The notes beneath the pieces are model-generated. The model ran no database searches and had not been told where the DNA came from. It saw only the letters and a list, made by a program, of their open reading frames with translations. From assembly GCF_030908545.1 (NCBI RefSeq), contig NZ_CP133083.1, positions 496,001-560,000 on the forward strand: a stretch of 64,000 nucleotides of DNA, given 5' to 3'. Numbering within the stretch: the first letter of the stretch is position 1; every line of letters starts with the position of its first letter. The DNA comes from Nitrosomonas sp. sh817 (GTDB lineage: Bacteria; Pseudomonadota; Gammaproteobacteria; Burkholderiales; Nitrosomonadaceae). Positions 1 to 64,000 of the stretch are shown here, in pieces. The translations under genes were made by a program, and so were the position numbers.

Positions 1-1035
1 AATGCGCTGCTTGGATTGTTGGTTGATGAAGGGGAGCGTGTCTGGTGCCAACCCTGCACATCGCCGGTTTGGGATACCGTTTTGACCAGCCTGGCGTTGC
101 AGGAAGACGCCACAACCGGTCAAGCACCTGTTTTGAAGGCACTGGATTGGCTGGTGGAACAACAAGTGCTGGATGAACCCGGCGACTGGCGCGATAAACG
201 GCCCGATTTACCGGGCGGCGGCTGGGCTTTTCAATATGCCAATCCGCATTATCCCGATCTGGATGACACCGCGGCGGTCGCATGGGCCTTGGAACAAGGG
301 GGCGAAGAGCGCCACCAGTATTCGCTGGATCGTGCAGCCAATTGGCTGGCGGGAATGCAGTCGCGGAACGGTGGGTTTGCCGCCTTCGATATTGATAATA
401 CCTATCATTATTTGAATGAAATACCTTTTGCCGATCATGGTGCATTGATCGACCCGCCAACCAGCGACGTGACCGCGCGTTGTGTCGGTTTGCTCGGAAA
501 ATACGGCAAGCATCAGCGGGAAGTGTGGCGCGGGATCAGCTTTTTGCTGCGCGAGCAGGAGAAAAACGGTTCCTGGTTCGGACGCTGGGGAACCAATTAT
601 ATTTATGGCACTTGGTCAGTGCTGGAAGCATTCCGGCTGGCGCAGTTCGATATGCAGCATATTTCAGTGCGCCGTGCCGTCAAGTGGCTGGAATCAGTGC
701 AGCGGGATGACGGCGGCTGGGGTGAAACCAATGATTCTTACCTGGATGCTCAGTGGGCCGGCCAGTTTCCCGAAACCAGCACAACTTTCCAGACTGCCTG
801 GGCGGTGCTGGGATTAATGGCGGCGGATGAGGTCAACAGCGAAGCGGTGCGAAAAGGTATTCAGTATTTGTTGCGTAGTCAAAACGCCGATCATCTATGG
901 GATGATCCTTGGTTTACCGCGCCGGGATTTCCACGCGTTTTCTATTTGCGCTACCACGGTTATTCAAAATTCTTCCCGCTATGGGCGCTGGCGCGTTATC
1001 GCGCACTGACTCGTACGATCGCCGCGTGCGAGTAA
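1..1035 (+). CDS. shc: squalene-hopene cyclase, C-terminal part
   Basis: This enzyme cyclises squalene to hopene or hopanol at the inner membrane, the first committed step of hopanoid synthesis. The frame is open from base 1, so the N-terminal part lies outside the window; about 344 residues are visible. The catalytic acid motif of the family appears as DLDDTA, encoded near base 256. QW-type repeats are visible (QSRNGGF, QRDDGGWGE), as is the conserved DVTARC stretch. The stop overlaps the likely GTG start of the next gene, the hopanoid phosphorylase, which supports a hopanoid operon. The family call is secure; only the missing N-terminus limits it. Confidence 0.93.
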   Translation, partial: NALLGLLVDEGERVWCQPCTSPVWDTVLTSLALQEDATTGQAPVLKALDWLVEQQVLDEPGDWRDKRPDLPGGGWAFQYANPHYPDLDDTAAVAWALEQGGEERHQYSLDRAANWLAGMQSRNGGFAAFDIDNTYHYLNEIPFADHGALIDPPTSDVTARCVGLLGKYGKHQREVWRGISFLLREQEKNGSWFGRWGTNYIYGTWSVLEAFRLAQFDMQHISVRRAVKWLESVQRDDGGWGETNDSYLDAQWAGQFPETSTTFQTAWAVLGLMAADEVNSEAVRKGIQYLLRSQNADHLWDDPWFTAPGFPRVFYLRYHGYSKFFPLWALARYRALTRTIAACE

Positions 1036-1736
1036 CCGGTTTGGTGACCGCGCTGCGGTCTGAGGCCGCATGCGTGTCACCGGGGCGTGTTCCATTCAAT
1101 CAACCCGCTTCGCTAAACGATCAGACGCTGTTGTGGCTCAGCGGCATGGGCGCGCAAGCAGCCCGGGCCGCGGCGCAAGGGTTGCGGCAGCACGGTGTTG
1201 CCGCATTGGTGAGTTTCGGCGTCGCCGGCGCCTTGAGCGATCAATTAAAACCCGGCGATTTGGTGCTGCCGGATGCCATCCATAGCGGTGAGCTACTGCC
1301 GGTCGATTGTGCGTGGCGCGACCGGCTGCAACGGCAACTGCCAGCATCTATCACAGTCTTTAATGGCCTTCTGGCCGATAGTCACGTACCTCTGACCGAT
1401 GAGAAGGCAAAACGCGGACTCGCGCAAACCAGTGGCGCTCACGCGGTGGACATGGAAAGCGCGGCTGTCGCGCAAGTGGCGAAGGCAGCCAATATTCCGT
1501 TTATTGCCGTGCGCGCGATCATCGATCCGGTATATTTCTCGCCGCCGCAAGCGCTGCTTGCAGCCATCAATCCGGATGGCAGTGTCAAGCCGTTGCATTT
1601 AACCGCGCTGCTGCTAAAGCGTTCGGTCCGGCTGGGCACCTTATTGCAAATGGGAGCGGGCATGCGGGAAGCGCGCAAAACATTGTCGCAAGTCATCGAA
1701 ATGGCTGGTACCGGCTTGGCGAGTCAGGGCAATTAG
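1026..1736 (+). CDS. hpnG: hopanoid-associated phosphorylase HpnG (nucleoside phosphorylase fold)
   Basis: HpnG removes adenine from adenosylhopane to give ribosylhopane in extended hopanoid synthesis. The protein is about 236 residues and has the phosphorylase-fold glycine motif SFGVAGAL and the purine-pocket motif VDMESAA. A frame is open further upstream, but that part lies inside shc. The GTG at 1026, which overlaps the shc stop by 10 bases, is the sensible start and implies translational coupling. Downstream it converges with an ABC transporter gene only 6 bases away. MTA/SAH nucleosidase is the alternative family name; the shc context favours HpnG. Confidence 0.82.
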   Translation: MRVTGLVTALRSEAACVSPGRVPFNQPASLNDQTLLWLSGMGAQAARAAAQGLRQHGVAALVSFGVAGALSDQLKPGDLVLPDAIHSGELLPVDCAWRDRLQRQLPASITVFNGLLADSHVPLTDEKAKRGLAQTSGAHAVDMESAAVAQVAKAANIPFIAVRAIIDPVYFSPPQALLAAINPDGSVKPLHLTALLLKRSVRLGTLLQMGAGMREARKTLSQVIEMAGTGLASQGN

Positions 1737-1742
1737 CGCGTG

Positions 1743-3524
1743 TTATTGCGCTTGTTGAAATTGTAACGCCGCCAAGCGTGCATAAAGTGCGCTGGATTGT
1801 AGTAATTCCGCATGTGTACCGAGCGCCTCGAGACGGCCATGATCGAGTACCGCGATACGGCCCGCGGATTGAACGGTCGCTAGACGATGTGCGATAACTA
1901 GCGTGGTGCGGCCGCGCATTAATTGCTGCAATGCTTGCTGTACCCAATACTCGCTTTGCGCGTCGAGCGCGCTGGTGGCTTCGTCGAGCAACAGCACCGG
2001 CGCATCGGCCAGAACCGCCCGGGCAATTGCCAATCGTTGCTTCTGGCCGCCTGATAATCCCGATCCTAAATCCCCCAGTGGCGTGTCATAGCCTTGAGGC
2101 AATTTGCATATGAATTCATGCGCATATGCAGCCTCAGCGGCGGTTTGTATCGCCGCATCGCTGGCATCGGGGCGGGCATAACGCAGATTGTCGCCGATCG
2201 TGCCGTGAAACAGCACCGGATTTTGCGATACCAATGCAAAACAGCGGCGCAGCTCAAATAATTCAAGATTGCGGATATCGATGCCTTCCAGCCTGATCGT
2301 GCCGGATTGGCTATCAAAAAATCGCAGCAACAAATCAAATAACGTCGATTTTCCGGCGCCGGACGGACCAACCAATGCCAGCGTTTCACCGGCGCGGATC
2401 GACAGCGTTAAGTCGTTGATGGCGAGTACCTCGGGACGCGCGGGATAAGCAAAACACAACCGGTCGATATCGATATTTCCGGAAACTTTGGGTAAGCGTT
2501 GCGGTTGTTGTGGCGATTGAATCAGATTCGGCGAGTTCAGTAATTCCATGGTGCGCTCGGCGGCACCGGCTGCTCGTTGCAATTCTCCGATCACTTCCGA
2601 GATGGATGCAACGGCGGAACCGACGATCACGCTGTAGAATACAAAGGCTGCTAATTCACCGGCGCTGATGCGGCCTTCGATGACATCCAGACCTCCCACC
2701 CACAGCATCAACCCGACGGCCCCCATCACCAGCAAAATGACGAGTGTGATTAACAATGCGCGTTGCAACGTGCGCTGTTTGGCAACGGCAAATGCGTCTT
2801 CAACCTGGCTATGAAATTGCTTTTGATCGATGGGTTGATGGTTGTAGGCTTGCACGGTTTTGATTTGCCCCAGCACTTCACCGACATAAGCGCCGACAGC
2901 AGCGATTTTATCCTGGCTTTGCCGCGATAACTGCCGTACCCGGCGGCCGTAGATCAGAATCGGCATCACTACCAGCGGCACGCAAATCATCACTAGCGCG
3001 GTCAGCTTGGCATTGGTGATGAACAGCCAGATAATGCCGCCGGTCATCATGATCAAATTACGCAGCGCAAACGAAACCGACGATCCGATCACGGTTTGCA
3101 GCAGCGTCATATCGGCAGTCAGACGCGACTGAATTTCAAGACTGCGGTTGGCTTCAAAAAATCCGGGATGCAAATGGATCAGATGATTGAACACCCGACT
3201 GCGGATATCGGCGATCACGCGCTCGCCTAACCAGGTGACCCAATAATAGCGGGTAAACGTGCCGACCGCCAAAGCAACGACTAATAATAAAAAAATCAGC
3301 ACATAATGGCTTAACAACTCTTTCGATTGCGTTGCGAAGCCTTGATCGATTAACAACCGGATGCCTTGCCCGATCGATAAGGTAATCGCTGCGGTAAAAA
3401 GTAATGCCAGCAGGCTGTAGGCAACCTGGCGTTTATACGGCGCGATGAATTGCACGGCTTGTCGGGCGGCCTGCCAGCGCGCTGAGGTGTTATTGGGATA
3501 ATCTGTGTTGGGCGAGTGGAGCAC
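1743..3524 (-). CDS. MsbA-like ABC exporter, fused permease and ATPase
   Basis: A 593-residue half-transporter that should work as a homodimer in the inner membrane. The N-terminal part (about residues 25-330) carries the six-helix exporter domain. The C-terminal ATPase has Walker A GPSGAGKST, the signature LSGGQKQR, Walker B VLLLDEATSALD and the switch His in IAHRLATV. It resembles the MsbA-related family seen in alpha- and betaproteobacteria, so lipid or glycolipid export is possible, but the substrate cannot be read from sequence. A glycosyltransferase and a PIG-L deacetylase gene lie upstream on the same strand, which would fit surface glycan work (inference). Confidence 0.88.
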   Translation of the reverse strand: MLHSPNTDYPNNTSARWQAARQAVQFIAPYKRQVAYSLLALLFTAAITLSIGQGIRLLIDQGFATQSKELLSHYVLIFLLLVVALAVGTFTRYYWVTWLGERVIADIRSRVFNHLIHLHPGFFEANRSLEIQSRLTADMTLLQTVIGSSVSFALRNLIMMTGGIIWLFITNAKLTALVMICVPLVVMPILIYGRRVRQLSRQSQDKIAAVGAYVGEVLGQIKTVQAYNHQPIDQKQFHSQVEDAFAVAKQRTLQRALLITLVILLVMGAVGLMLWVGGLDVIEGRISAGELAAFVFYSVIVGSAVASISEVIGELQRAAGAAERTMELLNSPNLIQSPQQPQRLPKVSGNIDIDRLCFAYPARPEVLAINDLTLSIRAGETLALVGPSGAGKSTLFDLLLRFFDSQSGTIRLEGIDIRNLELFELRRCFALVSQNPVLFHGTIGDNLRYARPDASDAAIQTAAEAAYAHEFICKLPQGYDTPLGDLGSGLSGGQKQRLAIARAVLADAPVLLLDEATSALDAQSEYWVQQALQQLMRGRTTLVIAHRLATVQSAGRIAVLDHGRLEALGTHAELLQSSALYARLAALQFQQAQ

Positions 3525-3613
3525 TGAAAAGTTTCTGAGAGAATACTGAATGTTGCGAATCGCGACTATTTTGGATCTCCTAACGCTCCCTGAGACCGAA
3601 TACTCAGTCCTTA

Positions 3614-4720
3614 CTAATTGTCAGATAAGCTCACTGGTGACGAAAGCATACTGAAGCGATAAAGATTTTGCTCGGCTTTCTTATTTGTTATACGAATAAA
3701 ATAATCCCCTTTGAACATTAATCGCCATATATTGGGAGAAAAAACGGAGAATTCTTCCAAAGCACCTGCATATTGAAAATAGGCAGCAGGGATAAAAAGC
3801 GGGTGCGGTGAAACTTCTATGATGTAAGGACCATCTTCTGGCGCCAAGTAAAATTTGGGTGAGTGCGCTAGGCTTCCGAGATTGTCATAGTGATATATGG
3901 TTTTGGACTGAATCTGACGCTCTATCCAGCCTCTTAAGCCGCCCAAGACTTTATCGATCCGTGGAAAATTCAGTTTCATGAATAAGTCACGCGAAGAACC
4001 GGAATATACTGCTTTGCTGGGATTGTTTTCCCATTCGTGGATTGCTTCAATCGCTGGATTTAATCCAAGCTTCCAGCCTTTACGTAGCAATCGTATCGAT
4101 AAATCTGTATCTTCGTAATACATGAAAAACTCGGGCCTGAAAAAATGATCGAGTGATAAAATTGCGTTGCGTCTGAAAAAAGCAGTGCTTCCTGAAAGCA
4201 TTTCTTGATTGGAGAGCGAATCACCATATAACGTTGTTATCGAATCTGATTTGAATCGGTTTGAGAAATGCTTTCCCCACACCGGCAATCTAAAGCCGAT
4301 GCTGATTAATAATTCCCAGAGGGGGGTTGGCATTTGCCCGGGCGGCAAGACAAAGGTTTTTGAATTATCCCAATATGTTTTTGGAGTGATTCCTCCGAAA
4401 TCGGGATTTTGCTGCATACATTCGACTGCACCCTTAATAAAGCCAGGCAAGATGACGGCATCGGGATTAAGTAATAAAACAAAATCTCCCTGAGAATTTT
4501 TAAATGCTAAGTTACATGCGTTACCAAACCCCAAATTCTTTTCCGCGCGAATAAGCTTAACATTACCAGGCAGGATGGATGCCAGACCTGTATGCTCTGT
4601 CATGTCTTCACTGTTGTCGACTACAATGATTTCAGCGGTTGGATCATCGGCTAACACGCTTTTTACTGCGCGTGATATAAGTTGATGGGTAAAATAATTG
4701 ACGAACAAGGCTGAAATCAT
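3614..4720 (-). CDS. family 2 glycosyltransferase
   Basis: A 368-residue cytoplasmic glycosyltransferase with a GT-A fold at the N-terminus. Visible features are the nucleotide-sugar binding start SALFVNYFTHQL, the EIIVVDNSED strand, and the LLLNPDAV motif carrying the metal-binding acid. The later MYYEDTDLSIRL is typical of rhamnosyltransferase-like GT2 enzymes. The donor and acceptor cannot be assigned. The gene lies 46 bases downstream of the PIG-L deacetylase gene on the same strand, and both are AT-richer than the flanking core genes. The two may belong to a small surface-polysaccharide insert. Confidence 0.87.
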   Translation of the reverse strand: MISALFVNYFTHQLISRAVKSVLADDPTAEIIVVDNSEDMTEHTGLASILPGNVKLIRAEKNLGFGNACNLAFKNSQGDFVLLLNPDAVILPGFIKGAVECMQQNPDFGGITPKTYWDNSKTFVLPPGQMPTPLWELLISIGFRLPVWGKHFSNRFKSDSITTLYGDSLSNQEMLSGSTAFFRRNAILSLDHFFRPEFFMYYEDTDLSIRLLRKGWKLGLNPAIEAIHEWENNPSKAVYSGSSRDLFMKLNFPRIDKVLGGLRGWIERQIQSKTIYHYDNLGSLAHSPKFYLAPEDGPYIIEVSPHPLFIPAAYFQYAGALEEFSVFSPNIWRLMFKGDYFIRITNKKAEQNLYRFSMLSSPVSLSDN

Positions 4721-4766
4721 TTTTCTTTAGATAAAGTTAATATTTGCTCATTGACCTAGAGAGAAG

Positions 4767-5978
4767 CTACCAAGGAGGGCACTGTACGAATGCTGGGTCG
4801 TACAAATATGCATTAGTATATCTAGAATCAGTTGGAGAGTAATTAGTTACACGTTGAAACGCTGTTGTTCTTTCCAATGAATTTGTATTTAAAGCAGCGT
4901 TAACTGATGCGAGTGAGAATTGTGAAGGATAAGTTCGCATAAGATTTGTTAGAAATTCCCAACCAGTTCCCTTGGCAGTAGAAATAAAATCATTTGCACT
5001 ATAGACAACACTATTTTTATCAATAGGTGCGATTGGAACCAAGGCTGTATATGGTGAACCATTTTCTGTGAGGCCATCGACCCTGCGTGTAGTTAAGAAA
5101 AATAATTTCGATTTATCTGGGAAATTTGTTCCAGTATATGCAGCAACCCCTAGTCTAACTGCCTCACCGACAGCACGATGTTCCGAATGGCAGCTTGTTC
5201 CATGTCGGGGATCAAAAGTCAAAATTACATCTGGACGGAAATTATCAATTTCAAGCTTAATAATATTGTTCATATTAATTAAGCCAAGACTAGCTGCTTC
5301 GCTATTCCATCTGCTTAAAACGACACTTGGTCGTTCGTTTGGGCTATTCCAACTGAAACCACCTAAGGAACTTTGTGCAGGAAATTTTCCCATAGAAACA
5401 GGCCATTCCCCTGCTCGTACAGGATCGTTAGTTGCAGTAACTATTTTACAAGTTTTTGAGCCACAATATCGACCCAGAAATGGTGAGAATACAATTTCAT
5501 CGTCTTGGTGGGCGATTATAAGCAGAATTCGATTAGCAGCCGCAAGCACTTTATCGGGAGTTTGACTATTACTAGGTAAGCCAAATTGATTCGATCTGTT
5601 TAATGCTACTGTACCACCTGGGCCTACCGCATTAACTTTTATAGATTGCCCACTTAATGATGAAATTGAATTCAATGTAATCTCAAATCGGTATTTAATG
5701 CCAGAAGTTATATTTGTTCCGCATGCAGTATGGATTGCAACTTCTGCTGGTTGATTAGTATTAATCGGAACACCAACTGCTATATTATTCAAGTATGCTT
5801 GAACTTTAATTGCGCTTCCTAAGTAGGGTTGACATGCCCAACCTTTAATAGTCCATATATTATTCTGAAGAACTACTTGATCTATAAAACCTTGAGGTAA
5901 AGCAGCTATTGCTCGTCCAGATAACATACAAGAAAAAATACCTAGAACTAAAAATGAAAAGAATCGCTTTAAGTCCAT
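4767..5978 (-). CDS. secreted PIG-L (LmbE-like) deacetylase family protein
   Basis: A 403-residue protein with an N-terminal signal peptide (hydrophobic stretch, probable cleavage after GRAIA). The PIG-L domain starts near residue 150 with IAHQDDE, the zinc-binding AHPDDE motif with Gln in place of Pro, and it retains the second metal motif HSEHRAVGEAV. About 100 residues between the signal and the domain look like a beta-sandwich accessory region. The family removes N-acetyl groups from sugars. Being exported and next to a glycosyltransferase suggests action on an extracellular or periplasmic glycan. The coding sequence is clearly AT-richer than glnS beside it, a hint of transfer. Confidence 0.8.
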   Translation of the reverse strand: MDLKRFFSFLVLGIFSCMLSGRAIAALPQGFIDQVVLQNNIWTIKGWACQPYLGSAIKVQAYLNNIAVGVPINTNQPAEVAIHTACGTNITSGIKYRFEITLNSISSLSGQSIKVNAVGPGGTVALNRSNQFGLPSNSQTPDKVLAAANRILLIIAHQDDEIVFSPFLGRYCGSKTCKIVTATNDPVRAGEWPVSMGKFPAQSSLGGFSWNSPNERPSVVLSRWNSEAASLGLINMNNIIKLEIDNFRPDVILTFDPRHGTSCHSEHRAVGEAVRLGVAAYTGTNFPDKSKLFFLTTRRVDGLTENGSPYTALVPIAPIDKNSVVYSANDFISTAKGTGWEFLTNLMRTYPSQFSLASVNAALNTNSLERTTAFQRVTNYSPTDSRYTNAYLYDPAFVQCPPW

Positions 5979-6259
5979 TTTCTATCTCCTGATGAGAAGT
6001 TGTTTAAGCAATTTATACTATACAGAGATTGAAGATATGTTGTCTACAATTTATAAGATATTACTAAGTACCTATTATTCAGAGTATAGCGAAAGGTTTG
6101 TCATGGATTGATAAAGGTTTCTCGTTTGTTTGTAATGATATAAAACAGATATTTAGAGTTCTATTGATAAATAGATTGTACGGCTCCCAGTAGATCAAAC
6201 GAATCAAAGCCAATTATAATTAGAAAGGAAGCATCATTACCATTTGCGAGAGACCTGCT

Positions 6260-7966
6260 TTGAACGAAAAATCCAAACACCATTCTGCCGCAGAGACAGC
6301 TCCGGCCAATTTCATTCGCAACATTATCGATGACGATAACCGTACCGGCAAATGGGGCGGGCGGGTGGAAACGCGTTTTCCGCCGGAACCGAACGGTTAT
6401 CTGCATATCGGCCATGCCAAGAGTATTTGTTTGAATTTCGGGATTGCGCATGATTACAACGGTGTGTGTCACCTGCGTTTTGACGATACCAATCCCGAAA
6501 AAGAAGCGCAGGAATACGTCGATTCGATCTGCGACAATGTTTCCTGGCTGGGTTTTGACTGGGGCAAGCATCTGTATTATTCATCGGATTATTTTGACCA
6601 ACTCTACGAATTTGCCGAATATTTGATCATGCAAGGCAAGGCCTACGTCGAAAGCCTAACTGCCGAGGAAATCCGCGAGTATCGCGGTACTTTGACCAGT
6701 CCCGGTAAAAACAGCCCTTACCGCGATCGCCCGGCCGACGAGAGTCTCGATTTATTCCGTCGCATGAAGGCCGGTGAATTTGCCGACGGGCAATACGTGT
6801 TACGTGCCAAGATTGACATGGCATCGCCCAATATCAATATGCGCGATCCGGTAATTTACCGCATCCGTCACGTGCATCATCAGCGTACCGGCGACCGTTG
6901 GTGTATTTATCCGATGTACGACTACACCCACTGCATTTCCGATGCGCTGGAAAGAATTACACATTCCTTGTGTACGCTTGAATTCGAAGATCACCGTCCG
7001 CTGTATGATTGGGTGCTCGATCAATTGGCTGACAAAGTGCCGTGTCATCCGCAGCAGATCGAATTTGCCCGGCTCAATCTGACTTACACAGTCATGAGCA
7101 AGCGTAAGCTGATTGAGTTGGTGGAAAAGAAATTGGTCGATGGTTGGGACGATCCGCGTTTAAGTACCTTGGCCGGTGTCCGCCGCCGCGGTTTTACACC
7201 GCGAGCGATCCGGTTGTTTGCCGAGCGTATCGGCATCAGCAAGGCGGATTCGTGGATCGATATGACCGTGCTGGAAGATTGTTTGCGCGAAGACTTGAAC
7301 GAACATGCACCGCGCCGGATTGCCATTCTCAAGCCGTTGAAACTGATCATCGACAATTACCCTGAAGGGCAGCAAGAAGACTGCTTTGCGCCGAATCACC
7401 CGCAACAACCGGAGTGGGGCAAGCGTACCGTTCCGTTGTCCAAAGTGCTGTATATCGAACGCGATGATTTCATGGAAACGCCCGTCAAAGGCTATTTCCG
7501 ATTGTCGCCGGGTGCGGAAGTGCGGTTGCGTTATGCTTACTTGATCAAATGTGTCAGTATCGACAAAAATGCTCAAGGCGAAATTGAGGCGATTCACTGT
7601 ACCTACGACCCCGATACCAAGAGCGGCACACCGGGTGCCGATAGCCGCAAGGTCAAAGGCAATATTCACTGGCTATCCGCTGCGCATGCGCATGCGGCGG
7701 AAGTGCGCTTGTACGACCGCTTGTTCAGAGACCCGCATCCGGACAGCGGTGGCAAGGATTACAAAACCGCATTGAATCCGGATTCCAAACAAATCATTAC
7801 CGCCTACGTCGAACCGGCGTTATGCGAAGCGCAACCCGAGCAAAGTTTTCAGTTCGAACGCAACGGTTACTTCGTCGCCGACCGCATCGACATGAAGCCC
7901 GGCAAGCCGGTTTTCAACCGTTCGGTGACATTGCGCGATTCGTGGGGCAAGATTGCAGGTTCGTAA
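6260..7966 (+). CDS. glnS: glutaminyl-tRNA synthetase
   Basis: This enzyme charges tRNA-Gln with glutamine in the cytoplasm. The 568-residue protein has the class I signature [12 protein letters not shown], the KMSKS-type loop VMSKRKL and the usual C-terminal anticodon-binding beta-barrels. The start is TTG at 6260, preceded by GAGAGA a few bases upstream; no better in-frame start was seen. The divergent PIG-L gene begins 281 bases upstream, so that interval must hold both promoters. A mntA-like gene follows 16 bases after the stop and may be co-transcribed. Confidence 0.95.
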
Positions 7967-7982
7967 AAGATGAGCGAATGAC

Positions 7983-8429
7983 ATGACTCGACAAGCTTTC
8001 CAGGCCCATCAACAGAATACAGAAGCCAGCAAAAAAGGAAGCGATCAGAGTTTTTTGGATCAGTTGACAGCCCTATTGCTGCAATTTCCGCAAATCAAAT
8101 TAGCGATATTGTTCGGTTCTCAGGCAACAGGGTGCGTACGTCCGGATAGCGACATTGATCTTGGTATGCTGTTACAAGAACCGCTGAATGCGGGTTTTAG
8201 GCTGCAATTGATGCAGGCGATTAGTGCTAAATTTGGCCGCCCGGTCGATATCGTCGATTTGTTTCACGTACCGGAACCTATCACCGGACAGGTTTTGGGA
8301 GGGATCCGCTTGCTTGGCGACGATACTGCATGCGGCAATCTGTTGTACCGGCATCTGCTCAACGTTGCCGATTTTCTGCCACTGCACCAACGGATGCTTA
8401 CTGAAAGGCGTAATCGATGGATCAAGTGA
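7983..8429 (+). CDS. mntA: MntA-type nucleotidyltransferase antitoxin
   Basis: A 148-residue minimal nucleotidyltransferase. It has the family signature GSX10DXD exactly, as GSQATGCVRPDSDID, in the LAILFGS context. In the studied HepT/MntA pair, MntA adds AMP units to a Tyr of the HEPN toxin and so neutralises it. The gene overlaps the hepT-like gene by 13 bases, the usual arrangement. It starts 16 bases after glnS, so it may be read from the glnS message. About 40 residues precede the domain and are not conserved in a way I recognise. Confidence 0.83.
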   Translation: MTRQAFQAHQQNTEASKKGSDQSFLDQLTALLLQFPQIKLAILFGSQATGCVRPDSDIDLGMLLQEPLNAGFRLQLMQAISAKFGRPVDIVDLFHVPEPITGQVLGGIRLLGDDTACGNLLYRHLLNVADFLPLHQRMLTERRNRWIK

Positions 8430-8833
8430 TCATTGCCGAGAAATTGGAATCGCTGCGGCGTTGCATGCAACGCATCGAAGATAAAACACCAGAGGATGCG
8501 GGCAGTTTGATCCGGGACATCGATTTGCAAGATATTCTGGTGATCAATCTCACACGCGCTGTACAAATCAGCATCGATATTGGCAGTCACATCATCAGTA
8601 CAACCAATCAGACATTACCTCAAACGATGGGCGATATTTTTACGAAGTTGCATGAACTTGGAGCAATTTCGCAAGAAACCAACGAACGATTACGAAAGGC
8701 TGTTGGTTTCAGAAATATCGCGGTTCACAACTATGAGGCGATCAACTGGGAAATCGTGTACGCCATCTGCCGGAATTCTTTGCAGGATTTCCGGCAGTTT
8801 GCTCAAGAGATTTGCCGGTATGCAGGTTTGTAG
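8417..8833 (+). CDS. hepT: HepT-type HEPN ribonuclease toxin (DUF86)
   Basis: A 138-residue all-helical HEPN protein of the DUF86 type. The catalytic and AMP-acceptor motif RX4HXY is intact as RNIAVHNY (Arg99, His104, Tyr106), so an active RNase that can be modified by MntA is predicted. Translation is probably coupled to the upstream antitoxin by the 13-base overlap. The toxin family cleaves RNA, with tRNA as the target in the studied case. Nothing in the sequence suggests decay. Confidence 0.83.
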   Translation: MDQVIIAEKLESLRRCMQRIEDKTPEDAGSLIRDIDLQDILVINLTRAVQISIDIGSHIISTTNQTLPQTMGDIFTKLHELGAISQETNERLRKAVGFRNIAVHNYEAINWEIVYAICRNSLQDFRQFAQEICRYAGL

Positions 8834-8887
8834 CTACTACATACTACAAGGTGTGGCATGACATATAGTAAAAATAACAATTCAGAT

Positions 8888-8915
8888 TGAAGAGACACTT
8901 TTGAGCATCTCTTCA
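8888..8915. terminator. hairpin between convergent genes
   Basis: Inverted repeat TGAAGAGA and TCTCTTCA with a 12-base loop. It sits between the end of the hepT-like gene and the end of the minus-strand small gene. There is no T-run on either side, so termination is only a suggestion from position. Confidence 0.3.
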
Positions 8916-8925
8916 GTATCTGAAG

Positions 8926-9198
8926 TCAAATAGCAAGTTTACTAAGCTGTCCTGGCTTTCTGGAGAAGAAGAATGAGATTCCACCAGGTACTTCCGCGAT
9001 TTGCGGATCAAGATATTCTTCACCTTTTTGTTCAAGGAGTTCTTGCCATTTTGCTTGAATATCCCTCCATGGGGTTTTTGCTATGCGCTGAATGTCATAC
9101 CAATGATATAGCTCTCCCCAGCTAATGAATGTTGTGCCATTTGCGTATAGCTGATCGAGGCGGTCCCAGACTTGATCAACATGGCGTTTTATCATCAT
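8926..9198 (-). CDS. hypothetical 90-residue protein
   Basis: I do not recognise a family. The protein is soluble, Trp-rich and mixed in charge, with an amphipathic N-terminal helix (MIKRHVDQVWDRLDQLYANG) and no signal peptide or membrane segment. Its ATG at 9198 is closely preceded by a purine stretch in an AT-rich interval, and coding-like composition supports a real gene. It stands alone, convergent with the mntA/hepT pair and about 140 bases from the YdjM-like gene. A small DNA-binding or toxin-associated role would be a guess. Confidence 0.55.
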   Translation of the reverse strand: MMIKRHVDQVWDRLDQLYANGTTFISWGELYHWYDIQRIAKTPWRDIQAKWQELLEQKGEEYLDPQIAEVPGGISFFFSRKPGQLSKLAI

Positions 9199-9340
9199 AT
9201 TCTCCTATATTTAACGATTGATAGTTATAATAGTATATGTTTATTTATATAGAGTCAATTAAAATTATTAATACTATATTAATTATTTAGGCTGATGTTA
9301 AGTGTGTATGTATCAACAAATATGGATTTTAGGAATTTAT

Positions 9341-10402
9341 TCAATCAATGTAAAACACCCCCCGTTGCCGTGCCATCTGCCAATCGGTTTGATCGTTTTC
9401 TCTACACACACCATAGCGAAATGATGGCGGCAATTCCGGGAATTTGAAGCGCAAGTCGTAAAACCAGGCGCAAAATTTCTGCCCTTGCACATCCACGGAA
9501 TCTTCTAAAACCGGAAACTGCGCGAAGGCGCGGAACGGCGTGAAAGCGTTCGCCAGCCAGGCTTCGCGAAGCAGGGGGGCGCGGGTGGGATCGCTGCCGA
9601 ATTGTTGCTGAATTTTCCAGTTGTTTTCCGCAACCGGACGGTAGGCGGCGGTCATTTTTGACAGGAGCCACGTATCGGTTTGCCGTTTTTCAGTGGAAAT
9701 TGATAGATCGATATCGGCGATATGATAGGTTTCCCGGTTGCGGATGATGATTTTCCAGTGAAACGGCGACAGTGGTTGCGGCAACACGTCGATCTGCGAA
9801 TAGGAAATGGTTTGGGACTCGGCGTAGCGGTGGGCGATGGCGGCGGCTTGCTGATGCAGCATGAACAAGAAGATGACATAACCGCATAACACCAGCAATG
9901 CCGCGATAGCCGCGATTCTACGCCGCGGATAGCGCCATGAAGCGATTAGACCGGCGGCAATGATCAAACTGAACCACGGATCGATGACAAATACCAGCGG
10001 CAGCGAATAACGCTCAGTCGAAAACGGCGCGAACAGCATCAGCCCATACGATGTGATCAAATCCCCGGCGATGTGGATGGTGAGACCGAGACAGGCGGGT
10101 TGATAAAACAACTGCCAGCCGAAACGTCCGCGGCTGAGTCCGGAAAACGACCATGCCAGCAGTCCTGCCCAAACCGGCAGCAATACCAGCGAATGCGTCG
10201 GACCTTGATGCCAGTTTAGATAGGTGAGGGTGTCGATCAGCCGCAGAACCAGATCAATATCGGGAAAAGCAGCGGCAATAAATCCGGCGGCAATTTGCCA
10301 GCGTAACGGCAATGCATGGTGGGGTGGATGCGCCGTTGGCCGCGTTGGGCTTGCAACGCGCGCCAGCAGCGCACCGCTCAGTGCATGGGTGAGCGGATCC
10401 AC
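9341..10402 (-). CDS. YdjM/YbcI-like membrane-bound metal-dependent hydrolase
   Basis: A 353-residue inner-membrane protein of the YdjM family. It begins with MDPLTHALSGALLA, which carries the conserved N-terminal His, and the later GPTHSLVLLP and AGDLITSYG give the other His/Asp residues of the predicted metal site. Four to five hydrophobic segments lie in the first 190 residues, followed by a soluble C-terminal half of about 160 residues. Enzymatic activity in the family is predicted rather than shown. It is followed 3 bases upstream on the strand by the TetR-like gene, so the pair is probably an operon. Confidence 0.82.
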   Translation of the reverse strand: MDPLTHALSGALLARVASPTRPTAHPPHHALPLRWQIAAGFIAAAFPDIDLVLRLIDTLTYLNWHQGPTHSLVLLPVWAGLLAWSFSGLSRGRFGWQLFYQPACLGLTIHIAGDLITSYGLMLFAPFSTERYSLPLVFVIDPWFSLIIAAGLIASWRYPRRRIAAIAALLVLCGYVIFLFMLHQQAAAIAHRYAESQTISYSQIDVLPQPLSPFHWKIIIRNRETYHIADIDLSISTEKRQTDTWLLSKMTAAYRPVAENNWKIQQQFGSDPTRAPLLREAWLANAFTPFRAFAQFPVLEDSVDVQGQKFCAWFYDLRFKFPELPPSFRYGVCRENDQTDWQMARQRGVFYID

Positions 10403-10405
10403 TGA

Positions 10406-11122
10406 TTAACCGGATTTTGCGCGGATTTCCGGGACGATGGATAATGTTGGCGCCGGAGAACCGTGAGCTTCGGCAAATTCCCCAACTGTCTGAGATTCCG
10501 AATCGGTACCGGAGTTGTCCGCAGTTTCATTGCGAGGATTTCCGTATACCCAGTGATCGAGCGATTCGGCATATTTCAGTTTGTGCGCCAGGAAATCGCG
10601 GGTGTTTTGCGAATTCTCCGAATCATCCTGCATCCAGTAAGCAAACGTCGCCAGGTAGATCGTCGTCAGCGCGGTTTCTTCCAGAGCGCGGCGCACATAC
10701 GTGGCGTCACGTTGCGCGGCTTCGCGCACCCATTGCACAGTGCGGCTGACACGCAGGATGGCGGGGATTTGAATATGCAAGTGACCAGGTTCCAGTTTAC
10801 CGCCGATCATTTGCCGCGTAACTTTGCGATGCGCGGCCAACGCATCGAGCCACGCCATGATGAGCAATTGCAAGCGTTCGCGTGGCGGCAGGGATAAAAA
10901 TTCGACAGTTTCGGCGGCTTTAAGCATCCGGCTGTCGGCGCGATCGAACCAGGCATCGACCAGGTCCTCTTTTTCGCGGAAATGGACGCGGATATCGTCC
11001 AGCGTAATATCGAGTTCCGCCGCGGCATCGAACAATCGAACCGATTCCCAGTTCGAGCGTTCCGCGATGGTGACTGCCGTATCAACAATTGCTTCACGTA
11101 AATCAAGTCTGCTTTTCTTCAT
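10406..11122 (-). CDS. TetR-fold regulator with a COQ9-like C-terminal half
   Basis: A 238-residue protein starting MKKSRLDLREA at 11122. This start was chosen over a longer upstream frame because GGAGGA lies 5 bases before it. The N-terminal 60 residues form a TetR helix-turn-helix (RLFDAAAELDITLDDI, then HFREKEDLVDAWFDR). The C-terminal part contains AYWMQDDSENSQNTRDFL, close in pattern to the COQ9 lipid-binding domain. It could be a conventional repressor or a COQ9-type ubiquinone-biosynthesis accessory protein. It forms an operon with the membrane hydrolase and diverges from the PEP-CTERM gene. Confidence 0.75.
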   Translation of the reverse strand: MKKSRLDLREAIVDTAVTIAERSNWESVRLFDAAAELDITLDDIRVHFREKEDLVDAWFDRADSRMLKAAETVEFLSLPPRERLQLLIMAWLDALAAHRKVTRQMIGGKLEPGHLHIQIPAILRVSRTVQWVREAAQRDATYVRRALEETALTTIYLATFAYWMQDDSENSQNTRDFLAHKLKYAESLDHWVYGNPRNETADNSGTDSESQTVGEFAEAHGSPAPTLSIVPEIRAKSG

Positions 11123-11504
11123 CTTGATCCTCCACAGTGTGTTAACGGAGTGGCGACATGCAATGCCGTTTGCACTATACCATATCATTTAAAAACAGGC
11201 GGAATCGCTATGACAAATGTCCTGGAAAAAAAGGATGCATCAACTATAGCGGTTGTGTGGTTCGAGAAACTATCATTCAGAGCTATGTTTATTAAGCATT
11301 TTCTTTTTGATAAACATGGTTTCGGTTTGTGAGGTTTAGCGGGATTGCATATGCTTTTGACGCGAGCATCGCGAAGCTGGGCATGTGCCGCAAGTGGTGG
11401 AATAGGTTACTAAATGTAATCGGATAATGATGTTCGAGCCGCTTCCCGTTACCTGGCAATCCGAAGCACGCTCGTTACACGAAAAACATGAGGAGAAAGA
11501 TACA
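11123..11504. other. divergent intergenic region, TetR-like gene to PEP-CTERM gene
   Basis: This interval of 382 bases holds the two divergent 5' regions. An inverted repeat (ATGTTTAT, then ATAAACAT after 17 bases) lies at 11285-11317. The good ribosome sites are GGAGGA for the minus gene and AGGAGA at 11491 for the plus gene. No convincing promoter pair or gene was seen. Confidence 0.5.
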
Positions 11505-12212
11505 ATGAAAACCCGTTCGCTTATTTCAAGCACGTTATTGCTGAGCGCAAGCGCGTTATTCGCCGTTTCCGCGCAAGCGACCATTTTGACGTTCGATTTG
11601 GACCCGTCAGTAGGTAATTATGGTGATATCCCCGGTGCATACGGCGATAACGTCAATGCCGCCAGTGACGCGGTGGGATCCTATTCGATGGGTAACGGTT
11701 ATACGCCGAATATCACCACCGAATACCGTACCTGGCGAATCAGCACCGATACAGTGGCCTACAACAATCTCGATTTCTGGGATTTCAATTACGGTGACTT
11801 GGTCAATGTGGCATTCAGTGTGACTAGCGCAGATCACTTTGCGGAAATTACCCTGGTGCCGGAACCGGGCTGGGCGATTCGCCTGAACAGTTTTGACTTG
11901 GCCGGTTACGCTAAAATCGATCACCCCGATTCACAAGTGCGCATTCTGGATGCCGCCAGCGAGGCTGTGCTGATCGATTATTCACCGGTAACGGTGCTGG
12001 GAGCAGGTGGAACACATAGCACGTTTACCCCCAACCTAACATTTTTCGGTGCGATCTCGATCCGCTACGGCTACAACGATTGGAACATCGGTATCGACAA
12101 TATCAATTTCGATCAAGTTACTGCCGTTCCGGAACCGGAAACCTATGCCATGCTATTGGCCGGTTTGGGATTGCTGGGTTTCATGGCGCGCCGCAGGACC
12201 CAGAACGTTTAA
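11505..12212 (+). CDS. PEP-CTERM sorting domain protein
   Basis: A 235-residue exported protein. It has an N-terminal signal peptide (MKTRSLISSTLLLSASA, cleavage near AQA) and a C-terminal sorting tail: the VPEPETYAML motif, a hydrophobic helix LLAGLGLLGF and the basic end MARRRTQNV. The exosortase system reads this tail, cuts it and moves the protein to the cell surface or the exopolysaccharide matrix. The body is beta-rich and carries no domain I recognise. The start at 11505 follows AGGAGA; an in-frame upstream start lacks a ribosome site. A strong terminator follows the gene. Confidence 0.9.
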   Translation: MKTRSLISSTLLLSASALFAVSAQATILTFDLDPSVGNYGDIPGAYGDNVNAASDAVGSYSMGNGYTPNITTEYRTWRISTDTVAYNNLDFWDFNYGDLVNVAFSVTSADHFAEITLVPEPGWAIRLNSFDLAGYAKIDHPDSQVRILDAASEAVLIDYSPVTVLGAGGTHSTFTPNLTFFGAISIRYGYNDWNIGIDNINFDQVTAVPEPETYAMLLAGLGLLGFMARRRTQNV

Positions 12213-12235
12213 ACAGTGATCATTATCGAATCAGC

Positions 12236-12266
12236 AACCCCGCCTTCGTGCGGGGTTTGTTTTTTT
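12236..12266 (+). terminator. intrinsic terminator of the PEP-CTERM gene
   Basis: An AACCCCGC / GCGGGGTT stem with a short CTTCGT loop is followed by TTGTTTTTTT. Its position, 24 bases after the stop, and its T-run make this a convincing Rho-independent terminator. Confidence 0.9.
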
Positions 12267-12296
12267 GCAGGTTATAAAAAAATGTTTTCGAGGCAG

Positions 12297-12380
12297 CCGA
12301 TACAAGGCAAAAACAGGCGAGAAAGCGCAGTTTATGCATAATAAATGAGCATTTTGAGCCTGTTTTTAACACCGTAGCGG
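12297..12380. repeat. long imperfect inverted repeat in the PEP-CTERM to rlmKL gap
   Basis: The left arm CCGATAC then AAAAACAGGC pairs with the right arm GCCTGTTTTT then GTAGCGG, with one mismatch in the outer arm and about 40 bases between the arms. The sequence is unrelated to the terminator before it. It has the look of a dispersed intergenic repeat, but no second copy was found in this window. Confidence 0.5.
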
Positions 12381-12407
12381 CAACGCAGATAGTTTTTCAA
12401 TGACCTG

Positions 12408-14603
12408 TCAGCGAGTGATTTTCCAAACAGAGTGAATTCTCGCGTCGCGCGCGAAATCTTCCGGGATCAGTTTCGCGCTGAGATCTTCTAAGATTAATCC
12501 GGCAAGAGCCTGTTGATCCATCTTGAAGCGGCGGAAATTGGTCGAAAAATACAAAATGCCACCCGGCGCGAGCAAAGCCGCCGCGTTGCGGATCAATGAT
12601 ACATGGTCTTTCTGGATATCGAATGCTTCGTCCATGCGCTTGGAATTGGAAAACGTCGGTGGATCGAGAAAAATCAGATCAAATTGCGGGCGGCGTTTGC
12701 TGCTGGCTTGTCCGCTCAGCCATTCCACGCAATCGGCGCGAATCAATTGATGATCGCCTTGGATACCGTTCAGTGTGAAATTCCGCTGCGCCCAATCGAG
12801 ATAGGTGTTTGACATATCGACCGTTACGCTCGATACCGCACCGCCGATAATGGCATGTACCGTTGCGCTGCCGGTATAAGCAAAACAATTCAGGAATCGC
12901 TTGCCCTTGGCTTGCTGCTGAATCAGCAAACGTACCGGACGATGATCGAGGAATAAGCCGGTATCGAGATAATCCTCGAAGTTTACCCAGAATTTGCAAC
13001 CGCCTTCGGTAACGACGTGAAAATGGCGCGAATCGCCAAGTTTTTCGTATTGATCGGTGCTTTTCTGCTTGCGGCGGATTTTTAGAAACACTTGCTCCGC
13101 CGGGATTTCCAGCACTCTGGCGATTTCTCGCAGTGCGCCTGCCAGCCGTTGGTTGGCTTTGGCCGGATCGATCGTTTTAGGCGGTTCGTATTCCTGCACG
13201 TTAACCCAGGTTTGATCGCTGTGATAAACATCGACGGCAACCGCATATTCCGGCAAGTCGGCGTCGTACAGCCGGTAACAATCGATACGGTTTTTTTCAG
13301 CCCATTTACCCAGCTTCTTAAGATTCTTGCGCAGGCGGTTGGCGAACATTTCCGCATGACTATCGGTTGATTCCGTTTGCGCGCGGCGGCTGATGTGTTC
13401 GATGCGCTCCTGCTGCGACTTGGCTTTCGGTTCGAAAAATGCGCTTTCTTCAATCGTGAGCCGCAATAACTTGCATTCCAACGCGCCGTTGAATAATGTC
13501 ACCGGTTTTTGCGAACGGATGCCGAGACGGAACCCCAGCTCCGGGTTGCCGATAATGATCGCCGCTTGCCAGCCGCTAAAGCGCTGCTTAAGCACGTCAC
13601 CGAATTCCCGGTACAACGCCGCGGTTTCCTCTTCATCGCCCAGCCGCTCGCCGTACGGCGGGTTACAGACGATCAACCCTTTCGGCCAGCTCAAAGCGGC
13701 AGCGGCATCCGCAATGTTGCGCTTCTCGATGTGAATTTTTCCCGCCAATCCGGCGTTCTCGATGTGCTGCAACGCGGTGGTAACGGTGCGCCGGTCTTGG
13801 TCGAATCCGGCGATCACCGGCAATTTGCTCAAACCGGCCTCGCGCCGTTTGTGGGCATCGTCCAGCAAGCTTTGCCATAATTGCGGATCATGCTGCTTCC
13901 AGCCGAGAAAACCGAAATAATCGCGGTGCAGCCCCGGCGCGATATCGGCGGCGATCAGCGCGCCTTCCACCAGCAACGTGCCGGAACCGCACATCGGATC
14001 GAGCAATGAACCGCCTTGCGCGGCGATGTCCGGCCAACCGGCGCGCAGCAAGATCGCCGCCGCCAGGTTTTCCTTGATCGGTGCGGCGATGCTGACTTCA
14101 CGGTAGCCGCGTTTATGCGAACTTTCGCCGGATAAATCCAGGCTCAATTGCGCGGTATCGTTGTGCAGATAGACATTGACACGGATGCTGGGGTACTCGG
14201 TATCGACATTGGGGCGGCTGCCGAATTTGGCGCGTATTTGATCGACGATGGCGTCCTTGACTTTGAGCGCGCCGAAATGGGTATTGTTGATCGCCGGATT
14301 ATTCTTGCTGTTGAATGATACCGCCAAACTGTCGTCAGCGTTCAGATGCTCCGACCAGTCGACGCGTTGCACGCCATCGTAGAGATCCTGCTGCGATTTC
14401 ACCTCGAAACTGCTGAGCAGCAATAACACGCGGCTGGCGGTGCGCAACCATAAGCAGGCTTGGTAGGCCAGCGCCAGATCGCCTTGAAATGCCGCTCCGG
14501 CCATCTTCTGCTGTACGTTTTGTCCGCCGAGCGCCTGGATTTCGTTGGCGAGTATGCCTTCCATCGCTTTCGGCGTGGTGGCGAAGAGTTGGTATTGCGT
14601 CAT
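12408..14603 (-). CDS. rlmL: bifunctional 23S rRNA methyltransferase RlmKL
   Basis: A 731-residue fused enzyme that methylates 23S rRNA at G2445 (N2) and G2069 (N7). The order is an N-terminal THUMP domain (about residues 45-155), the RlmL methyltransferase with the catalytic motif VCNPPYGERLG near residue 315, and the C-terminal RlmK domain with FAYTGSATVHA and FLDPPTFSNSKRM. The length agrees with the fused gammaproteobacterial form. It stands alone on the minus strand, with an S4-domain gene about 80 bases upstream. Confidence 0.94.
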   Translation of the reverse strand: MTQYQLFATTPKAMEGILANEIQALGGQNVQQKMAGAAFQGDLALAYQACLWLRTASRVLLLLSSFEVKSQQDLYDGVQRVDWSEHLNADDSLAVSFNSKNNPAINNTHFGALKVKDAIVDQIRAKFGSRPNVDTEYPSIRVNVYLHNDTAQLSLDLSGESSHKRGYREVSIAAPIKENLAAAILLRAGWPDIAAQGGSLLDPMCGSGTLLVEGALIAADIAPGLHRDYFGFLGWKQHDPQLWQSLLDDAHKRREAGLSKLPVIAGFDQDRRTVTTALQHIENAGLAGKIHIEKRNIADAAAALSWPKGLIVCNPPYGERLGDEEETAALYREFGDVLKQRFSGWQAAIIIGNPELGFRLGIRSQKPVTLFNGALECKLLRLTIEESAFFEPKAKSQQERIEHISRRAQTESTDSHAEMFANRLRKNLKKLGKWAEKNRIDCYRLYDADLPEYAVAVDVYHSDQTWVNVQEYEPPKTIDPAKANQRLAGALREIARVLEIPAEQVFLKIRRKQKSTDQYEKLGDSRHFHVVTEGGCKFWVNFEDYLDTGLFLDHRPVRLLIQQQAKGKRFLNCFAYTGSATVHAIIGGAVSSVTVDMSNTYLDWAQRNFTLNGIQGDHQLIRADCVEWLSGQASSKRRPQFDLIFLDPPTFSNSKRMDEAFDIQKDHVSLIRNAAALLAPGGILYFSTNFRRFKMDQQALAGLILEDLSAKLIPEDFARDARIHSVWKITR

Positions 14604-14682
14604 GATTTACGATCTGTACTGAATAACCGCGTAGGATACTCGAATGTACCGGCGCCGCGCTGGCTTTTTTGAACCGGGCGGT

Positions 14683-14895
14683 TCAGAGTGTTACGGTGAT
14701 TTGTTCCCGGGCATATTCCACCACTTGGCCATTGCGAATCTTGCAAGTTTTGCGTAGCTCGACCTGATCATTCACTTTGACCTCACCCTTGGCGATTGCG
14801 GCCTTGGCCTCGCCACCGCTCCCGCACAGGCCGGTGATCTTCAACAGATCGTTCAATGCAATCGCGTCGTGGCCTTTAAGACTGAATTCACTCAT
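14683..14895 (-). CDS. small S4-domain RNA-binding protein (YbcJ-like)
   Basis: A 70-residue protein that is essentially one S4 RNA-binding domain ([20 protein letters not shown], then [10 protein letters not shown]). YbcJ-type proteins of this size are thought to bind structured RNA or ribosomes, but no precise role is established. The start overlaps the end of the VF530-type gene by 8 bases, so the two are probably translated together. Confidence 0.85.
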
Positions 14896-15136
14896 GGTTT
14901 TCCTTTTTCAGTTGGATATAAATGGTTTCGACTTTCTCTCTGGCCCACGGTGTCTTGCGCAGAAACTTCAGACTGGACTTGATGCTGGGATCTTGTTTAA
15001 AGCAATTGATATCGATCCTTTTGGACAACCCCTCCCAGCCATAGTACGCATGCAGCTCGGTCAGCAGTGCTTCCAGGGTGACACCTTGTAAAGGGTTTTT
15101 GGTTTGCGGATGCTTATTACTTTCAGGAGTGGGCAT
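14888..15136 (-). CDS. VF530-family protein (DUF2132)
   Basis: An 82-residue protein matching the VF530/DUF2132 pattern: [20 protein letters not shown], then a [18 protein letters not shown] core and a WAREKVE segment. The family fold is described as DNA-binding-like, but its function is unknown. It shares an 8-base overlap with the S4-domain gene downstream. Confidence 0.85.
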
Positions 15137-15285
15137 GGCTGCAGGGGCAAAATCGTTAACCGAGTTGTATTATACGTGTTGCATCCGCTCGGGCATGAAG
15201 CTTTTGTTTCAATCCTCGCTCGTCATTTTGACCGGTTCATCCCCGCGGGCGTGGGAAAACGCAATCGGTTTAAGCGGCGGTAACA

Positions 15286-15708
15286 TCAGTCATCGGGCAA
15301 TAGTAAGTTCTGAAATGGATGATGATTTTTCCAGAGATAGGTTTTAAAGTCTCGCACATCGGTGGAAAGAATTTGACCGTGTCCTAACTCTTCCGCAAGC
15401 AAGACTAAAGATGCATCGGCTAAATTCATAGGTAGATCTTCGTATTGTTTAATTAATTGGCGAATTCGGATTAAATGTGAAGTTTGTAGATCAAAAACCT
15501 CGATATAACCCGTCTCTAAAACCGAAATAAATCGTAATTGACTTGAACCCCCCAGGCGTTTACCTAACAAATAACTGGTTTCAGTAATGACAGGCCAGGT
15601 AGTTATCAAAGCCTCTTCCAATTTCTGCATTCGTTCCACAGCCATTGCATGAAACCGATCATTAGCGTTAAAGAATGCAAGCCAGAATCCAGTGTCACTT
15701 AATACCAT
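15286..15708 (-). CDS. vapC: VapC-type PIN-domain toxin
   Basis: A PIN-domain ribonuclease of about 140 residues. The acidic site is visible: Asp in VLSDTGFWLAFF near the N-terminus, Glu in VITETSYLLG, Asp in NLADASLVLL, and Asp in ILSTDVRDFKTY. The start MVLSDTG at 15708 places the catalytic Asp where the family has it; a frame 24 bases longer adds basic residues without clear need. It overlaps the end of the antitoxin gene by 14 bases. The pair lies just beyond the trailer end of the CRISPR array. Confidence 0.85.
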   Translation of the reverse strand: MVLSDTGFWLAFFNANDRFHAMAVERMQKLEEALITTWPVITETSYLLGKRLGGSSQLRFISVLETGYIEVFDLQTSHLIRIRQLIKQYEDLPMNLADASLVLLAEELGHGQILSTDVRDFKTYLWKNHHPFQNLLLPDD

Positions 15709-15955
15709 GCTTCTCTTCCCAGCCCTGATCAAGATATACTTTATAAGTAGTCGATAAATCTTCCGGACCTTTAGCCGTACCCGCCAACATTTCTATTAAC
15801 TTCTGGTTTTTTTCCTTTGCGCTCAATTCCGCCTTCTCATACATCAAATCAATAGCCTGTTTAATGACATCCGTGGTATTGAGGTGTGTTCTTTGCTGAA
15901 TGGCTTTAATTTTTTGTTCATAACTGTCATCAATCCGCACCGTTATTCTCATCAT
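15695..15955 (-). CDS. vapB: ribbon-helix-helix antitoxin (VapB-like)
   Basis: An 86-residue protein with an N-terminal ribbon-helix-helix (MRITVRIDDSYEQKIKAIQ, then NTTDVIKQAIDLMYEKAE) and an acidic C-terminal tail expected to wrap the toxin. It precedes the PIN toxin with a short overlap, the standard order for an autoregulated VapBC operon. Either of two adjacent ATG codons may be the start. Confidence 0.82.
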   Translation of the reverse strand: MMRITVRIDDSYEQKIKAIQQRTHLNTTDVIKQAIDLMYEKAELSAKEKNQKLIEMLAGTAKGPEDLSTTYKVYLDQGWEEKHGIK

Positions 15956-16037
15956 TCGCTCCTCGTCTGACTGATTGTCGGACAGACTATAACATTATGT
16001 ACTGGCGATTAAAAGGAGATCGAAGAACCGAAGCTAG

Positions 16038-19000
16038 GTTTCAATCTTGGCCCGGCTTTGGGGCCGGGCGCTACGGCTTGTCACCCGGCTTAGGGATATC
16101 AACAAAATGTTTCAATCCTCGCCCGGCTTTGGGGCCGGGCGCTACGGCGCGTCAACGTGTTGCGCTCAATCGTGCTGGGGTTTCAATCCTCGCCCGGCTT
16201 TGGGGCCGGGCGCTACACGGAATTGATTTGTCGAAAGAACTGACAGAAGAAGTTTCAATCCTCGCCCGGCTTTGGGGCCGGGCGCTACGTCCGGCGCGAA
16301 AGTGCTCTCGGCTGTCGATGCGCAGTTTCAATCCTCGCCCGGCTTTGGGGCCGGGCGCTACGCAAATACAACAAGGGATCCATCCGCTTATAGCGGTTTC
16401 AATCCTCGCCCGGCTTTGGGGCCGGGCGCTACCACTCATGTTCGCACGGTGCCGGTCGTAAGATGGGTTTCAATCCTCGCCCGGCTTTGGGGCCGGGCGC
16501 TACAAGCAAGCGCAGGTGCTATCGAACAAGAGATCAAAGTTTCAATCCTCGCCCGGCTTTGGGGCCGGGCGCTACCATCGTTTAGCAAATAATGTCGAGC
16601 GGTTGTGTCGTTTCAATCCTCGCCCGGCTTTGGGGCCGGGCGCTACGACTGTAGCAAGTCCGACAAAAACAGTTGCCAGCGGTTTCAATCCTCGCCCGGC
16701 TTTGGGGCCGGGCGCTACCCCGGCATTAATCCGCATGCCAACGATTTCGGAAGTTTCAATCCTCGCCCGGCTTTGGGGCCGGGCGCTACTATCAAGCTGT
16801 CGGCGTTATCCAGTATCATCAGCAGTTTCAATCCTCGCCCGGCTTTGGGGCCGGGCGCTACCTCTGCGCCCAAGTCCGTCTTCGGGAAGCCATGCGTTTC
16901 AATCCTCGCCCGGCTTTGGGGCCGGGCGCTACTGTTTGTTGCGCTGGATCCGCATCACCCGTTCTGGGTTTCAATCCTCGCCCGGCTTTGGGGCCGGGCG
17001 CTACCGTTCTTGACCATGTTATCCAAGCCGCCGCTAAAGTTTCAATCCTCGCCCGGCTTTGGGGCCGGGCGCTACCTGAAAAGTTACATGGGCATATTGC
17101 TCATCGCGCTGTTTCAATCCTCGCCCGGCTTTGGGGCCGGGCGCTACATTTAACAAAATTCTTTTGCGCGGTGTCATCTTTGTTTCAATCCTCGCCCGGC
17201 TTTGGGGCCGGGCGCTACCAAGCGAAAGCCCCACTGCTTCACGGCATAGCTGTTTCAATCCTCGCCCGGCTTTGGGGCCGGGCGCTACGCCGCCAGTTCG
17301 GTAGCAGCCGGTACGTCCACACAGTTTCAATCCTCGCCCGGCTTTGGGGCCGGGCGCTACCAAAAAAGCCGCTAAAAAGCGGCTTGTTAAATGAGTTGTT
17401 TCAATCCTCGCCCGGCTTTGGGGCCGGGCGCTACCCGCAAAGGCAAGCGGTTTTGGCCTGATTCCGATGTTTCAATCCTCGCCCGGCTTTGGGGCCGGGC
17501 GCTACACGTACGAATCCAAACATAGGAAAATCATAATGGCTGTTTCAATCCTCGCCCGGCTTTGGGGCCGGGCGCTACCGCCTTTCTCTTTCCCGTCTGC
17601 GGTTGCAAATTGCGTTTCAATCCTCGCCCGGCTTTGGGGCCGGGCGCTACTATACGCTCATTGAGCGCAATGTAAAGCGGGTTTTGTTTCAATCCTCGCC
17701 CGGCTTTGGGGCCGGGCGCTACTGGTTCTTTTCAGATAATTCTGCTTATGGCAAAGGTTTCAATCCTCGCCCGGCTTTGGGGCCGGGCGCTACTCTTGGC
17801 GGCCTTTCGCGCCACAGAGAGACAAATTGTTTCAATCCTCGCCCGGCTTTGGGGCCGGGCGCTACAATACCCCAGGATATGCTGCGCATCGCACGGCGGG
17901 TTTCAATCCTCGCCCGGCTTTGGGGCCGGGCGCTACCGCGCCACGGATAACGTTTGCCTCAATTTTTGCGGGTTTCAATCCTCGCCCGGCTTTGGGGCCG
18001 GGCGCTACTGTTTTTGCTGGGCGAGCGCGCCACCGGCGTTAAGTTTCAATCCTCGCCCGGCTTTGGGGCCGGGCGCTACATCAGCCGCAACAATACTATT
18101 CCAAGCCCAGCTTGTTTCAATCCTCGCCCGGCTTTGGGGCCGGGCGCTACACGGCGAAGAGTTGCCTTGTCCTGAATTAGACCCGTTTCAATCCTCGCCC
18201 GGCTTTGGGGCCGGGCGCTACAGCGGATTATACAATCGTCCGGCCCGATGGCGAAGTTTCAATCCTCGCCCGGCTTTGGGGCCGGGCGCTACGACGTTAC
18301 GCAAAGGTAAAGTGTGGGATATCAAGGTTTCAATCCTCGCCCGGCTTTGGGGCCGGGCGCTACCCCAAGGCCTAGGTATGGGCGATAAACATGCTCAGTT
18401 TCAATCCTCGCCCGGCTTTGGGGCCGGGCGCTACTCGTCCTCGTCATCACCGCATCCATCAGCATACTTGGTTTCAATCCTCGCCCGGCTTTGGGGCCGG
18501 GCGCTACCTTATCTATGCCCGATTTATTATCGCCAGTAACATTGTTTCAATCCTCGCCCGGCTTTGGGGCCGGGCGCTACCATCTACTTAATCTACCTAT
18601 AGAATATTGCGTTTGTTTCAATCCTCGCCCGGCTTTGGGGCCGGGCGCTACGCAGCCGACTAGACTGTGGGAATTGCAATCAGCAGTTTCAATCCTCGCC
18701 CGGCTTTGGGGCCGGGCGCTACTCCGGCAAGCCTTACTCCGGTTGCTACGTAAACACGTTTCAATCCTCGCCCGGCTTTGGGGCCGGGCGCTACTTTCAG
18801 GCTTCCATATCCAATTTAGGCCGGCTGATGGTTTCAATCCTCGCCCGGCTTTGGGGCCGGGCGCTACTTCATGGCGGCCATTTGCGCCGCAGCGCGACAA
18901 GCTGTTTCAATCCTCGCCCGGCTTTGGGGCCGGGCGCTACCCGCTGTGAATCTTGCGGGAATCCAAGCTCAACGGGTTTCAATCCTCGCCCGGCTTTGGG

Positions 19001-20375
19001 GCCGGGCGCTACGCCATCATCGCCTTGACCGCGAATTGGTTGTGGGAAGTTTCAATCCTCGCCCGGCTTTGGGGCCGGGCGCTACTTTTTTGGGCTTATC
19101 ATCGTAATCAACATTATGTGGTTTCAATCCTCGCCCGGCTTTGGGGCCGGGCGCTACGTTTTGTTCCCTTCGGCCGGATTAAATTGGATATGGTTTCAAT
19201 CCTCGCCCGGCTTTGGGGCCGGGCGCTACCGTGGCTACGGCTGATTTAGCTTCGTTATTGTAAAAAGTTTCAATCCTCGCCCGGCTTTGGGGCCGGGCGC
19301 TACCGGAATACACCGAATCGACGTCACCGTCGACCAGTTTCAATCCTCGCCCGGCTTTGGGGCCGGGCGCTACGTTTTTTTGTCGCGTTTGTCTTGCAAT
19401 TTGTAAAAGTTTCAATCCTCGCCCGGCTTTGGGGCCGGGCGCTACGCTCGCAATCTGTCATTTTTAAAGGTGACGCTATGTTTCAATCCTCGCCCGGCTT
19501 TGGGGCCGGGCGCTACCTCAGATCGGCGCTGGCACTGTGCAATTGTACATTGTTTCAATCCTCGCCCGGCTTTGGGGCCGGGCGCTACCAGATTGTTGGC
19601 AATCAAAGGGCGGTGCAGTGATGTTTCAATCCTCGCCCGGCTTTGGGGCCGGGCGCTACCCAGTTTTTCTTGTATGTCTCTCGCCTCTCCCGTGTTTCAA
19701 TCCTCGCCCGGCTTTGGGGCCGGGCGCTACTTGCGTTGATTCGTTTGGCATAGCGCCGAATAACGGGTTTCAATCCTCGCCCGGCTTTGGGGCCGGGCGC
19801 TACTCACCGCTTCTGCGGAAAAGTTTGTAATGCCATCAGTTTCAATCCTCGCCCGGCTTTGGGGCCGGGCGCTACGTTAGACCTTTCATTTTCCCCACCG
19901 TCTCTGAATGTTTCAATCCTCGCCCGGCTTTGGGGCCGGGCGCTACGACGTAATTAACAGCCTCGTTTAAATTTGGCTTGGTTTCAATCCTCGCCCGGCT
20001 TTGGGGCCGGGCGCTACAATCAAATACCATTCGCCAGTACCGACTTGAGCGTGTTTCAATCCTCGCCCGGCTTTGGGGCCGGGCGCTACGATGGACGCGG
20101 ATGCATTTAGCAGCGTATTTAGCGTTTCAATCCTCGCCCGGCTTTGGGGCCGGGCGCTACCATATTTTTGTGATCCGGTGAAGCAATTGTGGCTTGTTTC
20201 AATCCTCGCCCGGCTTTGGGGCCGGGCGCTACACAAATTATTGCAGAAATGCAAGCCGCTGGCGTCGTTTCAATCCTCGCCCGGCTTTGGGGCCGGGCGC
20301 TACACGCACTTGCCCCGGTCTTTTGCGGTCAAATAGATGTTTCAATCCTCGCCCGGCTTTGGGGCCGGGCGCTAC
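16038..20375 (-). CRISPR. type I-C-associated CRISPR array, 61 repeats and 60 spacers
   Basis: I counted 61 copies of a 37-base repeat separated by 60 spacers of 33-37 bases. On the transcribed (minus) strand the repeat starts GTAGCGCCCGGCC and ends GAGGATTGAAAC. It holds an 8-bp CGCCCGGC / GCCGGGCG hairpin with a CCCAAA loop. All copies read identical except the one at 16038-16074, which has two substitutions and marks the trailer end. The leader end is therefore at 20375, next to cas2, and spacers near 20300 are the newest. The repeat is longer than the 32 bases usual for type I-C. No spacer was matched by eye to this window. Confidence 0.99.
17362..17385 (-). terminator. terminator-like hairpin inside CRISPR spacer 19
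   Basis: Read on the array's transcribed strand, this spacer (17361-17397) contains AAGCCGCT, a TTT loop, AGCGGCTT, then TTTTG. The stem is a perfect 8 bp followed by a six-T run, counting the stem end. It has the form of an intrinsic terminator pointing away from the leader, with 18 spacers beyond it. Confidence 0.7.
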
Positions 20376-20555
20376 AGTACAACTGCAACCCGATCATACA
20401 ACAAAGAAATTTTTTGTTCACGCGCGAACTGGGGATTTGGGGAATGATTTTGGGATGTGATTGCGAACAAGGTTTTCAGGAGGTTGCAATTTTTCATGAG
20501 GTTATTCTTTGCGCGAACCAGCCGGTATTTTGCCGTTGCTTGCGATTCGCGGATG
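20376..20555 (-). promoter_or_regulatory. CRISPR leader
   Basis: This 180-base non-coding interval lies between the last repeat and the cas2 stop. It is AT-rich near the array, and the motif GTTCGCGC occurs twice on the minus strand (near 20420 and 20510). Position, the degenerate repeat at the other end and the cas2 side all identify it as the leader. An open frame across it is judged spurious. Confidence 0.75.
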
Positions 20556-20852
20556 TTAGATGATGAGCGATCCATCGAAATCGACGGCTTTAAATTTTCC
20601 ATATTCCTTGACGTGCAGATCGACGGGTTCCGTCAAACGATAGAGCCGCAGGTTGTCTTCCTTTTCGTCTATTTCGGCCAGTAATCTGCGTTCCAAATCT
20701 TCATACTGCATCAAACTGACTTTACATTCGAATACCGATTTTTGCACGCGCTGTCCGATTCCTTCGCAGATTTTGGCAACGCGCCGCAATCTTCTGCGGC
20801 CTTCCTTGGTTTCGGTTGAAACATCGTAGGTTACGATAATCAGCATGGTCAT
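20556..20852 (-). CDS. cas2: CRISPR adaptation endoribonuclease-fold protein Cas2
   Basis: A 98-residue Cas2 with the ferredoxin-like fold start [20 protein letters not shown], carrying the conserved Asp after the first strand, and the QKSVFECKV segment. Cas2 dimers bridge two Cas1 dimers in the spacer integrase. The ATG overlaps the cas1 stop (ATGA), and a second ATG two codons later is also possible. It is the last gene before the leader and array. Confidence 0.97.
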
Positions 20853-21883
20853 TTCACCAGAAAGGGAATATACGCTTCCATGTCGCCGCGAATGGCGCGC
20901 GCCATGAAACGCGCTTGCAGTTGCGGCAATAGCCCGAACGGCACTTTGGTATCCAGCAGCGGGTGATTGATTTCTTCCTGCTTGCGTTCCTGGTAAGCGG
21001 CTACGACAATTTTTCGCGCGTCATTTTCCAGATACACCGCGCCGCCTTCGCGTAACTGCAAATCCCGTTCGGTGATCTGGCCGCGATTGACCAGCGTGAG
21101 CGCCAGCCGGTCCGCCAGAATCGACCGGAATTCTTCCATCAGATCCAGTGCCAATGCCGCTCTGCCTGGGCGCACTGCGTGCAGAAAACCCAATTGCGGA
21201 TCGAGCCCGACGCTTTCAATGGCCGAGCGGCAATCGTTCATCACCATCGAATAAAGAAACGACAGCAGCGCATTGAAACGGTCGCGCGGCGGTCTGCGCG
21301 TGCGTCCGTCCATGGTGAAATATTCGCGGACATTACGCCGCACCAAATTGGGCAATGCGGAGAAATACACTTTGGCGGCGTCGCCTTCAATGCCGCGCAC
21401 CACGTCCAGATCCGCCGCTACCGCCAGATTGCGTATGGAACCGGCCAATGCATCGGCGGCTTGGCTGAGTATTTTTTGATCCTGTTCGTCCGTTGTTTCC
21501 CGCGCGCCGCGCAGTAATACCTGGCGGGAATTGCGCAGCTTTCCGGCTATCGCCGCTTTCGCAACCGCAACGGCAAAGGATGTATCCGCAGCCAAGCGAT
21601 GCTGGGCCTGACGCAACAGAATATTGCCGCTGACCGCGCCTTCCAGCCTGGCTTTGAATCGCCCGTTGCCATCGAGTAACACCAAGCCGATGCCGTCGTC
21701 GGCGCAACGATGCATCAGCGCCGGGGAAATCATGATGTTACCGAAGCAAACGAGCGTACCCAAATGATGCAGCGGCACTTGGAGTTTCTTTTGCCGTTCC
21801 ACGTCGATGCGCACGGTATCGTTTTCCAAATGCGCGTAGGCATTGGGTGTCATGATATAAAGTGTGTTGAGGATTTGATACAT
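20849..21883 (-). CDS. cas1: CRISPR adaptation integrase Cas1 (type I-C)
   Basis: A 344-residue Cas1 that cuts and joins prespacers into the array. The metal site is intact: Glu in [13 protein letters not shown], His in [11 protein letters not shown], and the Asp/Glu of [10 protein letters not shown]. The length and N-terminus ([12 protein letters not shown]) match type I-C Cas1. It is normally directly downstream of cas4, but here an opposite-strand toxin-antitoxin pair separates the two, so cas1 may have its own promoter in the 48 bases between its start and the divergent antitoxin start. Confidence 0.97.
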
Positions 21884-21931
21884 TATGTATTACAATTTGT
21901 GAAATTTATCCAAGTTATCGGGATTTACAAT

Positions 21932-22249
21932 ATGACGACGCTCAACATCCGGCTGACCGAGCAGATTGAACAGCGGCTTTCGGAAGAAGCCGAACGCGAA
22001 AATAAAACCCGTTCCGAAATCGCTCGCGATGCATTGAATTGGTATCTGTTGGAAATCGAGAAAAAACGTTTCATGGATCAACTCCTGGAAGAAGCCCGCG
22101 CAGCCTACTCAAACGAAAGCATCCGGCAAGAAGCGCGGACCATTTCCGAAGAGTTTCTGTCCCTCGAAAACGACATGCTGGAGAATGCCGAAGACCTGTT
22201 ATCCGGCGATTTGCCGCAGACTGAATCTTCCGAAACATGGTGGAAGTAA
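21932..22249 (+). CDS. ribbon-helix-helix antitoxin paired with MazF
   Basis: A 105-residue protein. It has an N-terminal ribbon-helix-helix (MTTLNIRLTEQIEQRL, then NKTRSEIARDALNWYL) for operator binding, and a long acidic C-terminal region expected to bind the toxin. The ATG at 21932 was chosen because the longer frame upstream runs antisense through cas1. It overlaps the MazF gene by 13 bases and diverges from cas1, so its autoregulated promoter probably sits in 21884-21931 and may also influence cas1. Confidence 0.8.
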   Translation: MTTLNIRLTEQIEQRLSEEAERENKTRSEIARDALNWYLLEIEKKRFMDQLLEEARAAYSNESIRQEARTISEEFLSLENDMLENAEDLLSGDLPQTESSETWWK

Positions 22250-22611
22250 TCCGCCGTGGCGAAATCTGGGTCGCCAATCTGAATCCGCCGCGCGGTCAGG
22301 AAGTCGGCAAAATCCGTCCGGTTCTGGTTTTTCAGGATAACGCACTGACCGCGATCGGCACACCGATGATCATCATCCTGCCGCTGACAACGCAGGTTTA
22401 CCCTACTTTCAAACAATGGCGCATCACCGTCACCGCTCGCCACCGCTTGTTGAAGGATTGCCAAATCATCGTCGATCAACCGCGAACCTTGGATCGCGCC
22501 CGATTCGGAGAAGGGCCTTTGGCGACACTCAGCGAAGATGAAATGATTTCCATTGAGCGCGCTTTTCTGGGAGTATGCGGTATGCTTCATTACGCTATTC
22601 GTCCACGTTAA
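22237..22611 (+). CDS. mazF: MazF/PemK-type endoribonuclease toxin
   Basis: A 124-residue toxin with the hallmark RRGEIWVANLNPPRGQEVGK, followed by IRPVLVFQ, and the later LKDCQIIVDQPRTLDR segment that shapes the RNA-binding groove. Family members cut single-stranded mRNA at short motifs. The 3' end overlaps the end of cas4 by 17 bases in convergent orientation, so the cas4 message reads antisense through the toxin and antitoxin genes. Confidence 0.9.
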   Translation: MVEVIRRGEIWVANLNPPRGQEVGKIRPVLVFQDNALTAIGTPMIIILPLTTQVYPTFKQWRITVTARHRLLKDCQIIVDQPRTLDRARFGEGPLATLSEDEMISIERAFLGVCGMLHYAIRPR

Positions 22612-23248
22612 ACAATTCATCCAGCAATTCATGCTGGTGCGTTTTATCCGCCAACGCCTGCGGCTGGCAAATTTCCTTCAACGAACATTCCTTGCAACGC
22701 GCGTCGTTAACCGGCGGCGGCAATGTCCCGGAAGCCAGCAAAGCACGTACAGCCGCCACGGTTTCCTCGACTTGCCGGCGCAACGCCTCGGTAATAGCGA
22801 CTTCACGGCGGCGACGGGAAGTGTGATGATAAATCGCACCGTGCGTCACCGGTTTTCCGGTCATTTCTTCCAGACAGATCGCTTGCGCCGCCAGTTGGAT
22901 ATCGTCATGCGCTTTTGCACGTTTTTTACCGTGCTTGTATTCCACCGGATAAATCCGCCCATCCGGATAAAACTCGACGACGTCGCATTTGCCGATCAAC
23001 CCTAAACGCTCCGACCAAACCGGCAATGCTTTCTCGCTGCGGACGCCTTCAAATGACTCAAAACCCGGCTCATCGACACGCTGATGCACGGCGTTGCCGC
23101 GCATGGTATGAACGTTTTCGTCAAATGCCTGCTCGACATGAATCAACGCGCACTGGCGCGGGCAATAGCTGTAGTGCTGCAATGCCGAAAGCATGATGGG
23201 GTCGTCGTTATCCAGGCGGTTATTCATGTGCGGCGACGGCGTGTTCAA
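22595..23248 (-). CDS. cas4: CRISPR-associated Cas4 exonuclease
   Basis: A Cas4 of about 217 residues that trims prespacers and checks their PAM. The RecB-type nuclease core is seen as GKCDVVEF and YPVEYKHGK, with QLAAQAICLEEM after it. The iron-sulfur cysteines are in YCPRQCAL near the N-terminus and CKECSLKEIC near the C-terminus. The start at 23248 lies inside the preceding HEPN gene; an ATG at 23227 is equally possible. The overlap suggests coupling to the HEPN gene, so cas4 appears to depend on the inserted cassette for its transcription. Confidence 0.95.
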   Translation of the reverse strand: MNTPSPHMNNRLDNDDPIMLSALQHYSYCPRQCALIHVEQAFDENVHTMRGNAVHQRVDEPGFESFEGVRSEKALPVWSERLGLIGKCDVVEFYPDGRIYPVEYKHGKKRAKAHDDIQLAAQAICLEEMTGKPVTHGAIYHHTSRRRREVAITEALRRQVEETVAAVRALLASGTLPPPVNDARCKECSLKEICQPQALADKTHQHELLDELFNVDE

Positions 23249-23615
23249 CGTGAGTCAGCAACGTATGTACATTAAGGATTTCCACCTTGCGATCAATCGG
23301 TTCGTCGAGTTCGGTAATGCCTTCTTCGTAGCGCGCTTGAACGGCAAATATTGTGTATTGAACCAATGGCCAATATGCGTTTACCTCAATGCCTTGCAAT
23401 TCCAGCAAAGCCAGCAATCTCGCCAATTCATGCGTCATGGGATAAGTGTCGGTATGAATGCATAGCCATGCTTTCAATGCTTTCTCCACCGCTTGCTGGA
23501 TATGAAATCCGAAAATCTCATCTGCAAAAAGCGGATTGTCTTGCATGCCAATCAGTGCGTTTAAGTCTTTATGCGCCATGCGCAACATCGCGCGCGCCCG
23601 GTCAAGGTCGGCCAT
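23220..23615 (-). CDS. HEPN-domain protein (partner of MNT)
   Basis: A 131-residue helical HEPN protein with the typical FHIQQAVEKALKAWL helix and a YPMTHELARLL segment. A clear RX4-6H ribonuclease motif was not seen, so it is the non-DUF86 HEPN type and may not be an RNase. The start MADLDRARAML at 23615 was preferred over a longer frame. It overlaps the MNT gene upstream and cas4 downstream, placing it in the cas transcript. Confidence 0.82.
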   Translation of the reverse strand: MADLDRARAMLRMAHKDLNALIGMQDNPLFADEIFGFHIQQAVEKALKAWLCIHTDTYPMTHELARLLALLELQGIEVNAYWPLVQYTIFAVQARYEEGITELDEPIDRKVEILNVHTLLTHVEHAVAAHE

Positions 23616-23952
23616 GCAGCACTTTCCCTTCGCGAATCGCCCGGCCAATCACATGATTCGTTGAATTCTTCCACTGCTCGAATTCATCCCGGCTGTAGAG
23701 CAAAATATCCTTAGAAATATTTAATCCCTTCAACGCGATATACAAACGCGCCGCTTCCTTCCTGCGGCTGCGCTGTGGAGAAAACGGCTCGGTTTCGACA
23801 ATCAGCAAATCGACATCGGAATCCACCCGCGCATCTCCCCTTGCTCGAGAACCAAACAGAATGATGGCTTCCGGCGAAACTTCACGAACGATGGTATCAA
23901 CCATCTGTTGCAATAGGATTTTTTCGTCAGCGGCGTCGATTGGGGAAGTCAT
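23602..23952 (-). CDS. minimal nucleotidyltransferase (MNT) of an MNT/HEPN pair
   Basis: A 116-residue nucleotidyltransferase with GSX10DXD intact (GSRARGDARVDSDVD in the IILFGS context). Such proteins pair with HEPN proteins; some modify the partner with AMP. The gene overlaps the HEPN gene by 14 bases and lies 18 bases after the HicB-like gene. This pair belongs to a different subfamily from the mntA/hepT pair at 8 kb. Confidence 0.85.
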   Translation of the reverse strand: MTSPIDAADEKILLQQMVDTIVREVSPEAIILFGSRARGDARVDSDVDLLIVETEPFSPQRSRRKEAARLYIALKGLNISKDILLYSRDEFEQWKNSTNHVIGRAIREGKVLHGRP

Positions 23953-23970
23953 TTTGGTATTCTTCTTTTG

Positions 23971-24177
23971 TTATTCAACAATTACTTTCTGGCCGTGCTG
24001 AAGTAGTTGTATTTTCTCTGGTGACAATTCTTCATCGAAATGACAATGCACGGCATCGCGCACCTGTTGATGCAAACTGGCAAGATCATCCGCTTCTGTA
24101 AAAATGGATTCCCCCAGCGCACGGGCGGTGTAGCCGCCTTCTGGGGCTTCTTCGACCAGAAATAAAATCTCTCTCAT
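23971..24177 (-). CDS. HicB-like small protein
   Basis: A 68-residue protein of the HicB-like fold, with MREILFLVEEAPEGGYTARA followed by a GESIFTEADDLASL segment. Homologues are often mislabelled as a dehydrogenase subunit; nothing here supports that label. HicB proteins are antitoxins, but no HicA partner gene was seen beside it. It lies 21 bases after the DUF5615 gene in the same direction, so it is part of the string of toxin-antitoxin-type genes between cas7 and cas4. Confidence 0.72.
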   Translation of the reverse strand: MREILFLVEEAPEGGYTARALGESIFTEADDLASLHQQVRDAVHCHFDEELSPEKIQLLQHGQKVIVE

Positions 24178-24198
24178 AGTTAATTTGCCTCTATTAAG

Positions 24199-24558
24199 CT
24201 ATTTCTCTTTTAACTTCCGCAATCGTATCCCTTCGCGCTGAATTACCGCAAAATATCCTGATTGGATTTCGTTTAAGGCACACAAGCTTATTGCCAGTAA
24301 TTCTTCCACAATGATGGGATGCAAGCGGAAATACAAAATTGCCTCAGGTGGTTCTATTCCATGAAAAAACACCAGATCCCCAAAATCCACATCGAACGTA
24401 AGTAAGCTACGTCCCGTTTCACGCGCAAGGGAAAGCACGGCACGATCATTGATTCCCGGTGAAATCTCTGCAATTGAAAGAACATCGTAATCCGCGTCAA
24501 TGAGACCCTTTATAACCGGCAGAGGAAAATTCTCATCGGCCAGCAACTTCGAAATCAT
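24199..24558 (-). CDS. DUF5615 PIN-like protein, probable toxin
   Basis: A 119-residue PIN-like protein of the DUF5615 family, with acidic residues in SKLLADENFP and TFDVDFGDLVFF and a SPGINDRAVLSLA segment between. The family is linked to DUF433 antitoxins in predicted toxin-antitoxin pairs; the activity is mostly inferred. It overlaps the DUF433 gene by 4 bases (ATGA), the standard arrangement. Confidence 0.82.
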   Translation of the reverse strand: MISKLLADENFPLPVIKGLIDADYDVLSIAEISPGINDRAVLSLARETGRSLLTFDVDFGDLVFFHGIEPPEAILYFRLHPIIVEELLAISLCALNEIQSGYFAVIQREGIRLRKLKEK

Positions 24559-24809
24559 CGAGTAACAGTGCCAGATTCTGCAGCCGCCCGCATGATAAAG
24601 GTCTCATCTTTCATGCAATCCCGGATAAACGCAAATACCGCTTGCAAATCTTCCGAGGTCAAATGCGGATAGCTTTCAAGTATCTGTGCTTCATCCCAAC
24701 CGGAAGCCAATAGATCAAGAATAAACTCAACCCCGATACGGGTTCCCCGGATACGCGGCTTACCGAACAGAGTGTCCGGGTCTGAAACGATACGATCTTG
24801 CCAGTTCAT
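24555..24809 (-). CDS. DUF433 protein, probable antitoxin
   Basis: An 84-residue DUF433 protein with RIVSDPDTLFGKPRIRGTRI, then GVEFILDLLASGWDEAQIL, which is the family's helix-turn-helix region. It is the likely DNA-binding antitoxin for the PIN-like product, whose start overlaps its stop. The good ribosome site AGGAGGT lies just before its ATG, and the 46-residue ORF after cas7 ends 21 bases upstream. Confidence 0.85.
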   Translation of the reverse strand: MNWQDRIVSDPDTLFGKPRIRGTRIGVEFILDLLASGWDEAQILESYPHLTSEDLQAVFAFIRDCMKDETFIMRAAAESGTVTR

Positions 24810-24830
24810 ATCAATACCTCCTAAAAATAT

Positions 24831-24971
24831 TTAACCAATACGCTGTAGCAGTTGTACGCCGGACGGCATGTTGGCTTCATCTACTGTTACGGTGTAATCG
24901 CTAAAGCTACGAGGGATAGCAATGCTATCCTTGAGTCTCGGTTGGATACGAATAACATTAGTTGTGGTCAT
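24831..24971 (-). CDS. 46-residue ORF coupled to cas7
   Basis: A short reading frame beginning MTTTNVIRIQPRLKDSIAIP and ending LLQRIG. Its ATG shares one base with the cas7 stop (TGATG), the classic form of translational coupling. I do not recognise a family; there is no membrane segment, and the N-terminal half is basic with a strand-like pattern. It sits between cas7 and the DUF433 gene in a stretch that would otherwise be non-coding. It may be an antitoxin-like protein, a small Cas accessory protein or a spurious frame. Confidence 0.5.
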   Translation of the reverse strand: MTTTNVIRIQPRLKDSIAIPRSFSDYTVTVDEANMPSGVQLLQRIG

Positions 24972-25903
24972 CAAAACCCCTCAATGATTTCAGGTTCAAG
25001 ACCTTTTAATTCCTGAAGCTTAAAACTTCCATCAGACTGAATCGATTCTCGAAGTGTTCGATGTACCTTGGCCGAAGAATATTGTCCAGACTTGCAATTG
25101 TGCTTCCACCAAATCACTTTCAAAATTTCCATACTTCCTGCTGGCCTTGCGGATGACTCGTCGTTCTCAAATAACTTTGGAAGCAACTGCTTAATAATTT
25201 CTGCATCTGCATCACTAAAACCTGTTCTTTCAGCCAATTGTGGATTCATACTACCGTAGAAAACATAAATCCCACTGTCAACCCGATGTTTCATACCCAT
25301 TGTGTCAGAACCACGCTTGCTGCCATCCCCCTCACCACTAACACTTTTGGTGATTTGATTGCTGGTAATCTTGTCTCTGACAGGCTCAACACTAAAGGCG
25401 GATTGGATAGTAACTGGCCCGCGAATCGGTATTGAAACTTTGTTCAATTCATCATCCTCAGTTGGAATCTCGTCAGCAGCTACCTTCTTGGTTTTTTTTG
25501 CCTCTTTATCTTTCCAAGCAAATACTTGACCAAATGCTCTGACATCAAACCATTTAGCACATGCTCTTTTTACTGTATCAATTTTGTTGGCACTGTTCTT
25601 GAATGCGTCTTTACCAAGACCGTTCTTGTCAGATTCCGCGCGAACACGAAGGCTGGGTTCACCATCCTCATTTCGGTCGTCAGATTGAACGAAAATCGCA
25701 TTGCCATCATCTTTTTTTCCGGTAGTGACCCAACGTTCTAGTAGCCGGTCCCTGACTTTGCGTTTAATGCACACATCTGTCATTTCTCCGATACCTCCGT
25801 AATCTGTACGCGGGCGATTACCATCGAGGGGATCGCCATTCGGATTGGCATTCTTGACGCGAAGAATTACGGCGAAATCAATTTTGTTTTGCAATATGCT
25901 CAT
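24971..25903 (-). CDS. cas7: Cascade backbone protein Cas7c (Csd2)
   Basis: A 310-residue Cas7 that forms the crRNA-binding filament of the type I-C surveillance complex. The N-terminus has the RRM-like strand VILRVKNANPNGDPLDGNRP, followed by TDYGGIGEMTDVCIKRKVRD, both typical of Csd2. The gene lies 20 bases after cas8c. The usual next gene, cas4, is displaced about 1.7 kb by inserted small genes. Confidence 0.96.
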   Translation of the reverse strand: MSILQNKIDFAVILRVKNANPNGDPLDGNRPRTDYGGIGEMTDVCIKRKVRDRLLERWVTTGKKDDGNAIFVQSDDRNEDGEPSLRVRAESDKNGLGKDAFKNSANKIDTVKRACAKWFDVRAFGQVFAWKDKEAKKTKKVAADEIPTEDDELNKVSIPIRGPVTIQSAFSVEPVRDKITSNQITKSVSGEGDGSKRGSDTMGMKHRVDSGIYVFYGSMNPQLAERTGFSDADAEIIKQLLPKLFENDESSARPAGSMEILKVIWWKHNCKSGQYSSAKVHRTLRESIQSDGSFKLQELKGLEPEIIEGF

Positions 25904-25923
25904 GTCTGGTCTCCTTGAATTGT

Positions 25924-27882
25924 CTAGTTATCGGTGCTGGTCATTTCAGCATCGGTTGCTGATTCACCGTCCTTGTGGGGTTTTGCCTTATTCAACTCCC
26001 GTCGCTGACAGTGATAGCCCAATAAAAATTCACCAGACAACGGACGATCATCCGTAAAATCATCACCTTGGAATGCACACACAACCTCATCGAGCAATTT
26101 TTCTCTAATGACAAGGAAGCCAACCCCATGATCAGAAGTCCGTAATCGAGACATGTATGGTTTCAAAGCAAGCTCGATGTTTTTCCAGGTTGAGAACGGA
26201 TGACTAGAAAAACGCTGCATTAGTTTTGCGGCTGTAGTGTCACGGTTCTTTTCAGCTTTGGTTAACGCGAAACCCTCAATGCTGTCGGCGATTGCCAAGA
26301 GCCGACCATATAGATAATCTCGCGATACCCGGTTAGTTTCCAGAGTCATTTGATACCTCTCCTTTCCAATATAAGCCCCCTTTATTAGGGCGCAAGCGAT
26401 ACCCAGATTTTTCTCCCAATCCCATTCTCTACCGTATTTATCCTTCTCGAAGGAAATGCGGTTACATGTTTTACGAAAAGTTGTTTCTCTCAAGTCTCCT
26501 GGGAAAGCCTGACCATCAATGATGCAGGGCAACAGTCGCTCCACTGTCACTTTAATCAGTTTTTCATGTTGCTTGTCTTTGGGACGACCATAGGCGGCTT
26601 CCGCGATGTCTTTGGGTGAGGGTGCGCCGACAAAACGTATTTGCTGCTTGGTTTCCGCGTCGCGCCCATAGTCTTGATGCCAAGCAAATGCTGTGTGCCA
26701 TGCTTGAATGCGATCAAGATATTCTGAACCAGTGAGCTCCCGGTAATAAGTAATAGCCATTCGGCCAGGCGTCGCTGAATCAAGCCCCATTACCACAATG
26801 CCGTCAGTTGATCCCAGCTTGGCTCGATAACCGCGAATACGGTTATTCAACCTGAGTGCGAAAGCCTGTCCAATATCTCCTTGAAACTGTGGTTTTGAAT
26901 CGTCTCCCTCAACATCTAATTCAAACGTGTCGGCGGTATTACCAAACGGGTCGGGAATTTCTTTGCCACCAACATCCCAAGCAATTATGGCTTGATCGCC
27001 ATTACGAAACGCTTGGCGTTGAACTAGCCAACGTAGGGCATTGTGCGCTTTCTCCGAAACCTCGGTTCCTACACCTGCTGCTTGCCGTGCACTCAGGAAT
27101 CGGCCCAAATAAACAAAATCGGAATCCGTATCCTTCTTGTTCGAGATGAGTTTTGCCCCATCTTTTCCATTACGAATTTTGTTTTGATGCTTATCGGCCA
27201 AAAACATTCTACTTCCCGTAACCATACAAAGATCAGGAGTCTTGGTGGCTTCATTTTCAGTGCAATAAGCAAGCCATGCATCTTGCAGATTTTTGTCTTT
27301 CCATACTTCAGGTACTGGATCGTTCGCAGTCTCAACACGCCAGCGAATCAGTGCATTTTGAGGTTTGTATATCTTTTTTTCTGCGGTCAACTGCTTCAAT
27401 AATGGTGGCTTATTTTGCGTGGATTCCCATGCTCTCAGCAGATGCCCGTCAGCATCAACAGGCATGACCCCCTCTTTGATTAAATCGCTCAATACGGTTT
27501 TTTTTTCTATGTATTTGAAAACCGCAGTTGCTTTAGGATGGAGCTGACACCAGTTTCCAAGCTGCTCCCGATATTTTTCAAAATATTCGTTTTCTATTTG
27601 GTTATCTTCTACATAATCACCAGCACAGTATTTGACATGATCGCAAAGCGGGTGAGGCACTATCGCACTTGTTCTGGCCGTGGATGATTTCTCCGTGGCA
27701 GGGATTACCGTGATTTCCTTGTTAACAACAGAGGCACGCCTAAAATTCCCGTCAGCATCCACAACGATTTCAATATGGGCTTGCTGTGCTATATGACCGA
27801 TAGGCGGCAATGGATTGTTTTCAAATTGAGGAGCATCTTTGCACTTATCATAAGTTTCATAAAGTTTCTGAATCCAGCTCAT
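25924..27882 (-). CDS. cas8c: Cascade large subunit Cas8c (Csd1)
   Basis: A 652-residue Cas8c that recognises the PAM and supports the R-loop in the type I-C complex. The start MSWIQKLYETYDKC at 27882 matches the family and leaves one base after the cas5 stop; an in-frame upstream extension overlaps cas5 and is less likely. Later family landmarks are LRWLVQRQAF, IVVMGLDSATPGRMA and the C-terminal GEFLLGYHCQRREL. In type I-C an internal start in this gene can give the small subunit Cas11c; this was not tested here. Confidence 0.95.
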   Translation of the reverse strand: MSWIQKLYETYDKCKDAPQFENNPLPPIGHIAQQAHIEIVVDADGNFRRASVVNKEITVIPATEKSSTARTSAIVPHPLCDHVKYCAGDYVEDNQIENEYFEKYREQLGNWCQLHPKATAVFKYIEKKTVLSDLIKEGVMPVDADGHLLRAWESTQNKPPLLKQLTAEKKIYKPQNALIRWRVETANDPVPEVWKDKNLQDAWLAYCTENEATKTPDLCMVTGSRMFLADKHQNKIRNGKDGAKLISNKKDTDSDFVYLGRFLSARQAAGVGTEVSEKAHNALRWLVQRQAFRNGDQAIIAWDVGGKEIPDPFGNTADTFELDVEGDDSKPQFQGDIGQAFALRLNNRIRGYRAKLGSTDGIVVMGLDSATPGRMAITYYRELTGSEYLDRIQAWHTAFAWHQDYGRDAETKQQIRFVGAPSPKDIAEAAYGRPKDKQHEKLIKVTVERLLPCIIDGQAFPGDLRETTFRKTCNRISFEKDKYGREWDWEKNLGIACALIKGAYIGKERYQMTLETNRVSRDYLYGRLLAIADSIEGFALTKAEKNRDTTAAKLMQRFSSHPFSTWKNIELALKPYMSRLRTSDHGVGFLVIREKLLDEVVCAFQGDDFTDDRPLSGEFLLGYHCQRRELNKAKPHKDGESATDAEMTSTDN

Positions 27883-27883
27883 C

Positions 27884-28612
27884 TCAGCACTCCAGTCCGG
27901 CTGATTCAGCCTCGACACTGACAAGATTTTTTCCTTCAACAAACTGCTTGGGACGCATTTCCCGAATAAATTTCCGTATCTCGCACTGCTCTGGTTGAGA
28001 AAAACGAATCACGCCATCTTTCATTGTTGGTCGCCAAAAACGGCCTTGCAGCTTGTTTTCTCCGGTTTCGTCCGGGTAGTCAAAGCCGTGGAAGGTCAGG
28101 CCGTAACTCACTTCATCCGCCTTGTCGTAATGCCCGGAACCGCTGCCAAACTCGCATGGCTCCACATACCCCTGACAATCCCGCGTGCCAAGAAAAATAT
28201 CCTGCCGCCCGCCTCGTTCAACCATACGCCGGGCAACGCAATGGTGTTTTGCCTCGTTACGATCATCCGCCAATTCCGGGCGATGCAGATTCCATTCAAA
28301 ATGTGCTCTTACCTGATATTCAACATCGACGAGAAATGTGTAAATCGCTAAATCATTCCCGCCGCTGAATTTCAACGGTTTCGTGCCCTTTGTCTGAGTC
28401 CGGATGCGGTTCATCACGCGCACCTCGTCTATGACCCAGATGATGGTGGGCTTCCAGTAGATAGATTTGACGACTCCCTTGATCGCTTCATAAGTCGGTA
28501 TGTGATAGGAACATTTCTCTCCACCGATACGGGTCAAGGGATCGGTGAACAAGGCATAGCGCCCCCACACTTTGAACTCAATGCCGTTCTTGCGTAGATT
28601 AAACTCAGCCAC
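27884..28612 (-). CDS. cas5: Cas5c (Cas5d), pre-crRNA processing endonuclease
   Basis: A 242-residue Cas5c. In type I-C this protein replaces Cas6: it cuts within the repeat and keeps the 5' handle. The N-terminus FKVWGRYALFTDPLTRIGGE and the SYHIPTYEAIKGVVKSIYWK stretch are typical. The catalytic area includes the Lys and His of NEAKHHCVARRM. No cas6 gene was seen, which agrees with this role. It overlaps the cas3 end by 8 bases. Confidence 0.95.
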   Translation of the reverse strand: MAEFNLRKNGIEFKVWGRYALFTDPLTRIGGEKCSYHIPTYEAIKGVVKSIYWKPTIIWVIDEVRVMNRIRTQTKGTKPLKFSGGNDLAIYTFLVDVEYQVRAHFEWNLHRPELADDRNEAKHHCVARRMVERGGRQDIFLGTRDCQGYVEPCEFGSGSGHYDKADEVSYGLTFHGFDYPDETGENKLQGRFWRPTMKDGVIRFSQPEQCEIRKFIREMRPKQFVEGKNLVSVEAESAGLEC

Positions 28613-31052
28613 AAAGTACCTCCATCATTCCTTCGGGCGACAAGCTTAGCCCGAAATCCTCGTTGTAGTAGCGCACATCTGCAAGATAGAGAATATCCAC
28701 TCCATCTTGTATTTCATGCAAGACTTTTTCTTTTTGAAGTTTTTCCAATTGGTGTGGAAACACGTTGACGGTAAATTGCTGCGCTCGCCGCAAGAGATTA
28801 AATTGTTTCTCCACTTCGAACGCTCCGCAAAGCTCACCTATCAATTTTTTACCCTCATCATCGTAGGGTACGATAATACCCCGTGTGGGAGCATCAATCA
28901 CCTTGAATGCCTTAGCAGCGGTCATAAAGGATTGTCGTAAATAAATGTTCGGTGCAGAATTGTATTCCCGAGCATAATCCGCAACGGCTTGCTGGTTGGT
29001 GGAAAGCATGTTTAACAGACTGTCATCTCGTCCGCCTATCTCCCTTGAAACCGGGTAATCCATTTCATCCTTGCGCGCAAAGAAGTAATACTCAAAATAC
29101 CGTTTCATGGCTTGTGGCGCGATCATGCCACCATCGAAATTTTCGGCACCAGATTTCTGATCATCCAACAAACGCTCCGTCACCTCTTTACCTACTCGAA
29201 TATCCATGAGCATATCCAGATTTTCGTCGGCTGGGTTAACGATATGGATATGCCCTACCTCGCGGCGCTTGTTGCGGTTGCACCGGCCTGCTGCCTGAGC
29301 AATGGAATCTAGCCCTGCCGTGTAGCGGATAACTGCGCCGAAATCCACATCCACACCAGCCTCGATCAATTGTGTACTCACACAAAGCACGGGGGATTTC
29401 TCCTCCAGTAAACCACGAATCTCAGCCAGAATCTTTTTACGGTGCGCTGGGCACATATTAGTGCTGAGATGGAACACGCGCATTCCTTGGGTTTGCCTGA
29501 GTAACGAAAACAGTGCTTGCGCTGATTTCTTGGTATTCACAATTGCCAAACAGCTACCACTCTCGCTTACTTCGCGTAATGCCAGTTCGGCGATCTCTTC
29601 AACTTTCCAACCGCCTGGCTTTCGTTGATTGAACACTTTGACACGCTCCAGATCATCAAATAACTGCTTCACATCACGCATGATTTCGCTATCTTTGGTA
29701 AATTTCAAAACTCCCTTTGAGGAATCCACGCTATTCAGTAATGGCTGGGTGGCAGTGCATAAAACCACGGTGCTACTACAATGCTCCACAAGAAAATTGA
29801 TAGCATTGCAAAACATGTGGACAGTATTAACTGGAAGAGTTTGGATTTCATCAAAAACCAATACGGAGTTTGCCAATTGGTGCATCCGCCTTGCGCCACG
29901 AGTGCCTCCACCAAAAAGTGTTTCAAGCAATTGCACCATGGTTGTATAAATCACTGGTGCGTCCCAGTTTTCTGCTAGTACTTTTTCACGCGAACCCTGC
30001 TGTTCCGGTGTGAGATTTGAGTGATGTTCCAATACAACACTGCCTCGTAATTCACCTTCTGGCTCAAGAATTTTGCGCACTACATCCGCATTCTGGTCAA
30101 TGATGGAGGTATAGGGAATAATGTAAATTATCCGTTCCATCTTGTGTTGTTGCGTATGATGGAGCGCGAAGCGAAGACTGGCGAGTGTTTTTCCGCCACC
30201 TGTTGGAACTGATAATGTAAAAATCCCTTTATCTCTTTGTGCTGCATCACGGCAATGATAAGCAATATTGCGCCTGATTTTGTCTATAGGCTCAGCATCA
30301 CTAAATTCGGCTAGTTTTTTCTCCAACTTCTCGATCAATATTGTCCATTCGATATAATTTCCATGCTGTCGCTGCCTTGCTGCTCGCGGCTTCTCCGCAT
30401 CTGCTGTGTCAATACGATCTGCGTCAATCAAGCAGCTGAAAAGAAAACGAACCAGCAATCCGATTTTGAATCTCGTAATTAACTCATTACCAGAATCATA
30501 TTGAACAATCTGCAGAATTAAGCTCTTGATTCTGTCAATCAACTTGGGCGAAATGATAAGTTCATGAAATCGTGCAATGATGCTTGCATCCATCTTCGCT
30601 TGCACTTCTTCAAAATGCGATCTTTCTTCCCGGGTCCCCATTCTTTTTGTGAACTTATCAATGCTCGGAGCTGCTACACCAGGAGAAATACAATCAATCA
30701 GACCTGAGTGATGTGACGCAATACACAACGATAAAAGCTGACCTACAATTAACCCAAATTTACCTTGTCTGGATAACTCATTCCAAATAAGTTGGGCACC
30801 TGCGGTGGAATGATCTACCTTGCCCTTTAAGTCCTGTGCATCGACATAATCGTCTTTGTCCTCGTCAATCAAACCAATGGCCGATTGGATATAAGTTTGG
30901 AACTGGGCACTGTATTTACCTAAATCATGCAGCAACCCTATCAATTCACCTTGCTCATCCAAGCTTAACTTGGCAGCAAAGCCTTTTGCTTTGTCAGCTA
31001 CACCTAATAGGTGCTGTTCCAACGTATGATTCTTATGCGCTATATAAACCAC
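28605..31052 (-). CDS. cas3: Cas3 nuclease-helicase (type I-C)
   Basis: An 815-residue Cas3 recruited to R-loops to degrade target DNA. The N-terminal HD nuclease is seen as HNHTLEQHLLGVADKA-type residues and LIGLLHDLGKYSAQF. The helicase follows with Walker A VPTGGGKTLAS, the DExH-type box VFDEIQTLP, SAT-like VVLCTATQPLL and motif VI QAAGRCNRNKRR. All key motifs look intact. The GTG start at 31052 lies 13 bases inside the end of the HIRAN gene, so translation is probably coupled to it. Confidence 0.96.
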   Translation of the reverse strand: MVYIAHKNHTLEQHLLGVADKAKGFAAKLSLDEQGELIGLLHDLGKYSAQFQTYIQSAIGLIDEDKDDYVDAQDLKGKVDHSTAGAQLIWNELSRQGKFGLIVGQLLSLCIASHHSGLIDCISPGVAAPSIDKFTKRMGTREERSHFEEVQAKMDASIIARFHELIISPKLIDRIKSLILQIVQYDSGNELITRFKIGLLVRFLFSCLIDADRIDTADAEKPRAARQRQHGNYIEWTILIEKLEKKLAEFSDAEPIDKIRRNIAYHCRDAAQRDKGIFTLSVPTGGGKTLASLRFALHHTQQHKMERIIYIIPYTSIIDQNADVVRKILEPEGELRGSVVLEHHSNLTPEQQGSREKVLAENWDAPVIYTTMVQLLETLFGGGTRGARRMHQLANSVLVFDEIQTLPVNTVHMFCNAINFLVEHCSSTVVLCTATQPLLNSVDSSKGVLKFTKDSEIMRDVKQLFDDLERVKVFNQRKPGGWKVEEIAELALREVSESGSCLAIVNTKKSAQALFSLLRQTQGMRVFHLSTNMCPAHRKKILAEIRGLLEEKSPVLCVSTQLIEAGVDVDFGAVIRYTAGLDSIAQAAGRCNRNKRREVGHIHIVNPADENLDMLMDIRVGKEVTERLLDDQKSGAENFDGGMIAPQAMKRYFEYYFFARKDEMDYPVSREIGGRDDSLLNMLSTNQQAVADYAREYNSAPNIYLRQSFMTAAKAFKVIDAPTRGIIVPYDDEGKKLIGELCGAFEVEKQFNLLRRAQQFTVNVFPHQLEKLQKEKVLHEIQDGVDILYLADVRYYNEDFGLSLSPEGMMEVLCG

Positions 31053-31435
31053 TTCACCTCCACCTCAATCCGTTCCCACGGATTATTGCTTTTTTTCAAC
31101 CCTACGATCAAAGCCGATAATTTTTCTCCGTGATCCAGCAGTTGCGAAACGGCGGCGTTGTCTCTTGCGGGGATATAGCCGAGTTTTTCGCCTTGCCAGT
31201 CGATACGGACGGCGCGTTGGTCGAAGCGGTTACCGGGTTCCCGGATCAGGGTGACGGATTGGCCGGCGGCGAGTTGCGGCCAGAGCGTTTCGCCCTGGTG
31301 GTACTGGAACCCTGCGACCGGGGAGATTTGCAGGGTTTTCCATTGTCTGGCCGCCGGTTTTGCTTGCGTCAATGCCGGTAACGCAAATCCGCCGAGCAGA
31401 GCGGTGAGTGATTGCAAAAATGCGCGTCGAGACAT
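31040..31435 (-). CDS. exported HIRAN-domain protein overlapping cas3
   Basis: A 131-residue protein with a short HIRAN domain: SVTLIREPGNRFDQRAVRID, then GEKLGYIPARDN. HIRAN domains of HLTF-type helicases bind DNA 3' ends. Here the domain follows an N-terminal MSRRAFLQSLTALLGGFALP, which looks like an export signal with an RR pair, so the protein is probably periplasmic. Its 3' end overlaps the cas3 start by 13 bases, making it the first gene of the cas transcript. Whether this link has meaning is unknown. Confidence 0.8.
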   Translation of the reverse strand: MSRRAFLQSLTALLGGFALPALTQAKPAARQWKTLQISPVAGFQYHQGETLWPQLAAGQSVTLIREPGNRFDQRAVRIDWQGEKLGYIPARDNAAVSQLLDHGEKLSALIVGLKKSNNPWERIEVEVKWFI

Positions 31436-31546
31436 GGTGATTCCTTCTCTAATTAATATCCGCTTTCATTATCCGGAGTCACAGGCTCAAAATGTGAGGC
31501 TGTGAATTTGTTTTTCTGATTTTTCTTGAAGAAACGTTGGGCAAGT

Positions 31547-31616
31547 GTCATTTTGAGTAAGAGCGAGAAATCTATTTTGTTGATTATTAAAGATTCCTCG
31601 CTGCATTCGGAATGAC
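31547..31616. repeat. short palindromic intergenic repeat
   Basis: Outer arms GTCATT / AATGAC and inner arms CGAGAAATCT / AGATTCCTCG (one mismatch) make an imperfect hairpin. The sequence resembles the dispersed GTCATT...CGAGAAATCT class of intergenic repeats found in many bacteria. It lies between the SEC-C and HIRAN genes; no second copy was seen in this window. Confidence 0.55.
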
Positions 31617-31626
31617 GCATGCGGAT

Positions 31627-33055
31627 TTAGCGTTTCTTTAAGCCCAATCGCTCGCGCAGTTCGTCGAAAATGGATGAGTCGATTGGTAAATTGGAATCTG
31701 CATTGCTTAACTCGAAATCCCGCAGCAGCGCTTCGACCATTTCACGGTCATCTTCGGTTTTGATGGCTTGCAGCGGTGTTTTGCCGTTCAGGGCGGGCAG
31801 TTTTTCATGCGGCCATTGGCGGTAGTGTTCACGCATGAGTTCCGTAATTTTTTTCCGTACTTCCGGGCGGTTGTTCAGTTTTTCCTGCTCTTCCCGGCGT
31901 TGCCTGGCTTGGGCGCTTTCGCCTTGGTCCGGCATGTGTTCTAGCTTTGCTTGCGGAGATTCGATGACGCTGGTTTTGTAGCGGGCTTCCGGTAATAATT
32001 TTTTGATCAGTTTCTGGAATTGTTGCGCGCGTTTGCCGGAATTGACTTCGACGGCGAGCTGGCGGCCGTTGATCCGGATGTGGCCGAGGATGGTGTTCTT
32101 GGCATTGTTTTTTTTCAGCCATGGAAATTCGATGCGGTGCAGTCCGCCTGCCGCGTCAAATTCGGCGTCTTGCAGAAGTTCGTCTTCGGTGCTGTCGATG
32201 CAAAGCTGTTTTAGCGCGGTGAAAGCCGCTTGCGGAGACTGTATGTCGTAAACGAGTTTTTGAAATACCATCGCATCGCCGTCGGTATTGCGCAGTGACG
32301 GCGTGGGTGGATTGAATAGCCGGTCGTAAACTACTTGATAAATGGCGAGCATTTCATGTTCGTATTTTCCGAGCAATGCGGGCGACGGCGGGTTTTCTGA
32401 TTCGAGTAATTTTTTGCGCAGCTCCAGAATGGCAAATTTTTCTCCGGGCGGAATAAAGAAAGCAGCGCTGGCTTCCAGTATCGCGACGTGATCGACTTTA
32501 ACCAGCTTGCCAAATACGATTTGCCCGGCTTCGGCGTGCACCGAGGCGGAGTGCTCGGTGGCGTAACATTCTTCGCCGGTCAGGATGTTGCGTAGCAGGA
32601 ATCCATCGCCGGGGCGCACCGACACAATGTCGAAGAAACTGAATGGCGTTACGCAGCATTGTTCGATGTAGCGTTTCAGGAGCGGATCGAGTTGCCGGCC
32701 CATGCTTGCCGAGAAATGCTTCCCCGGTTGTTTTTTTACGGGGGGTATCGGGGATTGAATCGTCCGGGTGCCAGTTAAAAAAGAACCAAGGCATGAATAA
32801 CTGCAAGTGCGGCGTGTCCGGAGAAAATTCCTCTTCACTCCATAATGTGAAGTCTCCCCATGCTTCCAGCAAGGCGTGCTGGCCCCAATGGTTTTGCGAG
32901 AATTTCAGTAATTTTTCAGGCAGTCCATTAATTGCACGGCGTATCTGATGCCATAAAAAATCCTCGGTTTGCTGTGTTTCTTGCGCCTGCAAGCAGCATT
33001 GTTTGTATTTTTTGCCGCTGCCGCAAGGGCAGGGGTCGTTACGTCCTGTTTTCAT
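31627..33055 (-). pseudogene. SEC-C motif protein gene interrupted by a frameshift
   Basis: The 5' frame (from 33055) begins [20 protein letters not shown], a zinc-binding SEC-C motif. It stays convincing up to about base 32740, then turns into low-complexity Arg-rich sequence. A second frame carries on from there with [18 protein letters not shown] and runs to 31627, ending in GKTPLQAIKTEDDREMVEAL, a region typical of longer SEC-C proteins. Removing one base from the A7 run (32731-32737) joins the two into about 475 residues. This is either a real recent frameshift or a sequencing error in a homopolymer. The gene overlaps the WYL regulator by 17 bases; function unknown. Confidence 0.75.
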
Positions 33056-34037
33056 GTTTGTTCCTTGTCACATAATATTCTTGTGCTTGCTGCAAGTTTA
33101 ACAGGATGGTTTGGCGTAATGTTTCCGGCGCGATGACTTCAACCGCCGCGCCGTGCTTGAGAATGTCCATTACCAGTTCGGTTTCGCTGGCGTAGGGGAT
33201 GTGGAGTTCATAGCGGCCATCGGGCAGGAATTTTCCTTGCTGCCGCGGGTGCCATTGCTCGTCGGCGACCCAGCGGGCGCGTTCGGTTGTGAAACGTAAA
33301 ATGGCGGTGCGGGTGGCTTTGCCGGCGAAGATGCCGTAGCCGGTGGCAAAGTGTTCGTCGAGTTCGGCTTCCGGAATTTCGCGCGCGGCGGTATCGAGCA
33401 GGGTTGACGCGGCGATGCGTTCCACCGCGAAACTGCGCAAGGCTTCGCGTTTGTGGCACCAGGCATCGAGATACCAGTTGTCGCGGTAATGTGTGAGGCG
33501 TTGCGGGGATACGGTGCGTTCGGTTTGTTGATCGCGGCTGCGGCTGTGGTAGGCGATGTTGAGTTGTTTGCGTTGCAGCACGGCGCTGGCGGTTGTTTGA
33601 AAATGTTTCAATCCGGTTTGCCTGCCCATCATACTCAGGATGCGGATGCGATGGGCGGTGATTGGCGGATTGTTCGAATGTTGCGCTGCGAGAATTTTTT
33701 CCAGCCGGTTTTTGACCGGTTTGAGTTGCGCGCCGAGCAGGCCCGGCTCGATTTGTTCGAGCAATTGCTGCGCGGTCAGCAATGCGTGCAATTCGTTGGC
33801 GTCGAACCAGACGCCGGGCAGTTCGAAAACATTGCTTTCTTTGGTGTCGTAGTGATAGCCGTTACGGTCGCGGTCGTATACCAGCGGGGCGTTGAAATTA
33901 TCCCGCAGCATATCGATGGCGCGAGTAACCGTCGCGCGCGAGCATTCCAGCAGTTCTTCGAGGCGCTTATGCGAGACCGGCAAGCGATGGGCCGCCAGAA
34001 TGCGGTGTAGCTGATAGAGCCGTTGAAAAGGATTCAA
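33039..34037 (-). CDS. WYL-domain transcriptional regulator
   Basis: A 332-residue regulator. It has an N-terminal winged helix-turn-helix ([20 protein letters not shown], then [17 protein letters not shown]), a central WYL domain ([12 protein letters not shown], then [19 protein letters not shown]) and the usual WCX-type C-terminal extension ([15 protein letters not shown]). WYL proteins sense nucleic-acid or nucleotide ligands, and several control CRISPR-Cas or DNA-damage genes. It overlaps the SEC-C gene and lies 2.6 kb upstream of the HIRAN-cas3 transcript on the same strand, so control of the cas operon is possible but unproven. Confidence 0.88.
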
Positions 34038-34429
34038 TCGCGTAGTCCTGTCATTTTAAAGTGTCATTTTCCAGGCCGGTATTGCCCTTCCTGACCGGCG
34101 CTTGCCACCTTCCCGAAAGTATTCTCCGCGATTATATCGCCGCGATCATGATGCGGCGGAATAGTTTATATCAATCTTAGTTGTCGATTAAATATTGCTG
34201 GTGTTTGCTTTAAACAGAGTCAATCTAATTCATTTTAATTTATCCGTTGATATTCAGTTGGTTATTATATTAATAATATTGTATGAAAGAATTATCCTAC
34301 AACTTTAAAGGAATTTTTCTTAGAAAAAATAAGAAATTACTGGCAGAACCTAATGGATGAGGCTCCGTAATTAAAGCTTCGTTTTAAGATTCATCTGGTT
34401 TTCAGATAGCACAAAAGGAGCGTTAATCC
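34038..34429. other. intergenic region upstream of cheW
   Basis: This 392-base AT-rich interval separates the divergent WYL and cheW genes and must hold their promoters. A small hairpin (TTTCTTA / TAAGAAA) lies near 34316-34336. I looked for a flagellar sigma-28 promoter (TAAA, N15, GCCGATAA) and did not find one. The ribosome site AAAGGAG lies before the cheW ATG. Confidence 0.5.
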
Positions 34430-34951
34430 ATGTTTCAGGAACAGACGGAACAAACGGCAAATAGAGCAACGGATTCGAGTAGCGTCGCAGTTGCAGGGGC
34501 AACCAATGAGTATCTGACTTTCCGCTTGGGAAAAGAAGAGTATGGAATCGAGATACTAAAAGTGCAGGAGATCCGTGGCTATGAAGCCATCACGCAGATA
34601 GCCAATGCGCCCGACTTCATCAAAGGTGTGGTGAATTTAAGGGGCATCATCGTGCCGATCATTGATATGCGGATTAAATTCAGATTGACTGACGTGGATT
34701 ACAACCAATTTACAGTGGTTATCATTTTAAACGTTGCCGGCCGGGTAATGGGTATTGTGGTGGATGGCGTGTCGGATGTGATTAATTTGACAGCCGATCA
34801 ATTACGACCGGCACCAGGTTTGGGATCGGTTATTGATACCGAATATATCATGGGGTTAGGAACCATTGATGATCGGATGCTCATTTTAATCGACATCGAA
34901 AAGATGATGAGTAGCAGTGATATGGGTTTGATCGAACAAAGCATTAATTGA
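34430..34951 (+). CDS. cheW: chemotaxis coupling protein CheW
   Basis: A 173-residue CheW that links chemoreceptors to the CheA kinase at the membrane arrays. The two SH3-like subdomains are visible ([20 protein letters not shown], then [18 protein letters not shown]-type sequence, and [13 protein letters not shown]). The family-typical NLRG motif is intact. The receptor gene follows 47 bases downstream and is probably co-transcribed. No cheA or cheY is in the window. Confidence 0.94.
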
Positions 34952-34998
34952 TTTTAGAGACGGATTGGATATTGGTAGGTTACTTTGAGGAGAATTAA

Positions 34999-36720
34999 AT
35001 GTTTAATAATATGACGATTAAATCACGATTGGTACTTGTTATCGGCATACTGTCAGTTTTGCTCGCCGGTGTTGGCGGTTTGGGTTTGTACGGAATCGAT
35101 CAATCCAATGGAAATTTAAAGACGGTATACGAAGACCGGACTGTGGTACTGGGTGATTTAAATACGGTTCTTGACCGGGTTCATCGGGTACGTCTGAACG
35201 CAGTGATGGCAGCGAATATGAAAGATGTTTCCATTGCCAAGCAACGTACTGCGATGACGGCGGAAAGAGATGCCGAAATCGAAGCAACATGGCAAAAATT
35301 CATGAATACGATTCTAACGCCTGAAGAAGAGCAATTGGCAAAAAGCTTTACACAGCAATGGGCGATTTATAAAGAATCACGCAATCGCACAATGAATTTG
35401 GCGATGACGGGGGATTTTGAAAATGCCCATGCCAATGCGACGTCCGATGCGGTACCAAAATTTGATGAGGCGCATAAAACTTTGATGGCTTTGATCGAAT
35501 TGCAGTCGAAGGTTGCAGGACAAGAATACGCTGAAGCGCAAAGCAATTTCAGTACGATGTTTGCGCTTACAGCAACGATGGTGGGATTAGGAGTTGTACT
35601 GGCGGTAATCATCGGCATGCTGCTAATTCGTGCCGTGATAGGTCCACTCAATGAAGCGGTAGCTGTCGCTAACGCGGTAGCGGCTGGTGATTTGACTAGC
35701 CGCATTGAAGTGAACTCGAACAATGAAACAGGGCGTTTGCTGCAAGCGCTGAAAACCATGAATGACAATCTGGTTGACTTAGTCGGAAAAGTGCGTTCGG
35801 GCACGGATCAGATTGCCACGGCATCGGGAGAGATTGCATCGGGCAACTCGGATCTGAGTCAGCGCACCGAAGAACAAGCGTCAAGCCTGGAAGAAACTGC
35901 ATCCAGCATGGAAGAATTGACCTCAACCGTCAGACAAAATGCCGATAATGCACGCCAAGCGAATCAACTGGCGGCAGGCGCATCGGAAGTTGCAGTCAAG
36001 GGTGGTGCGGTAGTAGGGCAAGTGGTGCAAACCATGAGTTCGATTAATGAGAGTTCCAAGAAAATTGTCGACATCATCAGCGTGATCGATGGCATTGCAT
36101 TCCAAACCAACATTCTGGCATTGAACGCAGCAGTCGAAGCGGCCCGGGCCGGGGAGCAAGGCCGTGGCTTTGCGGTGGTGGCGACGGAAGTAAGAACCCT
36201 GGCGCAACGTTCAGCAGCGGCGGCAAAAGAGATCAAAGAGCTGATCAGCGACTCGGTGGCGAAAGTGGAAGACGGTACCCGTCTGGTCGACGAAGCAGGT
36301 GCGACGATGGATGAAATCGTGAGCGCGGTGAAACGTGTGACCGATATCATGAGCGAAATTTCCGCGGCATCACAAGAACAAAGCTCTGGAATCGAACAGG
36401 TCAATCAAGCGGTTACGCAGATGGACGAGGTGACGCAACAGAATGCCGCGCTGGTGGAGGAAGCAGCCGCAGCCGCCGAATCGATGCAAGAACAAGCGCA
36501 ATCGCTAACACAAGCAGTAAGCGTGTTCAGGTTGTCTGGTGAAAGTTCTATGTCAATGCTTGTAAAAAGAAACAATCGTCCAGCAACGGTTGCTAAATTG
36601 CCTAACCGCGGCCCGGCAACGAAAAAAGCGTTGGTAAAATCCAGTGCGAGCCCGGCCAGTGAACCGGCGCCTCGCAAAGTTGCAGCCGGAGGCGGTGGAG
36701 AGGATTGGGAAGAGTTCTAA
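34999..36720 (+). CDS. methyl-accepting chemotaxis protein (Tar-like)
   Basis: A 573-residue receptor. Order: a first membrane helix (residues about 10-30), a four-helix-bundle periplasmic sensor ([19 protein letters not shown], about residues 40-190), a second membrane helix, a HAMP domain ([20 protein letters not shown]) and the signalling hairpin. The hairpin tip [20 protein letters not shown] and the Gln/Glu methylation helices are intact. The C-terminus is basic and ends in EDWEEF, likely a tether for CheR/CheB. The ligand is unknown. A stem-loop follows the stop. Confidence 0.95.
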
Positions 36721-36730
36721 CAAAATTCTT

Positions 36731-36763
36731 GGAGTATCACCACCGGATGATCGGTGATACTCC
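36731..36763. terminator. hairpin between the chemoreceptor and rsgA genes
   Basis: GGAGTATCACC pairs with GGTGATACTCC (11 bp) across an 11-base loop, midway between two convergent genes. No strong T-run follows, so it may work as a bidirectional barrier rather than a classic terminator. Confidence 0.55.
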
Positions 36764-36778
36764 ATCCAGTAATCAATC

Positions 36779-37732
36779 TTATCTAGTCAAGCCTGTGCCG
36801 GAACGATCCCGGCACAGCAATTTATGATAAAAGCCTAACCGTTTCTCGGTGATTTTTCCTTGTTTTACCGCTGTTAGTATTGCACACCCAGGTTCTTTAA
36901 GGTGGCGGCAATTACTAAATTTGCATTGACCGAAGTAGGGATGGAATTCGAGAAATCCCCATGCCAGGTTTTCTTCCTTAATGTGATTCAGGCCGAATTC
37001 CTGGAAGCCGGGGGAGTCGATGACGGCGCTGTTTTCATCGAGATGGTAAAGCTGAGAGTACGTGGTGGTGTGTGTGCCTGAGTCGAGCGCTACGGAAATT
37101 TCCGCAGTGGCACGCCGTGCTTCCGGAATCAAGGAATTGAGTAATGTCGATTTGCCCATGCCGGATTGTCCGGCCAGTACGCTCAAGTGATTTCTCAGGT
37201 GGGGGCGAAGTGCGGATACATCCTGCAGAGCGCTGACCGGCAGAATACGATAGTCCAAATTCTGGTACAGCGATAGTGTTTGCATTGCCGTTTGGGTCGG
37301 TGCGATCAGATCAGCTTTGTTCAGTACGATTAATACTTCGATATTTTCACTTTCGGCGGCAGCAAGGCAGCGGCTGATAAGCTCTTCGCTGAAACTCGGA
37401 ACCGCTGCAACGACGATGATGATTTGCGTGACGTTGGCGGCGATGATTTTTTCCTTGAAGGCGTCGCTGCGGTAGAGCAACGAGATGCGCGGTTGTACTG
37501 TCTCAATTACACCTTGTCCGATGGTGGTTAATTGGTATTCAACCTGATCACCGCATGCGACACCGCTTTTTTTGCCGCGCATGACACAAGAGACAATTTC
37601 ACCGTTAGCTGTTTCAACTGAAAAGTGTCTGCCAAATGCAGCAACAACCAGCCCGGTCTGGCAGGGCGGTTGTCGCTTGTGATTGCGGCTAATATTCAAA
37701 TTGCGAATAACTTGTCGATTTTCGCCGCACAA
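36779..37732 (-). CDS. rsgA: ribosome small-subunit-dependent GTPase RsgA
   Basis: A 317-residue circularly permuted GTPase that helps late 30S maturation. An OB-fold (GLVVAAFGRHFSVETANG) comes first; the GTPase motifs are in permuted order, NKADL (G4), then the P-loop GQSGMGKST (G1) and DSPGF (G3). The zinc knuckle follows as CKFSNCRHLKEPGC. The ATG at 37732 lies 37 bases inside the phhB gene; a TTG further in is possible. It probably forms an operon with phhB and the M48 peptidase gene. Confidence 0.93.
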   Translation of the reverse strand: MCGENRQVIRNLNISRNHKRQPPCQTGLVVAAFGRHFSVETANGEIVSCVMRGKKSGVACGDQVEYQLTTIGQGVIETVQPRISLLYRSDAFKEKIIAANVTQIIIVVAAVPSFSEELISRCLAAAESENIEVLIVLNKADLIAPTQTAMQTLSLYQNLDYRILPVSALQDVSALRPHLRNHLSVLAGQSGMGKSTLLNSLIPEARRATAEISVALDSGTHTTTYSQLYHLDENSAVIDSPGFQEFGLNHIKEENLAWGFLEFHPYFGQCKFSNCRHLKEPGCAILTAVKQGKITEKRLGFYHKLLCRDRSGTGLTR

Positions 37733-38037
37733 ATGAAATCATTTTCAGATAAACCACCGATGGCGTGTGTGGTGTAGGTTACAGCGCATTGATTGTAGCC
37801 TACCAGCATATCAGGATGGTGATCCTCGCGATGCGAAATCCAAGCTACTGCATTCACGAATGCCATGGTCTGGTAATAATTCTTAAAGGTGTAGGTTTTA
37901 CTGATCTGTTTATCCTGTAATTGCCAGCCTTCAATTTGCTGCATAAAGGCGGTAGCCTCCGCGCTTGATAGCGGCGAGATACCGCCTTCGCACGGTTTGC
38001 ATTGCTTGGATGTTAAATCGCACACGGTCGTATTCAT
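37696..38037 (-). CDS. phhB: pterin-4a-carbinolamine dehydratase
   Basis: A 113-residue protein that recycles 4a-hydroxytetrahydrobiopterin or moonlights in cofactor metabolism. It has the active-site signature ISHREDHHPDMLVGY, followed by the CAVTYTTHAIGGLSENDF segment. It overlaps the M48 peptidase end by 4 bases (ATGA) and the rsgA start by 37 bases. No phenylalanine hydroxylase gene is in the window. Confidence 0.93.
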   Translation of the reverse strand: MNTTVCDLTSKQCKPCEGGISPLSSAEATAFMQQIEGWQLQDKQISKTYTFKNYYQTMAFVNAVAWISHREDHHPDMLVGYNQCAVTYTTHAIGGLSENDFICAAKIDKLFAI

Positions 38038-39290
38038 GCTTGCCCCTGGTTTTGTAAATGTGCGACACGGATCGATGCTGGCGGGTGTGAATCGTAAAAT
38101 GCCGAATGCAATGGATCAGGTGTCAGTGTCGCGGCGTTGTCTTGATAGAGTTTTACCAGTGCATGTATCAGATCGTCCGCCGAAGCGTTTTGCGCGGCAT
38201 AGGCATCGGCTTCAAATTCATGCTTGCGGGAATACAGGCTGGAGATTGGATGTAGCAGGAAAGTGAATACCGGCATCACCAGAAAGAACAGCAATAACGC
38301 CATTGCGGTTGACGGCACGCTGCCGGCGGTTACGCCCAACCCTTCGTAAAACCAGGCTTGTTGCATCGAATAGCCCAACAGCGACAGAAATCCGAGGCTG
38401 ATGATGAAGGATACTGCGATGCGCTTGATGACGTGGCGCAATTTGAAGTGCCCCAGTTCATGCGCCAGTACTGCTTCGATTTCAGCCGGTTCGAGGCGCG
38501 CTAATAAGGTATCGAAGAACACGATGCGCTTGGTTTTGCCGAAGCCGGTGAAATAAGCGTTGCCGTGATTGCTGCGGCGCGAGCCGTCCATCACGAACAA
38601 GCCGCTGGCAGTGAAGCCGCATTTATTCATCAACTGCTCGATGCGTGTTTTCAAAGCGGCGTCTTGCAACGGTGTGAATTTGTTAAACAGCGGTGCGATC
38701 CAGGCCGGATAGATCGCCAGCACGAACAGGTTGAACGCGATCCACGCAAACCAGGCATACAGCCACCACAAATCCCCCGTTTTTTCCATCAACCACAGCA
38801 CGCAAAACAACAAGGGGGCGCCAAGCAGTAGACCGATAGCAGTTTGTTTGATCAGATCAGTGAAAAACATCAGCGGGGTCATTTTGTTGAAACCGAAACG
38901 TTCTTCGATTACAAACACACGGTAATAGCTTAATGGGAGCTCAACCGCGCTCATGATCATGAAAGTGCTGATAATCAGCGCCATGCCGTGAACGACCGGG
39001 TCGCTGAACCAGCCAGCCCAGAATTCGCTTAAAGCACTCAAACCGCCGCCGAGGGTAAATGTCAGCAGCAGCACAACATGCAGAAGGATACCGGGGTATC
39101 TGGTGCTGGTTTTTGCGCAAGTGTAAGCCGCTGCTTTCTGATGATCGGCCAAACTGATCTTGCTGGCAAATTCTTCCGGTACCTGGTGCTGATGCGCCCG
39201 GACGTGGCGGATGTGCCGGATAGATAACCAAACTTGCATCAGCGTGGTGACCAGCAGTGCAAATAAGAAAATCAAAGTAAATGTTTGCAT
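38034..39290 (-). CDS. M48 family membrane metallopeptidase (Ste24-like)
   Basis: A 418-residue inner-membrane zinc protease with about seven hydrophobic segments. The active site is HELGHFKLRH (zinc His pair and catalytic Glu) with the third ligand in SRKHEFEADAYAAQ. Length and topology match the Ste24 CAAX protease type more than HtpX. The ATG at 39290 follows GGTAAGGA; a TTG four codons upstream is less likely. It heads a minus-strand operon with phhB and rsgA and diverges from orn. Confidence 0.92.
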   Translation of the reverse strand: MQTFTLIFLFALLVTTLMQVWLSIRHIRHVRAHQHQVPEEFASKISLADHQKAAAYTCAKTSTRYPGILLHVVLLLTFTLGGGLSALSEFWAGWFSDPVVHGMALIISTFMIMSAVELPLSYYRVFVIEERFGFNKMTPLMFFTDLIKQTAIGLLLGAPLLFCVLWLMEKTGDLWWLYAWFAWIAFNLFVLAIYPAWIAPLFNKFTPLQDAALKTRIEQLMNKCGFTASGLFVMDGSRRSNHGNAYFTGFGKTKRIVFFDTLLARLEPAEIEAVLAHELGHFKLRHVIKRIAVSFIISLGFLSLLGYSMQQAWFYEGLGVTAGSVPSTAMALLLFFLVMPVFTFLLHPISSLYSRKHEFEADAYAAQNASADDLIHALVKLYQDNAATLTPDPLHSAFYDSHPPASIRVAHLQNQGQA

Positions 39291-39440
39291 AGTCCTTACC
39301 AAAAGTTCATGGATTTGAATTCAAGGAGCATTCAAGTGGAATTGCGATCTTGAGTCTGCATTTTCAGTCTGATTAAAAGTGACTGTATGTCGTCGATATG
39401 ACACAATTCAGAGCTTAGCATTCAAAATTTTATAAACATT

Positions 39441-39986
39441 ATGGCACAAGATAACAATAACCTCATCTGGGTGGACATGGAAATGACCGGACTCAATCCG
39501 GATACCGACTGCATCATCGAAGTGGCTGTCGTGATTACCGATTCGCAATTGAATACGGTTGCAGAAGGGCCTGTTCTGGTCGTGCATCAATCCGATGATG
39601 TGTTGAACGGCATGGATAAATGGAATCAATCGACGCATTCCAAATCCGGTCTGATCGATAAAGTGAAAACTTCGTGCCTGAATGAAGCAGAAGTCGAAGC
39701 GCAATTGCTTGAATTTTTGAAATTGTACGTACCGCGCGGCGTATCACCGATGTGCGGAAATTCAATTTGCCAAGACCGGCGTTTCATGGTGCGCTCGATG
39801 CCGCAGCTTGAAACCTACTTCCATTACCGCAATCTCGATGTCAGTACTCTGAAAGAGTTGGCTAAACGCTGGAAACCCGAGATTGCATCCGGCTTCAGCA
39901 AAGAAAGTAAGCATGAAGCGCTAGCGGATATATATGACTCCATCAACGAACTCAAATACTACCGCCAGCATTTTATTATTGGGTGA
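39441..39986 (+). CDS. orn: oligoribonuclease
   Basis: A 181-residue 3'-5' exonuclease that degrades dinucleotides and short RNA and finishes c-di-GMP (pGpG) turnover. The DEDDh active site is present: [16 protein letters not shown], then [10 protein letters not shown] and the [12 protein letters not shown] His/Asp motif. It is a single gene, divergent from the M48 peptidase gene. Confidence 0.96.
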
Positions 39987-40081
39987 GGCATCATACCCTG
40001 TGAACTTTAAAGGTAAGCGCTTTTCAAATTGGCTGGTTTTACTATCCCTCTTCACTTTATTCACTGTTACGGAGAAACAAA

Positions 40082-40507
40082 ATGTTTCATAACAAAAGTC
40101 TTTTATATTTGGCAACAATTACTCTATTGACCGTTTCTGCACCGGTGGTTTTTGCTGCTGAAGCTGGCAAAGCAGGCGGCCATCAACATCAGGGGGAACA
40201 GCATCAAGCGCATGGCAGCAACCAATCCAAACATAGCCACGATCAGCACGATGGTCATCAGTGCGAGCACATGGTGGCGGTTGATGCCAATACAGATGGC
40301 AGGATCAGCAAGGAAGAATTCATGAAACATCACGAACAGATGTTTGATAAAAAGGACATCAATAAGGATGGTTTTATTGATAAAGAAGAAATGCATCGCA
40401 TGATGGGAAAAATGCATCAGCATATGGAAGAAAATAAACAACACAAACATGAACATGATGACCATCAGAAGACCGATGGTCATTCACACAATGGTGCAAA
40501 AAAATAG
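40082..40507 (+). CDS. exported His-rich EF-hand protein
   Basis: A 141-residue protein with a signal peptide (FHNKSLLYLATITLLTVSAP, cleavage near FAA). A His-rich region (residues about 33-62) precedes two EF-hand loops, DANTDGRISKEEF and DINKDGFIDKEEM, and a second His-rich region ends the protein. Calcium binding in the periplasm is likely; the His clusters could bind nickel, copper or zinc. Its role is unknown. The ATG follows ACGGAG. Confidence 0.86.
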   Translation: MFHNKSLLYLATITLLTVSAPVVFAAEAGKAGGHQHQGEQHQAHGSNQSKHSHDQHDGHQCEHMVAVDANTDGRISKEEFMKHHEQMFDKKDINKDGFIDKEEMHRMMGKMHQHMEENKQHKHEHDDHQKTDGHSHNGAKK

Positions 40508-40521
40508 CGGGTTTCTGCAAA

Positions 40522-40568
40522 TTTGGCAGCGGCTTTTTTCTCCTCTTCTCCTTTAGGCTGCTGCCAAA
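40522..40568. terminator. hairpin between convergent genes
   Basis: TTTGGCAGC pairs with GCTGCCAAA across about 29 bases that include a T6 run, between the EF-hand gene and the M16 peptidase gene. It could stop transcripts from either side, but lacks a classic trailing T-run. Confidence 0.45.
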
Positions 40569-40581
40569 GTCTGATAACCGG

Positions 40582-41985
40582 TTAATGTCGTAATCCGGCC
40601 GGTGCTCGTGGAGGCGCCTTTTGTTCCAAAGGTTGCGGATCTAATACCGCAACCGTCAAGCTGTCATCATTAAAGTACTTCCGCGCGACATCGCGGACTT
40701 GTTCCGCAGTTACTGCTTTTAATTTCTCTAAAATAAGATCCGTGTCCCGATAGGATACTCCGATGCTTTCCAGTCGGCCTATTTGCATGGCCTGGGAAAA
40801 CATGGAGTCGAGCTGATAGACGTGGCCGGCAATTACTTGCGCTTTAACCCGTGCCAGTTCTGCTGCTGTTACCCCGGTTTTAGCGATTTTTTCAATTTCT
40901 CCTCGTAATGCCTGTTCCAGTTCTGCAACAGTTTTACCTGCGCTCGGTACCGCGCTAAGGAAGAAAAGGCTTGGGCCACGTGCCATGGCGCCGTAGCCTG
41001 CGCTTGCGGAGCTGGCAATCTGGCTTTCACGCACTAGTGATTTATTCAGTCGCGCGGATGCGTTGCCATCCAACACGCCTTCCAAAATTTCCAAAGCGTA
41101 AGGCTCCCAGTCTTCCTGGACATTTTTGATCGCCGGAGCATGGTAGCCCATAATTAGATAAGGTAATTCCGCCGGCGCCTTGACGGTTATTCGTTTTGAG
41201 CCAAGTTGCGGCGGTTCTGATTGTGGTTTGCGCTCATTGAAAGAAAACAATGGGCGGGACTGAATTGCGCCGTAGTATTTTTTTGCTAACTGATGTACTT
41301 CTTCAGCATCAACATCACCGACCACTACCAATATCGCATTGTTCGGCGCATACCAGCGGTCGTACCAGTCTTGCACATCATCTACAGTCATGTTTTCTAA
41401 ATCATTCATCCAGCCGATGATCGGATTTTTGTACGGATGCGCTTGGTAGGCGACCGACATCATTTTTTCGTACAGCAATGAACGTGGTTGGTCGTCGGTG
41501 CGCAATCTTCTCTCTTCCATGACGACTTTGATCTCTTTTTCAAACTCTTCTTTGGTGATCAGCAAATTGCGCATCCGGTCCGATTCCAGTTCCATCGCCA
41601 TAGGCAAATGTTTTTTGTGCAATTGCTGATAATAGCCGGTGTAATCGTAACTGGTAAAAGCATTTTCGCGCCCGCCGGCCGCTGCAATTTTTTTCGAAAA
41701 TTCACCATTCGGAACTTTCTCAGTGCCTTTGAACATCATGTGTTCCAGCACATGCGCTACACCGGTAACACCATTGACTTCATCGATACTGCCTACTTTG
41801 TACCAAATTTGAGTGACGACCACCGGTGAGCGATGATCTTGTTTTACAATCAACTTTAAGCCATTATCGAGCAAGAATTCATGCGGATTGGCAAATACTG
41901 CGGATGGTGCCGACAGGCTGATGAGCAATAGAAAATTGCAAATTGAAAAGATACTAAAAAAAGTGCTACGGTTATCAGAATTCAT
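40582..41985 (-). CDS. M16 family zinc peptidase
   Basis: A 467-residue pitrilysin-type peptidase with an N-terminal signal peptide (SICNFLLLISLSAPSAVFA). The inverted zinc motif HVLEHMMFKGT is intact, and the distal Glu lies in the later KVVMEERRLRTD. Proteins of this size usually pair with a second, inactive M16 subunit, but no second gene is adjacent here (an ftsY gene diverges on the other side). Expected location is the periplasm. Confidence 0.92.
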   Translation of the reverse strand: MNSDNRSTFFSIFSICNFLLLISLSAPSAVFANPHEFLLDNGLKLIVKQDHRSPVVVTQIWYKVGSIDEVNGVTGVAHVLEHMMFKGTEKVPNGEFSKKIAAAGGRENAFTSYDYTGYYQQLHKKHLPMAMELESDRMRNLLITKEEFEKEIKVVMEERRLRTDDQPRSLLYEKMMSVAYQAHPYKNPIIGWMNDLENMTVDDVQDWYDRWYAPNNAILVVVGDVDAEEVHQLAKKYYGAIQSRPLFSFNERKPQSEPPQLGSKRITVKAPAELPYLIMGYHAPAIKNVQEDWEPYALEILEGVLDGNASARLNKSLVRESQIASSASAGYGAMARGPSLFFLSAVPSAGKTVAELEQALRGEIEKIAKTGVTAAELARVKAQVIAGHVYQLDSMFSQAMQIGRLESIGVSYRDTDLILEKLKAVTAEQVRDVARKYFNDDSLTVAVLDPQPLEQKAPPRAPAGLRH

Positions 41986-42060
41986 TTTTACTAACCAAAA
42001 TGTGAGTAAACAGACTAAAATCGCGTTTTGAAAATATCACTGTTCATAGAGCCTACCAGA

Positions 42061-43086
42061 ATGTTTAGTTTTTTTAAATCTAAAAAAGATCCAGCAGATT
42101 CAACTGAAATTCCGGCTCCATCAGACACTGTATCCGAATCCAATCAGGAAGAACCGGTAAGTTTTGCGAGCAAGCTCAAGCAAGGTCTTGCCCGTACCCG
42201 GCAGAATTTAGGCAGGCAGTTATCCGGTCTGTTCGGCGGCGGTAAAATCGACGAAGCATTATACGAAGAGCTGGAAACCATACTTTTAACATCCGATATT
42301 GGCGTCAGCGCAACGCAGCAACTGCTGGAGGATTTGCGCAAGCAGGTTAAACGCGATGCTTTAACCGATTCCGCGCAATTGAAGCAAGCGCTCAAGGCAT
42401 CTTTGACTGCCTTGCTGAAACCGTTGGAGCGGTCATTGGATACCAGCGCGCATAACCCGTTCGTGGTTATGATTACCGGTGTGAATGGTGTGGGAAAGAC
42501 AACATCGATCGGTAAGCTTGCCCGGTACTTCCAGAATCAAGGAAAAACGGTGTTGCTGGCTGCTGGCGATACGTTCCGTGCAGCGGCGCGCGAGCAGTTG
42601 ATCGCTTGGGGGGAGCGCAATAATGTCGTTGTCATAGCGCCCGATAGCGATCCCGACAAAAAAAGCGATCCGGCCGCGGTGATTTTTGATGCAGTTACCT
42701 CAGCCAAAGCGCGCGGTATTGATATCGTGCTGGCGGATACTGCCGGACGATTGACGACGCAGTTGCATTTAATGGAAGAAATCAAGAAAGTAAAACGCGT
42801 GATCGCCAAGGCGCTGCCCGATGCACCGCACGAAGTGCTGCTGGTATTGGATGCAAACACCGGTCAGAACGCGTTAGCGCAAGTGAAAGCATTTGACGAG
42901 GCGCTCCAGGTGACCGGTTTGATTCTCACTAAGTTGGACGGAACGGCCAAAGGCGGGGTCGTTGCGGCAATTGCCGCGCAATACCCGCAAAATCCCCCGG
43001 CGCTGCGCTTTGTGGGTGTCGGTGAAGGCGTGGATGATTTAAGGCCGTTTGACGCGGAAGAATTTGTCGATGCCCTATTCGATTAA
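42061..43086 (+). CDS. ftsY: signal recognition particle receptor FtsY
   Basis: A 341-residue SRP GTPase that delivers ribosome-nascent chain complexes to the translocon. It has a short acidic N-terminal region starting MFSFFKSKKDPADS, then the NG domain with P-loop GVNGVGKTTSIGKL, DTAGRLTTQ, and TKLDGTAKGG. The ATG at 42061 is preferred to an in-frame TTG 33 bases upstream because it gives the typical FtsY start. It leads the ftsY-ftsE-ftsX-rpoH run common in proteobacteria. Confidence 0.95.
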   Translation: MFSFFKSKKDPADSTEIPAPSDTVSESNQEEPVSFASKLKQGLARTRQNLGRQLSGLFGGGKIDEALYEELETILLTSDIGVSATQQLLEDLRKQVKRDALTDSAQLKQALKASLTALLKPLERSLDTSAHNPFVVMITGVNGVGKTTSIGKLARYFQNQGKTVLLAAGDTFRAAAREQLIAWGERNNVVVIAPDSDPDKKSDPAAVIFDAVTSAKARGIDIVLADTAGRLTTQLHLMEEIKKVKRVIAKALPDAPHEVLLVLDANTGQNALAQVKAFDEALQVTGLILTKLDGTAKGGVVAAIAAQYPQNPPALRFVGVGEGVDDLRPFDAEEFVDALFD

Positions 43087-43110
43087 GCAAGCTGAAAATT
43101 TGAGTCAGCC

Positions 43111-43764
43111 ATGATTGTTTTTAAAAATGTCAGCAAACGCTATCCTGACGGTTATGTGGCGTTAAATAACGTTGATCTGACCGTACCAGCCGGTGAAATG
43201 GTTTTTCTTACGGGTCATTCAGGAGCTGGCAAGAGCACTTTGTTAAAGTTGATCGCTGCTCTTGAACGGCCGACTTCCGGTACGATTTCCATCAGCGGGC
43301 AAAATATCGCTCAGCTCAAGCCGGCTGCCATTCCGTATCTGCGCCGCAAAATCGGTTTTGTATTTCAGGATCACAAATTGCTGTTTGATCGCAATGCATT
43401 TGAGAATGTTTTGCTGCCGTTGCAAATCGGTAATTTTGATAGCAAAACTGTGGCTTCCCGGGTGCGAGCCGCATTGGATAAAGTCGGCTTGTTGAAAAAA
43501 GAAAAAGCCATGCCGGTCGCATTGTCCGGCGGGGAGCGTCAACGGCTCTGTATCGCGCGCGCGGTGGTGCATCGTCCGTCGATATTGATTGCAGATGAGC
43601 CGACCGGTAATCTGGATGTGGAGTATGCCCGCGATATCATGACCATGTTCACATCGTTCAACCAAGTGGGTGTTACTGTACTGATTGCCACGCATGATGC
43701 ATCGCTGCTGGAAGACACCCAGCATCGAATTTTGTCACTCAAACAAGGAAAGCTGGCGGCATGA
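43111..43764 (+). CDS. ftsE: cell division ATP-binding protein FtsE
   Basis: A 217-residue ABC ATPase that, with FtsX, controls periplasmic peptidoglycan hydrolases during division. Walker A is GHSGAGKST, signature LSGGERQRL, Walker B ILIADEPTGNLD. The start is 24 bases after ftsY, and the stop overlaps ftsX (ATGA). Confidence 0.96.
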   Translation: MIVFKNVSKRYPDGYVALNNVDLTVPAGEMVFLTGHSGAGKSTLLKLIAALERPTSGTISISGQNIAQLKPAAIPYLRRKIGFVFQDHKLLFDRNAFENVLLPLQIGNFDSKTVASRVRAALDKVGLLKKEKAMPVALSGGERQRLCIARAVVHRPSILIADEPTGNLDVEYARDIMTMFTSFNQVGVTVLIATHDASLLEDTQHRILSLKQGKLAA

Positions 43765-44672
43765 TGCGCGCATGGCTGACACAACATGCGTTTGTATTTT
43801 TTCATACGCTGAAGCGATTGATTGCTACACCGGTTACAAGCCTGCTGAGCATTACGGTAATGGGTATTGCGTTGAGTTTGCCAACCGGAATTTATGTGCT
43901 GATGGAGAATTTGCAGTCCCTGTCCGGGCAAGCAGCTAGTACGCCGCAGATGAGCTTGTTTCTGCAACAAGATGCGCAGCAGAATGATTTCAACCGTGTC
44001 AAACAACGACTGCAAGAAGAGTCGCGGATTGTAAGTTTTCAGTTCATATCCAAAGAAGTTGCGTTAAAGCAGTTGCAACAGGATAGCGGTCTTGCCGATG
44101 TCATGGCCGGGTTGACGCGTAATCCGCTACCCGATGCGTTCATTGTGCACTTGGAGCACAATTCATCCGATGCCCTCGAACAGTTGCGTGCGGAAATGCA
44201 AAGTTGGCCGGAAGTGGCGCATGTGCAATTCGATTCCGAATGGATAGAACGGCTCAACGCGTTACTGCAATTGGGACGCGCGGTTATTCTGATGCTGGCG
44301 ACGTTGCTGAGCGTCGCCATTATCGCCATTATGTTTAATACCATTCGCTTGCAAATCCTGACTAAGCGCGATGAAATCGAAATCTCAAAACTCATTGGCG
44401 CAACCGACAGTTTTATTCACCGGCCTTTTTTATATTTCGGCACTATCCAAGGATTGGCTGGCGGTATTGCGGCATGGTTGATTGTAGCGCTCTTTATCAG
44501 TGCTCTGAACGAAGAGCTTGGGGTGCTGGCCGGCCTCTACGAAGTTGACATTCATTTGCAGCACTTGTCGCTACAGGACAGTTTGAGTTTACAATTGTTC
44601 TCAGCTTGGCTCGGATGGCTGGGCGCACGCATTTCCGTTGCAAATCATCTCTGGCAAATCGAACCACGCTAA
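43761..44672 (+). CDS. ftsX: cell division protein FtsX
   Basis: A 303-residue inner-membrane protein with four membrane segments and a periplasmic loop between the first and second (about residues 50-175). The sequence has the FtsX-type MFNTIRLQILTKRDEIEISK and KLIGATDSFIHRPFLY. The ATG overlaps the ftsE stop; a second ATG directly follows. Partner hydrolase activators are not in the window. Confidence 0.95.
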   Translation: MMRAWLTQHAFVFFHTLKRLIATPVTSLLSITVMGIALSLPTGIYVLMENLQSLSGQAASTPQMSLFLQQDAQQNDFNRVKQRLQEESRIVSFQFISKEVALKQLQQDSGLADVMAGLTRNPLPDAFIVHLEHNSSDALEQLRAEMQSWPEVAHVQFDSEWIERLNALLQLGRAVILMLATLLSVAIIAIMFNTIRLQILTKRDEIEISKLIGATDSFIHRPFLYFGTIQGLAGGIAAWLIVALFISALNEELGVLAGLYEVDIHLQHLSLQDSLSLQLFSAWLGWLGARISVANHLWQIEPR

Positions 44673-44704
44673 GCTTATTGTCTGTTGTGAAACTTTTCAA
44701 AAGT

Positions 44705-44734
44705 TTGGCACTCTCATTTCGGGAGTGCTAAAAT
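44705..44734 (+). promoter_or_regulatory. CIRCE operator overlapping the rpoH promoter
   Basis: TTGGCACTC, nine bases, then GAGTGCTAA (44705-44731) matches the CIRCE consensus TTAGCACTC-N9-GAGTGCTAA with one mismatch. The left arm begins with a sigma-70 -35 box (TTGGCA), and 18 bases later TAAAAT (44729-44734) makes a -10 box, so HrcA bound here would block the promoter. The rpoH ATG is 48 bases downstream. Confidence 0.85.
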
Positions 44735-44781
44735 GCAATTTACCCGAAAGTTCGCACAATACCTTACAGGAGATTATTACG

Positions 44782-45627
44782 ATGACGAATGCTTTGACAC
44801 TGCCGGCTGTTGGGGGAAGTATTGAAAGCTATATTCAGTCTGTTAATTCTTTCCCGATCCTCTCGCAAGAGGAAGAAACGGGTCTGGCACGGCGCTTATG
44901 GAATCACGGCGATATTGAAGCTGCTCAGAAACTGATTTTGTCTCATCTGCGTTTCGTTGTGGCGATAGCGCGCGGCTACAAAGGATATGGGCTTCCGCAA
45001 GCGGATCTGATCCAAGAAGGCAATATCGGATTAATGAAAGCGGTGAAGCGCTTTGACCCGGAACGCGGTGTTCGTCTGGTATCTTTTGCAGTGCATTGGA
45101 TCAAGGCTGAAATTCATGAATTTATTATGCGTAATTGGCGCCTTGTTAAAATAGCGACAACCAAGCAACAACGTAAATTGTTTTTTAACTTGCGGAGCAT
45201 GAAGCAAGGATTGGATACCATGAATCCGCAAGAAGTCGAAGCCATGGCCACGCAATTAGGCGTCAAATCGGAAGAAGTGGTGGAAATGGAAAAACGTTTT
45301 AACGGCTCGGATATTTCATTGGAACCGCTTTCCGATGAGGAAGACGATACATTCAGTCCGATCAGTTATCTGACGGATGGTGCTGAACCCTCACAAATTC
45401 TGGAAAGCGTGCAAATTACCCAGATGCGCGAGCAAGGTTTGCAACATTCCCTCGAGTGCTTGGATGATCGTAGCCGCCATATCATCGAAGCGCGTTGGCT
45501 ACGAGAAAAAGACAGCGCTACGTTGCATGATCTCGCTGCGGAACTGGGCGTGTCGGCTGAACGGGTACGGCAAATCGAAGCAAAAGCGCTGCAAAAAATG
45601 CGCGGCACCATGACAGCGACTGCGTAA
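44782..45627 (+). CDS. rpoH: heat-shock sigma factor RpoH (sigma-32)
   Basis: A 281-residue sigma factor. The start MTNALTLPAVGGS at 44782 follows CAGGAGA; a longer frame upstream runs through the promoter. Region 2 is seen as AQKLILSHLRFVVAIARGYK, then GNIGLMKAVKRFDPERGVRL, the RpoH box-like QRKLFFNLRSMKQG follows, and region 4 ends with GVSAERVRQIEAKALQKM. Transcription appears to be controlled by HrcA through the CIRCE site, in addition to any post-transcriptional control. It follows ftsX by 110 bases. Confidence 0.96.
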   Translation: MTNALTLPAVGGSIESYIQSVNSFPILSQEEETGLARRLWNHGDIEAAQKLILSHLRFVVAIARGYKGYGLPQADLIQEGNIGLMKAVKRFDPERGVRLVSFAVHWIKAEIHEFIMRNWRLVKIATTKQQRKLFFNLRSMKQGLDTMNPQEVEAMATQLGVKSEEVVEMEKRFNGSDISLEPLSDEEDDTFSPISYLTDGAEPSQILESVQITQMREQGLQHSLECLDDRSRHIIEARWLREKDSATLHDLAAELGVSAERVRQIEAKALQKMRGTMTATA

Positions 45628-45647
45628 TAACTATATAATTCTACTTA

Positions 45648-45681
45648 ACACCCGTTTGGCGTAAACCAGTCAAACGGGTGT
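45648..45681 (+). terminator. hairpin after rpoH
   Basis: ACACCCGTTTG pairs perfectly with CAAACGGGTGT (11 bp) across a 12-base loop, 20 bases after the rpoH stop and 17 before the tRNA. The tail TATTAATT is T-poor, so this may be a terminator or a processing site. Confidence 0.6.
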
Positions 45682-45698
45682 ATTAATTCCAGCACACC

Positions 45699-45791
45699 GG
45701 AGAGGTACCGAAGCGGTCATAACGGCGCTGACTCGAAATCAGATGGTCAGGGTAACCTGGCACATGGGTTCGAATCCCATCCTCTCCGCCA
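45699..45791 (+). tRNA. tRNA-Ser (anticodon CGA)
   Basis: A 93-base class II tRNA with acceptor arm GGAGAGG / CCTCTCC, anticodon loop ACTCGAAAT (anticodon CGA), a long variable arm, the T-loop GGGTTCGAATCCC and an encoded CCA. It is followed by an integrase remnant, so its 3' end may have served as an attachment site. Confidence 0.95.
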
Positions 45792-45970
45792 GTTTTCTTC
45801 CAAACGTTGCCCAGCAACACCAAAAAATACCTTTAAAATAAAAAAGTTACATAAATCTAGCCAATCATTGGCAACCTCGGTAAAAGCGGGTAACATTCCT
45901 GAAAATGGGTAAAAAAGCGGGTAAAAAACATACCCGTTTTTTGTATTGTTTAACGATACTTGGGAGTTGC

Positions 45971-46171
45971 ATGAAACTCACCGATTCAATCATTAAAGCA
46001 GCAAAGCCAAGGGACAAACGCTACAGCCTGCCCGATGGCAAGGGTCTTGTTCTATGGGTACAGCCTGACGGTCAAAAATGCTGGCGTGTTCGCTTTACTT
46101 CCAAGTACTACTCGTTAACGAGCAACACTGAGGTCCGATTCAGGCTTAATTGGTATGACAAGTTTCCATAA
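45971..46171 (+). pseudogene. tyrosine integrase, N-terminal remnant
   Basis: The fragment begins MKLTDSIIKAAKPRDKRYSL and continues PDGKGLVLWVQPDGQKCW, the arm-binding (DUF4102) domain of P4-type integrases. About 45 residues fit, then the sequence departs near 46100 where insertion-sequence material begins. The catalytic core is missing. It lies 180 bases after tRNA-Ser(CGA), the usual place for such an integrase, and marks the edge of a decayed island. Confidence 0.82.
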
Positions 46172-46276
46172 CTTGTTGAACCAGATAGTGGAATCGGGTT
46201 GTGGCTCATAGAAGTGGTACCGCAAAACCGGACAGGTTGCCAAGCTCTGTTATGAACACTAAAGAGGATCATAATT

Positions 46277-46994
46277 ATGAGCAAGAAACGAAAACAATAT
46301 GCCAGTGAATTCAAAGACAAGGTGGCAATAGCAGTAATCCAAGGGAAGAAACCGTGCTGCAGCTGGCGTTGCGTTACGGAATTTACCCAACACAGATCAA
46401 CAGCCGGAAGCGGCACTTGATAGAGCAAGCTGCGGAGTTATTTGCTGGCAGAAACCAAGAACGTAGTATTGATGATTTGCGTCGAGTCATCGGACAATTG
46501 ACGGTGAAACGGGGGGGGCTAGCCAAAAAGCTTAATCATTGAGTGCGCGAGAGCGAAAAATGATGATTGAGTCCAACCAACAATTGAGTCTCACTCGTCA
46601 GTGCCAGTTATTGGATTTATCGTGATTGGCCTTATTCTTATTATTACCGGCCGCAACCGATCGCTGACGATCATCTGGCTTTGTTAAGCAAGATGGACGA
46701 GCAATATCTCAGAACACCGCAATACGGCTCACGAAGTTATGCGACCTGGTTTCAGCGCCAAGGCATTCTGTCTACCAGCGCGGCATTTATCGAAGTATTG
46801 TAGCGACATCGTGTTCAAATCAGCCTGGACGGCAAGGCTGCTAGTATGATTTTTTGTCGAACGGCTGCGGCGCACCGTCAAGCGTGAACTCTGTATCCCT
46901 AATATTCAATAACCTAAAGTAGGTAAGAAGCGGTTTAATCCCCTGGTTCAATTGGTACAATCAAGAACGTTTTTATCAGAGACTCAACAATTAA
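46277..46994 (+). mobile_element. decayed IS3-family element
   Basis: An orfA remnant begins MSKKRKQYASEFKDKVAIAV, shifts frame near 46345 and continues as VLQLALRYGIYPTQINSRKR and ELFAGRNQERSIDDLRR. An orfB remnant follows with LSLTRQCQLLDLS, then MDEQYLRTPQYGSRSYATW, and the C-terminal WFNWYNQERFYQRLNN just before 46994. Frameshifts, stops and a large internal deletion make it inactive. It interrupts the integrase remnant. Ends are only approximate; terminal repeats were not found. Confidence 0.8.
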
Positions 46995-47322
46995 ACCTTC
47001 ATCGCGCGGCGCCTCAATTGTTACATTAAGACCCACTTTAACTTCCTAAGATCAAAGTGTATTATTGATAACAAGCAGAATATGGATTTATATTAGAGCG
47101 TTAGTGGTTGGTGGTGATATCATTTGCTAGAGCGGCATAGAAACTATCACCTCAACTAATCTGCCTTGTCTGTATAAAAATTGAATGATGATGTTTTATA
47201 GATAGGTGAATGTGCTGCGACTAAGGCGATGATAATTGGCATGTTCAATATCGCATAAATAATGGATCAATGGACCGGTGCTTTTGCAAACACTAGGGAG
47301 TACTAAATATAATTGCGTTAAT
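46995..47322. other. intergenic region before the response regulators
   Basis: This AT-rich stretch of 328 bases follows the IS remnant. I see no gene, tRNA or clear promoter. It precedes the ATG of the first regulator and probably holds its promoter. Confidence 0.4.
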
Positions 47323-47994
47323 ATGTCAAATCAGAAAATACAAGTAATGCTTGTGGACGATCATGCTATGATGCGTCACGGTATTTCGTTACTCGTTAAC
47401 AATGAACCCGATATGAAGGTGTGTGCTGAAGCTGGTGATGGCGGTGAGGCGTTGGCACTGCTTAGAAGAAATGTGCGTGTGGATATTGTTTTGCTCGATA
47501 TAACACTTAAAACAGTTCCTGGTTTTGAAGTTATTAAAAGTATCCATCTACTGTTACCTGCATTACCTGTACTTTTTGTTTCAATGCATGACGAGGAGAT
47601 CTATGCCGAGCGTGCTTTACAGGTTGGTGGGCGCGGTTATGTTTCAAAACAAGAAACGGGCGAAGTACTGTTAATTGCTATCCGTGAAGTATTGCAAGGT
47701 AATATTTTTCTCAGTAAGAATATGCATGCCAAGCTGCTGAGAAAAATCAAAATCGGACATTCAGAGCCGGAGCGATTAATTGACTCGCTGACTCTTAGTG
47801 AATTTGAAATTTTTCATTTGATTGGTGCGGGGCACAGTAGTCAGGAAATTGCTAAGTTGCTTAACCGGAGTGTCAATACAATTGAAACGCATCGTTTTAA
47901 TATTCGCAGTAAATTGAATTTAAAAGATGGTACAGATTTGATCCATTTTGCAACCCAGTGGAATTTAGCTGAATTAAGAAAAGCGATGTCTTAG
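47323..47994 (+). CDS. NarL/FixJ-type response regulator, intact receiver
   Basis: A 223-residue two-domain regulator. The receiver has the acid pair VDDHAMM (Asp12/13), the phosphoacceptor Asp59 in VLLDITL, Ser in LFVSMHDEE and Lys in YVSKQE. The C-terminal LuxR-type helix-turn-helix is FHLIGAGHSSQEIAKLLNRS, then VNTIETHRFNIRSKL. The start MSNQKIQVML was chosen over a frame extending 45 bases upstream. No histidine kinase gene is nearby. A closely related gene follows about 400 bases downstream. Confidence 0.88.
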   Translation: MSNQKIQVMLVDDHAMMRHGISLLVNNEPDMKVCAEAGDGGEALALLRRNVRVDIVLLDITLKTVPGFEVIKSIHLLLPALPVLFVSMHDEEIYAERALQVGGRGYVSKQETGEVLLIAIREVLQGNIFLSKNMHAKLLRKIKIGHSEPERLIDSLTLSEFEIFHLIGAGHSSQEIAKLLNRSVNTIETHRFNIRSKLNLKDGTDLIHFATQWNLAELRKAMS

Positions 47995-48389
47995 TTTTCT
48001 GATGTAGTTGGATTCGATTCGAGTACGCACCGAGCAGTTTATCGGCGTATCAGATTTTCCCAAAAGAACTTGATATTCTCATTGACTGTTTGCGATGTTC
48101 TGCAGAAAGTTAAAGATCGTAATCTCTCGTACCTATCACTGTTGTATTTATTTATCCTCAATCAGGTAAAATCGGGCAATCTTTTCTGCGCTAATGAAGG
48201 GGGTCGAGGAATTATTGAATCTGCTTTATTGGCTGCCACTAAGTGAGTAATTCGTTCGGACAGAATTTTGGGGCTATGATTCTGGTCGGGTTGTACTGGT
48301 TTATAGTACGTTATAAAGTATGCATCCTGTTTCGTAAGCGATGATACGGCACGCTTTGCAGGAATATCAAAATAATAAATTGCTCAATT
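47995..48389. other. intergenic region between the two regulators
   Basis: This 395-base stretch holds no gene I can support. Short frames with stops look like decayed coding sequence, but I cannot assign a family. The second regulator starts at its right edge. Confidence 0.4.
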
Positions 48390-49046
48390 ATGTCAATTTT
48401 GAAAGCACAAGTAATGCTGGTGGATGGTCATGCCATGATGCGGCAAAGCATTGCAATACTGGTTAACCAAGAGCCCGATTTGGAGGTTTGTGCTGAAGCA
48501 AAAGATGGTGTCGAAGCGATAGAGGCGCTAAAGCGAAATAGTAATGTGGATGTTGTGTTATTAGCGGTAACTTTTAGAACGATATCAGGCTTTGAAATAA
48601 TAAAAGATATACAGTCTCTATATCCCGCATTACCCGTACTTTTTGTTTCCATGAATAATGAAGAGATTTATGCTGAACGTGCTTTACAAGCGGGCGCTTA
48701 TGGGTACGTCATGAAACAAGAATCCGGCGAAGTACTAATCAATGCTATTCGCGAGGTACTTAAGGGAAACATTTTCCTAAGTAAGAAAATGTATGCAAAA
48801 CTCTTAAATAAGATAATACTGAAACGTTCTGATACCGAACAATTGATCAATTCATTGACACCAAGCGAGTTTGGCGTATTGAATCTAATTGGAAAAGGGC
48901 ATAGTTGCCAAGAAATTGCCAAATTACTTGATCGCAGTGTAAAAACCATCGAATCACATCGTTTAAACATCCGTGCTAAATTGAATTTGAAAGACAGTAC
49001 TGAATTGATACGCTATGCAACCCGATGGATCAATGGACAACAATAA
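48390..49046 (+). CDS. NarL/FixJ-type response regulator lacking the phosphoacceptor
   Basis: A 218-residue paralogue of the preceding regulator, alike along the full length. The receiver is altered at two key places: VDGHAMM replaces the second pocket Asp with Gly (position 13), and VLLAVTF has Ala at position 59 where the phosphorylated Asp should be. The Lys of YVMKQE and the whole LuxR-type DNA-binding domain (LIGKGHSCQEIAKLLDRS) are intact. It probably acts without phosphorylation, or is controlled by dimerisation or ligand. Tandem duplication followed by receiver change is the likely origin. Confidence 0.85.
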   Translation: MSILKAQVMLVDGHAMMRQSIAILVNQEPDLEVCAEAKDGVEAIEALKRNSNVDVVLLAVTFRTISGFEIIKDIQSLYPALPVLFVSMNNEEIYAERALQAGAYGYVMKQESGEVLINAIREVLKGNIFLSKKMYAKLLNKIILKRSDTEQLINSLTPSEFGVLNLIGKGHSCQEIAKLLDRSVKTIESHRLNIRAKLNLKDSTELIRYATRWINGQQ

Positions 49047-49089
49047 ATCTAATGACACTAAAGTAAATTACGTACTGAGGATTAATGTT

Positions 49090-50013
49090 TTAGCATTTAC
49101 CATCACCTTTAATTTCATCAACATGTTTATGTTTTTCGTCGTCAAGCGGATGTGAGTGGATCAAGTTGCCATGACGGTGTAAATTTGTATGAAGGGAAAT
49201 TTTTTCTCGAATATATTGAATAAAAACAGAAAGACAGAAAATAAAAGCACCGAACAAAACAATGGTGGCGCCAGAGGCTATATTAAAAAAATAACTTAAA
49301 TACATACCTCCTGCACCGATCATAATACCGATTATTATAGAATATAATAGCATTATACTAAATCGATCTGTCAATAAGCGCGCTGTCATCGCAGGTATAA
49401 TCAATGCCGCAGCGATCATTGTGACGCCAACGATGTTCATCGCAACTATGACAGACAACGTAAGCAATACTGCAAACAATAGTTGTAAAGCTTCTGTTCT
49501 GATACCGAAAATCTGCGCGGCTTCTTGATCAAAAATCGAAAACAGTAACGGTCTGTATGTCAAAAACATAATGGCTATTGTAACTACTGAAACTAATCCA
49601 ATAATCATTAAGTCGCTATCTGTAATGCCCAGAATGTTGCCGAACAATGCTGCTTCAAGACTTTTGTTCAAATTACGCTGCTGACTGATGACAGCTACGC
49701 CTAGTGCAAAAATAGCGGTTGTGACAATTCCGATAGCTGCATCTGATTTTATTTTTTTATTTTTGGTAAGCTGGTTTATCATTAATGCAGCGAATAGCCC
49801 CGTTATTCCAGCGCCGACATAAAAATTGAAATTGAGGACGAAGCCTATTATCGCACCGCCAAATGCAGCATGCGACAAACCATGGCCGACATAGCTCATG
49901 CCGCGTAGCACAACGTGAGTTCCTATCAGTCCGCATAAAGCTCCGATTAAAACAGCAGCTATTAAACCGTGAAGGAAAAATTCGTAATATAAAGGCTCCA
50001 AAAGGAATTGCAT
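49090..50013 (-). CDS. metal ABC transporter permease (ZnuB/MntB type)
   Basis: A 307-residue inner-membrane permease with about eight hydrophobic segments, starting LYYEFFLHGLIAAVLIGALC. The conserved GMSYVGHGLSHAAFGGAIIG motif is characteristic of Mn/Zn-type ABC-3 permeases. The C-terminal tail is His-rich (LHTNLHRHGNLIHSHPLDDE, then KHKHVDE) and may bind metal in the cytoplasm. It is the last gene of the ureE-led operon, so the cargo may be nickel, though zinc or manganese are the established cargo of this permease family. Confidence 0.88.
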   Translation of the reverse strand: MQFLLEPLYYEFFLHGLIAAVLIGALCGLIGTHVVLRGMSYVGHGLSHAAFGGAIIGFVLNFNFYVGAGITGLFAALMINQLTKNKKIKSDAAIGIVTTAIFALGVAVISQQRNLNKSLEAALFGNILGITDSDLMIIGLVSVVTIAIMFLTYRPLLFSIFDQEAAQIFGIRTEALQLLFAVLLTLSVIVAMNIVGVTMIAAALIIPAMTARLLTDRFSIMLLYSIIIGIMIGAGGMYLSYFFNIASGATIVLFGAFIFCLSVFIQYIREKISLHTNLHRHGNLIHSHPLDDEKHKHVDEIKGDGKC

Positions 50014-50020
50014 TGCTGTG

Positions 50021-50806
50021 TTACATATCGTGATTGAATTTTAATGGCGTGCTACTGGCGATTAGATGATAATCACCGTGTTGAATGATGATAATGTCGC
50101 TGCCGTATGTTTTTGTGAGGATATCGTTTGTGAAAATATCTCGTGGCCGGCCTTCTGCAATGATTCCGTTGTTAAAACAGATCACCCAGGGTAAATGAGA
50201 AGCAACGGCATTCAAATCATGCGTTGTCAATATGATTGTCATGCCCTGTTTATTGATATCTCCGAGCAGGTGGAGAATTTCGTGCTGAGTCTTGATATCC
50301 ACACCAGCAGTTGGTTCGTCAAGAACTAGTAATTGAGGGTTACTAATTAAGGCTCGTGCGAGAAAAGCGCGCTGACGCTGTCCACCGGATGTATGAGCAA
50401 TGTGCTGGCGTAGGCAGTTATAAATGCCAAGTTTTGCGGCCAGATCTTTTACAAGCTCCCGTTCTTGTTTGCTTTGCCAAGGTAATAGACGTTTGCCAGA
50501 ATAAAGTCCCATCATAATGACTTCTTCGACCGTTACCGGGAAGCTCCAATCGACACTCTCCAGTTGCGGAATGTAACCTATTTTTAGTTTTTGAACACGC
50601 CTGATAGGTTGGCCATTCAATAAGACCTGTCCGCTAAACGCAGCTTGAGTGCCAAGGATCGTCTTAAGTAGAGTTGTTTTGCCACAGCCGGTTGGGCCAA
50701 CTATGCCGACAAATTGACCTGTTTTAATTTGAAGTGACAAACCTGTAAAGACGACATTGTTCTCATAACTGGTTGTGACGTCAATTAATTGAATGGCAGG
50801 AATCAT
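50021..50806 (-). CDS. metal ABC transporter ATPase
   Basis: A 261-residue ATPase with Walker A GPTGCGKTT, signature HTSGGQRQRAF and Walker B LLVLDEPTAGVD. The pattern matches ZnuC/MntA-type subunits. It lies 7 bases from the permease gene and 8 bases from the binding-protein gene, so the three form one transporter. Confidence 0.9.
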   Translation of the reverse strand: MIPAIQLIDVTTSYENNVVFTGLSLQIKTGQFVGIVGPTGCGKTTLLKTILGTQAAFSGQVLLNGQPIRRVQKLKIGYIPQLESVDWSFPVTVEEVIMMGLYSGKRLLPWQSKQERELVKDLAAKLGIYNCLRQHIAHTSGGQRQRAFLARALISNPQLLVLDEPTAGVDIKTQHEILHLLGDINKQGMTIILTTHDLNAVASHLPWVICFNNGIIAEGRPRDIFTNDILTKTYGSDIIIIQHGDYHLIASSTPLKFNHDM

Positions 50807-50814
50807 CCCGCGAG

Positions 50815-51786
50815 TTAGTCGGTTAGATTACTGGCATCAACATGACGGGCGCAAGCTGGCTTGCCACCCAATGCCTTTGTCATGATTTCAATGTTGTTAA
50901 TCATCATGCCAATAAATGAATGATTGGGCTTTTCTGGCAGCGTATCATCCGAAAGTTTATCAACAAAATTGGCGCCCGATTCACGTGCAATTTGTTCCAT
51001 AATTTTGCTAGGAAAGACCTCTGATCCAAAAATAGCTGGTATTTTTTCACGCTTAATTTGTTCGATAATATTTATGATGTCGCGAGGACCGGGTTCAGTG
51101 AAGCTCGCTGGCTGGATTGCCGCGATAATTTTCATTCCATAACGTGGAGCAAAATAGGCAAAGGAGTCATGATAAGTTACCAATTTGCGGTTACTTTCCG
51201 GAATGGTTCCAATGCAAGCAAAAATCGCCTGGTCGAGCCGGTTCAATTTAGCTATGTACGACGATGCATTCGCTTCATAAAAAGCTGCATGGCTTGGATC
51301 AAGATTAACTAACCGATCGCGAATGATTGCTACGTATTGTATGGTCATTGCAATGTTAGGCCAAAGGTGTGGATTGGGTTTGCCTTGCTCTTTGGGAAAA
51401 CTGAAATCATATTGCCATTCTTCCTTAGGAAGTGTTTCGTTTGCCAAATAAACAATGGGGGTACTGGTTCTTTTTACTTTTTCAGCAAGTCTGATTATCG
51501 GCTCTTCAAGATTCAAGCCATTTACAATAATGATATCTGCATTTGCCAATATTTTTGCATTACTTGGAACCGGCTCAAATGAATGGGAATCCATCCCGTT
51601 CGGGACGAGGCCAGTCACCGCAATTAATGAGCCTCCTACATTTTCAATGATATTGGTTATTGGTGGTACGGTTGTGGCAATGCGCAGATTTTTGCTAATT
51701 TCTTCGGCATACGCCGGATTCAGTGTCAAACAGAGCGCTGAATAAAACAAAATCAATGGATGCATTAACTTTATAGTTTTTATCAT
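50815..51786 (-). CDS. metal ABC transporter substrate-binding protein (TroA/ZnuA type)
   Basis: A periplasmic binding protein of about 323 residues. The start MIKTIKLMHPLILFYSALCL at 51786 gives a normal signal peptide; a GTG 45 bases upstream lies inside ureE. Ligand residues of the cluster A-I fold are visible: His in DSHSFEPVPS, His in NPHLWPNI, His in TYHDSFAYFAPRYG, and the acidic group near VDKLSDD. The long His-rich loop common in zinc-specific ZnuA is absent. Cargo may be nickel because the gene follows ureE; manganese or zinc cannot be excluded. Confidence 0.87.
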   Translation of the reverse strand: MIKTIKLMHPLILFYSALCLTLNPAYAEEISKNLRIATTVPPITNIIENVGGSLIAVTGLVPNGMDSHSFEPVPSNAKILANADIIIVNGLNLEEPIIRLAEKVKRTSTPIVYLANETLPKEEWQYDFSFPKEQGKPNPHLWPNIAMTIQYVAIIRDRLVNLDPSHAAFYEANASSYIAKLNRLDQAIFACIGTIPESNRKLVTYHDSFAYFAPRYGMKIIAAIQPASFTEPGPRDIINIIEQIKREKIPAIFGSEVFPSKIMEQIARESGANFVDKLSDDTLPEKPNHSFIGMMINNIEIMTKALGGKPACARHVDASNLTD

Positions 51787-51805
51787 GCGAGTTAATTGGA
51801 ATTTT

Positions 51806-52369
51806 TCAGGACGATTGCGTATCCGTTCCACGGTGTATCTTCTGGCGTGTGGGAATCGGAGCTAGCGGATTGTGTATGTGACTGTGGTTATGATTATGAT
51901 GATCGTGATCGTGTCCACCGTGATGGTGTCCACCGTGATGGTGTCCGCTCGTGCTATAGGCGCCGGCTTCCGGCTCGAATTGTGCCGATTCTTCGACAAC
52001 CGTTGCGCCGAGTCCTTCAAGCATTTCTTTCAAGACGCTGTCCTGATAAATGCGCAAAAAACCATTCGCTACCTGGGTAACTGTATGACGATTTCCTAAA
52101 TGAAACGCACAACGTAGTAGATCGTACTCTGTATTGCATGTGATGCGATATGTCGGTTCTTCAGCAGAAATAATTTGAACGACTTTGCCATCATCGCTGC
52201 TCAAAAGATCGTTACTTCGCAGAACTGCGCCTCGTTGTGTGAAAATAGCGACTTCTTCACCCGAAGCCAGTGTGGTCCGCAAACGGCTGTTTACGCGCAA
52301 CTCATAAGGTAAAACCAGTTGCGCATAGATCGAATCAGCATGCGATACTTTAGTATTCAATTTAAGCAT
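51806..52369 (-). CDS. ureE: urease nickel metallochaperone UreE
   Basis: A 187-residue UreE that carries nickel to the urease assembly complex. The N-terminal domain (residues 1-70) contains RLRTTLASGEEVAIFTQRG; the nickel-binding C-terminal domain follows with FHLGNRHTVTQV. The tail (about residues 140-170) is a long His-rich stretch, beginning GHHHGGHHHGG, with about 14 His. It is separated from the other urease genes and leads an operon with a metal importer. The nickel link is established for UreE and is the basis for guessing the importer's cargo. Confidence 0.94.
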   Translation of the reverse strand: MLKLNTKVSHADSIYAQLVLPYELRVNSRLRTTLASGEEVAIFTQRGAVLRSNDLLSSDDGKVVQIISAEEPTYRITCNTEYDLLRCAFHLGNRHTVTQVANGFLRIYQDSVLKEMLEGLGATVVEESAQFEPEAGAYSTSGHHHGGHHHGGHDHDHHNHNHSHIHNPLAPIPTRQKIHRGTDTQSS

Positions 52370-52482
52370 TTATATTAATATTCCCTTATAATTTTCTTAC
52401 TGGACTCTGAAGATGAATAATTTTCTCGCCCGGGTCTATGTCTGTTGCTGATTTGTTTCTTTCTGAATTCTCATGAGTCTCA

Positions 52483-52938
52483 TCAGGTTATTGGGGGGGC
52501 TTTCGGAATGACTAAAACCGGGATTTTGGCCATTCGTAATACTTTCTGTACGGTACTGCCTACAAACAAGCTACCTAGAGCCCCTTTGCCTTGGCCGGTC
52601 ATAACGATCATATCGATAGCGTTTTTTTCAGCGTATTTGCATATTTCTTCAGCAATGTCATCCTCGCATATGACAACATCAATGTTCACTCCAGTATTTA
52701 TAAAATACTGATTGGCAACCGCATTAAGTTTCTGCTTTGTTTGATCTAATACTTTATCGCGATATTCTTGGATAACATTCGGGTTTGGCATTTGCTGTAA
52801 AAGACCAGGCGGCACATTGCCGGTTTGGAGAATGCTTAATAACGTAACTTGGTTCCCTTTCATTTTTGCCGCATAGGCTAAAGCAGCATATGACACATCG
52901 GAGAAATCTGTTGTAACTAATAGTTTTTTAGAATCCAT
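52483..52938 (-). CDS. universal stress protein, UspA family
   Basis: A 151-residue protein with the ATP-binding pattern GQGKGALGSLFVGSTVQKVL (G-2X-G-9X-G-S/T) and the typical start KLLVTTDFSDVSYAALAYA. It is cytoplasmic and stress-related; the exact role is unknown. It is a single gene on the minus strand. Confidence 0.9.
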   Translation of the reverse strand: MDSKKLLVTTDFSDVSYAALAYAAKMKGNQVTLLSILQTGNVPPGLLQQMPNPNVIQEYRDKVLDQTKQKLNAVANQYFINTGVNIDVVICEDDIAEEICKYAEKNAIDMIVMTGQGKGALGSLFVGSTVQKVLRMAKIPVLVIPKAPPIT

Positions 52939-53636
52939 AGCAGGAAGATTCCCTTCAAGTAATCGAAAATAGAAACATCTTGCTGATTTTCTTCTTAGTG
53001 GTATCAGCGTTCAAATGCAGATATTAGTAGGCTTCTAATATAAAACTGTCAATACTTTACGACCATCTCATAAACAAAAGTTGCACTTAAATTTTGCCTC
53101 TTCAAATATTCAATGCCTGATTATTTAATCTGAAATATCAATATCTAACCAGCATCAGAAGTAATATCTAATACTTTCTCTTAAAGAAAAATAGAGAATC
53201 CACTGAGCAAAAAATAAAATTTTTCCAGAAGAGGGAATAAAAATTATCCTGAGTAGAAAACAAAAGATTTCCTAATGGTGGAAGATCTCTCAGCGGCTTA
53301 ATATTCCAAGAGCGCTGGTCTTTTATTAAAGAACATCAATGGATAAAAAATGTATTTGCCTCATCTTTTTTAAGAACGGGGCATGCTTGCGGATTCAAAT
53401 TTATGGAAAATGAGTTAAGTATCGATGTAAGCAAGAGAGGCGAGTTGGTTAATCGGTACTTGGTTTTGTATACATTCAGTACTTGCAGCAAGAGTATTTT
53501 AGTATCAGATGAAATTATATTATATTTTATAAAATCGTTTTTTAGACAGATAAAAAATTTTCGTAATAGAAAGTTTCAGCTTTCTCTTTCTATTACATAC
53601 TGCATATCATCTATCGTAAAAAAAGGGAGATAATGA
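52939..53636. other. AT-rich intergenic region before the porin gene
   Basis: This 698-base interval separates the divergent stress-protein and porin genes. A 76-codon frame at 53403-53633 lacks a ribosome site and family resemblance and is not accepted. GGGAGA just before 53637 is a good ribosome site for the porin. Promoters are expected here, but I could not place them with confidence. Confidence 0.45.
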
Positions 53637-55124
53637 ATGAAGTTTTATTTCTTATGGATGCATCCGGTATCTGGCATTAATAGTAAGAAGCCAGAAATTC
53701 AGCAACAATTGCATCAATGTATGAAAGATACATATAAAGAACATAAGAAACTTTTCAAATGCCTTTTCTTTTCTGCGATTGTAATGATAATGAGTGCAGT
53801 CTACTCACCAAATGCAAATGCAGACTCTGTTGTTGAGAACAATTTAAAAACAACATCCAGCAATGACAAAGCAGAAGCTGTTGCTGACAGAAAAAAAATG
53901 AATTCGTGGCTTCATGGCAATAACTTCGAAGCTAATCATAATAAAGTAGGTGATCTAAAAGTTGGATTCGATAAATATAAGTTCCGGATAGAATATGATA
54001 ATTATCGATGGCTGACCATTGGTGCTGGCTATAGAGGTTCCGGTGTGTGGGCGCAAAACACTCAAAATGATTACCGGGATCGGTTTAGTAACGATAATGC
54101 TCGTATTTATGTGAACGGGCAAGTTCACCGCTTTGTCAAATTCGAGTTTAACACGGAATGTTTTTGGTGTAATAACACGCACAAGGGTGATTCTCCAAAG
54201 AATCTTTACACTGTACTCGATGCAATCGGTAAATTCGAATATAACCGTTATTTCAATATCTGGGGCGGGCGCATGCTTGTTCCTACGGAACGCGGTGAAT
54301 TAAGCGGTCCCTTCTATCAAGCCACGCACGATCCTTTCAAAACTCCTTTTTTCTCCAGTGACTTCAGTACCCATTTTGGCGCGGGTGGAGCCGGTCGTTA
54401 TGGCCGTGACGATGGCGGTACTCTCTGGGGAAGTTTAGAACCGGGATTCATCCCGGGCACTCTCGGTTATGCCGGGGGGGTATATCGCGGGTTGAGTTCT
54501 AAAAATAATGTGGGACCCAATCATTCAGATGATGTACTGTGGGCTGGCCGGTTAACTTATAATTTTTTAAATCCTGAGCAAAATCCTGGCTATTATACAA
54601 GCCAAACTTATTACGGTAAGGCCGGAGATATTCTCGCGCTTGCTTGGGGCTTTTCATACCAAAAGAATGGTGCTGGTTCACGTTCGCATAACAGTGACTT
54701 TTTCGGTTGGGTAACTGACGGAGTGTTTGAGAAAGTACTCCCTAAAAATCTAGGCGTTCTTACATTTAATGGTGAGTATAAGAAATTTTATGCAAACTAC
54801 GATAGATCTGCGTTTTCTGATGGTGGTTGTTTCTGTATTTTTGACGGGCAATCCTGGACGGTGACCGGTCTTTATTTGTTTCCTACCAAAATTGGGATCG
54901 GTCAGTTTCAGCCCTATGGTAGATTTACCAGTGTTCAACCCGATTTAAGCAGAAACCGCGAAGAAATTGAAGGCGGTTTAAACTATATCATTGATGGCTT
55001 CAATGCCCGGGTCTCAGCCTATTACCAGCATGGTGATTTATTTACGAAAGGCTTAAATTATTCACCGGATGCTTTTGGGGAAAAGGTCAATGTTTTTAAG
55101 CTCTCATTCCAGTTGCAAATCTGA
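53637..55124 (+). CDS. outer-membrane porin-like protein beside the urease genes
   Basis: A 495-residue protein predicted to form a beta-barrel, with alternating amphipathic strands, many aromatic residues and a C-terminal FKLSFQLQI ending in a hydrophobic residue. A signal sequence is seen at residues 38-63 (KLFKCLFFSAIVMIMSAV, cleavage near ANA), so about 37 residues precede it. The ATG at 53637 is well supported by GGGAGA, yet a shorter start at 53721 would give a normal signal. Its place directly before ureD suggests a channel for urea entry (inference). The exact porin family was not identified. Confidence 0.75.
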   Translation: MKFYFLWMHPVSGINSKKPEIQQQLHQCMKDTYKEHKKLFKCLFFSAIVMIMSAVYSPNANADSVVENNLKTTSSNDKAEAVADRKKMNSWLHGNNFEANHNKVGDLKVGFDKYKFRIEYDNYRWLTIGAGYRGSGVWAQNTQNDYRDRFSNDNARIYVNGQVHRFVKFEFNTECFWCNNTHKGDSPKNLYTVLDAIGKFEYNRYFNIWGGRMLVPTERGELSGPFYQATHDPFKTPFFSSDFSTHFGAGGAGRYGRDDGGTLWGSLEPGFIPGTLGYAGGVYRGLSSKNNVGPNHSDDVLWAGRLTYNFLNPEQNPGYYTSQTYYGKAGDILALAWGFSYQKNGAGSRSHNSDFFGWVTDGVFEKVLPKNLGVLTFNGEYKKFYANYDRSAFSDGGCFCIFDGQSWTVTGLYLFPTKIGIGQFQPYGRFTSVQPDLSRNREEIEGGLNYIIDGFNARVSAYYQHGDLFTKGLNYSPDAFGEKVNVFKLSFQLQI

Positions 55125-55354
55125 TCATCATCCGCTGAATATGTGTGTGGCATGAAAAAAGTTTTTCCGGAAGAGAAATGGATGTTATGTAACCAAAGAT
55201 TCAGATCAGAGATTTTTTGAATACTCTGGAGTTATTGAGATAGGGTCTTGTAATAATTTGTATTATTTAATATTTATCCCCGGATGTGCTTTGTGCAATT
55301 TGCGTATAAATTAAAAATGAAAACGATACAGAAACAGAAGGCGCACTAATAGAA

Positions 55355-56338
55355 ATGTCCACATATCGAAATTTACAGCAGAATTCGGAAACGGAAGCCT
55401 CTGTGGTATCTATAGACAAGATAAGTAATGATAAACAGCAGGGCATCCGTGAATCCCGGGTAACGGACCATCAAGCTCAGCTTAAATTTGTGCATCCAGC
55501 TTCTGAAATAAAGCCGGATGCAAGTATTTCATTAACCTTTGACAAGGAAGCAGGAAAAAGTCGTTTAGCGACACGTGATCATTTTGGACAACTGTATGTG
55601 CAAAAGCCATTTTATCCTGAAGGCTCGGAAGTTTGCCACATAGTATTGGTTCATCCGCCCGGGGGAGTCGTCGGAGGGGACAGACTGGAAATAGCGAACC
55701 ATGTCGGCGCAGATGCTAGCGTGCAGATAACAACACCAGGTGCGGCAAAGTGGTACAGATCCAATGGTCACATTTCGTATCAAAATGTAACGCTTGATGT
55801 GAAAACCGGCGGTTCGATGGAGTGGTTGCCGCAAGAAACGATCTTTTTTGACGATGCGCAAGTGGAACTTGTTCAAAGCATCAATCTGGAAAAGAACGCA
55901 GTCTATATTGGATGCGAGATATTCTGTCTCGGGCGCACCGCTTTCGGTGAATCATTCAATACCGGTCAAATCAGGCAGAAAGTAACCATATGCAGGGAGA
56001 AAAAATTAATCTGGTACGAACAGCTTAATTTACGCGGTGGAAGCGAAGCGATGCGCAGTTCGCTCATTCTGGCTGATAAAACTGTTTGTGCAACCTTGTT
56101 AGCGGTTAGTGATTCAATTTGTTCCAACGAGTTAATTAATACACTTCGCAGTCTGACAGCTGACCTTGATAAAGGAGCCGGGATGCTGGGTGTCTCGCAA
56201 GTAAAATCAGTAATAGTAGCGCGTTATCTAGGTAACTCAAGTGAAGTTGCACGTATCGTGATGTTAAAGCTTTGGGGTGTTTTGCGTCCAGCGCTACTCG
56301 GACGCAAAGCAGAAGTTCCGCGCATGTGGAATACCTGA
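55355..56338 (+). CDS. ureD: urease accessory protein UreD
   Basis: A 327-residue accessory protein that, with UreF and UreG, loads nickel into apo-urease. The family core is visible: CHIVLVHPPGGVVGGDRLEI, QITTPGAAKWYRSNG, and MEWLPQETIFFDDAQVEL. About 45 residues before the core, rich in Ser, Glu and Lys, form an extension of the kind that varies between species. It starts the ureD-A-B-C run. The gene follows the porin gene by 230 bases and may have its own promoter. Confidence 0.93.
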   Translation: MSTYRNLQQNSETEASVVSIDKISNDKQQGIRESRVTDHQAQLKFVHPASEIKPDASISLTFDKEAGKSRLATRDHFGQLYVQKPFYPEGSEVCHIVLVHPPGGVVGGDRLEIANHVGADASVQITTPGAAKWYRSNGHISYQNVTLDVKTGGSMEWLPQETIFFDDAQVELVQSINLEKNAVYIGCEIFCLGRTAFGESFNTGQIRQKVTICREKKLIWYEQLNLRGGSEAMRSSLILADKTVCATLLAVSDSICSNELINTLRSLTADLDKGAGMLGVSQVKSVIVARYLGNSSEVARIVMLKLWGVLRPALLGRKAEVPRMWNT

Positions 56339-56410
56339 GTTAAGTTTCTTCGTTACGAATTGATTCTGTTGTTTCACGTATTTTAATGACTTATTTAAAA
56401 GGAGGTATTC

Positions 56411-56713
56411 ATGGATCTGACTCCACGAGAAAAAGACAAACTGCAAATTTTTACTGCCGGACTCCTTGCTGAGAGACGTAAAGCACGCGGTGTAAAGCTG
56501 AACTATCCTGAAGCAGTTGCTTTGATTACATGTGCTGTTCTCGAAGGGGCGCGCGATGGCCGCACAGTTGCTGAGCTAATGGCCGCAGGCGCGCGCGTTC
56601 TGACCCGCGCGGATGTCATGGAAGGCGTTCCTGAAATGATCCATGACATTCAGGTTGAAGCTACCTTTCCAGATGGCACCAAACTGGTAACTGTTCATAA
56701 CCCGATTTCTTAA
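56411..56713 (+). CDS. ureA: urease gamma subunit
   Basis: A 100-residue subunit starting [20 protein letters not shown], with the family-typical [20 protein letters not shown] and the C-terminal [24 protein letters not shown] lies directly before the ATG, a strong ribosome site. It is a structural part of the urease (UreABC)3 complex. Confidence 0.97.
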
Positions 56714-56737
56714 TAATTCTGCAAGGAGTAAACGACC

Positions 56738-57046
56738 ATGATTCCAGGAGAAACCATCATTGAGTCAGGCGAGATAGAACTAAATGCCGGCCGGAACACA
56801 AAAACAATCAGAGTTAAAAATGCAGGCGACCGCCCGGTTCAGGTGGGCTCTCATTTTCATTTTTTTGAAGCGAACTCTGCGCTTGACTTCGATCGGCAAC
56901 AGGCTTACGGCATGCGATTGAATATTATGGCGGGAACCGCGATTCGTTTTGAACCGGGCCAGGAGCGTACCGTTGAGCTCGTTGATCTTGCAGGGAGCAG
57001 AATAATCTATGGATTTAACCAAAAAGTTATGGGCCCGCTTGTTTAA
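56738..57046 (+). CDS. ureB: urease beta subunit
   Basis: A 102-residue subunit beginning [20 protein letters not shown], with [20 protein letters not shown] and [20 protein letters not shown], both signatures of UreB. AAGGAG lies before the ATG. The ureC start is about 55 bases downstream. Confidence 0.97.
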
Positions 57047-57101
57047 TCAATCTGATGATAAGCAGCAACCACAGAACAGACAATCAAAAGGAGCAGAAAA
57101 T

Positions 57102-58808
57102 ATGAGCTTTAAAATTTCGCGCCAGGCCTATGCTGAAATGATGGGGCCGACTACTGGGGACAGAGTTCGTTTAGCAGATACTGAACTGTTCATCGAAATA
57201 GAAAGCGATTACACCATTTACGGCGAGGAAGTTAAATTTGGCGGCGGCAAGGTCATCCGCGACGGCATGGGACAATCACAGCGTAACCATGCGGATGTTA
57301 TGGATACAGTTATCACTAATGTGATCATTATTGACTACTGGGGCATAGTGAAGGCGGATGTTGGGCTTAAGAATGGCAGAGTTGCGGCAATCGGTAAATC
57401 GGGTAATCCCGATATACAACCAGGGGTTACGATGGCCATCGGCGCCGCTACCGAAATTATTGCCGGGGAAGGGCAGATTCTTACAGCCGGCGGTTTGGAT
57501 ACACACATCCACTTTATTTGTCCGCAGCAGGAAGAAGATGCCATGATGAATGGCATTACCACAATGCTGGGAGGCGGTACCGGTCCAGCGGTGGGAACGC
57601 TGGCGACTACCTGTACGCCGGGTCCTTGGCATATCCATTCAATGTTGCGGGCCTCCGACGGAATGGTCATGAATACTGGATTTTTTGGCAAAGGCAATGT
57701 CAGTTTACCGACACCGAATATAGAGCAGATTCTGGCGGGTGCATGCGGTTTGAAGCTGCATGAGGACTGGGGTACAACGTATGCTGCGATTGATAACTGT
57801 CTGACGGTTGCCGACAAAATGGACGTACAGGTGGCGATTCATACCGATACGATTAACGAGGGCGGTTATCTCGAGAATACAATCAAAGCGATGAAAGGCA
57901 GAACGATTCATACATTTCATACCGAGGGTGCAGGAGGCGGGCACGCACCGGACATTATGAAAGTTGTTGAATATGACAATGTGTTGCCTTCGTCGACCAA
58001 TCCGACGCGCCCTTATACCCGCAATACGCTGGATGAACATCTGGATATGCTGATGGTATGTCATCATTTAAGTCCTGCGATTCCGGAAGATGTCGCTTTT
58101 GCTGAATCCCGGATTCGCAAGGAAACCATCGCAGCCGAGGATATTTTGCATGACATCGGAGCTATATCGATGATGTCTTCAGATTCGCAAGCCATGGGAC
58201 GTATTGGCGAAGTGGTGACAAGAACATGGCAAACCGCGCATAAAATGAAGGTTCAACGCGGCGCACTCAAAGAAGATTCAGCGAGAAACGACAATTTCAG
58301 GGTGAAACGCTATATTGCCAAATACACAATCAACCCGGCGATTTGTCATGGCATTTCGCATGCTGTGGGGTCGATTGAAGTCGGGAAATATGCCGATTTG
58401 GTGTTGTGGAGACCGGCGCATTTCGGTGTCAAACCTTCAATGGTATTGAAGGGAGGCATGATTACGGCTGCATTGATGGGCGATCCGAATGCCTCAATTC
58501 CCACACCACAACCCGTACATTACCGGTACATGTTTGGCGCCTATGGCACCGCACTGAGAAATACTTGTTATACATTTGTATCAGAAGCCTCCTTGAATGC
58601 CGGTTTGGTGGATTTTCTTAAAACCGAGAAACCATTGATTGCGGTTAAGAACACTCGCGGTCTGCGCAAAAAGGACATGATTCATAATGGCGCAACGCCA
58701 AAGATGGAAATCAATCCTGAGACTTATGAAGTTCGCGCTGACGGAGAATTGTTGATTTGTGAGCCCGCGATTACGCTTCCTATGGCTCAGCGTTACTTTC
58801 TATTTTAG
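57102..58808 (+). CDS. ureC: urease alpha (catalytic) subunit
   Basis: A 568-residue subunit that hydrolyses urea to ammonia and carbamate. Active-site residues are in place: [11 protein letters not shown] (nickel His pair), LKLHEDWG (carbamylated Lys), the His of [31 protein letters not shown] (flap with Cys and catalytic His) and [12 protein letters not shown] (nickel Asp). The start [14 protein letters not shown] at 57102 follows AAAGGAG; an upstream in-frame ATG at 57009 lies inside ureB. A hairpin follows the stop before ureF. Confidence 0.98.
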
Positions 58809-58831
58809 AAACACTTGGTTGGTTCTTCTCG

Positions 58832-58863
58832 GCAAAAGAACGATTCCGGAATCTTTCTTTTGC
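58832..58863. other. hairpin between ureC and ureF
   Basis: GCAAAAGAA pairs with TTCTTTTGC, with an inner palindrome ATTCCGGAAT in the loop. It lies 24 bases after the ureC stop and about 170 before ureF. No T-run follows. It may slow 3' decay of the structural-gene message or reduce ureF expression. Confidence 0.5.
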
Positions 58864-59035
58864 TGAATCCCAAGCTCGAAGTAAAGTTTTCATTAAACAT
58901 CACAAATGTCGGGTGTTTTCATGATTGCACCACGAATTACAGGCGTTTCCGTGACAGCTTGATTGTTAAAAAATCGAATAAATAGATGCCGTTGCTTTTT
59001 GATAATTATCTTAACGTGTACCGATACTCGAAAAA

Positions 59036-59725
59036 ATGATAAACGAGGGACAATCCGCAGAGTTACTAAGCTTACTGCACTTGGCAAGCCCATCATTACC
59101 GATTGGTGCCTATACATACTCGCAAGGCTTGGAAGCGGCAATAGAAATCGGCAATGTAACCAACGAAGAATCCGCGCAGGCCTGGATTAAAGAATCCTTA
59201 TCCGTTGTTGCCGATTTCGAGGCGCCGGTTTTTTGGCGCCTGTTGCAAGCTTTTTCAAACAAAAACGAATCGGAGGTTACACGCTGGACGGAAATATTTC
59301 TTGTCTCTCGAGATACCCATGAATTTAGAGCTGAAACCATTCAGATGGGTTATTCGCTGAGCAAGTTGATACTTGACTTGAATGTGGCTAACGAAACGCT
59401 GCAGTCAATGATGGCACATCAAACAGAAATTCCGTTGCCAACCGCATTCGCTTGCGCAGCCGTTGCATTGAAGCTATCGCATAAAGCTGCGCTGCTGGGT
59501 TTCTTATTTTCAATAATAGAAAATCAGGTGCTGGTATGTGTTAAATCCGTACCGCTTGGGCAAGTTGCAGGTCAGCGCCTGTTGCTGTCGCTTCATCCGG
59601 AAATAGAAATAGCGGCTGAACGTGCAATACAGCTCGAAGATAATGAGCTTTCCAATTGGGCGCCCGGCTTATCGATTTTGTCGATGATGCATGAAATACA
59701 ATACAGCCGAATTTATCGATCCTAA
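59036..59725 (+). CDS. ureF: urease accessory protein UreF
   Basis: A 229-residue helical accessory protein that helps UreG and UreD activate urease. Signature stretches are LLHLASPSLPIGAYTYSQGL and HQTEIPLPTAFACAAVALKL, with AVYS-type QVLVCVKSVPLGQVAGQRLL near the end. It follows ureC by about 227 bases, unusual spacing since ureE is elsewhere. ureG follows by 23 bases. Confidence 0.93.
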   Translation: MINEGQSAELLSLLHLASPSLPIGAYTYSQGLEAAIEIGNVTNEESAQAWIKESLSVVADFEAPVFWRLLQAFSNKNESEVTRWTEIFLVSRDTHEFRAETIQMGYSLSKLILDLNVANETLQSMMAHQTEIPLPTAFACAAVALKLSHKAALLGFLFSIIENQVLVCVKSVPLGQVAGQRLLLSLHPEIEIAAERAIQLEDNELSNWAPGLSILSMMHEIQYSRIYRS

Positions 59726-59748
59726 AACAATAACTTGGAATATACCGT

Positions 59749-60378
59749 ATGACACAAAAATCTAATCCGCTCCGTGTCGGCATAGGCGGGCCAGTTGGTT
59801 CCGGCAAAACCGCTCTGTGTGAAATATTAAGCAAGAAAATGCGCGACAAATACGAAATGGCGGTAATTACAAACGATATTTATACCAAGGAAGATCTTGA
59901 AATCTTATTGCGTGCTGAAGCGCTTCCTGCGGAAAGGTTGATTGGCGTGGAAACCGGCGGTTGTCCTCATACCGCAATTAGAGAAGATGCTTCTATTAAT
60001 CTCGAAGCGATCGCCCGCATTACCCAGGAATTTCCAAATTTGGATCTGATACTTGTTGAGTCGGGCGGTGATAATTTAGCGTCCACATTCAGTCCCGAAT
60101 TATCGGATTTGACCATTTACGTCATTGATGTTGCCGGCGGAGAAAAAATACCCAGAAAAGGCGGACCGGGTATTACACGATCCGCTTTGCTGGTCATAAA
60201 CAAAATTGATTTGGCTCCGTATGTTGGTGCCGATCTGGATGTTATGGCGCGCGATGCCAAAAAGATGCGTGGTGACCGGCCCTTCGTCTTTACCAATATG
60301 CGCACAGGCCAGGGGGTTCAGGAAATAATTGATTTTATTGTGAAACAAGGTCTTCTGGAAGAAGTGGGAGCGCATTAA
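59749..60378 (+). CDS. ureG: urease accessory GTPase UreG
   Basis: A 209-residue GTPase that provides energy and carries nickel during urease assembly. P-loop [11 protein letters not shown], the metal-binding CPH motif in [23 protein letters not shown] and NKID are all in place. Confidence 0.96.
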
Positions 60379-60482
60379 CTAATTATTACTCAAGAAATCT
60401 TTATCTGAATTTGAGCGATCGTTTTTGGGGTGAAAACTTTGGTTCGGAATTTTCTAATCGAGAAATTATCTGGAGATAAAAA

Positions 60483-61463
60483 ATGCAATGGGCAGTGAAA
60501 ATAGATATGGCTTTGCCACGTCCAATCCGAGTAATACTGAGGGGTGTAGGTCAAGTATTTTTTTGCGGTAATGCTGTTACTGGCCTTGTTTTTTTGGTTG
60601 CGCTATATATTGGCGGCACAACCGCTGGATTGGCGGCGACTGTGGGCGTGATTACAAGTACGATCACCGCTGTTCTGCTTGGTTTCTCGGAAGATGATAT
60701 CGATGCCGGACTCTATGGATTTAACGGCACTTTGGTTGGGCCGTGCCTGTTCTTGTTTCTTGAGAACACGCCGCTGCTGTGGGTTTACGTCGTATTCGCT
60801 GCAATTTTATCGAGCGTCGTGCTGGCTGCAATGATCAAAATTCTGACTCCCTACAAAATACCCGCTTCAACATCACCCTTTGTGTTGACCTGTTGGATGT
60901 TTATGGTTGCGATATATTCTTTTGAGGCACTATCCCCGAGTCCTGTTTTGCCGGTGCCGGGGATACCCGAAGCGATTGCAAGCGCAAACCTGCCTGTCGC
61001 AGCCTGGCTTTCGTCCTTTACGGATAATACGATTGAGCTATGGTATGTGGCGCTGGCCAAAGGAATTGCAGAAGTCATGTTTGCAGATAATGTACTGGTT
61101 GGGATTCTATTTCTAATCGGTATTTTAATTACTTCGGCGCGTGGTGCCGTCATGGCGTTTTGCGGAACATTTGTCGGTGTTTTGGTGCCGATTCATCTAG
61201 GTGCGAGCCAAAATCTAATCGAAATGGGATTATATGCGTTTAATCCGGTACTAACCATGATGGCAGTGGGTTGGGTTTTTCTCAAACCGTCAACCGGAAC
61301 CGCCATCCTGGCATTTCTGGCTGGTATTCTGACTGTCATTTGTCAGGCGGCTCTAGCCAATTTCCTGGCGCCAATCGGTTTACCCACTCTGACATTTCCA
61401 TTTGTATTGACCATGTGGATGTTCTTATTTGCAGCGGGAATGTCTAAACACTGGTCATCGTAA
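60483..61463 (+). CDS. UT-family urea transporter
   Basis: A 326-residue inner-membrane channel with about ten hydrophobic helices. It has the repeated family signature, seen as DIDAGLYGFNGTLVG in the first half and EMGLYAFNPVLTMMAVGW in the second, the inverted-repeat architecture of UT channels. It lies 104 bases after ureG, with a good GGAGAT ribosome site, so urea import and hydrolysis are probably co-regulated. Confidence 0.93.
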   Translation: MQWAVKIDMALPRPIRVILRGVGQVFFCGNAVTGLVFLVALYIGGTTAGLAATVGVITSTITAVLLGFSEDDIDAGLYGFNGTLVGPCLFLFLENTPLLWVYVVFAAILSSVVLAAMIKILTPYKIPASTSPFVLTCWMFMVAIYSFEALSPSPVLPVPGIPEAIASANLPVAAWLSSFTDNTIELWYVALAKGIAEVMFADNVLVGILFLIGILITSARGAVMAFCGTFVGVLVPIHLGASQNLIEMGLYAFNPVLTMMAVGWVFLKPSTGTAILAFLAGILTVICQAALANFLAPIGLPTLTFPFVLTMWMFLFAAGMSKHWSS

Positions 61464-61505
61464 TAAATAACCGAATTATGAAATTAAATTTGAAGGAAGA
61501 ATGAA

Positions 61506-62252
61506 ATGCCGGTTTTAGGAAAGCAAGAAACGCAACAAAGAAGGCTTTTGCTTAAAATGACTACGGCATCCTTGCTTGGTTTGAGCCTACCGTTTTCGGG
61601 TACAGCAAATGCAATATCCGAAATAGTAAAAATACCGCCTATTCCCGAGAACGTATTAAGTCCAGAAGCTGCTCTTGAACGCTTGATGAAAGGGAATGAA
61701 CGGTATGTCACGAACAATTCAACACCGCTGAATTTTAAAGATGAGCGATTGGATCTGGTCAAAGGGCAGAATCCATTTGCCTGTATTCTTAGTTGCTCGG
61801 ATTCCCGTGTGAGTCCGGAATTCTGTTTTGATGAACAACGTGGAGATTTATTTGTAGCACGCGTGGCGGGCAATTACATTACCACAGATTTTATTGCAAC
61901 CCTTGAATACGCTGCTGCTGTTTTGCACGTTCCGTTAATCATGGTTCTGGGACATGAGAGTTGCGGAGCTATCAAAGCAGCAATCGATGCAACGGATAAT
62001 TACCAGCAGTTTCCAGGACATATACAGACAATTGCCACGGCACTGACTCCGGCAGTCAGGGCTGTACGCATAACCCCGGATTATGTTGCCAGTGACCGGT
62101 ATTTCGACATTGTTAAAAAGAATGTCGTGCTCAATGTTGAAGAATTAAGAAAACAGCCGCCCATCTTGAGCCGGTTGGTTGATAGCAAGAAACTCAAGAT
62201 CGTAGGGGGGGTATATCATCTCAGAACCGGAAAAGTTGAGTTAATTTCATAA
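61506..62252 (+). CDS. exported beta-class carbonic anhydrase
   Basis: A 248-residue beta-carbonic anhydrase. The zinc site is intact: Cys and Asp in ILSCSDSRVSPE, His and Cys in VLGHESCGAIKAA, with the RVAGNYITTDFIATLEYA stretch between. The N-terminus has an RR pair followed by a hydrophobic stretch (QQRRLLLKMTTASLLGLSLP), a twin-arginine-like signal with cleavage near TANA, so the enzyme is probably periplasmic. It follows the urea transporter by about 42 bases. It would interconvert CO2 and bicarbonate near urea and ammonia metabolism. Confidence 0.92.
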   Translation: MPVLGKQETQQRRLLLKMTTASLLGLSLPFSGTANAISEIVKIPPIPENVLSPEAALERLMKGNERYVTNNSTPLNFKDERLDLVKGQNPFACILSCSDSRVSPEFCFDEQRGDLFVARVAGNYITTDFIATLEYAAAVLHVPLIMVLGHESCGAIKAAIDATDNYQQFPGHIQTIATALTPAVRAVRITPDYVASDRYFDIVKKNVVLNVEELRKQPPILSRLVDSKKLKIVGGVYHLRTGKVELIS

Positions 62253-62315
62253 TAGGTATCGCAGAAAATTAATCGCCGCTCGTAGCATTTCATTAACTTA
62301 CTTGCCTAGCCGAGA

Positions 62316-64000
62316 ATGCTTACCCGATATATTTCCACGAAGCACTCCGCATTCTTTTTGTTGATCTCGCTGCTTTTGCTTGGTTTAATTATTGCGTTTT
62401 TGCCTTCCTCTCACGCGCAATTTACATTCAATTTCTATTTCGCTAAGGACTGGAGTGAAGGATTCCTGCATCCGCTAATGGGCTGGGATCATATTCTCGT
62501 GATGGTGGCGGTGGGCATCTGGGCTGCTCAGATACGAGGACAGGCCCTGTGGATATTGCCTGCTGTATTTGTCGGTATCATGAGTCTTGGCGGCCTGACG
62601 GGTGCTGCCAGCTATGCTGTTCCAGGCGCGGAAGCCATGGTTCTTTTATCCTGTTTCATGATCAGCGCCTTGATCATATGCGGGGTACGATTCAGCGCAC
62701 CGGCCAATATCATTATTATTTCCCTGTTTGCATTTTTTCATGGTTATGTGCACGGACAGGAAATCTCGGCCTCCACCAGCCTTGGTTTTTACATTGCAGG
62801 TTTTGTGTCCGCCACACTACTACTACATGGCGTCGGGATTCTGATTTCATGGCTGATCGTGCTAGCGTTTACTTTCTTTTTCAGCACCAGTATTCATGCC
62901 CAGGGAAAAGACCTGCCAGCTTATGCAAATACTGCTGAACGTGGTTCACAGACCAATAAACTTGCCCATGCGACTCTGGATGAAGTGCGTGTTACCGGCC
63001 GTGCCGATGAACTGACCGGCATCGCCGACGCCGCTTCACAAGGCAAAGTCGGGCAGGATCAAATCCGGTACCGGCCGATGACTCGTCCCGGAGAAATTCT
63101 GGAAACGGTGCCGGGACTCATCGCTACCCAGCACAGCGGCGAAGGTAAAGCGAATCAGTTTTTTTTGCGTGGCTTCAATCTGGATCATGGCACCGATTTT
63201 CTCACGCAGATCGAAGGCGTGCCGGTCAATCAGCTTTCTCATGCCCACGGGCAGGGCTGGACGGATATCAATTTCCTGATCCCGGAATTAATCGAATCGA
63301 TCGAATTCAGAAAAGGAAATTATTACGCCGACACCGGGGATTTCTCCAGCGCCGGATCAGCCAACATCCGCTACTTCAACCGTCTGCCCCAAAATATGCT
63401 GCGCTTCACCGGCGGCAGTTTTGATTATTACCGGGGATTGATCGCCGGATCACGTCGGCTATCACAAGGCAATGTGTTGTATGCCGGCGAGATCGTGCAC
63501 AACGACGGCCCGTGGACTACCGGAAATAATTATCTGAAGTTCAACGGCCTGATCCGGTACAGCGGCAGCAACGGCAACCAGGACTGGCGTATCACCGCGA
63601 TGGGAACGCATTCGGATTGGCGCGCGACCGATCAAATCCCGAGGCGGGCTATCGGGATGGACACTATCCGCCGGTTCGACGCGATCGACCCGACCGATGG
63701 CGGAAAAAGTCATCGCTACAGCCTGACGGGCGAATGGAACCGGCGCTCGGAAAACAGCCTGACGTCGGTCATGGCGTACGGCATTTACTCCAAACTGGAC
63801 CTTTATTCGAATTTCTCTTTTCTTCTGGATAATAATGAAACGACCAATCCGGTGGGATGCTCGGGGTTAAACGGTTTACAGTCCGCCAACCGGATTTCCA
63901 CGAGCATATTCCAGACCTGCGGCGATCAGTTCGGTCAGCCCGACGACCGCTGGACAACCGGCCTGGCGGCCAGCCACACGGTATTTCATAAAATCGGCCG
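62316..64000 (+). CDS. HupE/UreJ-TonB-dependent receptor fusion (open at window end)
   Basis: One uninterrupted frame of 561 codons runs to the window edge. Residues 1-35 are a signal-like helix. Residues about 50-180 match the HupE/UreJ nickel permease family: HPLMGWDHILVMVAVGIWAA, FAFFHGYVHGQE, and LLLHGVGI. From residue 180 a hydrophobic stretch LIVLAFTFFFSTSIHAQG looks like a second signal peptide. From 222 (DEVRVTGRADEL) a TonB-dependent receptor plug and barrel follow, with RPGEILETVPGLIATQHSG and FFLRGFNLDHGTDFLT. An in-frame stop lies just upstream at 62307, so no earlier start exists. The frame was checked codon by codon. Context is a urease cluster, so nickel uptake is the natural guess. 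Confidence 0.82.
   Translation, partial: MLTRYISTKHSAFFLLISLLLLGLIIAFLPSSHAQFTFNFYFAKDWSEGFLHPLMGWDHILVMVAVGIWAAQIRGQALWILPAVFVGIMSLGGLTGAASYAVPGAEAMVLLSCFMISALIICGVRFSAPANIIIISLFAFFHGYVHGQEISASTSLGFYIAGFVSATLLLHGVGILISWLIVLAFTFFFSTSIHAQGKDLPAYANTAERGSQTNKLAHATLDEVRVTGRADELTGIADAASQGKVGQDQIRYRPMTRPGEILETVPGLIATQHSGEGKANQFFLRGFNLDHGTDFLTQIEGVPVNQLSHAHGQGWTDINFLIPELIESIEFRKGNYYADTGDFSSAGSANIRYFNRLPQNMLRFTGGSFDYYRGLIAGSRRLSQGNVLYAGEIVHNDGPWTTGNNYLKFNGLIRYSGSNGNQDWRITAMGTHSDWRATDQIPRRAIGMDTIRRFDAIDPTDGGKSHRYSLTGEWNRRSENSLTSVMAYGIYSKLDLYSNFSFLLDNNETTNPVGCSGLNGLQSANRISTSIFQTCGDQFGQPDDRWTTGLAASHTVFHKIG

Follow-up and report, generated by a model that had tools for sequence, protein, structure and literature searches.

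A HupE–TonB-dependent receptor fusion beside urease in Nitrosomonas sp. sh817, a likely natural polyprotein for uptake of metal through both membranes

Why would an inner-membrane permease and an outer-membrane receptor share one reading frame, and would the cell obtain one protein or two from it? This question is raised by a gene at the end of a 64,000-nucleotide stretch (hereafter, the window) of the complete genome of Nitrosomonas sp. sh817 (3.15 Mb, two contigs). Positions 62316-64000 form a single frame of 561 codons without a stop. The window ends inside this gene, which in full has 904 codons (904 aa; L003:4317-7031, where L003 position p corresponds to window position 57999+p) and stops at L003:7031. 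As a preliminary description had proposed, the frame joins a HupE/UreJ protein to a TonB-dependent receptor: the Pfam matches are HupE_UreJ at residues 44-181 (E 3e-37), Plug at 244-347 (E 7e-14), and the barrel at 404-858 (E 1e-21). The features of the gene and its upstream neighbors are as follows.

55355..60378, + strand: urease operon ureD, ureA, ureB, ureC, ureF, ureG (open reading frames; urease alpha by PF00449 in the ureC frame, other names from sequence and gene order)
60483..61463, + strand: urea transporter (UT; Pfam PF03253, E 8.5e-90)
61506..62252, + strand: carbonic anhydrase with an N-terminal export signal (Pfam PF00484)
62316..64000, + strand: HupE-TonB-dependent-receptor fusion gene, whose stop, at what would be position 65030, falls outside the window
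62343..62411, + strand: N-terminal hydrophobic helix, residues 10-32 (AlphaFold2 helix 10-32)
62445..62858, + strand: HupE_UreJ domain, residues 44-181, with invariant HPxxGxDH, HGxxHGxE, and His171 (Pfam PF04955, E 3e-37; invariant columns)
62850..62900, + strand: predicted internal signal peptide and last HupE helix, residues 179-195 (junction alignment of 31 fusions)
62898..62903, + strand: predicted signal peptidase I site Ala195/Gln196 (residue pattern at -3, -1, and +1 in 31 fusions)
62901..62978, + strand: fast-evolving linker, residues 196-221 (dN/dS 0.2-1.0 in most pairs)
62979..62999, + strand: TonB-box-like DEVRVTG, residues 222-228 (sequence and alignment; assigned by resemblance alone)
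63045..63356, + strand: Plug domain, residues 244-347 (Pfam PF07715)
63525..64000, + strand: start of the beta-barrel, residue 404 onward (Pfam PF00593; TonB-dependent-transporter fold)

The HupE half scores 128 bits against PF04955 (cut-off 23) and is like HupE/UreJ in this domain match and in its HPxxGxDH and HGxxHGxE motifs. Its invariant residues are H52, D58, H59, H142, H146, E149, and H171, and the HupE signature residues are unchanged in all 56 aligned HupE rows, fused and standalone. A cleaved N-terminal signal that leaves His as the first mature residue is a usual HupE trait outside the Pfam definition. A segment that looks like such a signal, with the A/H pattern of ordinary HupE, is present in the fusions of Methylotuvimicrobium and of the Verrucomicrobiia and Umea MAGs, and was not seen in the window copy. 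The receptor half has both the plug (PF07715) and the barrel (PF00593) of a TonB-dependent receptor, and the model of a relative's near-identical protein gave fold matches to PqqU, FecA, and OprC (E down to 2e-31). No solved homologue was found by sequence, no significant match was obtained in a fold search with the HupE model, and no Rfam family matched near the gene.

The junction was aligned among relatives, as the preliminary description had proposed, in a set of 31 fusions that come from Nitrosomonas, Methylococcales, and two MAGs (one from Verrucomicrobiia, one unclassified). According to that description, the last hydrophobic segment looked like the receptor's own signal peptide and could be cut after His-Ala. 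The alignment agrees, placing the segment at residues 179-195 and the site at A195/Q196, and the segment has the layout of a textbook Sec signal peptide, with a signal peptidase I pattern that is near-invariant among the relatives. Position -17 is Arg or Lys in 26 fusions (sh817 and Nm51 have Trp in place of Arg), followed by a short hydrophobic core and Ser or Gly at -6. Position -3 is Ile, Leu, Val, or Ala in all 31, position -1 is Ala in 30 and Gly in one, and position +1 is Gln in 28, while position -2 and the linker vary freely. From the predicted cut, the sequence reads QGKDLPAYANTAER in the sh817 fusion and QAVADDEDSG... in that of M. buryatense; a DEVRVTG-like segment about 26 residues downstream is a TonB box by resemblance alone. 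The signal-peptide call is based on this conservation and on general rules, and cleavage after Ala195 is accordingly a prediction from sequence. Pairwise dN/dS values are 0.02-0.15 (HupE), 0-0.09 (plug), and 0.05-0.13 (barrel); those of the linker are mostly 0.2-1.0. Purifying selection is strong on the two halves and relaxed in the linker, which indicates that both halves are maintained as working proteins.

We consider it likely that the gene encodes a naturally occurring polyprotein for bringing metal through both membranes, which signal peptidase I would cut after Ala195 into HupE and the receptor. One precursor chain would be made, the HupE half would insert in the inner membrane N-in with its C-terminus facing the periplasm, and the last hydrophobic HupE segment would double as the Sec signal peptide of the receptor. 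After the predicted cut, HupE would remain in the inner membrane and retain segment 179-195 as a final helix, in the position that the sixth helix has in ordinary HupE. The receptor, with Gln196 as its mature N-terminus and the putative TonB box some 26 residues on, would go to the outer membrane. The loop charges of HupE alternate, with K/R inside and D/E outside, and by the positive-inside rule this argues for an N-in, C-out topology that places the end of the segment and the receptor on the periplasmic side. AlphaFold2 modeled residues 156-195 as one continuous 40-residue helix, with no sign of the hairpin that the polyprotein requires. Because its input was shallow (56 rows, only 24 with the junction) and included no membrane, we regard this helix as a caution rather than a refutation.

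Which metal would such a polyprotein carry? Nickel and copper are needed by key enzymes of the hosts, namely urease and the ammonia and methane monooxygenases. HupE/UreJ permeases have been linked to nickel and cobalt (PMC4284471). In the window, the order is urease operon, urea transporter, carbonic anhydrase, and fusion gene, the last starting 63 nt downstream of the carbonic anhydrase gene. This gap contains no terminator-like site, and the fusion gene is presumably co-transcribed with the upstream genes. Elsewhere in the genus, NikR-linked TonB-dependent receptors that are about 45% identical to the fusion receptor occupy the same urease neighborhood. Unlike the fusion, they are encoded by a separate gene with its own N-terminal signal peptide, adjoining the NikR gene. 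This separate receptor and NikR co-occur in 42 of the 50 urease-positive Nitrosomonas genomes. In four genomes (G000, G087, G108, and G086), the fusion was observed next to urease; all four lack NikR and the separate receptor, as does a fifth fusion genome (G010) in which fusion and urease are on different contigs. The fusion thus appears to stand in for the nickel receptor, a pattern that comes from one genus and is uncorrected for kinship, such that its Fisher p of 0.001 is descriptive only. For the urease-linked window copy we favor nickel, with copper or cobalt as possible substrates.

The same polyprotein may instead carry copper, for ammonia or methane monooxygenase, a reading that we regard as possible if somewhat doubtful. 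At 1.85 Mb of the same genome lies a second in-frame fusion copy, of 929 codons, with the locus order fusion, thioredoxin-like, BNR protein, CopC, and a conserved open reading frame. A lone amoC precedes the fusion at the copC locus of G034 (L034:1-798), and a CopC-like gene and a HupE_UreJ_2-like gene occur at methanotroph loci L087, L088, and L105. These neighbors point to copper, and the receptor model resembles the copper receptor OprC, among many others. However, the window copy closes a run of urease and urea-transport genes, its separate homologue elsewhere in the genus adjoins NikR and urease, and no copC neighbor is present in the stretch read at the M. buryatense locus (L094) and in two outlier hosts. 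A strict link to ammonia or methane monooxygenase fails, as the two outlier genomes have no match to AMO/pMMO subunit A. For the CopC-linked paralog, we have no preference between nickel and copper. Of the nickel-import polyprotein suggested in the preliminary description, the polyprotein is supported by the junction, while nickel draws on the urease neighborhood and the replacement pattern, and the sister locus carries copC.

The conserved gene beside copC in the fusion operon (L004:10423-11280; relatives at L034:7248, L035:6475, and L088:11285) has about 220-285 codons and no Pfam match; the sh817 copy also has no NCBIfam match. Some members look like lipoproteins.

Could the chain work without being cut? 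The frame is continuous in every fusion and a linker lies between the two halves, so an uncut chimera that tethers outer and inner membranes as one protein is conceivable. We consider this improbable, as the strict signal-peptidase pattern is kept at the junction while adjoining positions drift, and it is implausible on general grounds that a barrel still held in the inner membrane could be delivered to the outer one. Even less probable is that two proteins arise by internal translation initiation near the junction. Several fusions have an in-frame ATG, GTG, or TTG there, including the GTG at 62859 (residue 182) that the preliminary description had pointed out as lacking a ribosome site. This GTG is not conserved and has no Shine-Dalgarno sequence in any relative having it. 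Across the 31 aligned fusions, no start is conserved in place ahead of the signal segment, almost all starts upstream of the cut site lack a Shine-Dalgarno sequence, and no conserved start codon with a ribosome site was found before the cut, which speaks against an internal start. The more widely shared start candidates, at residues 224 and 245, fall past the signal peptide, such that export would fail, and an internal start would still leave HupE made as a fusion. Sequencing error, frameshift, or gene decay can be dismissed: although homopolymers are present (the basis of an error alternative raised earlier), the fusion gene is decayed in relative G016, and G026, which lacks the HupE half, shows a frame break, the second intact copy in this complete genome, the same joined frame at 28 loci of other genomes, and the low dN/dS exclude it.

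The fusion is real. The junction in sh817 has neither a stop nor a frameshift, and hupE and the receptor gene are not always separate among relatives, though separate-gene relatives do exist. The two fused copies are the only PF04955 matches in the genome. They are 98.5% identical in DNA from about window position 62466 to the stop codon, a stretch that spans the HupE-receptor junction (L003:4430-7031 versus L004:5622-8222), whereas their N-terminal ~45 residues differ. In the receptor tree, the bodies of both copies group with ACE_PRO53, a relative linked to CopC. At its N-terminus, the window copy instead resembles genes linked to urease in Nm51 and ACE_PRO54. Most simply, this would mean that most of the urease-linked copy was recently overwritten by the CopC-linked one, and the two stretches may record recent gene conversion or duplication. 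In one relative, the contig stops inside hupE (L030; G002:C207) near where the two sh817 copies become identical, as expected if the repeat broke the assembly. Draft genomes may conceal a second fusion copy.

How widespread is the arrangement? A scan of 84,980 species genomes found 28 fusion loci, in Nitrosomonas, in Methyloglobulus, Methylobacter, Methylomagnum, Methylotuvimicrobium, and other Methylococcales, and in two outliers, a Verrucomicrobiia MAG and an unclassified MAG. Overall, besides these outliers, at least 12 Nitrosomonas genomes other than sh817 and about 15 gammaproteobacterial methanotrophs have the fusion. Within the family, it is intact in G087, G108, G034, G086, G074, G015, G010, G105, G078, G031, and G028 (part masked in the last) and truncated by contig ends in G094 and G092. 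Genomes of the order (399), class (369), and phylum (398) gave no further kind of fusion host, and both parts are common separately in them. The class set contained the fusion only in sh817 itself and in one genome with coordinates matching Methylotuvimicrobium buryatense, and the phylum set only in sh817. Long frames around HupE in 11 Burkholderiales genomes (G477, G429, G478, G508, G358, G204, G481, G487, G152, G432, and G284) contained no receptor by tblastn.

In the receptor tree, which has some long branches and is unsure in its deep part, the Nitrosomonas clade (100/98) is nested in a methanotroph clade (100/100), and the fusion state requires five changes, at least four of them forced by strong branches. 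These patterns suggest that the fusion was probably transferred between methanotrophs and nitrifiers and that hupE and the receptor gene were repeatedly fused or split. One receptor within the fused clade (L105; 99/94) is encoded by a separate gene, where the corresponding segment, LALSIAIFIGSAAHA/QD, is the N-terminal signal peptide; this gene begins a few bases before the upstream hupE ends. In G026, which has no HupE half, the receptor follows a free-standing segment that resembles a signal peptide, and the frame break lies in the linker. On balance, we find it fairly probable that this dual-membrane polyprotein provides fixed 1:1 synthesis of permease and receptor for one metal route, that one segment serves as both signal peptide and permanent transporter helix, and that the module has moved between methanotrophs and nitrifiers, with the fusion gained or lost several times.

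HupE is made as a precursor that gives a six-helix protein (PMC4284471). The standalone HupE of Nitrosomonas has about 200 aa with its own sixth helix at the end, which in the fusion would be replaced by the signal peptide of the receptor; it resides in a hydrogenase-type cluster beside hypA/hypB-like genes, as judged by sequence. The fusion also suggests recruitment of a signal peptide for the role of a transporter helix. The nearest mechanistic precedent that we know of is FbcH of Bradyrhizobium japonicum, a cytochrome b-cytochrome c1 precursor that is cut at an internal signal peptide. In both cases, one gene encodes a membrane protein followed by an exported protein, and the fusion has the FbcH-type single frame, internal Sec signal, and conserved signal peptidase I site, with its cut predicted. 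However, both FbcH products remain in one inner-membrane complex, whereas the second product of the fusion belongs to the outer membrane. Few bacterial polyproteins are cut by signal peptidase, and we know of no example that serves the two membranes of a Gram-negative cell. The preliminary description likewise knew of no named example, and the open-access literature that we searched, which leaves out most subscription papers, contains no description of a HupE-receptor fusion. As far as we found, a bacterial polyprotein serving both membranes is undescribed; its parts belong to known families, and it is their arrangement that would be new. The fusion pairs an outer-membrane receptor with one particular inner-membrane permease, and the substrate of the receptor thereby becomes testable.

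Methanotroph loci with separate genes (L105, L109, L115, L117, L124, and others) encode the same two proteins in the same order as two genes, and their HupE, unlike that of the fusion, has a C-terminal extension, often with an SNGVGLTSPP-like motif. A long extension with a conserved FPDINxTPGxxLLSNGVGLTSPP-like motif is present at L096:4433-5845, L105:4614-5966, L109, L117, L120, L124, L134, and L136; the extended HupE of L096, the one scanned, has no Pfam match beyond HupE. The separate urease-linked receptor of L043:10070-12583 (G029) and G085:C157 appears to have a partly duplicated plug. In two methanotroph MAGs (L122:3034-4686 and L135:1616-3130), an extended HupE continues in frame into a second HupE by way of a further segment that resembles a signal peptide, e.g., LLFALSILLLPNFAHA/HS, and these HupE-HupE fusions may represent another type of polyprotein within this system.
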